Assembly (NCBI RefSeq): GCF_003403295.1
Contig: NZ_QUWV01000065.1
Coordinates: 1-59,792 of the forward strand
DNA: 59,792 nt
Origin: Komagataeibacter melaceti
GTDB lineage: Bacteria > Pseudomonadota > Alphaproteobacteria > Acetobacterales > Acetobacteraceae
Reading direction: 5' to 3'
Both the position numbers and the translations under genes were made by a program. The notes under the pieces are model-generated. The model did no database searches, was not told the origin of the DNA, and saw nothing but the letters and a program-made list of their open reading frames with translations. Below, piece by piece: positions 1 through 59,792 of this stretch (the stretch's first letter is position 1; each line of letters starts with the position of its first letter).

Positions 1-164
1 TCCGGATCATTCCTGAACCGATGCCCGCCCCGCCGCCAGCGCCCCGGCCGGTGGTCCCGGTCATGATCCAGCCGGTGGTGCCTGTCATCCCCGCGCCGCG
101 TATCGGGCATGACCGGCGGGTGCACCAGCCGGAAATTGTTCCGAATTCGATACAGGTGGATTGA
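1..164 (+). CDS. C-terminal end of a proline-rich protein (partial)
   Basis: An open frame runs in from the left edge (first full codon at 3) and stops with TGA at 162-164. The 53 visible residues are about one quarter proline, with runs such as PAPPPAPRPVVPV, then a short charged tail ending in IQVD. It lies 82 bases before exbB in the same direction, so it may belong to the TonB/ExbB system as a Pro-rich periplasm-spanning protein. The usual globular C-terminal domain of TonB is not visible, so a plain TonB call is not supported. Without the upstream part the identity stays open. Confidence 0.5.
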   Translation, partial: RIIPEPMPAPPPAPRPVVPVMIQPVVPVIPAPRIGHDRRVHQPEIVPNSIQVD

Positions 165-246
165 TTTTCAATGTCCGGGCTGGTCAGATGGCAAACAGGA
201 TCTGCAGGCCCGACCGTGGCCTTATTCGTCAGAGGATTTCATGTAA

Positions 247-1017
247 ATGACCCGACAGCATCGTAACATAGCCGTCGCAGCCGCGCTGCTGACCGCACTG
301 CCGGCGTTTGCGTACGCCAAGACCGGCGGCGCGGCCGAGACCAACCCGTACGGGCTGGAAGCGTTGTGGACGAATGGTGACTTCATTGCCCGCACCGTGC
401 TGCTGATCATGGTCGTGATGTCTGTCGGGACATGGTACATCATGCTGTCCAAGTTCGTGGAACAGGCCCGCATGATGAAGGCCGCCAAGGAAGTGAAGGC
501 GAAGTTCTGGCAGGCATCCGACCTGCGGCAGGGGGCCGCGCTGCTCGATACCGCCTCGCCGTTCCGCTATATCGCCGATAGCGGCATCAAGGCCGCCGAA
601 CACCACGAAGGCACGATGCAGGAATCCATCGACCTGTATTCGTGGACCACGATGTCCATCCAGCGTTCGGTGGACTTCATCCAGAACCGCCTGCAGGGTG
701 GCCTCGCCTTCCTCGGCACCGTGGGTTCGACCTCTCCGTTCGTGGGGCTGTTCGGCACGGTCTGGGGTATCTACCACGCGCTGACGGCCATCGGCATCGC
801 GGGTCAGGCCTCGATCGACAAGGTTGCCGGCCCGGTGGGTGAATCCCTGATCATGACCGCCATCGGCCTGGGCACCGCCGTGCCTGCGGTGCTGGGCTAC
901 AACATGCTGGTCCGCCGCAACAAGGGCGCGATGGACGAGGTGCGTGACTTCGCGGCCGACGTGCAGTCGATCCTGATTGGCGGTTACCGCCACGTATCGC
1001 CCGACGCGGCGGAGTAG
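247..1017 (+). CDS. exbB: ExbB proton-channel subunit (MotA/TolQ/ExbB family)
   Basis: This 256-residue inner-membrane protein would use the proton motive force with ExbD to energise TonB-dependent outer-membrane uptake (iron siderophores, B12). An N-terminal hydrophobic, signal-like segment (about 8-24, ending AFAYA) precedes three membrane segments at about 50-68, 152-180 and 195-222. The second and third carry the family signature, with GTVGSTSPFVGLFGTVWGI near 157-175 and a Gly/Ala-rich helix around 203-215. Length and topology suit the ExbB forms with an extra N-terminal segment. No exbD follows; the next gene encodes a secreted TPR protein. An upstream Pro-rich protein ends 82 bases before it. 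Confidence 0.9.
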   Translation: MTRQHRNIAVAAALLTALPAFAYAKTGGAAETNPYGLEALWTNGDFIARTVLLIMVVMSVGTWYIMLSKFVEQARMMKAAKEVKAKFWQASDLRQGAALLDTASPFRYIADSGIKAAEHHEGTMQESIDLYSWTTMSIQRSVDFIQNRLQGGLAFLGTVGSTSPFVGLFGTVWGIYHALTAIGIAGQASIDKVAGPVGESLIMTAIGLGTAVPAVLGYNMLVRRNKGAMDEVRDFAADVQSILIGGYRHVSPDAAE

Positions 1018-1054
1018 GCTTTCTGGCCATATGTGATCCGCGTTCAGGTTATGG

Positions 1055-1086
1055 CACGGCAGGTACGCATGGCGGGACCTGCCGTG
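1055..1086 (+). other. Stem-loop between exbB and the TPR gene
   Basis: A perfect 10-bp inverted repeat, CACGGCAGGT (1055-1064) and ACCTGCCGTG (1077-1086), encloses a 12-base loop. No U-tract follows, so it is not a standard intrinsic terminator. It could be an mRNA processing or stability element setting the exbB to TPR ratio, or a weak terminator. Confidence 0.45.
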
Positions 1087-1184
1087 TTCGGGTCGGGGGC
1101 GGATTGATTGATGGGCGGCACGGGTCCATCGTGGTGCCCTGCCCGATCACGCGGGCCATGACCCGTTCATGGAAGGATATCCAG

Positions 1185-2441
1185 TTGAAAAACATCACAT
1201 CCAAATCGCTGTTCCGGCGGCAGGGCCGCCTGCTGGCCGGGGTCATGACGGTGGCGCTGCTGGGCGTGACGGCCCTGCCGCACGGCGCACGCGCGGCCGA
1301 TGTGCTGGGACAGAAGGTTGGTACCGCACTCCAGCAGGCCCAGACCGCGCTGGCCGCCCACAAATACCCGCAGGCCATGTCCGCGATTGATGAGGCGGAC
1401 GCCGTCGCGGGCAAGAGCGATTACGAATCCTACACCATCGAGCAGATGCGCGCCGCCGTGGCCGCGCAGTCCGGCAATGTGCCGGTCGCGATCTCGGCCT
1501 ATGACAAGCTGATCGCATCGCCCCGCACCCCGGCGGCCACGAAGGAACAGATGGCACTGGCCGAAGGCAGCATGGCCTTCACCGCCAAGAACTATCCGCA
1601 GGCCATCGCCGTGACGGAGAAGTACATCAAGGCGGGTGGCAAGAACCCGCAGATGCTGACCATCCTGATCCAGGCCTATTACCTGCAGCATGATTTCGCC
1701 AACGCGGCGCGCGTGCAGCAGGCGCAGGTCGATGCCGCGATCAAGGCCGGTGGCAAGCCCACGGAAAACCAGCTCCAGCTTCTGGCCGCCTGTCAGGCGC
1801 AGCTGCGTGACAATGCGGGCCTGACCCATACCTATGTCCAGCTTGCCACCTATTATCCCAAGCCGGATTACTGGGCGCAGGTGGTCCATTCCGTGCTGAG
1901 CAACCCGAACATGGCCCCCGCCCTGCGGCTGGATATCGACCGCGTGCGGCTTGAGGCCGGTCTGGTCAAGACCTCGGCCGAATATATGGACATTGCCGAA
2001 CTCGCCCTGCAGGCCGGCCTGCCGCAGATCGGGCTTGATGTGCTCAATCAGGGCTATGCCAGCGGCGTGCTGGGCCATGACGCCAATGCGCCGCGCACCG
2101 AACGCCTGAAGGCGCTGGTGACCCAGAACGTGACGGAGCGCAAGGCGGCACTTGATGCCACTGCGGCGCAGGCCACCACCGGCAACGCCATGCTGACGGC
2201 AGGGTACAACTACGTTCTGGCCGGGCAGGCGGACAAGGGGCTGGCGCTGATGCAGCAGGGCCTTGCCAAGGGCCCCACGGATGTGAACATCGGCCGCCTG
2301 CATCTGGGTCTGGCGCAGGCCGCAGCCGGGCGCAAGGCGGATGCCATCGCCACGCTCAACAGTGTCGAAGGGACCAATGGCGCACGCGACATCGCCCAGT
2401 TCTGGGTGCTCAAGCTGAGCGCGCCCGCCGCCGCGCACTGA
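1185..2441 (+). CDS. Secreted tetratricopeptide-repeat protein
   Basis: The chosen start is TTG at 1185, because GGAAGG lies about 8 bases before it and it gives a standard signal peptide (KN-rich start, hydrophobic core GVMTVALLGVTAL, cleavage after ARA near residue 38). ATG codons at 1104 and 1158 would add a poor N-terminus. The mature protein (total 418 residues) is almost all Ala/Leu/Gln-rich helix pairs of TPR type, for example around DVLNQGYASG and ATTGNAMLTAGYNYVLAGQ. It lies 167 bases after exbB in the same direction. TPR proteins accompany some TonB systems (for example the Vibrio TonB2 cluster), so a periplasmic accessory role is inferred, not shown. A strong terminator follows. 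Confidence 0.75.
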   Translation: MKNITSKSLFRRQGRLLAGVMTVALLGVTALPHGARAADVLGQKVGTALQQAQTALAAHKYPQAMSAIDEADAVAGKSDYESYTIEQMRAAVAAQSGNVPVAISAYDKLIASPRTPAATKEQMALAEGSMAFTAKNYPQAIAVTEKYIKAGGKNPQMLTILIQAYYLQHDFANAARVQQAQVDAAIKAGGKPTENQLQLLAACQAQLRDNAGLTHTYVQLATYYPKPDYWAQVVHSVLSNPNMAPALRLDIDRVRLEAGLVKTSAEYMDIAELALQAGLPQIGLDVLNQGYASGVLGHDANAPRTERLKALVTQNVTERKAALDATAAQATTGNAMLTAGYNYVLAGQADKGLALMQQGLAKGPTDVNIGRLHLGLAQAAAGRKADAIATLNSVEGTNGARDIAQFWVLKLSAPAAAH

Positions 2442-2464
2442 GCGGGTTGCACGTCCAAACATGC

Positions 2465-2500
2465 GGGGCGCCGGAGAAATCCGGCGCCCCGTTTTGTTTT
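2465..2500 (+). terminator. Intrinsic terminator after the TPR gene
   Basis: GGGGCGCCGGA (2465-2475) pairs perfectly with TCCGGCGCCCC (2480-2490) around a GAAA tetraloop, followed by GTTTTGTTTT. It ends the exbB-TPR unit and shows that the next gene must start downstream of it, although the reading frame is open through it. Confidence 0.9.
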
Positions 2501-2617
2501 CCGGCCCGGCCGGAACAGACATTTTATGATATGAACGATGGTCTTATCCCGTTCCGATACGTTGGATATGCTGTTGCCATCGCATGGAAATGGCGTCCTG
2601 ACCGCCCGAACCCGAAC

Positions 2618-3403
2618 ATGGCCGAGAGAATGACACAGATACCCGTCACTGCTGATCTGCCCGCCCGTATTCTGGTGGTGGAAGATGACCCTGGCATGCG
2701 CACCCTGATCGTGCGCGCCTTGCAGGGCGATGGCTACCGGGTGCGCGGCGTGCAGGGCGGGCCGGAAATGTGGGATGCGCTGAAGGTGCAGGCGGCGGAC
2801 CTCATCATCCTTGATGTCATGCTGCCGGGCACTAACGGGCTTGACCTGTGCCGCAGCCTGCGCGCCCATGCCGACCCGCTTACGCCGGATGAGCCGCCGG
2901 TGAAGGAAGTGCCGGTCATTATCGTTTCCGCACGTGGCGAGGAACTGGACCGTGTGCAGGGGCTGGAACTGGGGGCGGATGATTACGTGCCCAAGCCCTT
3001 CGGGCAGAAGGAACTGCTGGCGCGCGTGCGCGCGGTGCTGCGGCGGCGCGGCGGGGGTGTCACCACGCCCAGCGCCGGGCGGCCGCGCAAGGAGACCGTG
3101 CGCTTTTCCGGCTGGACGCTGGACCTGCGGCGGCGGGAACTGACCGACCCGTCGGGGAGTGCCGTGGAAATATCGGGGGCCGAGCATGACCTGCTCACCA
3201 GTTTTCTGGACAACCCGCAGCGCGTGATCGGCCGCGACCGGCTGCTTGAACTGTCGCGCACCCGGCTGGGTGATGTTTCGGACCGGAGCGTGGACGTGCT
3301 GGTCAGCCGCCTGCGCCGCAAGCTGGGGCCGGATTCGGATGGCCTGATCCGCACCGTGCGCGGCATGGGATATATCTTCACATCAGAGGTCGAACGGGTC
3401 TGA
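2618..3403 (+). CDS. OmpR-family response regulator
   Basis: A DNA-binding response regulator of about 261 residues. The N-terminal receiver domain shows the acidic pair in VVEDDPGMRTL, the phospho-acceptor Asp in LIILDVMLPG, and the conserved Lys in YVPKPFGQKEL. The C-terminal half is an OmpR/PhoB winged helix with the recognition region DVSDRSVDVLVSRLRRKLG and a final RTVRGMGYIF. The frame is open further upstream but includes a terminator, so ATG 2618 (or 2630, MTQIPVT) is preferred. The partner histidine kinase starts 8 bases after the stop, so the two form an operon. The stimulus is unknown. Confidence 0.88.
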   Translation: MAERMTQIPVTADLPARILVVEDDPGMRTLIVRALQGDGYRVRGVQGGPEMWDALKVQAADLIILDVMLPGTNGLDLCRSLRAHADPLTPDEPPVKEVPVIIVSARGEELDRVQGLELGADDYVPKPFGQKELLARVRAVLRRRGGGVTTPSAGRPRKETVRFSGWTLDLRRRELTDPSGSAVEISGAEHDLLTSFLDNPQRVIGRDRLLELSRTRLGDVSDRSVDVLVSRLRRKLGPDSDGLIRTVRGMGYIFTSEVERV

Positions 3404-3411
3404 CGCCGGGC

Positions 3412-4791
3412 ATGGGGCAGGGGGCAACTCCGCCGGGGCGTGCGCCCGCACCCGTGCCACGGCGCATCACGCTGTGGCCGCGTGGGCTGGTCGGGCGCGT
3501 CATGTTCGTGCTGCTGGTGGCGGTGGCGCTCGTCTTTGTCGGCAGTTCCGTTTTTTACGAGGAAGCCGAGACCTACACCATAGATGACGCCCAACTGGAA
3601 CAGGTGGGCGAGCGGCTGGTGATCGACGCCCGCGTGCTGGCGGCCACTCCCACGTCACAGCGCATGGTGCTGGCCGCGATGCTGTCCACCGGCGACCTGA
3701 CGGTGGACTGGCGCACCCAGACCCAGCAGGGAATGATGAAGGGGGAAGCCCCATCCCTGCGCAAGCTGCATGACCGCATGGCCGGACCGCTGACCGCCCT
3801 GCAGGGCGATGCGCTCAACCTGTCGGGCACCATTGCCGGGACGGCGGATGTGCGTGGCACGCTGCGCCTGCCCGATGGCAGCTACATGGGCTTTCTGGCC
3901 CCGGACATCCTGCAACCCCACCATATGCGCCGTGGCCTGCTGTCGGCGGCAATTCTGGCGGGGGCGGTGCTGCTGGCGGCGGGGATGCTGGTGCGTGCGC
4001 TGAGCATGCCGCTGCGCGCGCTGGCCGATGTGGCCGATACGGTCGGCTCGGGCCGGTGGGTGCCGCTGGCTGACAAGGGCCCGCGTGAGGTGCGCTACCT
4101 TGCCCATGCCATCAACAAGATGCAGGACCGCATCAACCGCCTGATTACCGACCGCACGGAAGCGCTGGCCGCCGTATCGCACGACCTGCGCACGCCGCTG
4201 GCCCGCCTGCGGCTGCGTGCCGGGTTTCTGGATGACCCGGTCGTGCAGCGCGAGATCGAGGCCGACGTGACGGAAATGGAGGCCATGATCGCGGGGGTTC
4301 TGGCCTATCTGTCGGGGGAGAAGGACCCCGAACCCGCGCGCCCGGTCAATGTTGCATCGATTCTGGCAACCCGGGTGGATGATGATGCCGATCAGGGCCG
4401 CAACGTCACCTATGACGGGCCGGACCAGGCGCAGGCCGTGGTGCGCCCGCTGGCGCTGAAGCGGGTATTGGGCAACCTGATTGACAATGCCGTGAACTAT
4501 GGCGGCAACGCCCATGTCAGCCTGCATGTGACCGGGCAGTCGCTGTGCATCCGCGTGGAGGATGACGGCCCCGGCCTGCCGGATGCCGAGATCGGCCGTG
4601 TCACCACGCCTTTCTACCGCGTGGAGGGCTCACGTTCGCGCAGCACGGGCGGGCTGGGGCTGGGGCTTGCGATCGTCAGCCGCGAGGTTGCGCGCGACGG
4701 TGGGCAGTTCCGCCTGTTCAACCGCCCGCAGGGCGGGCTGTGCGCCGAAATTGTCCTGCCCCGCAATGCCGTGATACGGCAGGGCGCCTAA
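3412..4791 (+). CDS. Two-component sensor histidine kinase
   Basis: A 459-residue membrane kinase paired with the preceding OmpR-type regulator. Membrane segments at about 27-48 and 175-196 enclose a periplasmic sensor of about 125 residues without a recognisable fold by eye. A HAMP-like linker (about 197-250) leads to the H-box AVSHDLRTPLARL with the phosphorylated His at residue 257. The ATPase domain shows the N-box LIDNAVNYGG, the G1 box EDDGPGLP and the G2 box GGLGLGLAIVSR. All catalytic motifs look intact, and the architecture resembles EnvZ-type kinases. The ligand cannot be told from sequence. Confidence 0.88.
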   Translation: MGQGATPPGRAPAPVPRRITLWPRGLVGRVMFVLLVAVALVFVGSSVFYEEAETYTIDDAQLEQVGERLVIDARVLAATPTSQRMVLAAMLSTGDLTVDWRTQTQQGMMKGEAPSLRKLHDRMAGPLTALQGDALNLSGTIAGTADVRGTLRLPDGSYMGFLAPDILQPHHMRRGLLSAAILAGAVLLAAGMLVRALSMPLRALADVADTVGSGRWVPLADKGPREVRYLAHAINKMQDRINRLITDRTEALAAVSHDLRTPLARLRLRAGFLDDPVVQREIEADVTEMEAMIAGVLAYLSGEKDPEPARPVNVASILATRVDDDADQGRNVTYDGPDQAQAVVRPLALKRVLGNLIDNAVNYGGNAHVSLHVTGQSLCIRVEDDGPGLPDAEIGRVTTPFYRVEGSRSRSTGGLGLGLAIVSREVARDGGQFRLFNRPQGGLCAEIVLPRNAVIRQGA

Positions 4792-4807
4792 AGGCCGCCG
4801 CCTGGGG

Positions 4808-4837
4808 TTGGATTTGCCGCCGGGTCGATCATATAAC
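4808..4837 (+). promoter_or_regulatory. Candidate sigma-70 promoter for the nfuA operon
   Basis: TTGGAT (4808-4813) and TATAAC (4832-4837) are separated by 18 bases and lie about 60 bases before the nfuA start. This is a match by eye to the housekeeping consensus only. Confidence 0.35.
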
Positions 4838-4896
4838 AGGACTGGGAAAGTACTTTTGCGCCTCTCCCTGTCCCGTCATGTCTGGAAGACCGAGCA

Positions 4897-5460
4897 ATGT
4901 TCATTGAAACAGAAGACACACCCAATCCCGCGACCCTGAAATTCCTGCCGGGGCGGGAGATCATGGCCAATGGGGCTACGGCCGATTTCATCAATCCCGA
5001 TTCCGTTGCCGGGCGGTCGCGCTTGGCGGAGCTGGTGTTCGATCTGGATGGTGTGGCGCGCGTCTTTTTTGGCAATGACTTCGTTGCCGTGACCCGGAGC
5101 GACTCGGTCCAGTGGGAGGAACTGCGCCCGCAGGTGCTGTCCGTGCTGGCCGATTACCTGGCCACCGGCCAGCCGGTGGTGGAAAGCGACGCCCAGGTTG
5201 TCGAGGATCTGGTCGCACCGGGGGACGAGGACATCGTGCAGCAGATCAAGGAACTGCTGGATACCCGCGTGCGCCCCGCCGTGGCGGGTGACGGGGGGGA
5301 CATCGTGTTCCGCGGGTATCGTGACGGGATTGTCCGGCTGACCATGCAGGGTGCATGTTCGGGCTGCCCCTCTTCACGCGCAACGCTCAAGCACGGGGTG
5401 GAGAACATGCTGCGCCATTATGTGCCGGAAGTGGTATCGGTGGAGCAGGTGGAGGCCTGA
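4897..5460 (+). CDS. nfuA: NfuA/NFU1-type iron-sulfur carrier protein
   Basis: A 187-residue scaffold or carrier that passes Fe-S clusters to client enzymes in the cytoplasm. Residues about 1-90 form the Nfu N-terminal domain (start MFIETEDTPNPATLKFLPG is characteristic of alphaproteobacterial and mitochondrial NFU1). Residues about 105-185 form the NifU C-terminal domain with the cluster-binding CxxC in GACSGCPSS. It heads a same-strand run nfuA, nitroreductase, tsaB, rimI that is common in alphaproteobacteria. Clients in this window could include SdhB, ThiC and CobG. The symbol is by family; nfu or nifU-like names are also used. Confidence 0.88.
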   Translation: MFIETEDTPNPATLKFLPGREIMANGATADFINPDSVAGRSRLAELVFDLDGVARVFFGNDFVAVTRSDSVQWEELRPQVLSVLADYLATGQPVVESDAQVVEDLVAPGDEDIVQQIKELLDTRVRPAVAGDGGDIVFRGYRDGIVRLTMQGACSGCPSSRATLKHGVENMLRHYVPEVVSVEQVEA

Positions 5461-5491
5461 TCGGCGGGCCTGCGTAATCTGGGAATGTTTC

Positions 5492-6076
5492 ATGGCGCTT
5501 GATGATGCTGGGCTTGATCTTCTGTTTCGCAAGGCACGCACGCCGCTCGCCTGGAACGACCGCCCCGTAGGGCAGGAGACGCTGCGGCAGTTGTACGATC
5601 TGGTCAGCCTCGGGCCGACTTCGGGCAACTGCTGCCCGGGCCGGTTCGTGTTCATCACGACCGAAAGCTGCCGCGAGCGCCTGCGTCCCGCCCTGTCCGC
5701 GGGCAATGTGGAACGTGTCATGACCGCGCCCGTCACGGTCATCGTGGCGCATGACCCGGTGTTTTTTGACCGGATGGACACGCTCAGCCCCATTCCCGGT
5801 GTGCGGCAGTGGTTCGCGGCCGATGTGGGACTGGCGGAGGAAACCGCCTTTCGCAACGGAACACTTCAGGGCGGTTACCTGATCATGGCGGCGCGCGCGC
5901 TGGGCCTGTCGGTGCTGCCACTGTCGGGCTTCGATTCCGCCATGGTGGAGGAAGCGTTCCTTGCGCAGCAGGGCTGGCAGGCCAATTTCTTGGTCAGCCT
6001 TGGCTATACCGACGGGCCGCCGCCCACGCCGCGGGCGCCGCGCCCCAGCTTTGATGATGCCTGCGTGGTCGTCTGA
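5492..6076 (+). CDS. RutE/HadB-like nitroreductase-family protein (malonic semialdehyde reductase type)
   Basis: A 194-residue FMN-dependent reductase of the nitroreductase superfamily, closest by eye to RutE (3-hydroxypropanoate or malonic semialdehyde dehydrogenase). Seen features are the N-terminal LLFRKARTPLAWNDRPV, the FMN-site motif LGPTSGNCCPGRFVF and the C-terminal GFDSAMVEEAF. The start at ATG 5492 has GGGAA upstream and begins 31 bases after nfuA. No other rut pyrimidine-degradation genes are nearby, so the physiological substrate is open. It is followed by tsaB after 3 bases, which suggests co-transcription. Confidence 0.78.
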   Translation: MALDDAGLDLLFRKARTPLAWNDRPVGQETLRQLYDLVSLGPTSGNCCPGRFVFITTESCRERLRPALSAGNVERVMTAPVTVIVAHDPVFFDRMDTLSPIPGVRQWFAADVGLAEETAFRNGTLQGGYLIMAARALGLSVLPLSGFDSAMVEEAFLAQQGWQANFLVSLGYTDGPPPTPRAPRPSFDDACVVV

Positions 6077-6079
6077 CCC

Positions 6080-6796
6080 ATGCGTATTTTGGTTATGGAT
6101 GGCGCCGCCACCGGCGCGCAGGCCGAGGCCGTCATTGCCTGCCTGACGGCGCAGGATGGCGGCCTGTCCGTTCTGGCCACCCGTGTCGCTACAGGGCGGG
6201 GGGCGGCGGAGCAGTTCCCGCTCCTTGCACGCGAGATGTTTGCCGAATGTGGCTGGACCCACACGCTGCCGGAACTGGTGGGCGTGGTTGTCGGGCCGGG
6301 GTCATTTACGGGGCTGCGGGCCTCGCTGGCCTTTGCCCACGGGCTTGCCGCCGGTTCGGGCTGTGCCCTTGCGGGCATTACCGGCGGGGAGGCCGCAGCC
6401 GCTGCCCTGTGTGCGGCCGCCCGCCCGCTTGGGGCGCTGACGCTGCACTGCACGGTTGCCCGGCGCGACCGTGTGTTCATCGAGACGGTGGCGGCGGACG
6501 GCGCATCCGGCACGGTACGTGCCCATATGCTCGACGCCCTCGACCTGCCCGATGGCCCGCTGCTTCTGGGGGGTGATGCGGCCGATCTGGTGGCCGGGGC
6601 CGTGCCGCAGCGGGAGGATATCCACCGCGCCACCAGCCTGCCCGTGTCCGACCCGGTCGCCATCGCCACGGTTGCCCTGCGCCGCCTGCGCGGTGAACTG
6701 CCGCCGCGCGCCGCCGTGCCGCTTTATGTCGATGCGCCGGAAGCCAAGCTGCCCGCGGCGGGGCTGCGGCCACCGCCGGTCATGTCAGGTTCATGA
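6080..6796 (+). CDS. tsaB: tRNA threonylcarbamoyladenosine biosynthesis protein TsaB
   Basis: TsaB is the ASKHA-fold partner of TsaD in making t6A37 on ANN-decoding tRNAs; it is structural rather than catalytic. The N-terminal MRILVMDGAATGA strand and the diagnostic VVGPGSFTGLRASLAFAHGLA-type segment (about residues 72-93) are clear. At 238 residues it has the normal length. Its last 4 bases overlap the start of rimI (ATGA), the standard tsaB-rimI coupling. Confidence 0.9.
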   Translation: MRILVMDGAATGAQAEAVIACLTAQDGGLSVLATRVATGRGAAEQFPLLAREMFAECGWTHTLPELVGVVVGPGSFTGLRASLAFAHGLAAGSGCALAGITGGEAAAAALCAAARPLGALTLHCTVARRDRVFIETVAADGASGTVRAHMLDALDLPDGPLLLGGDAADLVAGAVPQREDIHRATSLPVSDPVAIATVALRRLRGELPPRAAVPLYVDAPEAKLPAAGLRPPPVMSGS

Positions 6797-7251
6797 ATAC
6801 AGGCGCGATTCCCGCCACGGTGGCCAATGCCTGCGCGCTGCTGCTGGCGCGGATTCACGCTGCGGCTTTTCCCGTCAGCCACCAGTGGGATGCGAAGGCC
6901 ATGGAAACGCTGCTGGCCATGCCCGGCGTGTCCGTGCTGCTGGCAGACGAAACGGCGGAGGGCGGGGATGCGCCCGGCTTCATCATGGTGCGGGTCATGG
7001 CTGATGAGGCCGAGATCCTGACCTTTGCGGTCACGCCTGCGGTTCGGCGGCGTGGAATCGGTCGTGACCTGCTGGCGCGGAGCATGGCTGAAATGGCGCG
7101 TGCGGGCGTGCAGACCGTATTTCTGGAAGTAGCACGCGATAACGCGCCCGCCCTGGCGCTGTACCACAGCGCGGGATTCGAACAGGTGGGCCTGCGCCGC
7201 AACTATTACCCCGATGGCATGGACGCCTGCGTCATGCGCCGGGAGATTTGA
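6793..7251 (+). CDS. rimI: GNAT acetyltransferase RimI-like (ribosomal protein S18 alanine N-acetyltransferase)
   Basis: A 152-residue GNAT acetyltransferase using acetyl-CoA. The acetyl-CoA-binding motif A is FAVTPAVRRRGIGRDLL (R/QxxGxG/A type, about residues 78-96), followed by FLEVARDNAPALALYHSAGFEQVGLRRNYY, which is the typical RimI ending. The context after tsaB supports the assignment. The last 20 coding bases overlap the convergent tusA-like gene on the other strand. Confidence 0.87.
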   Translation: MNTGAIPATVANACALLLARIHAAAFPVSHQWDAKAMETLLAMPGVSVLLADETAEGGDAPGFIMVRVMADEAEILTFAVTPAVRRRGIGRDLLARSMAEMARAGVQTVFLEVARDNAPALALYHSAGFEQVGLRRNYYPDGMDACVMRREI

Positions 7252-7480
7252 GAACGGTCAGACGGTGTGTCATGCCGTCTGTTTCTGTCTGTATTTCCTC
7301 CACGACATGACCAAGCAGTTTCAGGCTGCGTGATACGTTGTCCAGCGGGGTGGAACCGCGCAGGCGCACAAGCAGTCTTTCCCCCGCCGCAAGTCTGTCA
7401 AGCGCCAGACGCGTGCGTACGAAAGTCATGGGGCATACTTCATTGGTGATATCTATTGCCGTCATCTCAATATCAGACAT
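7232..7480 (-). CDS. TusA-family sulfur carrier protein
   Basis: A small (82-residue) cytoplasmic protein of the TusA/YeeD/SirA fold. The signature Cys-Pro lies in ITNEVCPMTFVRTRLALDRL, where the Cys carries persulfide sulfur in homologues used for tRNA thiolation or Moco supply. The start at ATG 7480 is chosen over the longer ATG at 7519; a further ATG at 7468 is possible. It is convergent with rimI and overlaps it by 20 bases. It is divergent from mucR, with about 93 bases shared as promoter region. Confidence 0.8.
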   Translation of the reverse strand: MSDIEMTAIDITNEVCPMTFVRTRLALDRLAAGERLLVRLRGSTPLDNVSRSLKLLGHVVEEIQTETDGMTHRLTVLKSPGA

Positions 7481-7573
7481 ATTACCATGAAACCTTTGGT
7501 GAAGTCGGTTGCGATCCATCGAAGATTATTTATATAGAACGTATCTTTATTCCAGAGTGACAGGATCAGATGA

Positions 7574-7978
7574 ATGGCGGATGCAACGGCAGAAGTCGAA
7601 GTGCGGGAACTGACTGCCGAAATCGTTTCGGCCTACGTTTCACGTAATGAACTCAGCGCGGAAACCCTTCCCGATCTGATTCACCGGGTGTACGAAGCGA
7701 TTTCCACCCTCGGCCGCACGGAACCCGTGCCGGAAAAGCCGGTGCCGGCGGTACCCCTCAAGAAATCGGTCTTCCCGGATTATATCGTCTGCCTTGAAGA
7801 CGGGAAGAAGCTCAAGATGCTCAAGCGCCACCTCAAGACCGCGTACAACATGACGCCGGAGGAATACCGCGAGCGCTGGGGCCTGCCGCATGATTACCCC
7901 ATGGTCGCCCCCAACTACGCCAGCCACCGCTCCACGCTGGCGCGCAAGATCGGCCTTGGCACGAAACGTGAGGACTGA
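7574..7978 (+). CDS. MucR/Ros-family zinc-finger transcriptional regulator
   Basis: A 134-residue regulator of the alphaproteobacterial MucR/Ros family, which in relatives controls exopolysaccharide, motility and cell-cycle genes. The core shows the atypical zinc finger CLEDGKKLKMLKRHLKTAYNM (the usual first-Cys/later-His arrangement) and the family hallmark TPEEYRERWGLPHDYPMVAPNY. AGGA lies 8 bases before ATG 7574. In a cellulose-making acetic acid bacterium it could affect polysaccharide output; that is inference. fur follows 58 bases downstream. Confidence 0.93.
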   Translation: MADATAEVEVRELTAEIVSAYVSRNELSAETLPDLIHRVYEAISTLGRTEPVPEKPVPAVPLKKSVFPDYIVCLEDGKKLKMLKRHLKTAYNMTPEEYRERWGLPHDYPMVAPNYASHRSTLARKIGLGTKRED

Positions 7979-8036
7979 GCCATCCCGCGTGTGCTAGCAT
8001 GGACAAGCATCCACATGATCGGCTACGCCCGTAAAC

Positions 8037-8528
8037 ATGGCAACAGACAGTAACGGACTGCAATCGCGCATCGAGCGCATGTGCATGGAGCGTGGGCTGA
8101 AAATGACGGGCCAGCGCCGCGTTATCGCGCGCGTGCTGTCTGAGTCCCATGACCACCCGGACGTGGAGGAACTCTACCGCCGCGCCGCCGCCCTGGATGA
8201 ACGGATTTCAGTCGCCACGGTCTATCGCACCGTGCGCCTGCTGGAAGAAAACGGGATTCTGGAGCGGCGCGACTTCGGCGGTGGCCGCGCCCGCTACGAA
8301 GCCACGGAGGAAGGTGACCACTATCACCTGATTGACGTGGAAAGCGGGCAGGTGGTGGAATTCACACATGCCGAGCATGCCGCATTGCTGCGCAGGATCA
8401 CGGCGGAGCTGGGGTTTGACCTGGTTTCCCACCGGCTGGAACTGTTTGCGCGCAGGTTGCCCGACGTGTCACAAGACCAGACTGACCAGACGGCACCAAC
8501 AGAGCGGAAAGGCACGTCACGGCCTTGA
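8037..8528 (+). CDS. fur: Fur-family metal-responsive regulator
   Basis: A 163-residue repressor. The N-terminal winged helix contains MTGQRRVIARVL and the recognition helix segment ISVATVYRTVRLLEENGIL. The dimerisation and metal domain contains GDHYHLIDVESGQVVEF, where the metal-binding His residues are kept, but the Cys positions of enterobacterial Fur (CxxC after HDH) are absent, as in many alphaproteobacterial Fur/Mur proteins. Iron versus manganese sensing cannot be decided by eye. Its stop overlaps the TTG start of the next gene by 4 bases. A plausible target is the feoA promoter in this window. Confidence 0.88.
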   Translation: MATDSNGLQSRIERMCMERGLKMTGQRRVIARVLSESHDHPDVEELYRRAAALDERISVATVYRTVRLLEENGILERRDFGGGRARYEATEEGDHYHLIDVESGQVVEFTHAEHAALLRRITAELGFDLVSHRLELFARRLPDVSQDQTDQTAPTERKGTSRP

Positions 8529-9370
8529 GTATTGAGAAAACCATACAGTCCCTTTCTACTCTGGACCTGGAGCGCAACGGTTTTCCTGAACTGCGGGGGG
8601 GCAATCTGGGTGTCAGGATTGCCGCGACCGAGGAAGAGCGCGATGCCGCCCAGGCCCTGCGCTACCGGGTTTTTTATGAGGAAATGGGGGCCCGCCCCGA
8701 TTCCCGTACGGCCCGGCTGCAGCGTGACGTGGATGAATTCGATGATTATGCCGATCACCTCCTGGTGATCGACCACGCCATTTCATCCGGTGCGAAAGGG
8801 GTGGTGGGGACCTATCGCCTCATGCAGGGGGATGCGGCGAAAAAGCTGGGCCGGTTCTATTCCTCCAGCGAATATGACATCTCGCCCCTGACCGAATTCC
8901 CCGGCCGTCTGCTGGAAGTCGGGCGGTCATGCGTGGACCGTGAATATCGCGGCCGCGCGGCCATGCAGCTCCTGTGGCGTGGCATTGCGTCCTACATCTT
9001 CCTGCACCGGATTGACGTGCTGTTCGGCTGCGCCAGCCTGCCGGGCACCGACCCCGATGCCCTGTCGGATGAGCTGACCTATCTTTACCACAACCACCTT
9101 GCCCCCCCGGCGCTGCGGGTTCGAGCGCTGGCGGAGCGGCGGGTGGAAATGCTGCGTTCCGACCCGCAGCTGATCGACCACCGGCGTTCGCTCGCCCGGT
9201 TGCCCCCGCTGATAAAGGGCTACCTGCGGCTGGGCGGTTACGTGGGGGATGGCGCGGTGATCGACGCGCAGTTCAACACCACCGATGTGGCGGTGCTGGT
9301 CAAGAGCGAACTGCTGGCCGACAAGTATTACCGTCATTACGAACGCCGCCTGCGTGACGCGCTGGACTAG
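8525..9370 (+). CDS. olsB: OlsB-like acyltransferase (ornithine-lipid / GNAT hemolysin-like family)
   Basis: A 281-residue protein resembling L-ornithine N(alpha)-acyltransferase, which attaches a 3-hydroxyacyl chain from acyl-ACP to ornithine, the first step of ornithine-lipid synthesis. Seen features are the GNAT-like core RDAAQALRYRVFYEEMGA, LLVIDHAI...VVGTYRLM, LEVGRSCVDREYRGRAAMQLLWRGIA, and the acceptor-side segment LFGCASLPGTDP. The start is TTG at 8525, overlapping the fur stop (TTGA), with GGAAAGG upstream; the next ATG would remove the conserved N-terminus. Ornithine lipids are known in acetic acid bacteria. OlsA is not in the window. Confidence 0.82.
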   Translation: MSIEKTIQSLSTLDLERNGFPELRGGNLGVRIAATEEERDAAQALRYRVFYEEMGARPDSRTARLQRDVDEFDDYADHLLVIDHAISSGAKGVVGTYRLMQGDAAKKLGRFYSSSEYDISPLTEFPGRLLEVGRSCVDREYRGRAAMQLLWRGIASYIFLHRIDVLFGCASLPGTDPDALSDELTYLYHNHLAPPALRVRALAERRVEMLRSDPQLIDHRRSLARLPPLIKGYLRLGGYVGDGAVIDAQFNTTDVAVLVKSELLADKYYRHYERRLRDALD

Positions 9371-9406
9371 TCCGGCCGCCAGCGGGGGAATGGAATACGC
9401 CGCTTC

Positions 9407-10945
9407 ATGATGTTTCTTTATGAGCGTTACATGAAGCTGTCGTGCCTGCGCGGATGGCGGGCCGATCTTGCCATGGCGCTGGCTGGCGGGCTGTATGCCC
9501 TTGCCTTTCCGCCGTTGCACGCTGTTGTGGTGCTGCCGGTCGCCTTCTGCCTGCTTGCGCGCGCGATTGACAATGCGGTGGACTGGCGCGCTGCCGCCCG
9601 GCGCGGCTTCATGTTTGCAATGGGGTTGTACACGGTCGGGCTGTACTGGCTGATGTACGCCATCCTGCTCCGGGCGGATGAGTTCTGGTGGCTGGTGCCT
9701 CTGGCATCCCCCGGCTGCGCGGTGATCCTTGCGCCCCTTAGCGCCCTGACGGCCGGGCTGAGCAGGCTCGTGCCCCGTGGAACGGGACGGCTGCTGACAC
9801 TCGCGGCGCTGTGGACGGTGACGGACATGGCGCGGGTGTTCGTGTTCAGCGGTTTCCCGTGGAACCCGCCGGGCAGCGTGTGGGAGTTTCCCGGCCTTGC
9901 CGGGGATATCATGATCCAGCCTGCCGCATGGATCGGGGTGGATGGCCTGACCCTGCTGACCTGCCTGCTGGCGCTGGCGCCGCTATATGGTCGGGTGGGG
10001 CGGCTGGCCTGCCTTGCGCTGCTGGTGGCCTGGGTTGGCAGCGGCGCGCTGCGCCTGGCCAGCGTGCATGATACCTACGGCCATAACCCCGAGGTTGTTC
10101 TGGTGCAGGGCAATGTGCCCGAGACGGACAAGATTTCCGGCAGTTCCGATGTTGCGATTTTCCGCCGCTATCTTGCCCTGACCCGGCAGGGAGTCACGCA
10201 GGGCCTGCTTGAGGCGGAGGGGCGGCCGGTCGTGTTCGCCTGGCCGGAATCGGCCTTTCCGGGGCTGCTTCTGGAAGATGACATTGCCCGGCCCATGGTC
10301 TCGCAGGCCGGGGCGGGCGCGGCGGCGGGCATCATAGGCACCGTGCGCTGGGCGGAAGACCGCCACTGGCGCAACAGCATGGTGGCGCTGCTGCCCCCTG
10401 ATGGCCATGCCGCTGCCGTGTATGACAAGGCGCATCTGGTTCCCTTTGGCGAATACCAGCCCGCTTTCCTGCCCTTTCACGTCGTGCCGGGGGATGGCAT
10501 GACCCCCGGCCCGGATGTCGGCACATGGCACCTGCCCGGTATCGCCCCGGTTGGCCCGCTGATCTGTTACGAGGTGATTTTTTCCGGCCAGGTCGTGAAC
10601 GGGCATGACAGGCCGGACTGGCTCATGAACAGCACCAATGATGCATGGTACGGCAACAGTGCCGGCCCCCGGCAGCATCTGGCCGCCGTCCGCCTGCGTG
10701 CGGTGGAGGAGGGGATTCCCGTGGCCCGCGCCGCCAATACCGGCATTTCTGCTGTTTTTGACGGGCGCGGCCATGAGCTGGCGCGTCTGGGCTGGGACCG
10801 GCAGGGGGTGCTTGTCCATGCCCTGCCCGATGCCCTGCCGCCCACGCTGTTTGGCCGCTATGGCCGACTGATCCCGCTGTTGCTGGCAGTGCTGACGGGC
10901 CTTGCCGGGCTGTGGTGCGGCAGGGCAGGACGCAGGGTGGGATAG
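9407..10945 (+). CDS. lnt: Apolipoprotein N-acyltransferase
   Basis: An inner-membrane enzyme of 512 residues that adds the third acyl chain to the N-terminal Cys of lipoproteins. The first half holds several membrane helices (about residues 18-215). The second half is a periplasmic nitrilase-like domain with the catalytic Glu in FAWPESAFPG, the Lys in VYDKAHLVPFGEYQP and the Cys in GPLICYEVIF. A last membrane helix is near 485-505. ATG 9407, 9410 and 9431 are all possible starts. It lies 36 bases after olsB, in a lipid/envelope context. Confidence 0.93.
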   Translation: MMFLYERYMKLSCLRGWRADLAMALAGGLYALAFPPLHAVVVLPVAFCLLARAIDNAVDWRAAARRGFMFAMGLYTVGLYWLMYAILLRADEFWWLVPLASPGCAVILAPLSALTAGLSRLVPRGTGRLLTLAALWTVTDMARVFVFSGFPWNPPGSVWEFPGLAGDIMIQPAAWIGVDGLTLLTCLLALAPLYGRVGRLACLALLVAWVGSGALRLASVHDTYGHNPEVVLVQGNVPETDKISGSSDVAIFRRYLALTRQGVTQGLLEAEGRPVVFAWPESAFPGLLLEDDIARPMVSQAGAGAAAGIIGTVRWAEDRHWRNSMVALLPPDGHAAAVYDKAHLVPFGEYQPAFLPFHVVPGDGMTPGPDVGTWHLPGIAPVGPLICYEVIFSGQVVNGHDRPDWLMNSTNDAWYGNSAGPRQHLAAVRLRAVEEGIPVARAANTGISAVFDGRGHELARLGWDRQGVLVHALPDALPPTLFGRYGRLIPLLLAVLTGLAGLWCGRAGRRVG

Positions 10946-10978
10946 GGACGGGAAACGCCGTTTTCATTGACCGGAACC

Positions 10979-11009
10979 TAAATTCATGCATTTTACATGC
11001 ATGAATTTA
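10979..11009. promoter_or_regulatory. AT-rich perfect palindromic stem (operator candidate)
   Basis: TAAATTCATGCA (10979-10990) and TGCATGAATTTA (10998-11009) form a perfect 12-bp inverted repeat around 7 bases. It lies between lnt and the XRE regulator, in the 183-base gap, and stands out as A/T-rich in a GC-rich segment. There is no U-tract on either strand, so an operator (perhaps autoregulation by the XRE protein) is as likely as a weak terminator of lnt. Confidence 0.5.
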
Positions 11010-11128
11010 TTCGGCTTCATTCTGCCGTCAGGCATGGGGGTTCCACCCGTTCATCCCGCCCCGGTTCATCAGGATAGATAATTACTGGTTTATTATATCA
11101 GGGAATGATTTAAAAAGGATTAACGTCC

Positions 11129-11671
11129 TTGGCATCATTGCCTGCGTCTTCATTTTCCAATGGGTCCCCCATACCGATCAGGAAAGGCAACGCCATCATT
11201 GTGACCGGGAAAGTGCTTGCAACCTCCAATCCGGTAGATGTGCATGTAGGCAATCGTATCCGGTTGCGTCGCACATTGCTGGGCATGTCCCAGGAACGGT
11301 TGGGGACTGCTTTGGGGCTGACATTCCAGCAGGTTCAGAAATATGAGCGTGGCAGGAACCGTGTGGGGGCCTCACGCCTGTACGATCTGGCCCATGTGCT
11401 GGGTGTGCCGGTGGCGTTCTTTTTTGAAGGACTGTCGGAGCATGATGCCCCGGCCCCGGAAGCGGGCAATGTCGCGGGCATGGCCGAACCCGATGAGTCC
11501 CTGCCGGATGATTCGGTACCGCAATGCACGGCGCCATCCGTTCAGCCTGATGATCTTGCCCTGTTTTCCCGCCGCGAAACCATTGAGCTGGTGCGCGCCT
11601 ATTACGGGATCGAGGATAGCGGCACCCGCCGCCGCGTGCTGGACCTTGTCCGTTCCATGAGCGCGAGCTGA
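11129..11671 (+). CDS. XRE-family helix-turn-helix regulator
   Basis: A 180-residue (with TTG 11129 as start) DNA-binding protein. The HTH lies at about residues 40-95: VGNRIRLRRTLLGMSQERLG, then LGLTFQQVQKYERGRNRVGASRLYDLAHVLGV. After it comes an acidic, Pro-rich linker and a C-terminal helix ending RRRVLDLVRSM. AGGA lies 9 bases before the TTG; a GTG at 11201 would also keep the whole HTH. This type (conserved FQQVQKYERG) is widespread in alphaproteobacteria near lnt and metK. It is convergent with the next gene, 7 bases away. Confidence 0.85.
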   Translation: MASLPASSFSNGSPIPIRKGNAIIVTGKVLATSNPVDVHVGNRIRLRRTLLGMSQERLGTALGLTFQQVQKYERGRNRVGASRLYDLAHVLGVPVAFFFEGLSEHDAPAPEAGNVAGMAEPDESLPDDSVPQCTAPSVQPDDLALFSRRETIELVRAYYGIEDSGTRRRVLDLVRSMSAS

Positions 11672-11678
11672 GGCGGGG

Positions 11679-12341
11679 CTACTCCCGCCGCAGGACCTGA
11701 TCGTTCATGAAGGCCGCGATCTTGCCCGCGCGGAAATCGGCACGCAGGCGTTCCTCATCATATTCGGTGCGTACCCAGTCCATGAAGGGCAGCCGCCCTT
11801 CCGCTTCCGCCTGGTAGCGCAGGAAGAATGCATCAAGTACGCCCGTGCGCGATGTGTTGAAATGCCCGTTTTTCCATGAAAGCTGGCGTAGCGCCTCCTT
11901 CGCGGTGCCCCCTTCAAACAGGATGACAAGCCCCGCCGCCAGCCCGGTGCGGTCAGCACCCGATTTGCAGTGCATGAGCATGGGAAAGCGGATGTCGCGG
12001 TAAAGCCGCTCGAAGCGTTCGATGCGGTCCTTGTGCGGGGCATTGCGGCTTTCAAACGCCATGTCGATATGGGTCAGGCCGATCCTGTGCGCGGCCTCAC
12101 GCGACAGGACATCGGAGCCGCATTTGCGCTGCCCGCGCAGGTTGACCAGCGTTTTCAGACCATGGCGGCGCACGGCCAGCCGCAGCCGCCACGGCGTGGG
12201 GTGGTTGCAGCGATAGACACGGCCGGGAATGACGACACGGAAGTTGGTCCATGTCTGGCGCAGTATGGCATGGTCAACAAACAGGCTGTCGATCCATGCG
12301 CGGCTCCGGCCGGAAAAGGTGGACAGGTTTCCCTCAAACAC
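11679..12341 (-). CDS. Cys-based protein phosphatase (dual-specificity/tyrosine phosphatase fold)
   Basis: A 220-residue cytoplasmic phosphatase. The P-loop HCKSGADRTG (CX5R, near residues 125-134) is intact. The upstream part has the GRVYRCNHP and TLVNLRGQR segments of the DSP/PTP fold, and the likely general acid lies in the region before the P-loop. No membrane segment is seen. Substrates are unknown; homologues act on proteins or on phosphoinositide/inositol phosphates. It reads in the same direction as sdhB but is separated from it by a terminator. Its stop codon lies inside a small 6-bp hairpin shared with the end of the XRE gene. Confidence 0.82.
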   Translation of the reverse strand: MFEGNLSTFSGRSRAWIDSLFVDHAILRQTWTNFRVVIPGRVYRCNHPTPWRLRLAVRRHGLKTLVNLRGQRKCGSDVLSREAAHRIGLTHIDMAFESRNAPHKDRIERFERLYRDIRFPMLMHCKSGADRTGLAAGLVILFEGGTAKEALRQLSWKNGHFNTSRTGVLDAFFLRYQAEAEGRLPFMDWVRTEYDEERLRADFRAGKIAAFMNDQVLRRE

Positions 12342-12373
12342 CGGGCCATGTCCTTTCAGATGGGGGCAGATAC

Positions 12374-12406
12374 GAAAAAGGCGCCGGAGTTTTCACATCC
12401 GGCGCC
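12374..12406 (-). terminator. Intrinsic terminator of the sdh operon
   Basis: Read on the minus strand, GGCGCCGGA (12406-12398) pairs with TCCGGCGCC (12388-12380) across a 9-base loop, then TTTTTC. It lies 34 bases after the sdhB stop and separates the operon from the phosphatase gene. Confidence 0.85.
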
Positions 12407-12439
12407 TCATCCGTCAATCAGGAATGGCGAAGCAGGGCG

Positions 12440-13222
12440 TTACACCTTGCGTTCAAGCTGCAGTTCCTTGATCCGCCCGATGGCGCGGGCGGGGTTTAGG
12501 CCCTTGGGGCAGGTCTGGGTGCAGTTCATGATCGTGCGGCAGGCATAGAGCTTGAGCGGATCTTCCAGCGCATCCAGGCGGTCGCCCGCATGTTCGTCGC
12601 GGCTGTCGGCAATCCAGCGATATGCGGCCAGCAGTGTTGCGGGGCCAAGGTAGCGGTCCCCGTTCCACCAGTAGGACGGGCACGACGTGGAGCAGCAGAA
12701 GCACAGGATGCACTCCCACATGCCATCCAGCTCGGCACGTTCCTCGATGCTCTGGCGGCGTTCGGCATCCGGCGGGGGCGCCGTATCCGACTTGAGCCAC
12801 GGCTCGATCGAGCGGAGCTGGGCATAGGCCCCGTCCAGATCCGGCACCAGATCCTTGATGACCGGCATGTGCGGCAGCGGGTAGATGCCCACATCCCCCT
12901 CAATGTCCCGGATGGGCTTGAGGCAGGCCAGCGTGTTTTCCCCCGCGATGTTCATGGCGCAGGAACCGCAGATTCCCTCGCGGCAGGAGCGCCGGAACGT
13001 CAGGGTGGAATCGATGTCGTTCTTGATGTGGATCAGCGCGTCGAGCACCATCGGCCCGATCCGGTCCAGATCAATCTCGTAGGTATCGACCACGGGGTTG
13101 TTGCCGTCATCCGGGCTCCAGCGATAGATCCGGAAGGTCTTGACATTGGTAGCGCCGGCAGGGGCCGTAAAGGTGCGGCCTTTGCCCACGGTGCTGTTCT
13201 TTGGCAGTCTGAATTCGACCAT
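12440..13222 (-). CDS. sdhB: Succinate dehydrogenase iron-sulfur subunit
   Basis: A 260-residue subunit of complex II, passing electrons from SdhA FAD to quinone. Three Fe-S sites are visible: the plant-type 2Fe-2S site [12 protein letters not shown] with a later Cys in LACLKP; the 4Fe-4S site [16 protein letters not shown]; and the 3Fe-4S site around [17 protein letters not shown]. It is the last gene of sdhCDAB, 26 bases after sdhA. Complex II closes the TCA cycle here together with the sucAB-lpd complex. Confidence 0.96.
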
Positions 13223-13248
13223 CGTCTCGTTCCTTTTCCGCCGTTACG

Positions 13249-15060
13249 TCAGTAGACGCGCTTCTTGGGGGGGAAGACCTGCACATCGTTGGTCAGCGTT
13301 TTCATGTGCACGGGGCGGTAGCTTAGCGTGACATCACCCTTGTCTGTCATGTGGGCGACGGTGTGCTTCATCCAGTTCTTGTCGTCACGGTCGGGATAGT
13401 CGTCATGCGCCTGCGCGCCGCGGCTTTCGTGGCGGGCTTCGGCGCCGGCCATCGTAACGGTGGCGTTGGCCAGCAGGTTCTCGAACTCAAGCGCTTCCAT
13501 AAGGTCGCTGTTCCAGATCAGGGAACGGTCGTTGATCGAGATGTCAGGCAGTTCGCCCCAGATTTCCTTGATCTTCTCCACACCCTGCGCAAGGCTTTCG
13601 GTGTTGCGGAACACGGCGGCGTGCTTCTGCATGGTGCGCTGGAGCTTGCTGCGCATGTCGGCCACATGGGTCTTGCCCTTGGCGTAACGCAGGCGGTCGA
13701 AGCGCGCGATCGCGGCATCCCCGGCCCCTGCGGGCAGCGGCGGGATCGTTTCCTCGCTCTTGATGGTGGCGGCGGCGCGCTGCGCGGCAGCGCGGCCGAA
13801 CACGACCAGATCCAGCAGCGAGTTCGTGCCAAGGCGGTTCGCGCCGTGCACGGACACGCAGGCCGCTTCACCCACGGCCATGAGGCCCGGTACCACCGCA
13901 TCCACATCTTCCGGCGTGGGGCGGATGACCTCGCCATGGTAGTTGGTGGGGATGCCGCCCATGTTGTAATGCACGGTCGGCAGCACCGGCACGGGTTCCT
14001 TGGTCACGTCGATCCCGGCGAAGATGCGCGCCGTCTCGATGATGCCGGGCAGGCGCTCATGCAGGATGTCGGCACCGAGATGCTCGAGATGCAGCATGAT
14101 GTAGTTCTTTTCGGGGCCACAGCCACGACCTTCGTTGATCTCGATGGTCATGGCGCGCGACACCACATCACGCGATGCAAGGTCCTTCGCCGTGGGGGCA
14201 TAGCGTTCCATGAAGCGCTCACCCTCGGAATTGGTCAGGTAGCCACCTTCACCACGGCAGCCTTCCGTCAGCAGGCAGCCCGCGGGGAAGATGCCGGTCG
14301 GGTGGAACTGCACGAACTCCATGTCCTGCATCGGCAGGCCCGCGCGGATGGCCATGCCACCGCCGTCACCCGTGCAGGTGTGGGCGGAGGTGCAGGAGTG
14401 GTAGGCGCGGCCATAACCGCCGGTGGCCAGCACGACCTTCTGCGCGCGGAAGCGGTGCAGCGAACCGTCTTCCAGGCACCATGCCATGACGCCACGGCAG
14501 GCGCCGTCATCATCCATGATCAGGTCGATGGCGAAATATTCGACGAAGAATTCGACGTTATGCTTCAGGCACTGCTGGTACAGCGTGTGCAGGATGGCAT
14601 GGCCCGTGCGGTCGGCGGCGGCGCAGGCGCGGGGCACCGGGGCCTCGCCATAGTTGCGCATGTGGCCACCGAAGGGGCGCTGGTAGATCTTGCCATCTTC
14701 CGTGCGGGAAAAGGGCACACCCATGTGTTCGAGTTCGTGCACGGCAGGCACGGCCTCGCGGCACATGTATTCGATGGCGTCCTGGTCGCCCAGCCAGTCC
14801 GATCCCTTGACGGTATCGTACATGTGCCAGCGCCAGTTATCCTCGGCCATGTTGCCAAGCGATGCGCCAATGCCGCCCTGTGCGGCGACGGTGTGGCTGC
14901 GTGTGGGGAAAACCTTGGTCACGCAGGCGGTCTTGAGGCCGGCGGCCCCCATGCCCAGCGTGGCCCGGAGGCCAGAGCCGCCAGCGCCGACAACAACCAC
15001 GTCATATGCGTGGTCAACAACCCTGTAGGAGCCGGTGAGTGGTGAAGTGGTCGCGTTCAT
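13249..15060 (-). CDS. sdhA: Succinate dehydrogenase flavoprotein subunit
   Basis: A 603-residue catalytic subunit oxidising succinate to fumarate. The FAD-binding [16 protein letters not shown] (about 21-36) and the covalent-FAD His 56 in [10 protein letters not shown] are present. The active-site region includes [21 protein letters not shown], and the C-terminal segment [19 protein letters not shown] is typical. Length and motifs are normal. It lies downstream of sdhD by 97 bases on the same strand. Confidence 0.97.
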
Positions 15061-15157
15061 TTCTTGGACGTGTCCCGATGTTCGTCCGGACGGCAGGCGG
15101 CATTGCCGCCCGCCAGCCCGCGAATGTCATGTTCCGTGCAGGTTGGCCGCGCGGGGC

Positions 15158-15589
15158 TCAGCCCGCGGCGATCCGGCCCCGGCTGCTGCCGGCCAGCGCC
15201 AGCTTCAGCACGGAAACCGTGCCGAACAGCCCCAGAAGGAAGACGATCCCCTTCATCAGCAGCCCTGCGGGCAGGTGCGCCTTGCCGTGCACATAGTCAT
15301 CAATGATGACCTGCAGCCCAAGCTGGGTGTGATAGAAGGTCAGGATCACCAGTGACAGCATCATGGTCGCGTTCAGGGGGCGTGCGCCCCACTTCGCGAC
15401 TTCCGGCTGCGAGGCGCCGGCAAGGCGGAACACCTGGATCACGAACCAGCCCGACAGCGGCACCAGTGCCACCGCCGAGGCGCGTTCCGCCCACCAGTGG
15501 GCAACGCCGGTCTGCGCCGAACCCAGCCCGCGCGCGCGGGAAAGCTGGGAACGCATGACCTTGACATGGGGCTTGTGTGGATTGCTCAT
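15158..15589 (-). CDS. sdhD: Succinate dehydrogenase membrane anchor SdhD
   Basis: A 143-residue membrane anchor with three hydrophobic helices at about 36-55, 70-95 and 110-130. The heme/quinone region is recognisable by the His in FYHTQLGLQVIIDDYVHG, the SdhD signature of alphaproteobacteria and mitochondria. The N-terminal SQLSRARGLGSAQTGVAHWW is also typical. It begins 2 bases after the sdhC stop. Confidence 0.92.
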   Translation of the reverse strand: MSNPHKPHVKVMRSQLSRARGLGSAQTGVAHWWAERASAVALVPLSGWFVIQVFRLAGASQPEVAKWGARPLNATMMLSLVILTFYHTQLGLQVIIDDYVHGKAHLPAGLLMKGIVFLLGLFGTVSVLKLALAGSSRGRIAAG

Positions 15590-15591
15590 GA

Positions 15592-16050
15592 TCAGGACGC
15601 CTTCTTGCGGGAACGACAGATCGCAACACCAAGGATTCCCGCCACCAGCGCCAGCGTGGTTCCCACCGTCACGCCCACGGCCACGGGGCCATCCTCGTTT
15701 ATTTCCTTCTTGTCGAAGCGGTAGCCGCTATCCCACGCAAGGTGGCGCAGCCCGGCCACGAAGTGGTAGACCAGCGCCAGCGCCCAGCCCGCCAGCACGA
15801 GCTGGCCCAGCGGGTTGCCGGTCACTTTCTGCACCTTGCTGAAAGATTTGGGTCCCTTGGCAGCCGCGCTGATCCAGCACAGCCCGAGGGCCGATCCGCC
15901 AGCGGCGGCAACCCCGGCGGCGCGGTTCGCGATTGAAAGGAACATGGAAAGACGGAAGCGGTAGACCTGGAGGTGTGGGGACATAGGCCGCCTGGTCAGA
16001 GTTCCGTCGCTTCGCTGCCCTACGTAGAGCGCATCACGGACATCCTGCAT
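15592..16050 (-). CDS. sdhC: Succinate dehydrogenase cytochrome b556 subunit SdhC
   Basis: A 152-residue anchor subunit. The start at ATG 16050 (MQDVRDALYVG) is chosen because the longer frame upstream is low-complexity and includes a hairpin. RPMSPHLQVYRFRLSMFLSIANRAAG is the family N-terminal helix, here split over about residues 22-46. The heme-ligand His lies in YHFVAGLRHLAWD. Three membrane helices are seen at about 36-60, 82-105 and 125-145. It is the first gene of sdhCDAB. Confidence 0.9.
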   Translation of the reverse strand: MQDVRDALYVGQRSDGTLTRRPMSPHLQVYRFRLSMFLSIANRAAGVAAAGGSALGLCWISAAAKGPKSFSKVQKVTGNPLGQLVLAGWALALVYHFVAGLRHLAWDSGYRFDKKEINEDGPVAVGVTVGTTLALVAGILGVAICRSRKKAS

Positions 16051-16177
16051 GGTCGTCTCGTCAATTTCCCTGTTATGGCTTCGGTTTGTTCCGTCGCCTT
16101 GTCTGAATCCGGTCCTACGCCGCGCGGAAGGCCGGGTCAACGCAGGCCCGGAACACGAGGTTGAGAGACCCCACGCC

Positions 16178-16215
16178 GCCCGGGGGAGAACGGGGGGAGT
16201 CCCCCCGTCCCGGGC
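16178..16215 (-). terminator. Very GC-rich hairpin downstream of asd
   Basis: The nested inverted repeats ACGGGGGG/CCCCCCGT (16190-16197, 16201-16208) and GCCCGGG/CCCGGGC (16178-16184, 16209-16215) form a strong stem 19 bases after the asd stop on the minus strand. There is no U-tract, so it may slow or end asd transcription before sdhC, or stabilise the asd 3' end. Confidence 0.45.
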
Positions 16216-16233
16216 ATGCATGGCGGACGCCCT

Positions 16234-17256
16234 TCAGTGGTGGCCGAGCAGATCGAGGGCGATCATGGTCTCGGCGATCTGCACCGCGTTGAGTGCGGCC
16301 CCCTTGCGCAGGTTGTCCGCGACACACCAGAACCCGAGTCCATTGGGCACGGTAGGGTCAACGCGCAGGCGCGAGACATAGGTCGCGTCCTCGCCCACCA
16401 CCTCGAGCGGGGTGACGTAGCCACCATCCTCGCGCTTGTCGTGCAGCACCACGCCGGGTGCTTCGCGCAGGGCTTCGCGGGCGCGTTCAATATCAACGGG
16501 TTCCTCGAATTCCACCGTCACGGCCTCGGCATGGCCAATGAACACGGGCACACGCACGCAGGTGGCGAAGACCGCGATGTCGGGATCGAGGATCTTGCGG
16601 GTCTCGACCGTCATCTTCCACTCTTCCTTGGTCGCCCCGTCATCCATGAAACGGTCGATATGGGGAATGCAGTTGAACGCGATCTGCTTGGTGAACTGCT
16701 CGGCCTTCAGCGGGTCGCCCACCAGGCTGCCGCGCGACTGGTTGAACAGTTCGTCCATCCCGCTCTTGCCCGCGCCGGCCACGGCCTGATAGGTGGCCAC
16801 GACAACGCGCTTGATTGTGAACAGGTCATGCAGCGGCTTGAGTGCGACGACCATCTGGATGGTCGAGCAGTTGGGGTTGGCGATGATGCCGCGCCTGGCC
16901 TTCTTCACATCATTGGGATTGACCTCAGGCACCACCAGCGGCACGTCCGGCTCCATGCGGAAGTGGGAGGTGTTGTCGATCACGATGCACCCCGCCTTCG
17001 CCGCGCGCGGCGCGTGCACGGCCGAGACCGCCCCGCCGGGGGAGAAAAGGGCGACATCCCAGCCGGTGAAGTCGAACGTGTCCAGATTCTGGACCTTCAG
17101 CACCTTTTTATCGCCAAAGGAGACTTCCTTGCCCGCCGAGCGGGCGGACGCGAGGGCCACGATCTCATCCACAGGGAACTGGCGCTCGGCCAGAGTCTTG
17201 AGGATTTCGCGCCCCACAGCGCCGGTGGCACCCACCACCGCAACGCGGTAACCCAT
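16234..17256 (-). CDS. asd: Aspartate-semialdehyde dehydrogenase
   Basis: An enzyme reducing L-aspartyl-4-phosphate to the semialdehyde with NADPH, at the branch to lysine/diaminopimelate, threonine and methionine. The start at ATG 17256 has AGGAAAGAAG just upstream and gives MGYRVAVVGATGAVGRE, the NADP-binding loop. The active-site Cys is in IIANPNCSTIQM (about residue 130). YQAVAGAGKSGMDEL and the C-terminal FIGHAEAVTVEF are typical of the Gram-negative type. At 340 residues the length is normal. It is divergent from zwf. Confidence 0.95.
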   Translation of the reverse strand: MGYRVAVVGATGAVGREILKTLAERQFPVDEIVALASARSAGKEVSFGDKKVLKVQNLDTFDFTGWDVALFSPGGAVSAVHAPRAAKAGCIVIDNTSHFRMEPDVPLVVPEVNPNDVKKARRGIIANPNCSTIQMVVALKPLHDLFTIKRVVVATYQAVAGAGKSGMDELFNQSRGSLVGDPLKAEQFTKQIAFNCIPHIDRFMDDGATKEEWKMTVETRKILDPDIAVFATCVRVPVFIGHAEAVTVEFEEPVDIERAREALREAPGVVLHDKREDGGYVTPLEVVGEDATYVSRLRVDPTVPNGLGFWCVADNLRKGAALNAVQIAETMIALDLLGHH

Positions 17257-17534
17257 AATCTTCTTTCCTGTCCTGCCCGGCATTCCGGGGGAATAGCCGG
17301 TTTTGCGTAACTGTAGCGACACCTAGAGCCTGTGACCAAAAGGCGCAAGCAGCGCGGGCCGCGCAAAACCGCGAATCGAATCGGGGGGCAGGTCAAGGTG
17401 GCACGTCCCATGCGCTGATAGACCTTGTCCCGCGCCGCGTGCCCGGTGCACGCTTGGCCCATCGCGCCATGGGACAGCATACTGCCCCTTTACTGCCCGA
17501 ATGTGGCGCGCAGGCAAGAACGGTTAGAGAGATC

Positions 17535-19085
17535 ATGGCCTTATCACCTGACATTTCCGCAACGCCAGCCGCGACTGGCCAGCGCCCGGTTTCCCCCGCC
17601 GGGGCGCGCAAGGCGCCAGCGTGCACGCTTGTCATCTTTGGCGCGCATGGGGACCTGACCAAGCGGCTGCTTGTTCCGGCACTTTACAATCTTGTGGGCA
17701 ACGGCCTGCTTGATGACGGTTTCCGCATCATCGGCGTGGACCGCGTGGACAGCACCACCGCACAGTGGCGCGACGGGCTGCATGAGATGATGCTGTCCTT
17801 TACAAAGGACCCGGATGCGGAATTCCACCCCGCCAGCATTGATGCCGCGCAGTGGGGCTGGCTGGCCGACAGGATGGAATACGTGCAGGCGGATTTTGGC
17901 GATGTCGCCGCCATCCGCGCGCTGGGTGAAAAGCTGCCGGGCAACGCCATCTTCTACCTCGCCATTCCCTCGCGCTTCTTCGCCCCCGTGGTGGAAACGC
18001 TGGGCAAGGCAGGTGTCGTGACGCAGAAGGAGGGCGCATTCCGCCGCGTGGTGATTGAAAAGCCCTTCGGCTCCGACCTCGCCAGCGCGCGTGAACTCAA
18101 CCGGCAGGTGCTTGCCGTCCTTGATGAGTCGCAGGTGTTCCGCATCGACCACTTCCTGGGCAAGGAGACGGTGCAGAACATTCTCGCCATGCGGTTCGGC
18201 AACCTGATATTCGAGCCGCTGTGGCGCAACGAATATGTCGATCATATCGAGATCACCGCCGCCGAGACCATTGGCGTGGAACAGCGCGGCGCGTTTTACG
18301 AGCCAACCGGCGCATTGCGTGACATGGTGCCCAACCACCTGTTCCAGCTTTTCGCCATGGTGGCGATGGAGCCGCCCAACACCTTCTGCGCCGAGAGCGT
18401 GCGCAACGCCAAGGAACAGCTTTTCGAGGCCGTCACCCCCATCGACCCGCGTGATGCGGTGCGTGGGCAGTACGCGGCGGGCACGGTGGATGGCAGGCCG
18501 ATGGTCGGCTACCGTGAAAGCCCCGGCGTTTCCCCGCACAGCAACACCGAAACCTATGTGGCGCTGAAGCTGCATGTGGATAACTGGCGCTGGGCCGGGG
18601 TGCCGTTCTACCTGCGCACCGGCAAGGGGCTGGGCGGGCGCCGCACGGAAATCGTGGTGCAGTTCCGCAAGCCGCCCATGCTGATGTTCCGTGGCACGGA
18701 AACGGAAGACCTGCCGCCCAACCGCATCATCCTCAACATCCAGCCCGCGCAGGGGCTGACGGTGGAAATGGGGGCCAAGAAGCCGGGGCCGGAAATGGAC
18801 CTGACCGATGTGCAGGCGCGCTTCAGGTATGAAGATGTCTTCGCCCGCACGCCCAATGTGGGTTACGAGACCCTGCTGTATGACTGCCTGATGGGTGATG
18901 AGACCCTGTTCCAGCGCGCCGACAACATCGAGGCGGCATGGAAGGCGGTCGATCCCGTGCTTCAGGCATGGGCGAAGGACCCGACCGGGCCGGAAATCTA
19001 CCCGGCCGGGGCATCGGGACCGAAGGGAGCGGACGAACTGCTCCAGCGCGACGGGCGGAGCTGGTACCCGCTGGATCGCGCCTGA
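17535..19085 (+). CDS. zwf: Glucose-6-phosphate 1-dehydrogenase
   Basis: An entry enzyme of the pentose phosphate and Entner-Doudoroff pathways, 516 residues. ATG 17535 has GAGAG upstream; about 30 Ala/Pro-rich residues come before the NADP-binding fold VIFGAHGDLTKRLLVPALYNL. The substrate-binding and catalytic motif RIDHFLGKETVQNILAMRF is intact. The end DGRSWYPL is typical. The oxidative pentose phosphate pathway carries much of the sugar flux in acetic acid bacteria. No pgl or gnd gene is adjacent. Confidence 0.96.
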   Translation: MALSPDISATPAATGQRPVSPAGARKAPACTLVIFGAHGDLTKRLLVPALYNLVGNGLLDDGFRIIGVDRVDSTTAQWRDGLHEMMLSFTKDPDAEFHPASIDAAQWGWLADRMEYVQADFGDVAAIRALGEKLPGNAIFYLAIPSRFFAPVVETLGKAGVVTQKEGAFRRVVIEKPFGSDLASARELNRQVLAVLDESQVFRIDHFLGKETVQNILAMRFGNLIFEPLWRNEYVDHIEITAAETIGVEQRGAFYEPTGALRDMVPNHLFQLFAMVAMEPPNTFCAESVRNAKEQLFEAVTPIDPRDAVRGQYAAGTVDGRPMVGYRESPGVSPHSNTETYVALKLHVDNWRWAGVPFYLRTGKGLGGRRTEIVVQFRKPPMLMFRGTETEDLPPNRIILNIQPAQGLTVEMGAKKPGPEMDLTDVQARFRYEDVFARTPNVGYETLLYDCLMGDETLFQRADNIEAAWKAVDPVLQAWAKDPTGPEIYPAGASGPKGADELLQRDGRSWYPLDRA

Positions 19086-19163
19086 ATCATTTCCCGCCCC
19101 GATACCGGGGCGGGATGCAGCAGGGCTCTGCCTGTCCCTGGCAAATATCCGCTGCCCAAAACC

Positions 19164-19198
19164 AAAGTTTTTGGTGAAGCTTTTTTCAAAAAGGTTCA
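19164..19198. repeat. Dispersed AT-rich intergenic repeat, copy 1
   Basis: A 35-base element with the core TGGTGAAGCTTTTTTCAAA. A second copy lies at 29200-29234 and matches in 31 of 35 positions. Both copies lie just beyond the end of a metabolic gene and next to a strong terminator hairpin. It can fold on itself (GAAGCTTTTT against AAAAAGGTTC). Confidence 0.7.
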
Positions 19199-19217
19199 GA
19201 AACGCCACGTCCCTACG

Positions 19218-19253
19218 AAAAAGGCCCGCCTCCTGCCGGAGACGGGCCTTTTT
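19218..19253. terminator. Bidirectional intrinsic terminator between zwf and the Spy-like gene
   Basis: AAAAAGGCCCGCCTCC pairs with GGAGACGGGCCTTTTT around TGCC, with a single internal mismatch. The A-run on one side and the T-run on the other give a U-tract on both strands, so it ends zwf (+) and the convergent gene at 19281 (-). Confidence 0.9.
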
Positions 19254-19280
19254 CCATATCGGAAACGGGATGCCGCCCTT

Positions 19281-19826
19281 TTACTGGGCCGGTGCCGCCG
19301 CCGTGGCAGGGGCCGCGGTGGCGGTTTCACCCTGCTGGGCCTGCCGGTGCTGGGCATGTTCGGCATCGCCCTCCCGGAACAGGGTATCGGCATGCTTGCG
19401 CTGCTTTTTGGAGAAGCTCTCGTAAAGCGTGGCGAAGCTGGAGTTCAGGGTCTGCATGTCATGGGCGCGCTCGACCGTCAGCTCGGCATAGGACTGCATG
19501 TTTTCCACCGCGTTCATGCTGGCCAGCTTTTCGCGGCGGCTTTCGATGGCGTCATGCAGGCGCTGTGCGTTGTCGCGCATGGTCTGGGCGAAGGGCGTCC
19601 ACAACGCTTCCTGCTTCTTGGTAATGCCAAGCTCGTCATGCAGCGCGGTGATGTGGGCGTCCACCTGTTCGGGCGCGGGATCATGCGGGGTATGGGCGAG
19701 GGAGGTGGTGGCGCTGCCCTGCGGGGCCGCCTGCGCGGGGGCCGTGGCAGGCTGCGGGTCCGCTGCCATGGCCATGGCGGGAAGAAGCACGAACGCGGCT
19801 GCGGGCAGTAACCGGCGGAACATCAT
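19281..19826 (-). CDS. Periplasmic Spy/CpxP-like LTxxQ-motif protein
   Basis: A secreted helical protein of about 181 residues. ATG 19826 is preferred (AAGGA upstream; a longer start at 19847 has none). The signal peptide is MMFRRLLPAAAFVLLPAMAMA. The mature part has an Ala/Pro/Gln-rich start, then helices including ELGITKKQEALWTPFAQTMRDN, where ITKKQ takes the place of the LTxxQ motif, and a low-complexity Ala/Gln-rich tail. Relatives (Spy, CpxP) are periplasmic chaperones or stress proteins; a similar role is inferred. Confidence 0.7.
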   Translation of the reverse strand: MMFRRLLPAAAFVLLPAMAMAADPQPATAPAQAAPQGSATTSLAHTPHDPAPEQVDAHITALHDELGITKKQEALWTPFAQTMRDNAQRLHDAIESRREKLASMNAVENMQSYAELTVERAHDMQTLNSSFATLYESFSKKQRKHADTLFREGDAEHAQHRQAQQGETATAAPATAAAPAQ

Positions 19827-19893
19827 TTTATATATTTTCCTTCGCATCGGATGGTTGTGCGTGATGGGATGTCAGGCGGATGGAATGGCGCGT

Positions 19894-20229
19894 TCAGTAG
19901 CCATACCCGCCGCCATACGGGTAATAGGCCGGCGGCGGCGGAGGCGGCGGCGGGGCAGGGTAGTAGGCGGGCGGCGGCGGGGCGGAATTACGTTCCGCCA
20001 GCGTGCTGCCCAGCATTGCCCCCACGGCCAGCCCGGCGATGCCGCTGCCCACGGCCAGCCCCGCGCCGCCGCCACGATAGCCGCCGCGACCCGGCGGGCC
20101 ATGGTGCCAGCCCGGACCGCGCGGCCCGCCATGCCACGGCTGGGCATGGGCGGCGGGCACGGCTGTGATCAGGATTCCCAGTGCAAGGCTGGTGGACAGC
20201 AGGGACGTAGCAAATTTGCGCAGATGCAT
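19894..20229 (-). CDS. Small secreted Gly/Pro/Tyr-rich protein
   Basis: A 111-residue protein (ATG 20229; ATG 20250 is an alternative that adds 7 residues). The signal peptide ends ITAVPAAHA. The mature protein has a Gly/Arg/His-rich stretch, then a glycine-zipper-like hydrophobic segment (GLAVGSGIAGLAVGAMLG), then PPPP/YYP repeats ending GGGYGY. Glycine-zipper proteins of this kind are usually envelope-associated. I do not recognise a function. It is 67 bases upstream of the Spy-like gene on the same strand. Confidence 0.6.
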   Translation of the reverse strand: MHLRKFATSLLSTSLALGILITAVPAAHAQPWHGGPRGPGWHHGPPGRGGYRGGGAGLAVGSGIAGLAVGAMLGSTLAERNSAPPPPAYYPAPPPPPPPPAYYPYGGGYGY

Positions 20230-20319
20230 GGACTCGGAAAACCTCGACATATCTTAAAGCCGGATAACAGCGGTATCATGACCCGGACTCGTGTCGAAAC
20301 AATGGCCGGGAACGAAGCC

Positions 20320-20964
20320 CTAGGCCACCCAGGGCAGGCGTTTCGTCAGGGCAGATAACCTGTGGCGGCGCAGTTCGTTGCGTGCGCTGGCATCATTGGC
20401 CATGTAATTGAGCTGGATGGTGTAGCGCGGGCCGACATACTGCCGGTGGCCATGCCATGTGTCCGGCCCATTGGGAAAGATGACCAGCGTGCCGTTGAGC
20501 GGCGGGATCTCGGCGGCGAAATCTTCCATGTCATGCGCGTTGCGCAGCAGCCGCAGGCAGCCTTCGTGCCGTGACCACGCATTATTGTCGGCTGAATTGA
20601 GGTACAGCAGCACCGTCACCCGCTTGCAGTCGGAATCGCGGTGGATGCGCCCGTCCTTGGCGCGTGTGCGCCCGCGCATCGTCAGCATGGTCGGCGCGTC
20701 ATCCAGATCCAGCCCGAACTTGGTGGCGATCAGCCCGCGCAGGCGGGGCTGCTGCAGTTCCGCCACCAGCCGTGCCATGATGGGCGACAGGGTCAGCGCC
20801 TCGGGCGGGAACGACCCGCCGGAGCGGATGACCGGCAGGCTTGCGTTCAGGGCGGGCAGGTCCGCCGGGCGGATGAACTGCGGCACGACCGCATGGGCGA
20901 ACGGCACGGTGGATACGGGGGCCGACTCCAGCGCCGCATAGTCGGGAATAACGGGGTGCATCAT
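20320..20964 (-). CDS. 2-oxoglutarate/Fe(II)-dependent oxygenase-like protein
   Basis: A 214-residue protein with the facial triad of the 2OG-Fe(II) dioxygenase fold: HRDSD (HxD) near residue 109, and a distal His plus a 2OG-binding Arg in TWHGHRQYVGPRYTIQLNYM near 172-190. ATG 20964 is chosen (AGGA 6 bases upstream) over the frame opening at 21066. Its substrate is unknown; the fold hydroxylates proteins, nucleic acids or small molecules. The upstream AhpD-like gene reads the same way and ends 83 bases before this start. Confidence 0.72.
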   Translation of the reverse strand: MMHPVIPDYAALESAPVSTVPFAHAVVPQFIRPADLPALNASLPVIRSGGSFPPEALTLSPIMARLVAELQQPRLRGLIATKFGLDLDDAPTMLTMRGRTRAKDGRIHRDSDCKRVTVLLYLNSADNNAWSRHEGCLRLLRNAHDMEDFAAEIPPLNGTLVIFPNGPDTWHGHRQYVGPRYTIQLNYMANDASARNELRRHRLSALTKRLPWVA

Positions 20965-21046
20965 GCCATCCTGCCTGCACGTTCTCGGGTGAACCGGCGC
21001 GAGAGTAGGACCGGATTCACGCCATCGCAAGCGTTCCCGCCCGGCC

Positions 21047-21385
21047 TCAGCCCGTGACGGTATCAACCGCGTCCAGCACCCGGCTGGAATAGACCAGTGC
21101 CGCGCCCGCGTTCAGCGCCACGGCCACGCCCAGCGCCTCGGCTATTTCCTCCTTCGTGGCGCCCGCCTCGACAGCGGCCTTGGAATGGACGGAAATGCAC
21201 CCGTCGCAGCGCGTGGTGACGGCCACGGCCAGGGCGATCAGTTCGCGGGTCTTGGCGTCCAGGTGCCCCTTGCCGGCGCCCGCGTGGTCCAGTGTCTGGA
21301 TTCCCTTGATCGTGTCGGGGGCGAGGGTTGCGAAAGCCCGTACGGACTGGCCCAGATGGGCGCGGTAGGCGTTCCAGTCGGTCAT
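21047..21385 (-). CDS. AhpD-like carboxymuconolactone decarboxylase-family protein
   Basis: A 112-residue helical protein with the CxxC-x3-H redox motif TTRCDGCISVHSKAAVEAG (about 58-76), as in AhpD-type peroxidase helpers. ATG 21385 is preceded by GGAGAACTTG; a GTG one codon upstream is possible. Such proteins give disulfide-based peroxidase activity or regenerate AhpC; no ahpC is adjacent. It is divergent from zapE. Confidence 0.82.
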   Translation of the reverse strand: MTDWNAYRAHLGQSVRAFATLAPDTIKGIQTLDHAGAGKGHLDAKTRELIALAVAVTTRCDGCISVHSKAAVEAGATKEEIAEALGVAVALNAGAALVYSSRVLDAVDTVTG

Positions 21386-21505
21386 CACAAGTTCTCCATT
21401 TGGTGGGGTTTCAGTTCACCAGATGGAGAGAACGCCTGTCATGACACAGTTTGGCGAGTTCATGGCCTTGCGGGGCTGTTTTTTCCGAACTATCGGCGGA
21501 AGATC

Positions 21506-22705
21506 ATGGATACAGACATCGCCCCCGCCCGCCTGTCCCCTGCGGTGTTTCCCGCAGGCACCGGCCCCCTCGCCGCCTATGAGGCCCGCGTGGCTTCCGG
21601 CCGTCTCGATCGCGACCCCGAACAGGAGAAGGCCGCCCGCAGGCTTGACCGCCTGTGGCAGGAACTGCGCGACTACCACCCGCAGGTGCAGCAGCCCGAA
21701 CCGCAGGCCACCGGCTGGCTGGGCGGGCTGAAGGCGCGGCTGGGCCTGTCCCATCCCGCACCGGCCCCGGTGCGCCCGCGCGGGGTTTACATGGTCGGGC
21801 AGGTGGGGCGTGGCAAGACCATGCTCATGGACCTGTTCTTCAGCCTTGCCCCGGTGGAGCACAAGCGCCGGGTGCATTTTCACCGTTTCATGCAGGACGT
21901 GCACCAGCGCCTGCATGACATGAAGGCCGCCAACCCCGACCTGACCGACCCTATCCCGCCGCTGGCCCACCAGATCGCGCAGGAAGCGTGGCTGCTCTGC
22001 TTTGACGAATTCCAGGTCAATGACATTGCCGACGCCATGATCCTCGGCCGCCTGTTCGACTACCTGTTCGCCGATGGGGTGGTGGTGGTGGCCACGTCCA
22101 ACACCCGGCCCGAGGACCTGTTCCAGAACCGCCCCGGCGCCGATGCCTTCCGCCCCTTCATCGCCACGATCATGAAGGAGGTGGATACCGTCATCCTCGA
22201 TTCCCCGCGTGATTACCGGCGCGGCAACGCCCATGGCATGCAGACATGGATCACCCCGGCGGATGACGCGGCCCGTTGCGAACTCGATTCGATCTTTCGG
22301 GAACTGGCGGCGGGCGCGCCGGTCCAGCCGGTCACGCTGGATGTCATGGGCCGCAGCCTGAAGGTGGCGCAGGCGGCGGGTCCGGTCGCGCGGTTCAGCT
22401 TTGCCGACCTGTGCGGCAGGCCGCTGGGGGCGGGCGACTATCTGGCGCTGGCCACGCGGTTTCCCGACCTGGTGCTTGATGGCGTGCCCTGCATGGGCCC
22501 TGACAATTTTGACGAGGCCCGGCGGTTCATCGTCCTGATCGACACGCTGTACGAACAGAACGTCAAGCTGTTCGCCTCCGCCGATGTCGGCCCCGATGCC
22601 CTGTACGCCAAGGGGCAGGGCGCGACCGCGTTCGAGCGCACGGCCTCACGGCTGGAGGAGATGCAGAGTGCCGCCTACATGCAGCTCCCCCACCTGAACG
22701 CGTGA
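21506..22705 (+). CDS. zapE: AFG1/ZapE-family ATPase
   Basis: A 399-residue P-loop ATPase of the AFG1/ZapE family (cell-division Z-ring factor in E. coli, mitochondrial quality control in eukaryotes). Walker A is MVGQVGRGKTMLMDLF, Walker B is LLCFDEFQVNDIADAM, and VVVATSNTRPEDLFQN is the sensor region. ATG 21506 follows GGAAG. In many alphaproteobacteria this gene precedes mdh-sucCD-sucAB; here sucA follows directly after a 352-base gap. Confidence 0.92.
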   Translation: MDTDIAPARLSPAVFPAGTGPLAAYEARVASGRLDRDPEQEKAARRLDRLWQELRDYHPQVQQPEPQATGWLGGLKARLGLSHPAPAPVRPRGVYMVGQVGRGKTMLMDLFFSLAPVEHKRRVHFHRFMQDVHQRLHDMKAANPDLTDPIPPLAHQIAQEAWLLCFDEFQVNDIADAMILGRLFDYLFADGVVVVATSNTRPEDLFQNRPGADAFRPFIATIMKEVDTVILDSPRDYRRGNAHGMQTWITPADDAARCELDSIFRELAAGAPVQPVTLDVMGRSLKVAQAAGPVARFSFADLCGRPLGAGDYLALATRFPDLVLDGVPCMGPDNFDEARRFIVLIDTLYEQNVKLFASADVGPDALYAKGQGATAFERTASRLEEMQSAAYMQLPHLNA

Positions 22706-23057
22706 GGGCGCGCGACGGAGGTGGGCCATGGTTGCAGGGTCACGCCATCGTGACGGTTATGGCGATGGTGTGACTGATGGGGCGGTAGGCAAGCGGCACT
22801 GTCTTTGCTTGGGTATGGGCAAGTTCTCATCGGGGGGTGTGTGAGCGTGAATATGGACCTGCGTGCCTGTGCCTTACGTAACCCGGCGCATGCACGAAAA
22901 TGTCAGTATGCGCGGCAAGCAGACCTGATCCTGATGAATGATGGCGGCATCCCGGAACGGGTGCGGCTAGGGTAGCGATACAAAATCGGGCCGGACATGA
23001 AGCCGGACCCGACAATAGCGCGGCCACAAAGGCCGCCAGCGAGGAGATGTCTTCAAT
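22706..23057. other. Gene-free gap between zapE and sucA
   Basis: These 352 bases hold no credible gene. Near the left end is an 11-bp stem (TCACGCCATCG at 22740-22750 with CGATGGTGTGA at 22763-22773, one G-U pair), without a U-tract, which could end zapE transcripts. GAGGAG lies before the sucA ATG. The sucA promoter must lie here, but I cannot place it with confidence. Confidence 0.5.
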
Positions 23058-25934
<2,877 letters not shown>

Positions 25935-26056
25935 GGGAACGGGCCAACGTTTAAGGTAACGGGGGGCGGCGTTCCGGCCGCCTCCATAAATAATGATAAG
26001 GCCCATCCGGGGCGGGAACACCGCGCCGGGCGGGCAAGGGATTGGGAAACAGGATA

Positions 26057-27319
26057 ATGTCTGCCGAGATCAAGGTACCGACGCTGGGTGAAAGTGTTAC
26101 GACGGCAACCGTTGCAAAATGGCTGAAGCAGCCCGGTGACGCCGTGAACGAGGACGACCCCGTGGTCGAACTGGAAACCGACAAGGTCAGCGTGGAAGTT
26201 CCCGCCCCGCAGGCGGGTGTGCTCGGTCCGATTCTGGTACCCGAAGGCACGGAAGTGGAAGTGGGCGCCCTGCTGTCCACCGTTGAAGCCGGAAGCGGCG
26301 CGGCCCCCAAGGCTGCCGCTGCTCCCGCCCCCAAGAAGGAAGCGGCGGCCCCCGCCGGCGTGCAGGCCCAGCCCGTGGCCAGCGGCCCGGTGGCCCGCCC
26401 GGCAACCCCGCCCTCCGATGTTGTTGCACAGGGTGCCGCTGCCGTGGCGTTCCCCGCCGCGCGCAAGATCATGACCGAACAGGGTGTCTCTCCCGACCAG
26501 ATCGGGACGGGCACCGGCAAGGATGGCCGGATCACGAAGGGGGACGTGCAGGCGTTCCTGTCACAGCCGCGCGCGGCCCAGCCCGCCGCTGCCCCGCGTG
26601 CGCCCCGTCAGGACGACCCGCGTGAGGAACGCGTGAAGATGACCCGCCTGCGCCGGACCATCGCCCGCCGCCTGAAGGATGCGCAGAACACCGCCGCCCT
26701 GCTGACCACCTTCAACGAGGTGGACATGTCGGCCGTGATGCAGATGCGCGCCGAATACAAGGACCTGTTCATCAAGAAGCATAACGGCGTCAAGCTGGGC
26801 TTCATGTCCATCTTCAGCCGGGCCGTGATCGCGGCGCTGCAGGAATTCCCCGCCATCAACGCCGAGATCGACGGTGATGACGTGATCTACCGTGAGTTCG
26901 TCAACCTCGGCATTGCCGTGGGCGGCCCCAACGGCCTGGTCGTGCCCGTGATCCGCGATGCCGATCAGATGAGCTTCGCCCAGATCGAGAGCGCGATCGC
27001 AGGCTTTGGCAAGAAGGCCCGTGAAGGCACGCTGAAGATTGATGAACTGTCCGGTGGCACGTTCTCCATCACCAATGGCGGCATTTACGGCTCGCTCATG
27101 TCCACGCCGATCATCAACGCGCCGCAGTCGGCCATTCTGGGCATGCACGCCATTCAGGAACGCCCGGTCGCCGTGGATGGCCAGGTCGTGATCCGTCCGA
27201 TGATGTATATCGCGCTGACCTATGACCACCGCATCGTGGATGGCAAGGAAGCGGTGAGCTTCCTCGTGCGGGTCAAGCAGAACGTGGAGGATCCGCGTCG
27301 TCTGCTGCTGCAGGTCTGA
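26057..27319 (+). CDS. sucB: Dihydrolipoyl succinyltransferase (E2)
   Basis: A 420-residue core of the 2-oxoglutarate dehydrogenase complex. Order: lipoyl domain (1-78) with the lipoylated Lys in [10 protein letters not shown]; Ala/Pro/Lys linker; peripheral subunit-binding domain (about 130-170, [18 protein letters not shown]); catalytic domain ending with the active-site motif [18 protein letters not shown] lies just before ATG 26057. It begins 122 bases after sucA. Its lipoyl domain is nearly identical to the one fused to Lpd downstream. Confidence 0.96.
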
Positions 27320-27390
27320 TGCCTGCCGGGGCCGCGTGCAGGCGCGGCCCATACGCGCTACCGCTGTATTGCAAGCAGGACTGAAGAGAC

Positions 27391-29130
27391 ATGACAATTG
27401 ACATCAAGGTGCCCACGCTGGGCGAAAGTGTGACCACGGCCACGGTTGCAAAGTGGCTGAAGCAGCCCGGTGACACCGTGAACGCGGATGACCCGGTGGC
27501 TGAACTGGAAACCGACAAGGTCAGCGTGGAAGTCCCCGCCCCGCAGGCAGGCGTGCTGGGCGCGCATGCCGTGAAGGAAGGTGATGAGGTCGAGGTCGGC
27601 ACCGTACTGACCACCCTTACCCCCGGTGCGGGCGGCCAGCAGGCGGCCCCGGCGGCAAAGCCTGCCCAGCCGGCGGCACCGGCTGCCGCCGCCCCCGCCG
27701 CAACGCCTGCTCCCGCAGCCGCTACCACACCGGCCCCGGCCGAGACGGATTACGATGTGATCGTGATTGGTGCGGGACCGGGCGGCTATGTGTGCGCCAT
27801 CCGCGCGGCACAGCTTGGCTTCAAAGTAGCCTGCGTGGAAAAGCGTGCGACACTGGGTGGCACCTGCCTGAACGTGGGCTGTATTCCGTCCAAGGCGCTG
27901 CTCCAGCAGTCCGAGAACTTCCATGCCGCCAAGGATGAATATGCCGATATGGGCATCATCATCGACAGCGTGAAGCTTGACCTGGCGAAGATGATGGCCC
28001 GCAAGCAGTCCGTGGTCGAAGCCAACGTGAAGGGCGTGGAGTTCCTGTTCAAGAAGAACAAGATCACCTGGCTCAAGGGCACCGGCAAGGTCGAGGGCAC
28101 GGGCCGCGTTTCGGTCAATGGCAAGCCGGTCACGGCAAAGCATATCGTCATTGCCAGTGGCAGTGACAGCGCGGGCCTGCCGGGGGTCGAGGTGGACGAA
28201 AAGCAGATCGTCACCTCCACTGGTGCGCTTGAACTCTCCGCCGTTCCCAAGAAGATGGTGGTGATCGGCGGCGGTGTGATCGGTCTGGAACTGGGCAGCG
28301 TATGGCACCGGCTGGGCGCGGATGTGACGGTGATCGAATATCTCGACCGTCTGGTGCCGGGCACGGATAACGAGATCGCCAAGACCTTCCAGCGCATCCT
28401 GACCAAGCAGGGCCTCAAGATGAAGCTCGGCCACAAGGTCACCAAGGCCGAGAAAGGCCCCAAGGGCGTGACCCTGACCGTGGAGCCCGCGCAGGGCGGT
28501 GCGGCGGAAACGCTGGAAGCCGACGTGGTGCTGCTGGCCATTGGCCGGACCGCGGCCAGCAAGGGCCTCGGGCTGGAAGAAGTGGGTGTTGCGCTGGACA
28601 AGCGTGGCCGTATCGTGACCGATGCGCATTACGCCACCAATGTTCCGGGCATCTACGCCATTGGCGATGTGATCGCAGGCCCGATGCTGGCCCACAAGGC
28701 CGAGGAAGAAGGCGTTGCGGTGGCCGAACTGCTGGCCGGGCAGGCGGGTCATGTGAACTATGGCGCGATCCCCGCCGTGGTGTACACGTGGCCGGAGGTC
28801 GCGACCGTTGGCAAGACGGAAGAAACCCTGAAGGAAGAAGGCACGGCCTACAAGGTTGGCAAATTCCCCTTCACCGCCAATGGCCGCGCGCGCGCCATCG
28901 GCATGACGGACGGGTTTGTGAAGGTCCTGGCCGACGCCACCACCGATCAGGTGCTGGGTGTGCATATCATTGGCCCGATGGCGGGCGAACTGATTGCCGA
29001 ATGCACCATGGCGATCGAGTTCGGTGCATCGTCCGAGGATATTGCCCGCACCTGCCACGCCCACCCCACGCTGAGCGAGGCGGTGAAGGAAGCGGCACTG
29101 GATGTGGACAAGCGCGCCATCCATATCTGA
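27391..29130 (+). CDS. lpd: Dihydrolipoyl dehydrogenase (E3) with N-terminal lipoyl domain
   Basis: A 579-residue E3, about 110 residues longer than the plain form. Residues 1-80 are a lipoyl domain with the same [10 protein letters not shown] lipoylation site as SucB; residues 81-118 are an Ala/Pro linker; then the E3 core with [19 protein letters not shown] (FAD), the redox disulfide [16 protein letters not shown], a second dinucleotide fold [14 protein letters not shown] and the catalytic [13 protein letters not shown]. It reoxidises dihydrolipoamide with NAD+. It sits 71 bases after sucB, followed by a strong terminator. Lipoyl-E3 fusions are known in other E3 proteins, more often with pyruvate dehydrogenase. 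Confidence 0.95.
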
Positions 29131-29148
29131 TCCGGCGCATTGAACTGC

Positions 29149-29190
29149 AAAACCCCACGGCAGCTTCCCTGCCGTGGGGTTTTGTTATTT
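29149..29190 (+). terminator. Intrinsic terminator of sucA-sucB-lpd
   Basis: CCCCACGGCAG (29153-29163) pairs with CTGCCGTGGGG (29169-29179) around 5 bases, with AAAA before and TTTTGTTATTT after. Confidence 0.92.
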
Positions 29191-29199
29191 GAGGCGTAG

Positions 29200-29234
29200 A
29201 AAGTTCCTGGTGAAGCTTTTTTCAAACAGCTTCA
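29200..29234. repeat. Dispersed AT-rich intergenic repeat, copy 2
   Basis: The copy matches 19164-19198 in 31 of 35 positions, with an identical 19-base core TGGTGAAGCTTTTTTCAAA. This copy closes a perfect TGAAGC/GCTTCA stem. It lies 10 bases after the terminator following lpd. Confidence 0.7.
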
Positions 29235-29296
29235 AAAAATACTGTAATTCTAAAAAATCGTGCGCCGGAAATTGCTGTTGTTCCCGCTCCAACGGT

Positions 29297-31024
29297 TCAG
29301 TTCACAACCGGGGCCCAGGTCATTTCCTGCGTCAGGCGGATCAGTTCCGTGGATGAAACGGCCGGGGAGATGAAGAACCCCTGCACATGGTCCACGCCCA
29401 GCCCGCATACGGTCTCGAACTCGTCCCGGGTTTCCACGCCCTCCACGGTAACGGTCAGGTTGTAGCCATGGCCAAGCTTGATGAGCGAGGCCAGCATGGT
29501 GCGTGCCTTACTGTCTGTCGCGATATCACGGACAAGGCAGCGGTCGAGCTTAAGGGCGCGCAGCGGCAGGTCGCGCAGGGTGGACAGGCGGGCCATGCCG
29601 TAACCGAAATTGTCCAGTGCCAGCCCGAATCCCTCCTCCGCCAACTGGCAGAGCTGCGTCTGGCTTTTTGCCGCTCTGCGGCCCTGCATCATCTGTTCGG
29701 TCACCTCCAGCATGAAGGTTTCCGGCGGCAGGCCGCGGCGCTTGATCTCGCCAAACAGGTTGCCCTGCTGCTCAAGGTTCAGCAGGTCCAGATGTGACAG
29801 GTTGACCGCCACCTGCAGGCCGGGCACCCCGGCTTCGTGCCATTTCTCGATATCATCATGGAATGACTGGACAAGCTGCGCTTCCATGACCTGCGCCAGG
29901 ACGGAATCGGTAAAGACCTCGGAAAACAGCCCGGCGGAAAGCAGGCCGCGTTCGGGGTGGTGCCAGCGCATCAGGGCTTCCGCCTGTTCGATCCGGCCGG
30001 TGCGGGTGTTGAGGATGGGCTGGTAATATACCTCGAACTGTTTTTCCCGCACGCCCTTGCGGGCTTCGGCCAGAAGCCTGGCCCGCCTGATCGTACTCTT
30101 GTGCAGGCCGGGGGTGAACATGCGCACCTGCTTGCCGCCCGCCTGCTTGGCGGCATAGACCGCAACATCGGCGTTTTTCTGCAGTCCTTCCAGCGTTTCG
30201 TCACCCGTTATGCGGGTTGCGCCGATACTGCCGGAAATGCGCACCGTCGCGCTGTCCAGCATGATCGGTTCTTCCAGCAGGTGCTGCATTTTCTTCAGCA
30301 GGGTTTCAAGCGGCGTGATCTTCAGGCTCTTGTGCAGGATCAGGGCGAACTCGTCCCCGCCCAGCCGGCTGATCGCGTCGTCCGGCCCGATCAGTTCCAG
30401 CAGGCGCGTGGCAATGGTCTTGAGCACCTCATCACCCGCATGGTGGCCATGGATGTCATTGACCGGCTTGAACCCGTCAAGGTCGAACATGACCAGCACC
30501 CGTGGTTCGGCATTGCGCCGCTTGCTGGCCTCAAGTGCCGTGACAAGATGGGCATTGAACCCGCCCCGGTTGAGCAGGCCGGTCAGCATGTCGGTCGCGG
30601 CCTGTTTGCGCAGCCGCATCTTGGTGTTCATCAACTCGGTGATCTCGAAACGGGCGGCAACGAACCCGTTGATTTCACCGCGCATGTTGCGGTGGGGGAA
30701 AATGGTGGTCGCAACCCAGTAATGGCTGCCATCCTTGGCGCGGTTGCAGATGTTTCCGTACCATGTGCGACCGGCATGGAGCGTTTTGTACATGTTGCGG
30801 AAAAACGCCGGCCCATGTTCGCCCGATTTCAGGATGCTGTGGGTATTACCCAGAAGTTCCTCACGCGAATACTGGCTTATTTCACAGAACTTGTCGTTGA
30901 CGTACGTAATGGTCCCGTTCTGGTCCGTTACGGCTACAATAAGGACATTATCAACCACGTCCGCCCAGAAGTCGGCATCTTCATGCGTTAGGGCACGAAG
31001 CCTGTTGTCATGGTGAGCGGACAT
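29297..31024 (-). CDS. PAS-GGDEF-EAL cyclic-di-GMP signalling protein
   Basis: A 575-residue cytoplasmic protein without membrane segments. The PAS domain (about 20-125) looks like the Aer/NifL type (NDKFCEISQYSREELLGNTH, then NRAKDGSHYWV), which binds FAD in homologues. The GGDEF domain has an intact RLGGDEF near 222, but the inhibitory-site Arg (RxxD) is Gly (GPDD). The EAL domain has EALMRW near 348, NLSHLDL and VEGVET, but the metal-binding DDFG motif reads LDNFGYG near 470. ATG 31024 has GAGG upstream. Such PAS-GGDEF-EAL proteins set cellulose synthesis in Komagataeibacter; this one could be a redox-sensing cyclase with a weakened esterase. Confidence 0.9.
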   Translation of the reverse strand: MSAHHDNRLRALTHEDADFWADVVDNVLIVAVTDQNGTITYVNDKFCEISQYSREELLGNTHSILKSGEHGPAFFRNMYKTLHAGRTWYGNICNRAKDGSHYWVATTIFPHRNMRGEINGFVAARFEITELMNTKMRLRKQAATDMLTGLLNRGGFNAHLVTALEASKRRNAEPRVLVMFDLDGFKPVNDIHGHHAGDEVLKTIATRLLELIGPDDAISRLGGDEFALILHKSLKITPLETLLKKMQHLLEEPIMLDSATVRISGSIGATRITGDETLEGLQKNADVAVYAAKQAGGKQVRMFTPGLHKSTIRRARLLAEARKGVREKQFEVYYQPILNTRTGRIEQAEALMRWHHPERGLLSAGLFSEVFTDSVLAQVMEAQLVQSFHDDIEKWHEAGVPGLQVAVNLSHLDLLNLEQQGNLFGEIKRRGLPPETFMLEVTEQMMQGRRAAKSQTQLCQLAEEGFGLALDNFGYGMARLSTLRDLPLRALKLDRCLVRDIATDSKARTMLASLIKLGHGYNLTVTVEGVETRDEFETVCGLGVDHVQGFFISPAVSSTELIRLTQEMTWAPVVN

Positions 31025-31229
31025 TCTGTTACCTCGAGTACGGAGCCGATAACCGGGTTCTACCTTCCGGCAATCTAGGACGAATTTTTTGCTGGTGAAA
31101 CATCTTTGGCGGCGGTTAGGGCTGGCGGTTTCGAATGGGTTGCCACGCGCCACCTGCCTTACCAACAGGGCCTGAACTGTACCATCGGGGGATAACCGCC
31201 ACGGATACAAGGATATTTCCCGCACGCGG

Positions 31230-31257
31230 AATATAGCAGAAGGTAACTTTTAGATAA
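31230..31257 (-). promoter_or_regulatory. Candidate promoter of the GGDEF-EAL gene
   Basis: On the minus strand TTATCT (31257-31252) and TATATT (31235-31230) are 16 bases apart. The start of the gene at 31024 is about 200 bases away, which would give a long leader. The leader (31025-31222) holds no gene that I can support. Confidence 0.35.
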
Positions 31258-31323
31258 TTATTATTTATATCCGGTTAACAGGGCACGGCGGGCTGCAAGC
31301 CGCCGCCACCCTGTTCTCCGGGG

Positions 31324-31575
31324 TCAGCTTTCCGGCGGGCGGTTTTTGCCCGAACAGGCGGAACACCCGCCACATCCCCCCGCCGCACGGGGAAGGCCGC
31401 GCCGGGCGGCATGGCGGACCAGCGCCTGTGGCGCATGGCACCGGCGCAGTAGTGCCGCCAGCGCCCCCCAGCCTTTCTGCCGGGCCGTGGGAAACAGCCG
31501 TCCGGCCCAGTACAGCGCGCAGGCCGCGACAATGCCACAGGCCAGTACCGTCTGGAGCAGGGTGCCAGCTTCCAT
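31324..31575 (-). CDS. Small Cys-rich membrane protein at the end of the feo operon (DUF6587/FeoB-associated type)
   Basis: An 83-residue protein whose ATG overlaps the feoB stop (ATGA). One membrane helix lies near the start (about 5-28, TLLQTVLACGIVAACALYWAG), then a basic segment and a Cys-rich tail CGGCSACSGKN. This layout, helix plus a terminal CxxCxxC-type cluster, resembles the FeoB-associated Cys-rich proteins found in place of FeoC in some bacteria. A role as iron ligand or redox partner of FeoB is inferred. It is too short and Ala-rich to be sure by eye. Confidence 0.72.
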   Translation of the reverse strand: MEAGTLLQTVLACGIVAACALYWAGRLFPTARQKGWGALAALLRRCHAPQALVRHAARRGLPRAAGGCGGCSACSGKNRPPES

Positions 31576-33410
31576 CAGAACATCAGTGCGATGTGATAGG
31601 TCAGGAATGCCGCCGCATAGGCCAGGGCGAACAGGTACCCCGCTGCAAGCCCCACGACCGACCATGAAAGTGTCTCGCGCCGGATGACCGCCAGCGTCGC
31701 CACGCATTGCGGTGCATAGACATACCATGCCAGCAGCGAAAGGGCGGTGGCCAGGCTCCAGTGGGTGGGCAGCATCTGGCCAAGCTGGCTTGCTGCCTGA
31801 TCCGTGTCCGTGCCGGAACCAAGGGAATAGACGGTGGCAAGCGCGCCCACCGCGACCTCACGCGCGGCAAGGCCCGGGATCAGCGCGACACAGATCTGCC
31901 AGTTGAAGCCAAGCGGCGCGAATACCGGCAGCATGAGATGGCCGATCCGCCCCGCAAGGCTCCAGTCAATGGCCGGACCCGGCGCACCTGCTGGCGGCGG
32001 CGGGAAGCTGGACAGCCCCCACAGCAGCACGGTGAGCGAGACGATGGTGGTCCCCACGCGCACAAGGAAGATGCGCGCCCGCTCCCACAGTCCCAGCGCC
32101 AGGTCACGCGGGTTGGGCAGGCGGTAGGCGGGCAGTTCCATAAGCAGCGTGGCTTCCTGCCGGTCGGTATCGCGCCAGCGCAGCACGCGCGCGACCAGCA
32201 GGGCGGAGCCGATGCCGATGGCATAGAGCACGAACAGCACAAGGCCCTGAAGGTTGAGGAACCCCGCAATGCTGCGGTGGGGAATGAACGCCCCGATCAG
32301 CAGCGTATAGACCGGCAGCCGTGCCGAGCAGGTCATGAGCGGGGCGATCAGGATGGTGATCAGCCTGTCACGCGGGTTCTGGATGGTGCGGGTGGCCATG
32401 ATGCCCGGCACCGCGCAGGCGAAGCTGGACAGCAGCGGGATGAAGGAGCGACCGCTCAGCCCCGCGACCGACATGAACCGGTCCAGCAGGAAGGCCGCGC
32501 GCGGCAGGTAGCCCGATTCCTCCAGCACCAGTATCCACAGGAACAGGATCAGGATCTGCGGCAGGAACGTCACCACGCTGCCTGCGCCCGCGATGATGCC
32601 GTCAACGATCAGGCTGCGTATGACACCCGGCGGCAGCATCTGCCCCACCGCCTGGCCCAGCATGCCCATGCCCGCGTCAATCCCGTCCATGAGCGGCTGC
32701 GCCCATGCGAACACCGCCTGGAACATGAAGAACAGCAGCACGACCAGCAGCAGCGGCCCCCAGACCGGGTGCAGCACCCAGCGGTCAAGCCGTTCCTCGA
32801 TCCGGTCGGACAGGGGGGAGGCATGGGTCACGCAGTCCGCCAGGATGCCGCGCACCATCGCATGCAGGTCCGTGCCAGGCGGTAGGGGTGCGGGAACGGG
32901 GGGCAGGGGGCCGTCCAGTTCCGCCAGCAGGTCGCACGCGCCATTGCGCCTGACACCCACCGTGGCCACGACGGGCATGCCCAGTTCTGCCTGCAGGCGC
33001 GGCAGGTCGATTTCCATGCCGTTGCGCCGGGCGGCATCGATCATGTTCAGCGCCAGCAGCACGGGGCGGCCAATGGCGCGCATTTCCAGCACGAAACGCA
33101 GGTGCAGCCGCAGGTTGGTCGCATCCGCCACGCAGACCAGCAGGTCCGGCGCCGTTTCCCCCCGATAGGTCCCGGCACAGACATCGCGGGTCACGGCCTC
33201 GTCGGGGCTGGTGGCGTTCAGGCTGTAGGCGCCGGGCAGGTCAAGCAGGCGCACGCGGCGGCCACCGGCGGTGGTGAACCAGCCTTCCTTGCGCTCAACG
33301 GTGGCGCCCGCGTAGTTGGCCACCTTCTGCCTGCTGCCGGTCAGCAGGTTGAACAGGGCGGTCTTGCCGCAGTTCGGGTTTCCGACCAGGGCGATGTTTA
33401 GGGTGGTCAT
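31575..33410 (-). CDS. feoB: Ferrous iron transporter FeoB
   Basis: A 611-residue inner-membrane Fe(II) transporter with an N-terminal G domain. G1 is VGNPNCGKTALFNLLTG, G3 is LDLPGAYSL, G4 is NMID. After a helical spacer, the membrane part has gate-type repeats including SFACAVPGIMATRTI and a C-terminal YVPQC-like YAPQCVATLAV. The protein is shorter than E. coli FeoB (773) but within the range of compact FeoB. It overlaps feoA by 4 bases and the small Cys-rich gene by 1-3 bases, so the three are one operon. Confidence 0.95.
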   Translation of the reverse strand: MTTLNIALVGNPNCGKTALFNLLTGSRQKVANYAGATVERKEGWFTTAGGRRVRLLDLPGAYSLNATSPDEAVTRDVCAGTYRGETAPDLLVCVADATNLRLHLRFVLEMRAIGRPVLLALNMIDAARRNGMEIDLPRLQAELGMPVVATVGVRRNGACDLLAELDGPLPPVPAPLPPGTDLHAMVRGILADCVTHASPLSDRIEERLDRWVLHPVWGPLLLVVLLFFMFQAVFAWAQPLMDGIDAGMGMLGQAVGQMLPPGVIRSLIVDGIIAGAGSVVTFLPQILILFLWILVLEESGYLPRAAFLLDRFMSVAGLSGRSFIPLLSSFACAVPGIMATRTIQNPRDRLITILIAPLMTCSARLPVYTLLIGAFIPHRSIAGFLNLQGLVLFVLYAIGIGSALLVARVLRWRDTDRQEATLLMELPAYRLPNPRDLALGLWERARIFLVRVGTTIVSLTVLLWGLSSFPPPPAGAPGPAIDWSLAGRIGHLMLPVFAPLGFNWQICVALIPGLAAREVAVGALATVYSLGSGTDTDQAASQLGQMLPTHWSLATALSLLAWYVYAPQCVATLAVIRRETLSWSVVGLAAGYLFALAYAAAFLTYHIALMF

Positions 33411-33655
33411 TCCTGCTCTTTCACCGTGTGGACGCTGACACGCTCCGCCTCCGTGCGGCGCAGGGCAAAGCGTGTGAACCCGATGCGCACCGCAATGGGA
33501 TCGCCCCCCATGGGCGCGGTTGCGACAACGCGCACGGCTTCGCCCGGCACGAAACCAAGCTCACGCAAACGCTGTGCCACGGGGTCGGCGTTGCCCGGAT
33601 CGTCAACGGCGTCAATCACGGCATCCGTGCCGCGTGGCAGGTCACTCAGTCGCAT
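33407..33655 (-). CDS. feoA: FeoA SH3-like iron transport protein
   Basis: An 82-residue cytoplasmic SH3-fold protein needed for FeoB function in other bacteria. The N-terminal MRLSDLPRGTDAVI, the middle LRELGFVPGEAVRVVATAPMG and the C-terminal RIGFTRFALRRTEAERV are all typical. It is first in feoA-feoB-Cys-rich protein. An AT-rich palindrome lies about 33 bases upstream of its start. Confidence 0.92.
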   Translation of the reverse strand: MRLSDLPRGTDAVIDAVDDPGNADPVAQRLRELGFVPGEAVRVVATAPMGGDPIAVRIGFTRFALRRTEAERVSVHTVKEQE

Positions 33656-33682
33656 GGGTAAAACTTCATACAGCCAATAAAA

Positions 33683-33712
33683 GTAAGTAATAATTATTAT
33701 TAATTATTCATT
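33683..33712 (-). promoter_or_regulatory. AT-rich palindromic operator candidate upstream of feoA
   Basis: The 12-base perfect palindrome TAATAATTATTA (33688-33699) sits in a 30-base run of almost only A and T. It resembles the repeated ATAAT half-sites of Fur boxes. Its position in front of feoA fits iron repression, and a fur gene is in this window at 8037. The assignment to Fur rather than another AT-binding regulator is inference. Confidence 0.55.
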
Positions 33713-33789
33713 GCAGACCTGTCCATCACGTTTGTTCACCTGTCTGCACCATGTCCGGGGCGGGTATGTTCAGCGCACATGCAGGACCA

Positions 33790-35121
33790 TTACTGTCCGC
33801 TATGGTGAACGGACAGGATATGGAAGAACGTGCCCGATACATGCCCCCGCCGCGCGCCGCCCATGCCGCGCTCGGCCCCGTATCCGTCGCGCATGTCGGC
33901 CAGTGGCGCGTCATCTCCTGCGTCCGTGACCGTGGCGTAGTGGAATTCATGCCCGCGCAGCGTTGTGCCCGCCCGGCCTATGGCGCAGTCATGGCGCAGG
34001 GTGGCGGCACGGTAGCCAAGGTTCATCCGCCGTTTGGCAAAAGACGTGGCGTGGCCCAGCAGGCCGGTCATGCGGTGGGTCTGGCCCGCTGCATCCGTCA
34101 GGCTCTGCCCCAGCACCATGAAGCCTCCACATTCCCCATGCACAGGCCGGGTGGTCGCGAAGCTGGCCAGTGCGTGGTGGAAACCCGTCGCCGCCGCCAG
34201 CCGCCCCGCATGCAGTTCAGGGTAGCCGCCGGGTAGCCAGCAGGCATCGCAGTCCTGCGCCGGGCCTTCGTCATTGAGGGGGGAGAAGGGATGAAGCTCC
34301 GCCCCCGCGGCACGCCACCCCGCCACGATATGGGCATAGACAAACGAAAAGGCCGCATCATTCGCCACCGCGATCCGCTGCCCCGGCGGCGGCAGGGCGG
34401 TCATGGCATGCGGGGCGGGGGAGGTGAATGCTGGCGCTGCCGCGCAGGCGAGGATGGCGTCAAGGTCGAGGTCGCGCTCGGCCTGCGTGGCCAGTCGCTC
34501 AGCCAGTTCGGCCAGCCCGTCATGCTCACGCGCCTGCACCAGCCCAAGGTGGCGCTCGGGCATCTGAAGCCCCGCATCGCGCCCGAACGCGCCCAGTACC
34601 GGAATTCCGGTGGCGGTAATGGCCTGTGTCGCCATGGCGGCGTGCCGGGGTGAGCCGACGCGGTTCAGGATCACGCCCGCAATCCGTACCGACGGGTCCA
34701 GCCGGGCAAAGCCCAGCGCCACCGCCGCCGCTGACTGGCCCTGCCCCGAAATGTCCACCACCAGAATCACCGGCAGCGCGTAGCGCGCGGCAATGTCCGA
34801 TGGCGCGCCGCGTGCGTTCTCAGGCCCCAGCAGTCCGTCGAACAGCCCCATGGAGGCTTCCGTCACCAGCAGTTCACCTCCATGGGCGGCCTGCGCCATG
34901 ATGGTGTCCAGCAGCGATGCGGGCATGGCCCAGCTATCAAGGTTGGGGCTGGCATGGCCGGTCAGGGCTTCATGGAAGGCAGGGTCGATGTAGTCCGGCC
35001 CGGTCTTGGCCCCGCGCACGGCAATGCCGCGCCGGCGCAGGGCGGCCAGAATGGCCAGTGTCAGCGTGGTCTTGCCGCTGCCCGAGCGGGGTGCGGCGAT
35101 CATCAGCCCTCGTGTCATCAT
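33790..35121 (-). CDS. cobB: Cobyrinate a,c-diamide synthase
   Basis: An ATP- and glutamine-dependent enzyme (443 residues; called CobB in the aerobic and CbiA in the anaerobic pathway) amidating the a and c side chains. The N-terminal P-loop domain has MIAAPRSGSGKTTLTLAIL and KTGPDYIDPAFH. The C-terminal class I-like glutamine amidotransferase part has LPGGYPELHAGRLA and the active-site Cys in GECGGFMVLG. ATG 35121 follows AGGAACGGAC. It is divergent from cbiD by 68 bases. Confidence 0.94.
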   Translation of the reverse strand: MMTRGLMIAAPRSGSGKTTLTLAILAALRRRGIAVRGAKTGPDYIDPAFHEALTGHASPNLDSWAMPASLLDTIMAQAAHGGELLVTEASMGLFDGLLGPENARGAPSDIAARYALPVILVVDISGQGQSAAAVALGFARLDPSVRIAGVILNRVGSPRHAAMATQAITATGIPVLGAFGRDAGLQMPERHLGLVQAREHDGLAELAERLATQAERDLDLDAILACAAAPAFTSPAPHAMTALPPPGQRIAVANDAAFSFVYAHIVAGWRAAGAELHPFSPLNDEGPAQDCDACWLPGGYPELHAGRLAAATGFHHALASFATTRPVHGECGGFMVLGQSLTDAAGQTHRMTGLLGHATSFAKRRMNLGYRAATLRHDCAIGRAGTTLRGHEFHYATVTDAGDDAPLADMRDGYGAERGMGGARRGHVSGTFFHILSVHHSGQ

Positions 35122-35189
35122 GTCCGTTCCTGCTAAACCGGTGGCGACCGGAACCATCCCTTACCCCGCTGGAAAAGAAGATTTCTCAG

Positions 35190-36281
35190 ATGGAGCATAC
35201 CCATACCAGCCTGCGCCGGGGCTGGACCACAGGCAGTTGCGCCACCGCCGCCGCCCGCGCCGCATGGAGCAGCCTGTGCGGGCAGGGATTTCCCGATCCC
35301 GTCACCATTACCCTGCCGGGCGGCCAGCACGTGGCCTTTGCGCTGGCTGCCCATGGCCGCGATGGGGATAGCGCATGGGCGGCTGTGGTCAAGGACGCGG
35401 GCGATGACCCGGACGTGACCCATGGCGCGCATGTGCGTGTGGATGTGCGGCCGCTGCCCCCGGGCAGCGGTGTCGTTTTCCGCGCGGGGGCGGGGGTGGG
35501 CACCATCACCCTGCCGGGGCTGCCTTTGCCGCCGGGGGAGCCTGCCATCAATCCGGTGCCGCGCCGCATGATCCGCGCGGCGCTGTGTGAGGTGACGGGG
35601 CATGAACCTGATGTGGAGGTGACGGTCTCCATCGCAGGCGGGCAGGAAATGGCGCGCCATACGCTCAATGGCCGGCTGGGCATCGTGGGGGGGCTGTCCA
35701 TACTGGGCACGACCGGAATCGTGGTGCCGTTTTCGTGCGCCGCGTGGATCGACAGCATCCATCGCGGCGTGGATGTAGCGCGCGCGCTGGGCCTGCCCCA
35801 TGTGGTGGGGTCCACGGGCAATGTTTCGGAACAGGCGGCGCGCGCACTGTATGGCCTGCCGGAAGAAGCCATGCTGGAAATGGGGGATTTTGCCGGTGGC
35901 CTGCTGAAATACCTGCGCACCCACCCGGTCGGGCGCGTGACGGTGGCGGGTGGCGTGGCCAAGATGACCAAGTTGGCGCAGGGGTTCATGGACCTTCATT
36001 CGCGCCGGGGGCAGGCGGACATGGCGCGCCTGGCGGACATGGCGCGCGCGGCCGGGGCCACGGCGGCACTGGCCGAACAGGTTGCGCAGGCCCATTCGGT
36101 CGCGGCGGCCTTCGCGCTGGCCGCGCAGGACGGGATCGACCTTGGTCCGCCCGTGGCGCGGGGGGCATGGCAGCATGCGAGCACTGTTCTGGCCGGGGCG
36201 GACTGCCTGCTGGATGTGCTGCTGTTCGACCGGGCGGGAAAGCTGGTGGCCCGGCATGGACCCGACCCCGTTACGGCGTAG
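35190..36281 (+). CDS. cbiD: Cobalt-precorrin-5B C1-methyltransferase CbiD
   Basis: A 363-residue methyltransferase adding the C1 methyl group. The N-terminal LRRGWTTGSCATAAARAAW is the family signature; further conserved blocks are NPVPRRMIRAAL, NGRLGIVGGLSILGTTGIV and [26 protein letters not shown] precedes ATG 35190. CbiD normally marks the anaerobic route, yet its neighbours include cobG, cobN and cobK of the aerobic route, and no cobF is seen. It is on the plus strand while both flanking cob genes are on the minus strand. Confidence 0.94.
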   Translation: MEHTHTSLRRGWTTGSCATAAARAAWSSLCGQGFPDPVTITLPGGQHVAFALAAHGRDGDSAWAAVVKDAGDDPDVTHGAHVRVDVRPLPPGSGVVFRAGAGVGTITLPGLPLPPGEPAINPVPRRMIRAALCEVTGHEPDVEVTVSIAGGQEMARHTLNGRLGIVGGLSILGTTGIVVPFSCAAWIDSIHRGVDVARALGLPHVVGSTGNVSEQAARALYGLPEEAMLEMGDFAGGLLKYLRTHPVGRVTVAGGVAKMTKLAQGFMDLHSRRGQADMARLADMARAAGATAALAEQVAQAHSVAAAFALAAQDGIDLGPPVARGAWQHASTVLAGADCLLDVLLFDRAGKLVARHGPDPVTA

Positions 36282-36302
36282 GCATGCCCGCCCGCATACC
36301 GC

Positions 36303-37055
36303 TCAGGAGCGGAAGCGGCGGTGATAATCCGCGTTATACAGCGCGCTTTCACGGAAATCCTGCGTGCCCAGCGCGGGGCCGACCAGCACCAGCGCCGTGC
36401 GTTCCACCGGGTTTGTGGCAAGCTGTTCGCTTATGGTGGCCAGCGTGCCGCGCAGCACGAGCTGGTCGGGCCATGTGGCGCGCGCGACAATGGCCACCGG
36501 GCAGTCCGCGCCATATAGCGGGGTAAGGTCGCTCACGATCTGGTCCAGCACGTGAATGGCCAGGTGGATGGCCAGCGTGGCCCCGGTCGCGCCGAAGGCG
36601 GCCAGCTTCTCACGCTCCGGCATGGCGGAGGCCCGGCCGCTGACCCGCGTCAGCACCACGCTCTGCGCCACTTCCGGCACGGTCAGTTCCCGCCCCAGCA
36701 CCGAGGCGGCAGCCGCGAAGGCGGGCACGCCGGGGGTCATCGTCCACGGGATGCCGTGGCGGTCCAGCCTGCGGATCTGTTCGGCCACCGCGCTATAGAC
36801 CGACAGGTCGCCCGAATGCAGGCGCGCAATGTCCTGTCCCGCCGCATGGGCCTTGATATATTCCTGTTCGATCAGGTCCAGCGTCAGTGGCGCGGTATCC
36901 ACCAGCCGGGCATCGGGCGGGCAGTGTTCCAGCATCTCAGCCGGGACGATCGACCCCGCGTACAGGCATACCGGGCACCGCGCCAGCAGGTCGCGCCCGC
37001 GAAGGGTCAGCAGGTCGGCGGCGCCGGGGCCCGCGCCGATGAAGTGTACGGTCAT
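36303..37055 (-). CDS. cobM: Precorrin-4 C11-methyltransferase
   Basis: A 250-residue SAM-dependent methyltransferase of the tetrapyrrole methylase fold. [20 protein letters not shown] is the N-terminal SAM site; [20 protein letters not shown] and [17 protein letters not shown] are diagnostic for CobM/CbiF. ATG 37055 overlaps the cobE stop (ATGA). The frame is open further upstream only because it shadows cobL and cobE. Last gene of the cobL-cobE-cobM string, 21 bases from the convergent cbiD. Confidence 0.94.
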
Positions 37056-37426
37056 GCATCCTCTCCCTGTGCCATGGCACATGTTGCGTGGGTGCCGGTC
37101 ATGCGCGGCACGATCAGCCTTGAATGTGCGCCCGCCGCCGCCAGCGCGCAGCCTTCCGCCACCGAGGCCACGCCCACGGTCGCCTGCGCACGGGCGGAAC
37201 GGGTGACGCAGCGCGGCTGGGCGGCCAGCAGGTCGGCGGGGGTGACGGCATGCAGCCGCAGGCCCAGATGGGCCATGGCCGCCTGCAACCCCGCCTCGCG
37301 GTAGCGGAAGGCGGGCACGGCCACAAGGTCCGCCCGCCGCCCGGCGCGTGACTGCGCGGCTAAAAGCAGGTCGATGATGGCCTGCATGTCGCAATTGCTG
37401 CGCAGGCCCAGTCCGGCCACGATCAC
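37052..37426 (-). CDS. cobE: CobE (CbiG C-terminal-like) cobalamin biosynthesis protein
   Basis: A 124-residue protein. The start is GTG 37426, overlapping the cobL stop (GTGA); the stop overlaps cobM. The sequence [17 protein letters not shown], then [14 protein letters not shown] and [14 protein letters not shown], matches the CobE/CbiG-C fold. In Pseudomonas CobE is a small free protein; a role in handling a ring-contraction intermediate is assumed. The frame extends upstream as a shadow of cobL. Confidence 0.82.
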
Positions 37427-38673
37427 GCGCGCGGCCCGTCCGCACGGCGCACGGCGTAGGTGGTGACACCCATGCCGGGGCGGAAGGCGTGAAAACGCCC
37501 GATCGGCTCCAGCCGCTCCACATGCATGCGGGTCAGCGTGCCGCCCCATTTCGCATGCGCGGCCATGACCGCCGCCTCGCTTTCCAGCGTTACGGCATTG
37601 GCCACCAGCCGCCCATGGGGGGGTAGCACCTGCCATGCCGCATCGAGCATGCCGGGATTGCTTATGCCCCCGCCGATGAAAATGGCGTCAGGGGGCGGCA
37701 GGCCATCGGCCAGCATCCGGGGCAGGATGTCCGGCGCGCTGCCCGCCACGACCCGCAGCGCGGGCACCCCGAGGTTGAGGGCGTTATGCGCGATCCGCGC
37801 GCCGCGCGTGGCCGATTTTTCAATGGCGATGGCGCGGTTGGCGGGATGGCGCAGCATCCATTCAATGCCGATCGAACCGGAACCGCCGCCAATATCCCAC
37901 AGCGTCTCCCCCCGGCGCGGGGCCAGCGCGGACAGGGTGGCGGCGCGGATCTCGCGTTTGGTGATCTGCCCGTCATGGGCGAACATCGCATCAGGCAGGC
38001 CGCAGGCCAGCGGGATGACCATGGCGTCACGGTCGGCCACGATTTCCAGCGCCATGAGGTTGAGCCGGGGCGGGCGGGGCGCGTCATCCCCCGCCATTGC
38101 CGCGACCGTCGCGGTGTGGCGCGTCTGCCCCGGCCCGCCCAGCGCGCCCAGCACATGCATGACGGATGCCCCGAAACCACGCCCCAGCAGCCAGCGCGCG
38201 AAGGCCTGCGGCGTGCCTTCATCGGCGGACAGCACCACCAGCCTGCCGCCGGGTTGCAAGGCGGGGGCCACGGCTTCCATCGGGCGGCCGCACAGGGAAT
38301 GGAGGCTGACATCCTGCTCCGCCCAGCCCAGCAGGTTGCACGCCCGCGCCATGGCGGAGGGGGCGGGCAGGCACAGCATTTCCTCCATGGGCAGGTATCG
38401 GCGCAGCGTGGCCCCGACCCCGAACAGGAACGGATCACCCGATGCCAGCACGCAGGCGGGTCTGCCGCGCCAGCCCAGCAGTTCACGCACGCCATCGGCA
38501 AACGGGTGCGGCCATGCCAGCGTCCGGCCCGTGACCAGCGGTGCCGCAAGGGCAAGGTGGCGCGCGCCCCCCGCCACAAGCTCCGCCCCCGCAATCAGGG
38601 CGCGGGTGGCGGCGGGCAGGCCCTCGACACCGTCCTCCCCAATGCCGATAACATGCAGCCATGGCGCGTTCAT
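37423..38673 (-). CDS. cobL: Precorrin-6Y C5,15-methyltransferase (decarboxylating)
   Basis: A 416-residue fusion of a CbiE-like methylase domain (about 1-195, [15 protein letters not shown] at the N-terminus and [15 protein letters not shown]) and a CbiT-like domain (about 205-400, with [13 protein letters not shown] as SAM site). It methylates C5 and C15 and removes the acetate carboxyl at C12. It starts 32 bases from the divergent cobK and leads cobL-cobE-cobM. No separate riboswitch or terminator is seen before it. Confidence 0.94.
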
Positions 38674-38705
38674 GCGGCACCTACTGGCAGGGAAAAGGGG
38701 AAGGG

Positions 38706-39476
38706 ATGCGGGTTCTCGTTCTGGGCGGCACGACGGAGGCCCGCACGCTGTACGGCCTGCTGGAAAGGCAGGTGGCGCGTTTTCAGGTCACGGTTTCGCT
38801 GGCCGGGGCCACGCGCGCGCCCGTCCTGCCCGCGCTGGAAGTTCGTATTGGCGGCTTTGGTGGTGTTGAGGGCCTGCGGGAATGGCTGGTGGCGCAACGC
38901 ATCGATGCCGTGGTGGACGCGACCCATCCCTTCGCCGTGCGGATGAGCGGCAACGCGGTGCAGGCCTGCGCGCAGGCGGGCGTGTCCCTGCTGCGGGTCG
39001 AGCGCCCGGGCTGGACACCGGTAGCGGGGGACCGCTGGACCATCGTGCCCGACATGGCGGCGGCGGCCCGCGCGCTGGGTACGACCCCACGGCGCGTGCT
39101 GCTGACGGTGGGGCGCAAGGACCTGCTGCCGTTCCACGATGCTGGCCATCATGACTGGCTGCTGCGCAGCGTGGACCGGCCCGATGACAGCCTGCTGCCT
39201 CCCGGCGCACGGGTGCTGCAGGCGCGCGGCCCCTTTGACGAGGCGGCGGAGGAAGCGCTGCTGCGCACCGAGCGGATCGGGGTGATCGTGACCAAGAATT
39301 CCGGCGGCAGCGCCACGGCGGGCAAGCTTGCGGCCGCGCGCGCGCTGGGGGTGGAGGTCATCATGGTGGCCCGTCCCCCGGTCGCATCCGCCGCCGTGGT
39401 GCCCGACGCACCGGCCGCCATGGCGTGGCTGGAACGGCTTTACGCGCACGGGGCATCCACCCGGCGGGAGGTATAG
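38706..39476 (+). CDS. cobK: Precorrin-6A reductase
   Basis: An NADPH-dependent reductase (256 residues) making dihydro-precorrin-6. The N-terminal MRVLVLGGTTEARTLYGLL, VVDATHPFAVRMSGNAV, and VIVTKNSGGSATAGKLAAA are clear family blocks. GGGGAAGG lies just before ATG 38706. It is on the plus strand, between minus-strand cobL and cobJ; its last 37 bases overlap the end of cobJ. Confidence 0.93.
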   Translation: MRVLVLGGTTEARTLYGLLERQVARFQVTVSLAGATRAPVLPALEVRIGGFGGVEGLREWLVAQRIDAVVDATHPFAVRMSGNAVQACAQAGVSLLRVERPGWTPVAGDRWTIVPDMAAAARALGTTPRRVLLTVGRKDLLPFHDAGHHDWLLRSVDRPDDSLLPPGARVLQARGPFDEAAEEALLRTERIGVIVTKNSGGSATAGKLAAARALGVEVIMVARPPVASAAVVPDAPAAMAWLERLYAHGASTRREV

Positions 39477-40219
39477 AGCCATTTTTCCCCATCCGCGCGG
39501 GTGATGACATGCGTCAGCGGGCAGCCGATCAGGACCAGCGTGCTCATGTCCACCTGTTCGGGGTCGGCATGGGCGATATCGGTCAGGATGACCCGTTCAT
39601 CCGCCCGCCCGATGGCGCGGGCAAAGGCCACGGGCACCGTGCCGGGCACGATGGTGCGCAGCAGGGCGAAGGCTTCCCCCAACTGGTCCGGGCGCGCTTT
39701 CGAGCGCGGGTTGTACAGCGCGATCACCAGCCCGGCCTGTGCTGCCGCCGCCAGCCTGCGGTGGACGACCTCACGCGGCTTGAGGTTGTCGGACAGCGAA
39801 ATGACGCAGAAATCTCCCCCCAGCGGCGCGCCCAGCCGGGCGGCGGCGGCCAGCACGGCGGATACGCCGGGAATGACCGTGACATCCACCCCCCGCCATG
39901 CGGCGGGGCCGTGGTCTATCGCCTCGAACACCGCGCTGGCCATGCCGAACACGCCCGCATCCCCGCCGGATACGACCGCCACCGTCCGCCCCGCCAGCGC
40001 CAGTTCCACCGCATGGCGGGCGCGTTCGATCTCCACGCGGTTGTCACTGGCATGGCGCACCACGTCCGGCCCTGCCTCCACACGCGCGACATAGGGGGCG
40101 TACCCGATCAGGTCGGTCGCCTGCGCCAGTGCCGCGCTGGCCTGCGGGGTCAACTGCTCCACGTTGCCAGGGCCAAGCCCCACGACATAGATGCGGCCCG
40201 TACTGTTGCTGTCCGTCAT
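39440..40219 (-). CDS. cobJ: Precorrin-3B C17-methyltransferase
   Basis: A 259-residue methylase that also drives ring contraction. RIYVVGLGPGNVEQLTPQA is the SAM-binding start; VVSGGDAGVFGMASAVFE, VIPGVSAVLAAAARLGAPLG and LYNPRSKARPDQL are diagnostic for CobJ/CbiH. ATG 40219 overlaps the cobI stop by 4 bases. Its 3' end overlaps convergent cobK by 37 bases. Confidence 0.95.
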   Translation of the reverse strand: MTDSNSTGRIYVVGLGPGNVEQLTPQASAALAQATDLIGYAPYVARVEAGPDVVRHASDNRVEIERARHAVELALAGRTVAVVSGGDAGVFGMASAVFEAIDHGPAAWRGVDVTVIPGVSAVLAAAARLGAPLGGDFCVISLSDNLKPREVVHRRLAAAAQAGLVIALYNPRSKARPDQLGEAFALLRTIVPGTVPVAFARAIGRADERVILTDIAHADPEQVDMSTLVLIGCPLTHVITRADGEKWLYTSRRVDAPCA

Positions 40220-40941
40220 CGCGCCGCCTCCCGGCCGGGTACGAGGATGATGGAGAAATAGGGGGCTGGTCCCTCCATTTCCGTCAGCTTCATGCAGCGC
40301 TGCTGCGGCTGGGTGGCGCGTTCGACGTAGATCGCACGTTCCTCGCGCCCGGCATGGCGCAGGGCCTTGCGTACCTTTTCAAGGTTGCGGCCCAGCTTCA
40401 TGATGACGGCGGCATCGGCCTGCGCCAGCCGTTCGGCCAATGTTTCCCCGTCCAGCGTGGCGGGGATGACGCTCAGCACGTCATCACCATGCACCATGGG
40501 GCGCTGTGCGGCGGACCAGCAGCCGGCCATGGCGGTGATGCCGGGTACCACGGTGCAGTCAAAGCGCGGGTGCAGGCGGTCGAACACGTACATGGCCGAG
40601 CCGAACAGGAACGGGTCACCCTCGCACAGCAGGGCCACGTCCTGGCCCTTGCGCAGGTGGTCCGCGATCCGGTTGGCGCAGTCATCGTAAAACGCGGCCA
40701 TGCGCACAAGGTAGGCCGGGTCGCTGACCGGGATTTCCGTGGTGAACGGATAGGCGAAACGCAGGGTCTCGGCATGGGGGGAGAGCATGTCACCCGCGAT
40801 CTGGCGGGCGTGGCCGGGCCGGTCGTGGCGGCAGAACCATGCCGCGACCGGGGCTTCACGCAGCAGGCGCGCGGCCTTTACGGTCATGAGTTCCGGGTCT
40901 CCCGGCCCCATGCCGAGGATGGACAGGTGGCCGGGTGTCAT
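40216..40941 (-). CDS. cobI: Precorrin-2 C20-methyltransferase
   Basis: A 241-residue methylase. LSILGMGPGDPELMTVKAARLL is the family N-terminus (given in two parts it spans residues 5-26), and LCEGDPFLFGSAMYVFDRL and VVPGITAMAGCWSAAQ are diagnostic. The start overlaps the cobH stop (ATGA). It is part of cobN-cobG-cobH-cobI-cobJ, all coupled by overlaps. Confidence 0.95.
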   Translation of the reverse strand: MTPGHLSILGMGPGDPELMTVKAARLLREAPVAAWFCRHDRPGHARQIAGDMLSPHAETLRFAYPFTTEIPVSDPAYLVRMAAFYDDCANRIADHLRKGQDVALLCEGDPFLFGSAMYVFDRLHPRFDCTVVPGITAMAGCWSAAQRPMVHGDDVLSVIPATLDGETLAERLAQADAAVIMKLGRNLEKVRKALRHAGREERAIYVERATQPQQRCMKLTEMEGPAPYFSIILVPGREAAR

Positions 40942-41579
40942 TCCGCCTCGCTTGCCAGCGCGTTGACGGTGGCGGCCGCCATGGCGCTGCCGCCAAGCCG
41001 CCCCCGCACGATGATGAAGGGCAGGTCACCGAAGTCGGCTAGCGCTTCCTTGGATTCGGCGGCCCCCACGAAGCCCACCGGCATGCCGATCACCGCCGCC
41101 GGGCGGGGTGCCCCCGCGCGGATCAGTTCAAGCAGGTGGAACAGCGCCGTGGGCGCGTTGCCAATGGCCACCACGGCCCCGGCCAGGTCATCGCCCCACA
41201 GGTCCATCGCGGCGGCCGAGCGGGTATTGCCGATTTCCCGTGCGATTTCGGGCGTGCGCGGGTCGCGCAGGGTGCAGATGACAGGGTTGTCGGCGGGCAG
41301 GCGCGCGCGGGTGACGCCGTGGGCCACCATGTTCGCATCGCACAGCACCGGGCGACCAGCCAGAAGGGCCGCGCGCGCGCTGGTCACGAAATCGGGTGAC
41401 ATGCGGATGGCCTTCGTCACATCCACCATGCCGCAGGCATGGATGATGCGCACGACCACCCGTGCTTCCTCGGCGCTAAGCCCGGCCAGATCGGCCTCGG
41501 CGCGGATAATGGCAAAGGAACGGGCATAGATCGCCGCCCCGTCATGAATGTAGTCGTACGGTTCCGTTTGCGCGGTCAT
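40938..41579 (-). CDS. cobH: Precorrin-8X methylmutase
   Basis: A 213-residue enzyme moving the methyl group from C11 to C12 to form hydrogenobyrinic acid. The start ATG 41579 overlaps the cobG stop. YDYIHDGAAIYARSFAIIRAE, IIHACGMVDVTK with the catalytic His, CDANMVAHGVTRARLP, and IGMPVGFVGAAESKEAL are characteristic. The frame opens further upstream only as a shadow of cobG. Confidence 0.95.
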   Translation of the reverse strand: MTAQTEPYDYIHDGAAIYARSFAIIRAEADLAGLSAEEARVVVRIIHACGMVDVTKAIRMSPDFVTSARAALLAGRPVLCDANMVAHGVTRARLPADNPVICTLRDPRTPEIAREIGNTRSAAAMDLWGDDLAGAVVAIGNAPTALFHLLELIRAGAPRPAAVIGMPVGFVGAAESKEALADFGDLPFIIVRGRLGGSAMAAATVNALASEAE

Positions 41580-42811
41580 GCCGGTCCAGTTCTCCCGTTC
41601 CGTGGCGTGGTGTCCTGAGGCTGCGGGGGCCAGCCCCGCACGATCGGATGTATCTGTGCCAGTGAAAGCCCGCTGTCTACAGGCGTATCGTCCGCCCGGC
41701 CATGCGGGCACAGACCATAGCCATGCGCCTGCGCCACCAGTGTGATGTCCGCGCGCGCCGGGTGGGCGCATCCCTTGGTGCAGCCCGAAACATGCAGGCT
41801 GACCCCATCGGGCAGGTCGGGGGCCAGATGCAGTGCGTCCGCCACCACGTCATGCGCGGCGCACGCGCAGCCCCGCGCGCCGATGCACGCCCATACGCGC
41901 AGGCGCGGGTCATCTGCGCGGGTGATGAGCCCGGCAATGGGTGGCGGGGTGGCGCAGTCTTCCAGCACCATCGTGCGCCACGGGCCGATGCGCATGTGGC
42001 CATTGCCCGCGCTGTCGCACCATCCGGCCACGGCCTCGAGCACGCTGGCGTCGATCGGGCCGGGGGGCAGGACGGCGCCCATGGCATGGCCGGGCAGGGG
42101 ACCGGCCAGCGGGGGGGCATGCCCGGCCGCGGCCGGGACAGGGCGGGTGGCGTCCAGCAGCCCGGCATGGGCAAAGGCCGCCCGCGCCCGCGCCGGGTCG
42201 CGCAGCGTGCGTGCCGGTGGGGTCATGGCCGCGAGTGCGTGTGCGATGGCAAGCACGACGCGGGCGACATCGCCGCCCGCGCAGGGATAGGCCCGCTCCC
42301 CGCACACCACCAGCCAGCCATTGCCTTCGGCCCGTGCCATGATGTCCGCCCGCAGCGTGCCGGCCGGGACATATCCGCCGCAATCCACCGCGATCAGGAA
42401 CTTCGCTGGCAGGCCACATAGCGTAACGGCACCGGCAAGGGCTGTATCCAGCGCGCGGATGACATCGGGCGCGTCCTGTGCCGCCTTTGGATCGATCCCG
42501 GCCAGCGGGGAGAGCAGCAGGCCACGCCGTGCCTCGGTCTCGGCATCGGCGCTGGCCAGCCCGGCATTCCGCATGTCATGGGCGAAGGCGCGGGCGCTGT
42601 CCGGTGTCAGGCCGCGCAGTTGCAGGTTGCCCCGGCTGGTCAGTTCGATCAGCCCATTGCCGTGGCGGCGCGCAGCCCGTGCCACATGGCGCGCCTGCGT
42701 GGTGGACAGGCGGCCCAGCGGCGGGCGCACGCGCACCAGCCAGCCATCGGCGGCTTCCATGGGGGTGTGCAGGCCGGGGCACCAGCCGCGTATGCCGGGG
42801 GGAAGGGTCAT
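41576..42811 (-). CDS. cobG: Precorrin-3B synthase CobG
   Basis: A 411-residue monooxygenase of the nitrite/sulfite-reductase ferredoxin family, marking the oxygen-dependent pathway. The two half-domains start with WLVRVRPPLGRLSTTQARHVA and the Fe-S/siroheme-type Cys cluster region has ACIGARGCACAAHDV followed by HVSGCTKGCAHP. The start is ATG 42811, which overlaps the cobN stop; an ATG at 42859 is less likely. Co-occurrence with cbiD is the unusual point. Confidence 0.88.
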   Translation of the reverse strand: MTLPPGIRGWCPGLHTPMEAADGWLVRVRPPLGRLSTTQARHVARAARRHGNGLIELTSRGNLQLRGLTPDSARAFAHDMRNAGLASADAETEARRGLLLSPLAGIDPKAAQDAPDVIRALDTALAGAVTLCGLPAKFLIAVDCGGYVPAGTLRADIMARAEGNGWLVVCGERAYPCAGGDVARVVLAIAHALAAMTPPARTLRDPARARAAFAHAGLLDATRPVPAAAGHAPPLAGPLPGHAMGAVLPPGPIDASVLEAVAGWCDSAGNGHMRIGPWRTMVLEDCATPPPIAGLITRADDPRLRVWACIGARGCACAAHDVVADALHLAPDLPDGVSLHVSGCTKGCAHPARADITLVAQAHGYGLCPHGRADDTPVDSGLSLAQIHPIVRGWPPQPQDTTPRNGRTGPA

Positions 42812-45800
42812 GGCGTGGAATCGAGCAGCATGGCGGCGCTGTTGCTGCGCGGCCGCCACAAATCGCGCCGCAGGGCATCGGCCATCAGGCGGCGGATGGC
42901 GGCATGGGCGTCCGGGTTGGTCTCACGCATGAAGGCATCCATCTCCGGGTCATCAAGCAGGGCGGCGAAGGTCAGGTCGAACTGCCGGTCAAAGCGCGCG
43001 GGCACCGTCGCGGCAAAGCCATGCAGCGCCGCCATGCCGCGCGCGATCTCGGCCGTGCCGCGATAGCCGTGGCGGCGCATGCCCGCAAGCCATGCCGGGT
43101 TGGCCAGCCGCCCGCGCACCACGCGCGCCACTTCGTGCACCGTGGCGCGCAGGCGCGGGGTTTCGGGGCGGGAGGTATCGCCATGCAGCAGGCGGGGCGT
43201 ATTGCCCAGCATATCCGCTGCCGCCGCCATGCCGCCCTCATGCGTGGCCATGTCCACGCTTTCCAGAATGTCGGTTTCGGCATGGTCGTGCACATGCAGC
43301 AGCACGGCGGCATGCGCCATGCGTTCGGCCAGCGCCTGCGCATCCTGCCTGCCTTCGCGCCCGCCGCCATAGGTCCATGCCGAACCTTCCAGCCATGCCT
43401 GCCCCAGTTCGGCGGGCGTGCGCCATGCGCCGCTGGCCAGCGGGTCTTCCACGCCGGTGCCGTAGGCGCCGGGGGCCGCGCCAAACATGCGCGCGGTCGC
43501 GGCATGGCGGGCGGCGCCTGCCAGCCCGGCGGTGCTGGCGGCCAGCGGGTTGAGGTCGGGCGCTTCAAAATCGCGCGCGGCAATGGCCTGCACCGCCTGT
43601 TCAAACAGGGCGATCTGGCCGGGGAACGCATCGCGGAACAGGCCGGACAGGCGCAGCGTCACGTCCACGCGCGGGCGGCCCAGCTCCGCCATGGGAATGA
43701 CCGTAATGCCGCTGACCCGGCCCGATGCGCCATCCCACACCGGGTGCACCCCCATGAGCAGCAGCGCCAGCGCCAGGTCCTCGCCCCCCGTGCGCAGGCT
43801 GGCCGAGCCCCACAGGTCAATGACGAGGCTGCGCAGCGGTTCGCCCTGGTCCTGGAGGTGCCCCTCCAGCAGCAGGGCCGCCGTGCGTTCGGCCAGCACC
43901 AGTGCGGAGCGGGTGGGAATGGCGCGCGGGTCCATGGCGTACAGGTTGCGCCCGGTGGGCAGCACGTCGGCGCGGCCACGTGTGGGCGCCCCCGCCGGGC
44001 CTGCGGGAATGAACCGGCCATCAAGGGCCGCGAGCAGTGCCGCGCTTTCTGCCCGCCCACATTCATGCAGGCGCGTGGCGATGCCATCGGGGGGCAGGTT
44101 CCCACAGGAGCGGGCGATGGCGCGCGCCAGTTCATCCGTGCGCGGGGGGGGATGGCCAAACACGTGCAGCCCGTCGCGGATCTGCAGATCCTTTACGTCA
44201 CACAGATAGGCGTCGAGCCGGGCGAGGGCCTCGTCCTCGTCATCGGTGCGGGCAACACCACTTTCGCCCAGCAGGCCAAGGCTGTCGGCGCGTTGCAGGA
44301 TCTCGCCACGCAGGATCGCCCCGCGCCTGCGGTCAAGGCCATCGGCTGCGGCGTATTCATCAATCAGGCGTTCCAGCTCGCCCGTATCCGCCCCGCCCGT
44401 TGTGGCGGGGACGATGGGCGGGGTCATGTGGCCGATGGTGACCGCTCCCAGCCTGCGCCGCGCGGCGGCGGCCTCGCCCGGGTTATTGACAATGAACGGG
44501 TAGATCACTGGCAGCCCGCCCACCAGTGCGGGGGACCAGCACCCGGCGGAGGGTGCCGCCGCCTTGCCCGGCAGCCATTCCAGCGTGCCATGCGTGCCCA
44601 GATGCACCATGGCATCCAGTTTCATTTCATGGCGCAGCCACAGATAGAACGCGACATAGGCATGCCGGGGCGGTGTATCGGGGTCATGGTAGCCCGCATG
44701 CCGGTCGCTGGTGGCGCCACGGTCGGGTTGGAGCGCCATCAGGACATGCCCGAGCCGGAGGTGACGCAGGTGGAACCGGCCGTCCCGGCAGGCCGGGTCC
44801 TCCTCCGGCGCGCCCCAGCAGGCGGCCAGCGCATCACGCAGTTCCGTAGGCAGCGCGTCCAGCCATTGGCGGTAGGTCGCAACCGACACGAAGGGTGTTG
44901 CGGGTGTGCGGGCCAGTGCGTGGGCAAGCTGTTCGGATGTGGGGAGCGGGGGGGCGCCTGTCGCGTATCCTGCGCCGTGCAGCAGGTGAAGGATGTGTTC
45001 AAGGCTTGCGAAACTGTCCAGCCCCACGGCATGGGCGGCCTGCCCGCTGGGTGCGCCCTGCGCGCCGGGATAGTCGGACAGGATGATGCCGACCCGCCGG
45101 GCCGCGGGCGGTGTGTGTCCCAGCCGCGCCCAGCCCGCCGCGCGGGCGCAGGTCAGCGCGATGCCGGGGGCGTAGGGCGCATGGCGTGGCGGCAGGTCGG
45201 GGGCCGTTTCCTCCTTGAAGGAGATGGGGAAGGCGGGAATCCGGCCATCGAGTTCCGGCAGCACCACCTGCATGGCCAGATCGGCCTGTGACAGCCCGCG
45301 CACGCTGTCACGCCATGCCGCATGGGTGGTGCCGGGCTGCTGCACCTGCAGCACGGGCACGCCCGCCATGTCGAGCGGGGAATGACTGTCCTGCCCGCCG
45401 CGCGTGGCGAAGAAGGTGGCGTTGATGATGACATCAGGCGGGGTCTGCGTGATCCGGTCTGCCACCACCCGGGCCGAGGCCGCATCCTTGAGTGAGGTGA
45501 CATAAAGCAGGTCCGCCCCGATCCCGTGGCGGGCCAGTTCGCTGGCCAGCGCCGTGATGGGGGCGATGTCACCCGCCAGCAGGTGCGTGCGGTAGAAGAC
45601 CACCATCGCGCGCAGGGGCAGGGCGGGGTCCGCCGCGTGCAGCAGTTCCGCCGCTGGCAGCGCCACGGGGTCGGTTCCGTCATCCGGCCCGCACCCGGCC
45701 AGATGCGCCATGAGCCGCAGGGCGGCGGCCATGTTGGCGCTGCCACCCGTGCGCATGAGCAGGTCAAGCCGGGCAAGCTGGCCCTCCGGCACGGTGGACA

Positions 45801-46179
45801 GGCTGGCAAGGCGCGGGTCATCACGCCCGTCACCCGCCACGAAGGCCAGGGGAATCCCGGCCTCCCGGCAGGCGCGGGCCAGTTCCTCCGCCCCGTAGCG
45901 CCAGTAATCCACCCCCCCGAGCAGCCGGACCACAACGCAGCGCGACTCCATGATGGTATCGGCCACGTACAGGTCGATCGACATGGGGTGCCGCAGCCGT
46001 GACAGGCTGGCGGTGCGCAGGCTCACGCCGGGTGCGGCCTGTGCCGCATGGGCAGCGTTCAGGCACAGCAGGTCACTGTCCGAAAAGGACAGGAACACGA
46101 TGTCCGCCGGGGCATGCCCCAGATCTTCCGCCTGATCGCCGTCATCCAGCGTGCGCACCTCACGCGCGAGCAGATGCAT
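42808..46179 (-). CDS. cobN: Cobaltochelatase subunit CobN
   Basis: The large subunit (1123 residues) of the ATP-dependent aerobic cobalt chelatase, working with CobS and CobT (not in this window). Blocks typical of CobN/ChlH are HLGTHGTLEWLPGKAAAPS, YPFIVNNPGEAAAARRR, LPTGRNLYAMDPRAIPT and YGTGVEDPLASGAW. It lies 36 bases after cobW on the same strand and overlaps cobG. Slightly shorter than the roughly 1250 residues of many CobN, but all main blocks are there. Confidence 0.95.
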   Translation of the reverse strand: MHLLAREVRTLDDGDQAEDLGHAPADIVFLSFSDSDLLCLNAAHAAQAAPGVSLRTASLSRLRHPMSIDLYVADTIMESRCVVVRLLGGVDYWRYGAEELARACREAGIPLAFVAGDGRDDPRLASLSTVPEGQLARLDLLMRTGGSANMAAALRLMAHLAGCGPDDGTDPVALPAAELLHAADPALPLRAMVVFYRTHLLAGDIAPITALASELARHGIGADLLYVTSLKDAASARVVADRITQTPPDVIINATFFATRGGQDSHSPLDMAGVPVLQVQQPGTTHAAWRDSVRGLSQADLAMQVVLPELDGRIPAFPISFKEETAPDLPPRHAPYAPGIALTCARAAGWARLGHTPPAARRVGIILSDYPGAQGAPSGQAAHAVGLDSFASLEHILHLLHGAGYATGAPPLPTSEQLAHALARTPATPFVSVATYRQWLDALPTELRDALAACWGAPEEDPACRDGRFHLRHLRLGHVLMALQPDRGATSDRHAGYHDPDTPPRHAYVAFYLWLRHEMKLDAMVHLGTHGTLEWLPGKAAAPSAGCWSPALVGGLPVIYPFIVNNPGEAAAARRRLGAVTIGHMTPPIVPATTGGADTGELERLIDEYAAADGLDRRRGAILRGEILQRADSLGLLGESGVARTDDEDEALARLDAYLCDVKDLQIRDGLHVFGHPPPRTDELARAIARSCGNLPPDGIATRLHECGRAESAALLAALDGRFIPAGPAGAPTRGRADVLPTGRNLYAMDPRAIPTRSALVLAERTAALLLEGHLQDQGEPLRSLVIDLWGSASLRTGGEDLALALLLMGVHPVWDGASGRVSGITVIPMAELGRPRVDVTLRLSGLFRDAFPGQIALFEQAVQAIAARDFEAPDLNPLAASTAGLAGAARHAATARMFGAAPGAYGTGVEDPLASGAWRTPAELGQAWLEGSAWTYGGGREGRQDAQALAERMAHAAVLLHVHDHAETDILESVDMATHEGGMAAAADMLGNTPRLLHGDTSRPETPRLRATVHEVARVVRGRLANPAWLAGMRRHGYRGTAEIARGMAALHGFAATVPARFDRQFDLTFAALLDDPEMDAFMRETNPDAHAAIRRLMADALRRDLWRPRSNSAAMLLDSTP

Positions 46180-46215
46180 GGTGGCCGTCCCGTCCTGCTG
46201 CCGTCCGTCCGCGCT

Positions 46216-47268
46216 TTACGCCTGCGCCAGCGCGGCCGCAATGGCGGCCTGGTCCATCCCCTTGCACCCGATCACCACCAGGTCACCCGTGCGCGGGGCG
46301 TCCGTGGCGACGGGCTGGTCGAACTGGTGGCGGAAGCGGCTGCCCACGCCCTGCACCGCCAGGCGCATCGGCTTGCCGCGCACGCAGGCGTAGCCTTTCA
46401 TGCGCAGGATGTCGTGCTGTTCGGCCAGCGCCTTCAGCCGGTTGATGAAGCCTTCCACGCTGTCCTGTTCGGGGATGGGCAGGACGAAGCTTTCAAAATC
46501 ATCATGCTCATGCTCGCCGCCTTCCGCATCGTGGTGGGAGGGACGGGCGGCGAGGTCATCTTCCGCCGCTGCGTCAAGGCCGAGCAGGATGGTCGGGTCA
46601 ACCTGCCCGTCGGTTGCGCGCACGATCTTGACGGCGCGCGGCACCTCGGCGCGGATGGCGGCCTCCACCGCATCGGCCTGCGCGGGGGTGAGCAGGTCCG
46701 CCTTGTTCAGCACGATCAGGTCGGCGCACAGGAGCTGGTCCTCATACACCTCGGCCAGCGGGTTGTCGTGATCGAGCGAGGGGTCGGCCGCCTGCTGGCG
46801 CGCGACTTCCGCCGGGTCATCGGCAAAGCGGCCATCGGCCACGGCGGGGCCATCCACCACCGTCACCACGCCATCCACCGTCATGCGGGTGCGGATGGTG
46901 GGCCAGCCGAACGCCTTGAGCAGCGGCTTGGGCAGCGCCAGCCCCGATGTCTCGATCACGATATGGTCGGGCGGGGTCGCGCGGTCGAGCAGGGCTTCCA
47001 TGGTGGGCAGGAAGTCATCGGCCACGGTGCAGCACAGGCAGCCATTGGTCAGTTCGACAATATCCTCATCGCCGCAGCCCTCTATGCCGCAGGCGCGCAG
47101 CGTGTCGCCATCAATGCCCAGCGTGCCGAATTCGTTCACGACAATGGCGATGCGCCGCCCCCGGGCATTGGCCAGCACATGGCGCAGCAGCGTGGTCTTG
47201 CCCGCGCCCAGAAAGCCGGTGATGACGGTAACGGGCACCTTGGCGCGCGCCGTGGCGGAAGTGTTCAT
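46216..47268 (-). CDS. cobW: CobW-family GTPase metal chaperone
   Basis: A 350-residue G3E GTPase assumed to deliver cobalt to CobN. The P-loop is GFLGAGKTTLLRHVL, the metal-binding motif is GCLCCT, and the guanine-specificity motif is NKADLL. A His-rich loop (HHDAEGGEHEHDD) near 255-267 may hold metal. The C-terminal CobW domain ends near residue 345. ATG 47268 is chosen because the frame upstream shadows the DUF1636 gene. Confidence 0.95.
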   Translation of the reverse strand: MNTSATARAKVPVTVITGFLGAGKTTLLRHVLANARGRRIAIVVNEFGTLGIDGDTLRACGIEGCGDEDIVELTNGCLCCTVADDFLPTMEALLDRATPPDHIVIETSGLALPKPLLKAFGWPTIRTRMTVDGVVTVVDGPAVADGRFADDPAEVARQQAADPSLDHDNPLAEVYEDQLLCADLIVLNKADLLTPAQADAVEAAIRAEVPRAVKIVRATDGQVDPTILLGLDAAAEDDLAARPSHHDAEGGEHEHDDFESFVLPIPEQDSVEGFINRLKALAEQHDILRMKGYACVRGKPMRLAVQGVGSRFRHQFDQPVATDAPRTGDLVVIGCKGMDQAAIAAALAQA

Positions 47269-47273
47269 GGCGA

Positions 47274-47681
47274 TCAGGCTCCAGAAAAAAGGGAAGCGGG
47301 AAAGCGGCCGCGCACCATGCCCGACAGGCTGGCGGGGCGGCGCGAGGGCATGACGGTGCCGCTGCGCGATGCGGCGTAGGCGGTAATGTAGGTCAGCAGG
47401 TCCGCGGCCTTCTCCGGGCCAAGGTCCGCCAGCAGCCAGCCCCATTTGCCCGGTGTTGCGACCACGGCGGTACAGCCGCTGTCACACGCGGCAAGGCAGT
47501 TGACCTCATGCACCACGACGTCCGGGTTGCCGGCGGCCAGCGTGGCCAGCGCATCATGCAACTGGCGGCCCTGCGGGTTGTCGGACGCAGGCAGGCCACG
47601 GCGGCAGGTCACACAGACATGCACATGCACTGGCACATGCACCGATGTGGATTGTGGCGGCTGTTGCGGGGGGGTGGTCAT
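47274..47681 (-). CDS. DUF1636-family Cys-rich (ferredoxin-like) protein
   Basis: A 135-residue protein that often precedes cobW in cobalamin clusters. Cys residues in CVTCRRG near 24-27 and in NCLAACDSGC near 63-72 form a pattern like thioredoxin-fold 2Fe-2S proteins. A His/Val-rich segment lies just before the first Cys pair. ATG 47681 follows GGAG closely; cobW starts 5 bases after its stop. It is the first gene after the B12 riboswitch. A role in metal or electron supply is guessed. Confidence 0.8.
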   Translation of the reverse strand: MTTPPQQPPQSTSVHVPVHVHVCVTCRRGLPASDNPQGRQLHDALATLAAGNPDVVVHEVNCLAACDSGCTAVVATPGKWGWLLADLGPEKAADLLTYITAYAASRSGTVMPSRRPASLSGMVRGRFPASLFSGA

Positions 47682-47854
47682 GCTCCATGCCCTTTCGCGG
47701 CGTTGCTGCGCGCAGGCAGCGTGCAAGGCGGGGTGCATGTTCAGGCGCGCCACCACGTGCGGGACAGGGCGGCGGCCCATCGCGCGCCGGGCACCCCGCC
47801 AGCCATGCGATCAGATTCGGTTCCGGCCCGGCCATGATGTTCATGGCGCGGCCC

Positions 47855-48060
47855 CGATGGCAGGTCTCCTGACTCGTGGCGGAGGGTGTGACCCTCATTT
47901 CCGGCTGCCTTCCCGGCCCCGGCAATACGGGACCAGTGACAGGACCAGCCCATTACGGAGCGGGCCGGAAAACACCACCTACAGTTGCGGGGGCAGTGAC
48001 GGCCTTGCCCGGGGGCGCACCGTCTTCCCTATTCTCCCGGTGAAGGGAACCATCAGGCGC
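47855..48060 (-). ncRNA. Cobalamin (B12) riboswitch
   Basis: On the minus strand the 5' part has GATGGTTCCC and AGGGAAGACGGTG, the middle has CCCGCAACTGT (the conserved core), and the 3' part has the B12 box AGTCAGGAGACCTGCC at 47874-47859. It precedes the DUF1636-cobW-cobN-cobG-cobH-cobI-cobJ string, with about 175 bases of leader up to the first start codon. It would repress the pathway when adenosylcobalamin is sufficient. Confidence 0.95.
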
Positions 48061-48062
48061 GG

Positions 48063-48091
48063 ATTTAGACGATTGTCCGCCCCGCTGTCAA
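48063..48091 (-). promoter_or_regulatory. Promoter of the B12 riboswitch operon
   Basis: On the minus strand TTGACA (48091-48086) and CTAAAT (48068-48063) are 17 bases apart, and transcription would begin at about 48056, just at the 5' edge of the riboswitch. The TTGACA contains the TGA stop of the upstream phosphatase gene. Confidence 0.65.
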
Positions 48092-48627
48092 AGCGACTCC
48101 TCCAGTGGCGTACCGGTGCAGCTGACGCGCCACATGGCATGGCGGGTCAGCACCGTGCGGCTGTGCGGCGCGATGTCGAGGCGCGGGAGCATGGCCGCCG
48201 TGCCGCCAAGTGCCGCGATCACGATGGCCCTGATGACCGTCGCATCCGCCAGTGCGGTCAGGTGCCGCGGGGCGGGGGGAAGTTCCGCCAGCCACGCCGC
48301 CACGCGCTGCATGAGCATGCTCCGGCTTTCACCCCCCGGCGGGGCGAAATCGGGGTCCGACACCCAGCGTTCCAGATCAGTGGCGGGCATGTCCTTCAGC
48401 GCGCGGCCCTGCCATTCCCCCATCGCGGCCGTGCGCAGGGCCGGGGCGGGGTGGAACTGCCCGGTCCTGCCCGCAGGGCACGATTCGGCGGGCCATAGCA
48501 CTGTGCCCGTTTGTGGCAGGTGGGCGGCAAGGCCCGGCGGCAGGTCAGGGGGTGAGGCATCGGGAAAAACGCCGTGGCGCACGCAGGCGGGGGCGGGCAG
48601 GGCGAGGCAGGTCAGGATCTGGGCCAT
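48088..48627 (-). CDS. Histidine phosphatase-family protein (CobC-like by context)
   Basis: A 179-residue protein of the phosphoglycerate-mutase/histidine-phosphatase fold: VRHGVFPDASP near residue 16-26 (the RHG catalytic motif), MGEWQGRALKDMP, GGESRSMLMQRVAAWL with the conserved Glu, and DATVIRAIVIAAL in place of the usual second-His segment (His replaced by Asp-Ala-Thr). Because it lies next to the cobalamin operon it may be an alpha-ribazole phosphatase, but the second catalytic His is not evident, so activity is uncertain. Confidence 0.72.
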   Translation of the reverse strand: MAQILTCLALPAPACVRHGVFPDASPPDLPPGLAAHLPQTGTVLWPAESCPAGRTGQFHPAPALRTAAMGEWQGRALKDMPATDLERWVSDPDFAPPGGESRSMLMQRVAAWLAELPPAPRHLTALADATVIRAIVIAALGGTAAMLPRLDIAPHSRTVLTRHAMWRVSCTGTPLEESL

Positions 48628-48797
48628 CAGCGTGTGCCCCGCATGTGGGGAAAGGGTGGGTTATGCAATGCGACGATTGACCTTCCGTGCCGATTATTGG
48701 AAACATGACGCCAGATCCGGTTGGGCGGGCGTGGCGTGCCACGTCATGGCCCCTGCATACTGCTCCGGGTCGTGCCTGATCCATGGAGTTTTCCAGC

Positions 48798-49022
48798 ATG
48801 AGCCAAGATACATCCGTCCTGTCCGCCGGGCGCATTGCCGCGCCGCAGGTTTCCATCCCGGTGCGTGAACTGATGCCGTGGGGTGTGTTCGGTCTGGTTC
48901 TGGCTTCGCTGCTGCTCTACTTCGTCGGGGCCGAGCAGGGGGCGACTTCGCTCGTATCCGGCCACTACGTGCATGAATTCGTGCATGACGGCCGCCACCT
49001 GCTGGGCTTCCCCTGCCACTGA
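48798..49022 (+). CDS. cbtB: CbtB cobalt transporter subunit
   Basis: A 74-residue membrane protein with one helix (about 28-46, GVFGLVLASLLLYFVGAEQG) and a C-terminal His-rich tail HYVHEFVHDGRH, which binds metal in the CbtB family. ATG 48798 has GGAG 9 bases upstream. CbtB is normally followed by the larger CbtA; here a terminator comes 55 bases after the stop and no cbtA is in the window. No B12 riboswitch is seen in its own leader (48628-48797). Confidence 0.88.
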   Translation: MSQDTSVLSAGRIAAPQVSIPVRELMPWGVFGLVLASLLLYFVGAEQGATSLVSGHYVHEFVHDGRHLLGFPCH

Positions 49023-49077
49023 TTGCATGACACTGGCGGGGTAGGGGGTTCACGCCCCACGCCATGCCTTGTGACCG

Positions 49078-49110
49078 AACGGCATTTCCACCCGGAAATG
49101 CCGTTTTTTC
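49078..49110 (+). terminator. Intrinsic terminator after cbtB
   Basis: AACGGCATTTCC (49078-49089) pairs perfectly with GGAAATGCCGTT (49094-49105) around ACCC, followed by TTTTC. It ends cbtB and lies 3' of the convergent oxidoreductase gene. Confidence 0.92.
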
Positions 49111-49112
49111 GT

Positions 49113-50099
49113 TCAGGCTACGTTCACCACGGCGCGGCCCCGGACATGACCGGCCAGGATGCGGGGTGCGAGCCCGATGGCGTCCGCCAGTGTCACGTCA
49201 TGCAGCATGCTTTCCAGCAGTGTCGGGTCGATGTCGCGCTCAAGCCGCGCCCATGCCGCCATCCGCCGGGGGCGGGGGCACATCACGCTGTCGATTCCCT
49301 GTAGCCGCACATTGCGCAGGATGAAGGGCGCCACCGTAAGCGGCAGGGCCATGTCCGCCGCCAGCCCGCACGCCGCCACCGTGCCCCCGTACTGGATGGA
49401 TGCGCACATGCTGGCCAGCGCCGTGCCCCCTACCACGTCAATCCCGCCCGCCCAGCGCACGCGGTCCAGCGGCCTGCCGGTCGGGGCCAGTGCCTCACGC
49501 GGCAGGATCTCGCTTGCGCCAAGGCGGGTAAGATAGGCATGAAGCTGCGGGCGGCCCGTAACCGCCACGACCTGAAACCCCAGCCGTACCAGCAGCATGA
49601 TAGCCATGCCCCCAACCCCGCCCCCTGCGCCGGTCACGATGACCGGGCCGCTGGCGGGGGTCAGGCCGCCTTCCTCCAGGCTCATGACGCACAGCATGGC
49701 GGTCAGGCCCGCCGTGCCGATTCCCATCACCTGCCGCGATGACAGCCCGGCAGGCTGCGGCAGGAGCCACCGCCCCGGCATGCGCGCCATCTGCGACAGG
49801 CCGCCCCAGTGGTTTTCCCCCAGCCCCCAGCCGGTAGCCATGACCCGGTCCCCCACGCGGTAGAGCGGGTCATCCGATGCGCTGACACGCCCGGCCAGGT
49901 CGATGCCCGGAACCATGGGGAACTGCCGCACCACCGGCGCGCCACGGGTAATGGCCAGCGCGTCCTTGTAATTCAGGCTGGAATGATCGACCGCCACCGT
50001 CACGTCACCTTCCGGCAGGGCGTCGGGATCGACCTCTTCCAGCCGGGTGGTGAGTGTATCGGCGTCGCGGGTGATCATCAGGGCCTTGAACATGGACAT
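49113..50099 (-). CDS. MDR-family acrylyl-CoA reductase-like oxidoreductase (AcuI/YhdH)
   Basis: A 328-residue medium-chain reductase without the zinc residues of alcohol dehydrogenases. Typical YhdH/AcuI blocks are LNYKDALAITRGAPVVRQFPMVPGIDLAG (residues about 43-71), GWGLGENHWGGLSQMARM and the NADPH-fold VTGAGGGVGGMAIMLL. Relatives reduce acryloyl-CoA with NADPH and detoxify acrylate. ATG 50099 or 50093 could be the start. It is divergent from the nitroreductase gene. Confidence 0.87.
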   Translation of the reverse strand: MSMFKALMITRDADTLTTRLEEVDPDALPEGDVTVAVDHSSLNYKDALAITRGAPVVRQFPMVPGIDLAGRVSASDDPLYRVGDRVMATGWGLGENHWGGLSQMARMPGRWLLPQPAGLSSRQVMGIGTAGLTAMLCVMSLEEGGLTPASGPVIVTGAGGGVGGMAIMLLVRLGFQVVAVTGRPQLHAYLTRLGASEILPREALAPTGRPLDRVRWAGGIDVVGGTALASMCASIQYGGTVAACGLAADMALPLTVAPFILRNVRLQGIDSVMCPRPRRMAAWARLERDIDPTLLESMLHDVTLADAIGLAPRILAGHVRGRAVVNVA

Positions 50100-50410
50100 G
50101 GACTTTCTTGATTGCTTGTGAACAGGCCGGTAAGGCTGCGCCTTTCATGCAATATTCAGGCACGCCTTCCTATTCACAGCCGCCTGTCTTCTCAGGAACG
50201 TGAAAGAAGGGATCTGGAAAACTCCTGATTCCAGAAGGATGTTTTCTTAAGGCCATGTGGCCTGCCACACATGGGCTGGCAAATCAGGACAATTTTAGTG
50301 CCTGTTTTGGAATTGTGCAGGGCTGGTGTGATTTTCCCACGCTTCTCCGGGGGCGGGCGGTGTGGTGTGCTGATTATACAGTCACGATTGCACAGGCAGG
50401 AGGCATACCG
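50100..50410. other. Divergent intergenic region
   Basis: These 311 bases lie between the acuI-like (-) and nfsA-like (+) genes and must hold both promoters. A 7-bp stem TCTGGAA/TTCCAGA (50213-50219, 50229-50235) is the clearest structure; a strong ribosome-binding site AGGAGG ends it in front of GTG 50411. I see no gene. Confidence 0.5.
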
Positions 50411-51274
50411 GTGTCCGACGTTAGCGTTTCTCCCTCCCCCGTCCTTTCCTCCATGAATGCGCTGTGGCAGGCCCGCTACGGCACGCCGCCGCCCGCCACC
50501 CCCCTGCCGGAAAGCCCGGTGGCACGCAGCCTCATGACGCACCGCTCCGTGCGCCGTTTCAGCCCCACCCCGCTGCCTGATGGCGTGCTGGAAGCCGCCG
50601 TGGCCACCGCACAGTCGGCACCCACATCGTGCAACCTGCAGGCGTGGAGCGTGGTGGCCGTGCATGACGCCGCCCGCCGCGCGCGGCTGGCGAAGCTGGC
50701 GGGGGACCAGGAATTCATCACGCAGGCGCCGCTGTTCCTTGTCTGGATTGCCGACCTGTCGCGGCTGGAACAGGTGGGGCGGGCGCAGGGCCGCGAACTG
50801 CCGGGGCTGGACTGCCTTGATACATTCATGGCCAGCGTGATGGACGCCACGCTGGCGGCGCAGAACGCGGCGGCCGCGTTTGAATCCTACGGGCTGGGCA
50901 CCGTGTATGTCGGCGCCGTGCGCAACCACCCCGAGGCCTTTGCCACTGAACTGGGCCTGCCGCCGCGCGCGGTGGCCATATCGGGCATGAGTGTGGGCTA
51001 CCCCGACCGCAAGCACCCCACCGGCATCAGGCCGCGCCTGCCGCAGTCCACCGTCCTGCATACCGAGCGTTATGACCCCGCCGCCGCGAACGACCCCGCC
51101 ACCATCGCGGCCTATGACCAGCGGCTGCATGCCGCCCGCGTAAGCCAGGGCCTGCCCGCACGCGACTGGACCGCGAGCGTGCTGGCCCGCATGGGCGATG
51201 TGGCCGCGCTGCATGGCCGCGAACACCTGCCCCGCAGCCTGCGCAGCCTTGGTTTTGTGCTGGGTCAGGAATGA
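50411..51274 (+). CDS. NfsA/FRP-type NADPH nitroreductase
   Basis: A 287-residue flavoprotein. GTG 50411 is the start because AGGAGG lies 7 bases upstream and the frame before it is intergenic. Group-specific blocks: LMTHRSVRRFSPTPLPDGVL (FMN phosphate site), AQSAPTSCNLQAWSVV, and SYGLGTVYVGAVRN, ISGMSVGYPD. It would reduce nitroaromatics, quinones or flavins with NADPH. It is not clearly in an operon; ilvE starts 141 bases later. Confidence 0.87.
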   Translation: MSDVSVSPSPVLSSMNALWQARYGTPPPATPLPESPVARSLMTHRSVRRFSPTPLPDGVLEAAVATAQSAPTSCNLQAWSVVAVHDAARRARLAKLAGDQEFITQAPLFLVWIADLSRLEQVGRAQGRELPGLDCLDTFMASVMDATLAAQNAAAAFESYGLGTVYVGAVRNHPEAFATELGLPPRAVAISGMSVGYPDRKHPTGIRPRLPQSTVLHTERYDPAAANDPATIAAYDQRLHAARVSQGLPARDWTASVLARMGDVAALHGREHLPRSLRSLGFVLGQE

Positions 51275-51415
51275 AAGCAGGGGTCCTGTGCCGCTGGCGG
51301 GGTTGACCGGCGGAATGTTCTGGTGAACTTCTGCTGGTGCTGCCCGCGCGTGATGGCGGGCAGGAGCGCGCTCTGAGTATCGCGCCAGCGCCATGATGAA
51401 AGAGAAATAACGGCT

Positions 51416-52507
51416 ATGGACAGCGCCACCACCCTTCCCTTCACGCTTTCCCCCAGCACCTCGCCGGTTCCGCCGCAGCGCCGGGCGGAGATTCTGGCCA
51501 ATCCCGGTTTTGGGCGTGTCTTTACCGATAACATGGTCGTTATCCGTTATGAGGAAGGCAAGGGGTGGCATGATGCCCGCGTGCAGCCCTACGCCCCGCT
51601 GTCACTGGACCCGGCGGCGGCGGTGCTGCACTACGCGCAGGAAATTTTCGAGGGGATGAAGGCCTACCGTACGGCAGAGGGGCACATCACCCTGTTCCGC
51701 CCGCAGGCCAATGCGGCGCGCTTCCGCAAATCGGCTGAGCGGCTGGCCATGGCGCAGGTGCCCGAGGATCTTTTTGTCGAGGCGGTGCGCCAGCTTGTGC
51801 GCATTGACGCCGCATGGGTGCCCGGCAACCCCGATGAGAGCCTGTACATCCGCCCCTACATGATCGCCAGCGAGACGTTCCTTGGCGTGAAGCCCGCCGC
51901 GCAGTACCTGTTCATGGTCATTGCTTCCCCCGTGGGGGCCTATTTCGGGGAGGAGGCGGTCAGCGTCTGGGTGTCCGATTTCTGCCGCGCCGCCCCCGGC
52001 GGCACAGGTGAGGCCAAGTGCGGCGGCAATTACGCCGCAAGCCTCATGGCCCAGCAGGAAGCCAAGGGGCATGGCTGCGCGCAGGTCCTGTTCCTTGATG
52101 CGGTGGAGCGCCGCTGGATCGAGGAAATGGGCGGCATGAACGTGTTTTTCGTGTTCGATGACGGCTCCATCGCCACCCCGCCGCTGACCGGCACGATCCT
52201 GCGTGGCATCACGCGCGATTCGCTGCTGACGCTGGCGCGCGGCATGGGCCTGACCGTGCGGGAGGAACGCTACGCCATCGACCAGCTTTATGCCGATGCC
52301 GCGTCGGGCCGCCTGAAGGAAGTGTTCGCCTGTGGCACGGCGGCGGTGGTCTCGCCCATCGGGCGTTTCCGCGGGCATCGGGGCGAGGCGGTCATTGGCA
52401 CGGGCGCGGGCATCGGCCCCGTTACCGAAAAGCTGCGTAACGCCCTGATCGGCATCCAGCGTGGCACCGCGCCCGACCCGCATGGTTGGGTGGAAAGGGT
52501 TCTCTGA
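51416..52507 (+). CDS. ilvE: Branched-chain amino acid aminotransferase
   Basis: A PLP enzyme (363 residues) of fold type IV, class of eukaryote-like BCATs (IlvE type II). Seen are HYAQEIFEGMKAYR, LYIRPYMIASETFLGV, the PLP Lys in GEAKCGGNYAASL, EEMGGMNVFFVF and EVFACGTAAVVSPIG. It transfers amino groups between glutamate and the keto acids of Leu, Ile and Val. It starts after a 141-base gap and is convergent with thiC. Confidence 0.95.
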   Translation: MDSATTLPFTLSPSTSPVPPQRRAEILANPGFGRVFTDNMVVIRYEEGKGWHDARVQPYAPLSLDPAAAVLHYAQEIFEGMKAYRTAEGHITLFRPQANAARFRKSAERLAMAQVPEDLFVEAVRQLVRIDAAWVPGNPDESLYIRPYMIASETFLGVKPAAQYLFMVIASPVGAYFGEEAVSVWVSDFCRAAPGGTGEAKCGGNYAASLMAQQEAKGHGCAQVLFLDAVERRWIEEMGGMNVFFVFDDGSIATPPLTGTILRGITRDSLLTLARGMGLTVREERYAIDQLYADAASGRLKEVFACGTAAVVSPIGRFRGHRGEAVIGTGAGIGPVTEKLRNALIGIQRGTAPDPHGWVERVL

Positions 52508-52515
52508 CCCACGAC

Positions 52516-52580
52516 CCGGGCCGGTTTCAGGCCCGCTAATAACCGGGAATGCCGCCTTTGTTGAAAAAAGGCGGCACCCG
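52516..52580. terminator. Two hairpins between ilvE and thiC (convergent)
   Basis: CGGGCC/GGCCCG and GCCGCCTTT (52551-52559)/AAAGGCGGC (52567-52575) lie in the gap of the convergent genes. Neither is followed by a clear U-tract, so they are weak terminators at best. Confidence 0.4.
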
Positions 52581-52655
52581 GCAACTTCAGTCTTTCCATA
52601 AACCGTTCCCTGCATACGGTAACGACGAGGTTCGCCGCATGCAGGGAACCATGCG

Positions 52656-54735
<2,080 letters not shown>

Positions 54736-54744
54736 GGTCATTTC

Positions 54745-54773
54745 AGAATCATGAATCCCGCTGTTTTTGTCAA
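54745..54773 (-). promoter_or_regulatory. Promoter of thiC
   Basis: On the minus strand TTGACA (54773-54768) and GATTCT (54750-54745) are 17 bases apart, with a start near 54738 just at the riboswitch edge. The -35 match is full, the -10 is poor. Confidence 0.5.
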
Positions 54774-54892
54774 TGATCTTGCTAATGGTGGGTCATGGGG
54801 CGTGAAAAAGAATTCGTGTGCTGATTTGCCACCGGCCGCGTTGTGATAGACTACGGGTGGAGAACATCTTTTTTCGGGGAAAGCAGGACAGC

Positions 54893-56593
54893 ATGACAGG
54901 TAGCGTGATTTCAGACCGGATCGCACAGGGCAGCGGGCGGGTGCCGGCGGATACGGTCATCCGCAACGTCCGCCTGTTCGACCTTGTGACCGGGACGCTC
55001 CTGCCAACCGACATCGCCATATGTGGCGACACCATTGTCGGCACGCTGGACAGTTACGAAGGCGTCAACGTGATCGAGGGGTATGGCCGCATCGCGGTGC
55101 CGGGCTTCATCGACACGCACCTGCATGTCGAATCCTCGCTCATCACGCCGTTCGAATTCGACCGCTGCGTGCTGCCCCATGGCGTGACCACCGCCATCTG
55201 CGACCCGCATGAAATGGCGAATGTCCTTGGCCTGCCCGCGCTGGACTACTTTACGGCGGCGGCGCAGCGCACGGTCATGGACCTGCGCGTCAACCTGGCA
55301 AGCTGCGTGCCGTCCACCGCGCTGGAAACATCGGGTGCCACGCTGGGGGCGAAGGACCTGCTGGCCTACCGCGACCACCCCAAGGTCATTGGCCTGGCCG
55401 AGTTCATGAACATTCCCGGCGTGCTGAACTGTGACCCGGTCTGCATGGAAAAGCTGGAAGCCTTTGCCGGTAGCCATATCGACGGCCATGCCCCGCTGCT
55501 GCGCGGGCGCAAGCTCAATGGCTACCTGTCCGCCGGGATCACCACCGACCACGAGGCCACGGCAGCGGACGAGGCGCTGGAAAAGGTGCGCAAGGGCATG
55601 ATGGTCCTGATCCGTGAAGGATCGGTTTGCAAGGACCTGCGTGCACTGGCGCCGCTGCTTACGCCGGTTACGTCCCCGTTCTTCGCGTTCTGCACCGATG
55701 ACCGCAACCCGCTGGAAATCGCGCATGAAGGGCATCTGGATTACCTGATCCGCCTTGCCATCTCGCTGGGGGTCGAGCCGCTGGCCGCCTATCGCAGCGC
55801 CACGCTCAGCGCCGCGAATGCCTTCGGCCTGCGTGACCGGGGCCTGATCGCGCCGGGACGGCGGGCGGATATCGTCCTGCTTGATGACCTGCGTGAATGT
55901 CGCGTGTCGGATGTGATCAGCGCCGGGCGGCTGGTCAATGACGCGCTGTTTGCTGCGCGCGAGATCATTCCCCCCGTCGGCATCGACAGCATCAACCTGC
56001 CCGCGCCGGTTACGCCGCAGGACATGGCCATTACGGGCAGCGGCACGCAGCGCCCCGTCATCGGGCTGGTGCCGGGCCAGATCATCACCCCGTTCCTGCA
56101 TGCCGACCTGCCGGTGCGTGACGGCGTGGTCCAGCCGGACCCGGCACAGGACATCGCGCGCATCTGCGTGGTGGCGCGCCATGGGCATAACGACAATATC
56201 GGCCGTGGCTTCGTGAAGGGGTTCGGCCTGTCCGGCGGTGCGCTGGCATCCTCCGTCGGGCATGACAGCCATAATATATGTGTGGTTGGCATGGATGACG
56301 CGGACATGGCCACCGCCGTCAACCACCTGGAAAAGACCGGCGGCGGGTTCGTGGTGGTGCGTGATGGCAAGGTGGTGGCCGACATGCCGCTGCCGGTGGC
56401 GGGGCTGATGAGCGATGCCCCGTTCGAGACCGTGCGCGACCAGCTTGAGGTGCTGCGCGCCGCCGCCCGCGCGCTGGGCTGCACGCTGGATGAACCGTTC
56501 CTGCAGCTTGCCTTCCTGCCGCTGCCGGTTATCCCGCACCTCAAGATCACGGATTTCGGCATGGTGGATGTCAACCGGATGGAACTGGTCTGA
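54893..56593 (+). CDS. ade: Adenine deaminase
   Basis: A metal-dependent amidohydrolase of 566 residues converting adenine to hypoxanthine. The metal site [16 protein letters not shown] is present, as are [27 protein letters not shown], and [19 protein letters not shown]. The C-terminal adenine-deaminase-specific part has [20 protein letters not shown] and [17 protein letters not shown] lies before ATG 54893. It is divergent from thiC. Confidence 0.95.
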
Positions 56594-56613
56594 CACAGCG
56601 GGGCGGGCAGGCC

Positions 56614-57477
56614 ATGACCACAGCCGACGCCCCCGCGCGTGAGGCCATGGCCACGCTGCGCGCCTATCGGGCGGACTGGGTGCATTTCACGCGCTGGTGC
56701 GCCGATCAGGCGGTCGCCCCCATCCCCGCCGGACCGGATGTAGTGGCGACCTATCTGCGCAGCCTGACGGAATTCGCCCCCGCCACCATCCGCCGCCGCC
56801 TTGCCGCCATTGGCAAGATGCACCGCTTCAACGATGTGCCATGGAATGTGCGGGACACGCGCATCCGCACGGCACTCGCCGCCATGGTGGAACAGGCCCG
56901 CAGCCCCGCGCCCCCGCCCGGCGTGGTCACGCCCGACATGCTGCGCGCCATGGTCGCGCGGTGTGAGGACGGGGCCCGTGGCCTGCGTGACCGCTGCCTG
57001 CTGCTGTTCGGCTTTGCCGGTGCGCTGCGCCGTTCGGAACTGGTGGCCCTGCAGGTTGAGGATGTGCATGTCGAATCGGCGGCCGTGGAGCTGGACGTGC
57101 GTGACAGCAGTGGCGTCCAGCGCGTCATCCTGCCCCTGCCGCAGGAACGGGCGCTGTGCCCGGCGGCCGCGTTTGCCGCCTGGCAGCAGGTGGCGCACCG
57201 GCTGACGGGGCCGCTGTTCCGTGGCATTTCGCGCGGTGAGCGCGTGGGCGGTCGTGCGCTCACCCCCTATGCCGTGACCCGTATCCTCCAGCGTCGCGCG
57301 CTTATGGCCGAAGTGCCACCGGACAGCGCGGCGCGTCTCAGCGCCCATGCCCTGCGTTCGGGCTATATAATGGATGCATTGCGGCGCGGGGTGGATATGG
57401 ATGAGCTGTGCCGCCACACCCGTTACCGTGACCCACGCGCCCTGCGCCCCTATGAACGCCAGCTTGCCGATGAGTGA
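56614..57477 (+). CDS. Tyrosine recombinase (phage-integrase family)
   Basis: A 287-residue site-specific recombinase. The N-terminal SAM-like DNA-binding part (about 10-110) contains RAYRADWVHFTRWCADQAV. Catalytic residues: Arg in FAGALRRSELVALQ (about 133), HxxR in SAHALRSGY (about 245), a His in LCRHTRYRD (about 268), and the nucleophile Tyr in ALRPYERQ (about 280). It starts 20 bases after ade and its stop overlaps the next gene by 8 bases. No att-like repeats or other phage genes are seen, so a mobile-element role is not shown; a Xer-like or regulatory role is possible. Confidence 0.9.
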   Translation: MTTADAPAREAMATLRAYRADWVHFTRWCADQAVAPIPAGPDVVATYLRSLTEFAPATIRRRLAAIGKMHRFNDVPWNVRDTRIRTALAAMVEQARSPAPPPGVVTPDMLRAMVARCEDGARGLRDRCLLLFGFAGALRRSELVALQVEDVHVESAAVELDVRDSSGVQRVILPLPQERALCPAAAFAAWQQVAHRLTGPLFRGISRGERVGGRALTPYAVTRILQRRALMAEVPPDSAARLSAHALRSGYIMDALRRGVDMDELCRHTRYRDPRALRPYERQLADE

Positions 57478-58174
57478 GAACCTGCGCCTTCCCTGGGCCG
57501 ACTTGTTTCCTACCCCCGTGGGGGAGGAGGACGCGCCTGCACCCCCCACCCGCAGCGCGCCGGGGCGGCGGGGGCGGCGGCCGCTTTCCGCTTGGCCCAG
57601 CCCGTCCGAACCCCCGCCATGGCAGTCATGGCGGCTGCTCGTTTACGGACCGGATGCGGCGATGGATGGTTTCGTAGTACAGGCAGCGGGACCGGGGTTG
57701 ATCCCCTGGCCGTTCGATGCCGAGCGGGTGGAGGAAGATGTCTTTGCCCTCGCCATCGGTCCCCACGGTCCCGCGCGCGGGCGGCGCGGCCTGTCGGTGG
57801 AAGGCTGCCGCATCCTTGCCCGCCAGTTCCGTGCGGCGGCGGAAGTGCGCCATGCCCGCCTGACCATGCGGGGCACCGATTCCTGCCCGCTCGATTTTCA
57901 CCGTCTGGTGCCCGTGCCCGAGCGGATCATCGCGCTTGGCGCCACGCATCCCGATGCGCGGGCCTGGCTGCGGGCGAACTGGGGGCTGGTCGAATCCCCC
58001 GTTCAGGTCCGTATCCTGCCGGGCCTGAAGGCCGGTCGCCGCCTGCCACGGGGGCACAGGGCCATCGTTTACGGCTTTTTCACCCGCAATGGCGCACCTG
58101 ATCCCGTGATCCGCCGGCTGGAGGAACATTACCCCACGCTGGTTTTCCGCCTGACCGAACGCTCTTTGGCATGA
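57470..58174 (+). CDS. Unrecognised protein between recombinase and ScpA-like genes
   Basis: A 234-residue protein that I cannot assign. Residues 1-50 are Pro/Arg-rich and probably disordered. From about 53 (WRLLVYGPDAAMDGFVVQA) it looks globular with alternating strands and helices, including FALAIGPHGPARGRRGLSVEG and RRLPRGHRAIVYGFF; conserved-looking Trp, Arg and His are scattered. No membrane segment, signal peptide or Cys cluster is seen. Its start overlaps the recombinase stop by 8 bases, and its stop overlaps the scpA-like gene by 4 bases, so it is co-translated with both. Confidence 0.75.
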   Translation: MSENLRLPWADLFPTPVGEEDAPAPPTRSAPGRRGRRPLSAWPSPSEPPPWQSWRLLVYGPDAAMDGFVVQAAGPGLIPWPFDAERVEEDVFALAIGPHGPARGRRGLSVEGCRILARQFRAAAEVRHARLTMRGTDSCPLDFHRLVPVPERIIALGATHPDARAWLRANWGLVESPVQVRILPGLKAGRRLPRGHRAIVYGFFTRNGAPDPVIRRLEEHYPTLVFRLTERSLA

Positions 58175-58998
58175 CCGGGCAACTCGCGCTTTTCGATGGC
58201 GTTCTGCCGGATGGTGAACCGGTCATCGTGCTTGATGCCTATCAGGGCGGGCTGTCGCACCTGCTGCAACTGGCGCATGGACACCAGATTGACCTGGCGC
58301 GGCTGGATATTGTTGCGCTGATCGAACAGCTTGCACAGGCCGCGCGGGAGCGGGCGTCCCTCCCGCTTGGCCTGAAGGCGCAGTGGGCGGTCATGGCGTC
58401 CGGCCTGCTGCTGCTGCGTTCGCGCCTGCTGCTGCCCGTGGATGATCCGCGCCAGCAGCATGCGGCACAGGAAGCGGCGGACCTGCGCACACGTCTGCTG
58501 GCGGCGGAAAGTGCGTCGCGCCTGGCAGGGTGGCTTGCCGCGCGTGAGCAGCTCGGGCGCGATGTGTATGCCTTTGGTGGTGCGGCGACGGTCGATGATG
58601 ATGAAGCCGCGCAGTGGGAAGTGGACCGCATCGAATTCCTGTGGGGCTGTCTGGCGGTCTTTGATGGCAACTGGGGCATCATGCCGGTGGAGGCGCCGTT
58701 CTACGCGCCCGTGCAACTGGACCTGTTCTCGGTCGAGGATGCCCGCCAGCGTGTCCGCTCCTGTCTGGTGCGTGAGCGCGGGCGGGTGCCGCTGGTGCGT
58801 ATGCTGCCCGACAGCGTGCGTGGGCGGGGCGATGGCCACCTGTCGTCAGGGCAGCGGCGTTCGGCATGGAGCAGTACGTTCGTGGCCTGTCTGGAAATGG
58901 TGAAGCAGGGCGAGGCCCGTGCCTACCAGAATGCGCCCGAAAGCCTGCCGGAGTTCAGCGGCGTGCCCGATGGTACCGTGGTGGACGGGACCGACTGA
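58171..58998 (+). CDS. ScpA-like segregation and condensation (kleisin) protein
   Basis: A 275-residue protein with the overall layout of ScpA, the kleisin of bacterial SMC condensin. The N-terminal part has LDAYQGGLSHLLQLAHGHQI, then LDIVALIEQLAQAA, and an ASGLLLLRSRLLLPVDDPR helix like the ScpA N-domain. The middle is a charged helical linker. The C-terminal winged-helix region has LFSVEDARQRVR, then AWSSTFVACLEMVKQGEARAYQ. Length fits. No scpB or smc is in the window. It may be a second, diverged ScpA; the main ScpA may lie elsewhere. Confidence 0.78.
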   Translation: MTGQLALFDGVLPDGEPVIVLDAYQGGLSHLLQLAHGHQIDLARLDIVALIEQLAQAARERASLPLGLKAQWAVMASGLLLLRSRLLLPVDDPRQQHAAQEAADLRTRLLAAESASRLAGWLAAREQLGRDVYAFGGAATVDDDEAAQWEVDRIEFLWGCLAVFDGNWGIMPVEAPFYAPVQLDLFSVEDARQRVRSCLVRERGRVPLVRMLPDSVRGRGDGHLSSGQRRSAWSSTFVACLEMVKQGEARAYQNAPESLPEFSGVPDGTVVDGTD

Positions 58999-59616
58999 AA
59001 ACAGGGGTGGCAGGGGCCGTGGATTCCCCCCGATTGCATTCCCGCACAGCCATTTCATATCTGTATGGCAACATAATTATACACTTGGGATATGGTGGGA
59101 AACGGTCTCGGATTTTTTTACCTGTTTTTTTTAACACTTTGCTTGACTAGGATTTTTTTTCGATCAAGCTGGACGAAACTTTTTTTAGTGACCTGCCGGA
59201 CAGTAGGAAAAAACAGGTGTTCCGCAGGCTGTTTTCATCTCGGTCGCATGATCCGCGCGGCTGGCTGTTCACTTCAGTCGTTTCGCACAAAATCGGGGTT
59301 GATTTCGAGGTGTTAATAATGTTTATGGATAAAACGTGATGAATGAGGGGCTTGGTCTGTCATGGCGGTGTCAATTCGGTGCATACGCACCAGAATATGC
59401 ACGGCCGGAGAGTACTGCTGTCGTGTTTTCCTGTTCCGCCAGGGGAAGCGATGGTCGTGCCGTGGCACCAGGCCGGGGAGAAAAAGGCGGATCGCAACAG
59501 TCGTTTCGTAGCAACTGGTCATACTCCCAAAGTAAACTTTAGTGAAATCAGAACATCCAGAATAATTTTGTAATAATCCTTCCTAAAAACTATGCCGTTC
59601 TGAGTGAGGTATGGGT
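58999..59616. other. AT-rich gene-free leader before tonB
   Basis: These 618 bases hold no credible gene on either strand. The region is A/T-rich compared with the rest. Four T-tracts of 7-8 bases occur at 59113, 59125, 59153 and 59180, and a 7-bp AAAACAG/CTGTTTT stem lies near 59210-59236. A GAGG ribosome-binding site lies at 59606-59609. I could not place a promoter or a Fur box with confidence. Confidence 0.5.
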
Positions 59617-59792
59617 ATGACGTATGCGGAACAGAGTGACAATACACTACAAAAGGTGATAATTTTCGCCATTGTCCTTGTGTTCGAAGCGGCACTGGTA
59701 GTGGCACTCCTGTATGGCCTTCACTCACCGCCGGATGCGCCCAAGGAACCGGCGCGCCCACCGGTGCAGGTGAGGATGATAAAGGAACCACC
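59617..59792 (+). CDS. tonB: TonB energy transducer, N-terminal part (cut at window end)
   Basis: The first 58 residues of a TonB-type protein. A short cytoplasmic start (MTYAEQSDNTLQK) is followed by a membrane anchor (about 14-34, VIIFAIVLVFEAALVVALLYG) and the beginning of a Pro-rich periplasmic part (PPDAPKEPARPPVQVRMIKEP). ATG 59617 has GAGG 7 bases upstream; ATG 59611 has no room for one. TonB would connect an ExbB/ExbD motor with outer-membrane receptors. Confidence 0.8.
   Translation, partial: MTYAEQSDNTLQKVIIFAIVLVFEAALVVALLYGLHSPPDAPKEPARPPVQVRMIKEP

Follow-up and report, generated by a model that had tools for sequence, protein, structure and literature searches.

An overlapping gene trio downstream of ade

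The window (the whole stretch of 59,792 nt that was analysed, C219:1-59792 of a 3.49-Mb genome in 248 contigs) carries, 20 nt after the end of the adenine deaminase gene ade (54818..56593, plus strand), three plus-strand genes encoding a tyrosine recombinase (P0001; 56614..57477; 287 aa), a middle protein (P0002; 57470..58174; 234 aa) and an ScpA-like protein (P0003; 58171..58998; 275 aa). As originally predicted, these genes overlap, the first two by 8 nt (57470..57477, plus strand) and the last two by 4 nt (the ATGA at 58171..58174, plus strand).

P0001 has the catalytic domain of a tyrosine recombinase (R, HxxR, H/W, Y), in which the catalytic R, H, R, H and Y are all kept, and it matched Pfam Phage_integrase above the cut-off (7.7e-8). 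It reached neither the XerD equivalog (60.2 bits; cut-off 329.6) nor the XerC equivalog (55.9 bits; cut-off 335.15). The best XerD-model match of the genome, at 289.5 bits, was also under the 329.6 cut-off, indicating that the XerD threshold is strict for this genome; two XerD-model matches elsewhere in the genome are far stronger than P0001. P0002 matched no Pfam family at E<=1, and P0003 matched both Pfam SMC_ScpA (8.4e-4, 19.8 bits; cut-off 24.6) and the NCBIfam ScpA model (4.2e-9) below their cut-offs. No member of the trio matched PADLOC at E<=1, which lends no support to the suggestion that the trio could be a defence module.

Conservation of the chromosomal copy

Within the genus, ade was found in syntenic position in 18 of 19 genomes, and the order ade-recombinase-middle-ScpA is kept in all 18 of the ade-bearing genomes, the window included. 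The 8- and 4-nt overlaps are identical in 17 of 17 sister loci, where start codons were picked as those nearest to the window's overlap positions. All 18 chromosomal recombinases retain the catalytic R, H, R and Y; the position of the second H is occupied by H in 11 and by R in 7. Median pairwise dN/dS (Nei-Gojobori, 153 pairs) was 0.22 for the recombinase, 0.17 for the middle gene, 0.23 for the ScpA-like gene and 0.08 for ade, with mean protein identities of 0.79, 0.80, 0.79 and 0.94, respectively, and all three trio genes are under purifying selection in this same-genus comparison. Together with the conserved place, these values indicate that the chromosomal trio is vertically inherited and constrained, and that it evolves faster than ade. 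The contigs that carry the trio are 2.9 to 3.5 Mb long in four sister assemblies, and in two of those four ScpB is encoded on the same contig. The named loci closest to the window trio (L056 and L057) are both from Komagataeibacter.

Distribution and co-inheritance outside the genus

The middle gene is present in 45 of 200 Acetobacteraceae genomes, representing 24 of 102 genera. A single genome may show as many as six middle-protein matches, some of which are fragments. Outside the family few genomes matched: 3 of 385 in the class and 3 of 398 in the phylum, both figures including the window's own genome. Of the other matches, one was strong (G535, 4.7e-34) and three were weak (1.9e-4, 1.8e-6 and 3.7e-4). 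Among 72,556 plasmid records the gene occurs in 49, all from Acetobacteraceae, and among 50,697 phage records in none.

A search of genome contigs identified 99 pattern stretches, of which 97 were relatives, and the best 80 of these 97 yielded 79 named loci. Within this set, a recombinase gene lies upstream of the middle gene in 71 of the 79 loci (three are cut by a contig end and five lack one) and an ScpA-like gene lies downstream in 65 (one is cut and 13 lack one, two of the 13 having an ScpA-like gene elsewhere in the locus), so that one gene order is kept far outside the circle of close relatives, in support of the original prediction. A few loci come from metagenome-assembled genomes that bear the names Rhodocyclaceae, Nevskia or Caulobacteraceae, perhaps through faulty binning. 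Across 57 loci, tree distances of the middle and ScpA-like proteins were correlated most tightly (r=0.94), followed by those of the recombinase and middle protein (0.74) and of the recombinase and ScpA-like protein (0.68), against a permutation maximum of 0.27. Outside the genus, the trio belongs to the accessory gene content of Acetobacteraceae and is in many cases carried on plasmids.

Plasmid copies

Eighteen plasmid loci were inspected (L004, L005, L006, L008, L009, L200-L204, L207-L209, L214 and L233-L236). Fourteen have the recombinase, middle and ScpA-like genes in order on one strand, including two in which the recombinase and middle genes are fused (L008 and L204) and one whose recombinase is dead (L004). 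In L233 and L201 the recombinase frames are on the opposite strand, and L201, which adjoins an insertion sequence, also lacks ScpA; L236 is cut at the start of the record, and in L203 the middle gene is followed by repA. Three plasmids, from Gluconobacter oxydans H24, G. sphaericus and Acetobacter aceti, have a ScpB gene ahead of the recombinase gene; the H24 protein, which was the one scanned, matched Pfam ScpB (PF04079) at 2.3e-36, and ScpB and the recombinase of A. aceti are separated by two insertion-sequence genes. In two of these three ScpB-bearing units repA is found downstream. Neighbours on some of the inspected plasmids include RepA, VapBC, ParDE, H-NS and HU.

Roseomonas mucosa TT14 carries the middle gene on plasmids 2 to 7, plasmid 2 holding a second middle-protein match. 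When one protein per plasmid was compared, the TT14 middle proteins were 54-71% identical, with the exception of one identical pair. That pair is on plasmids 2 and 4, which also have the same inverted-repeat site (described below), a circumstance that would let both plasmids fuse. The middle gene was not matched on plasmid 1 (396 kb) or plasmid 8 (17 kb), so that the module is absent from some plasmids of this strain.

A dif-like site upstream of the recombinase gene

The 900 bp upstream of recombinase genes were searched for inverted repeats with arms of 12, at most one mismatch and a spacer of 5-9, and 52 were observed where 2.3 were expected; overlapping registers are counted separately in the 52, and a few are unrelated sequence. 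The inner half-sites of most repeats read CGATAA/TTATCG. We then scored sites by this core together with outer palindromy of at least 16 of 20 and a centre of 6 or 7 bp, up to 1.5 kb upstream. Among the 72 recombinase-middle loci whose upstream DNA was long enough, whether or not they have ScpA, a site was present in 44, as opposed to 0 of 360 shuffles, one of the 44 (L082) being of a second sequence type; at that threshold the remaining 28 loci gave none. The check for a dif-like site nearby, taken here as a palindromic core with arms of about 11-13 bp and a centre of 6-8 bp near the recombinase, was thus positive for most plasmid-type copies but not beside the window's own copy.

The site is one-sided. 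Where there was enough DNA on both sides, it was found upstream in 36 of 64 loci and downstream in 0 of 64, indicating that there is no flanking pair such as an integrating cassette would have. Its distance from the recombinase match is 110-220, 265-390 or 860-1040 bp, with one at 1473, and toxin-antitoxin genes lie between site and recombinase on four Roseomonas plasmids (L009, L209, L234 and L235). The centre is 6 bp long in Acetobacter, Asaia, Komagataeibacter and Gluconacetobacter loci and 7 bp long in those of Roseomonas and Belnapia, and 41 of 47 centres are distinct within their own length class. Copies in the same genome may share arms and differ in the centre, as in L073/L088 and, very nearly, L072/L103; TT14 plasmids 6 and 7 present the opposite case, with a common centre and different arms. 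Sites also occur at loci without ScpA (L069, L085, L098, L100 and L105), which, along with the 13 of 79 loci (best 80 of 97) that have no downstream ScpA, suggests that the kleisin is not always needed.

No recognised site lies near the window copy or its 17 sister loci. Over the whole window the only matches were one of score 16, with an 8-bp centre, at 51519 and one of score 15, with a 5-bp centre, at 5144. The conserved non-coding DNA 3' of the trio was considered as a candidate and rejected, since no site was recognised there and the palindromes differ among the 18 genomes. GATAA-N6-TTATC occurs at 23 places in six same-genus genomes; 18 of these were inspected, and none could be linked to the trio on the chromosome. 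The best palindromes of this type are in the window's own genome (G000; C93, C174 and C116) and on contig C2 of G060, and two places, on large contigs of G135 and G593, show partial palindromy (14 of 20). Elsewhere in the own genome, a site precedes a lone P0001-like recombinase on C116 by about 200 bp, sites like it are present on C93 and C174, and a scan of 10 kb of C42, which holds another lone recombinase, gave none.

Dead recombinases

Most or all catalytic residues are missing from the recombinase within the operon at 14 of 79 named loci (best 80 of 97), and the same is true of pKOB2, a Lichenicola plasmid and contig C143 of the window's own genome. On Komagataeibacter plasmids the dead recombinase and the middle protein form one 445-aa ORF; the original description of the trio as translationally fused therefore applies to recombinase and middle protein on these plasmids but not to the window, where the genes only overlap. 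A divergent recombinase lies upstream at 9 of 14 dead loci vs 6 of 52 others (p=1.6e-4, a value that ignores relatedness among loci that are not independent). From this count 19 of 85 loci were skipped for too little upstream DNA or no recombinase; the 52 others include loci with broken frames or an altered HxxR, and the divergent frames are not all intact. The dead copies are spread over two or more parts of the ScpA tree, and the recombinase tree groups them with a support of 0.03.

The middle protein resembles YubB/Api92

The predicted structure of the middle protein has a ferredoxin-like fold of the YubB type. Foldseek gave no match in the PDB at E<=0.001 for either model; the Api92 assignment comes from a second structural aligner, for which 2ijr was the best solved match among those listed, and from a BFVD search, in which YubB names were among the top viral models. 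On these grounds the modelled middle protein resembles YubB/Api92 (DUF1281), sharing the ferredoxin-like fold of that family; a single-sequence Pfam scan at E<=1 gave a DUF1281 match for 0 of 79 middle proteins. A YubB/Api92-type protein is plasmid-borne in one study, in a passage of which its function is given as unidentified (PMC10425158). The trio gives a genomic context for proteins of this type.

A kleisin paralogue distinct from canonical ScpA

The trio was originally noted as lacking SMC and ScpB, which holds for the neighbourhood but not more widely: an SMC gene is present in the window's genome, and three plasmid units include ScpB. ScpB was not found in the assembly of the window's genome, where ScpA matches were weak only. 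The canonical scpA-scpB pair of a sister genome has argS on one side and tat/serS-like frames on the other, the names argS and serS being taken from the sequences. The flanks of this sister locus match the own genome at two contig ends, base 1 of C228 and base 80347 of the 80352 of C128, indicating that the genome's own canonical scpAB lies in an assembly gap. Since ScpB is present in 183 of 200 family genomes, three same-genus ones among them, and the own locus falls in this gap, the idea that the trio substitutes for a missing ScpAB was ruled out.

In the ScpA tree, 17 canonical ScpAs, all of which adjoin scpB, form a clade with a support of 1.0, apart from 67 trio ScpAs, and no orthology was found between the trio ScpA and the canonical scpA beside scpB. 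Similarity to ScpA in sequence and fold covers the N-terminal part, the middle ScpB-binding part and the C-terminal winged-helix part. P0003 is a kleisin paralogue and, given the separate clade and the canonical locus in the gap, not the canonical ScpA of its genome. Canonical-looking ScpAs were also seen on plasmids (eight of Azospirillum and one of Sphingomonas), and scpB follows scpA on both plasmids inspected, one from each genus. On other plasmids, DUF1403 is a partner of ScpB; a three-sequence alignment detected no common ancestry of DUF1403 with the kleisin or the middle protein.

A proposed plasmid-maintenance module that would engage host SMC

The conserved order, the non-canonical ScpA and the dif-like site at most plasmid-type copies make dimer resolution or replicon maintenance with SMC the best reading of the trio, in agreement with the original prediction. 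We give an even chance to the proposal that the trio is a plasmid-derived module for replicon maintenance and multimer resolution, with its own kleisin as the link to host SMC. On this proposal the window trio is a chromosomal copy of the module, fixed in its genus, with all three proteins but lacking a recognised site, and its role there is inferred. In the simplest mechanism, the kleisin would recruit host SMC to the complex of recombinase and site. Building on the computed order, overlaps, selection, folds, plasmid association, site and co-inheritance, we propose that the tyrosine recombinase would act at the dif-like core site upstream of the operon or, where the in-operon recombinase is dead, that an intact divergent recombinase beside it would act instead, and that plasmid multimers would be resolved by recombination between directly repeated core sites. 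The kleisin would bind host SMC together with host or plasmid ScpB, and the YubB/Api92-like middle protein would tie the kleisin to the recombinase-site complex; SMC loaded at the site could then loop or compact the plasmid, favouring intramolecular resolution and the separation of sisters. Counting against this proposal are the siteless window copy and its 17 sisters, the 28 of 72 loci that gave no site at the threshold, the loci that lack ScpA, and the TT14 plasmids, of which 1 and 8 gave no middle-gene match and 2 and 4 share a site. A bolder version, possible but one we lean against, is that Acetobacteraceae plasmids commandeer host SMC at a plasmid-specific recombination site by means of their own kleisin (and sometimes ScpB), with loop extrusion serving as both topological filter and partition force, and that one genus has domesticated the module on its chromosome.

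Other readings account for parts of these data. The persistence of dead recombinases in 14 named loci (best 80 of 97), their fusion to the middle protein on Komagataeibacter plasmids and the tighter co-evolution of middle protein and ScpA than of either with the recombinase would all suit an SMC-loading or partition module that works without recombination, in which the recombinase fold is a site-specific DNA-binding platform standing in for ParB/parS. Because most copies are catalytic (including R, H, R and Y in all 18 chromosomal ones), intact recombinases tend to adjoin the dead ones and the site is shaped like a recombination core, we consider this reading unlikely. An integrative or transposable unit, with the recombinase mobilising the trio as a cassette, would explain the patchy distribution, the several copies per genome, the plasmid location and the phage-type integrase matches, yet the chromosomal place is identical in 18 of 18 genomes, the core site is one-sided (0 of 64 downstream) and the middle gene is absent from phage records, the middle protein alone having been searched; we regard it as improbable. 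Order, site, neighbours and one-sidedness fit plasmid multimer resolution or maintenance better than they fit either an integrative element or defence.

We hold it equally improbable that the chromosomal copy serves a separate function, unrelated to plasmids, such as organisation of the chromosome terminus or regulation of the ade region: its fixation in the genus, its place 20 nt behind ade and the lack of a nearby site favour this, but its proteins, order and domain make-up are the same as those of the plasmid units. Least probable of all is a decoy, by which the kleisin paralogue would block Wadjet-like, SMC-type plasmid elimination or modulate host SMC. In keeping with such a role, plasmids carry a paralogue of one of the host's SMC-complex subunits, mostly with no SMC or ScpB of its own; against it stand the fixed and constrained chromosomal copy, the addition of ScpB in some units and the lack of any part in it for the linkage to recombinase and site, and to our knowledge Wadjet kleisins are not ScpA-like.

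If the trio is a maintenance module acting with host SMC, it bears on (i) the use that large low-copy plasmids make of the host SMC complex and (ii) how plasmid recombinases favour intramolecular over intermolecular partners, and a compact operon with a recombinase, a core site and a kleisin paralogue makes both questions directly testable in acetic-acid bacteria, which are harmless. It would also account for plasmid genes that at present bear no more than the label 'ScpA family protein', 'transposase' or 'hypothetical', and a site-linked recombinase-kleisin unit suggests that plasmids may be kept monomeric and heritable in an unfamiliar way.

Comparison with known systems

No description of a recombinase-middle-kleisin unit was found in the open-access literature searched, consistent with the original view that the trio is not a described system. 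Its nearest likenesses are to Xer/dif and the plasmid Xer sites (cer, psi and pdif), which likewise combine a XerC/D-like recombinase with one site, as on one side of the trio operon. The dif site has a palindromic core with ATAA/TTAT-type inner half-sites and a 6-bp centre, and a core of this type with a 6-bp centre is also seen at trio sites. Unlike Xer/dif, the trio site adjoins the gene of a dedicated recombinase, has 7-bp centres in Roseomonas and Belnapia, and belongs to an operon that includes a kleisin and a YubB-like protein; unlike XerC and XerD themselves, P0001 falls far under the XerC/D cut-offs. ResD/rfsF and Cre/loxP, as the trio does, place a recombinase beside its core site on low-copy replicons, and we know of no SMC subunit in either system. 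With canonical ScpA-ScpB the trio shares kleisin similarity and, in some plasmid units, a true ScpB; unlike canonical ScpA, the trio ScpA forms a separate clade, is an extra copy (sometimes several per genome) and is linked to a recombinase. Site-specific resolution of plasmids is thus a known kind of system, of which the coupling to a kleisin is, as far as we know, a new variant.

Canonical scpA-scpB, lone recombinases and the window's trio

In the genome to which the window belongs, the canonical scpA-scpB pair, which serves the host SMC complex, falls in an assembly gap, with contigs ending on either side of it (C228 at base 1, C128 at base 80347 of 80352); the assembly is rated 100% complete despite this gap. 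A canonical-looking scpA-scpB pair, accompanied by the genes gap and edd, is present on a record labelled as a plasmid, Pseudomonas aeruginosa pPALO11 (L212), which looks like a chromosomal stretch that is either plasmid-carried or misassigned to a plasmid.

The same Komagataeibacter melaceti genome encodes two lone recombinases, on contigs C42 (L192) and C116 (L193), that are 51% and 48% identical, respectively, to the trio recombinase. The middle gene was not found at either locus, and a dif-like core site lies approximately 200 bp upstream of the recombinase on C116. Positions 59108-59610 of the window, which lie after the trio and ahead of the gene that follows it, are non-coding and strongly conserved, with some blocks identical in all 18 of the same-genus genomes that have the chromosomal ade-trio order (the window's own included). 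The ScpA-like protein of the trio (58171-58998) also matches phrog_30628, a functionally uncharacterised family of phage proteins (2.5e-7), indicating that ScpA-like proteins occur in some phages.

Variant loci and plasmid units

In the DNA examined, the downstream ScpA gene is absent after the recombinase and middle genes at L069, L085, L098, L100, L101, L105, L126, and L203, the last of which carries repA in its place. ScpB matches were obtained at two MAG loci: at L063, scpA and scpB lie on the opposite strand, facing the recombinase-middle pair, while at L120 scpB lies ahead of that pair. The inverted repeat TTCCGTCC...GGACGGAA, which represents a second type, is present at L073 (3807), L088 (2086), L102 (4276), and L112 (1061), as well as in L082. 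As this repeat is positioned 10-200 bp ahead of a divergent recombinase match in the first four of these loci, the divergent recombinase may have a site of its own.

Matches to the plasmid ScpB, whose gene precedes the recombinase on three Acetobacteraceae plasmids, were found in 741 of 72,556 plasmid records, a total that takes in the canonical scpAB of large replicons. At all three plasmid loci inspected, Mesorhizobium pMESCI01 (L210), Pseudosulfitobacter pSMR1-1 (L211), and Methylocystis pSS37A-Re-4 (L213), a DUF1403 gene is followed directly by an ScpB gene. A divergent integrase adjoins the pair, with repBC close by in L210. No description of DUF1403 was found in the open-access literature searched. 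It is possible that the DUF1403-ScpB gene pair, together with its integrase, constitutes a plasmid unit parallel to the trio.
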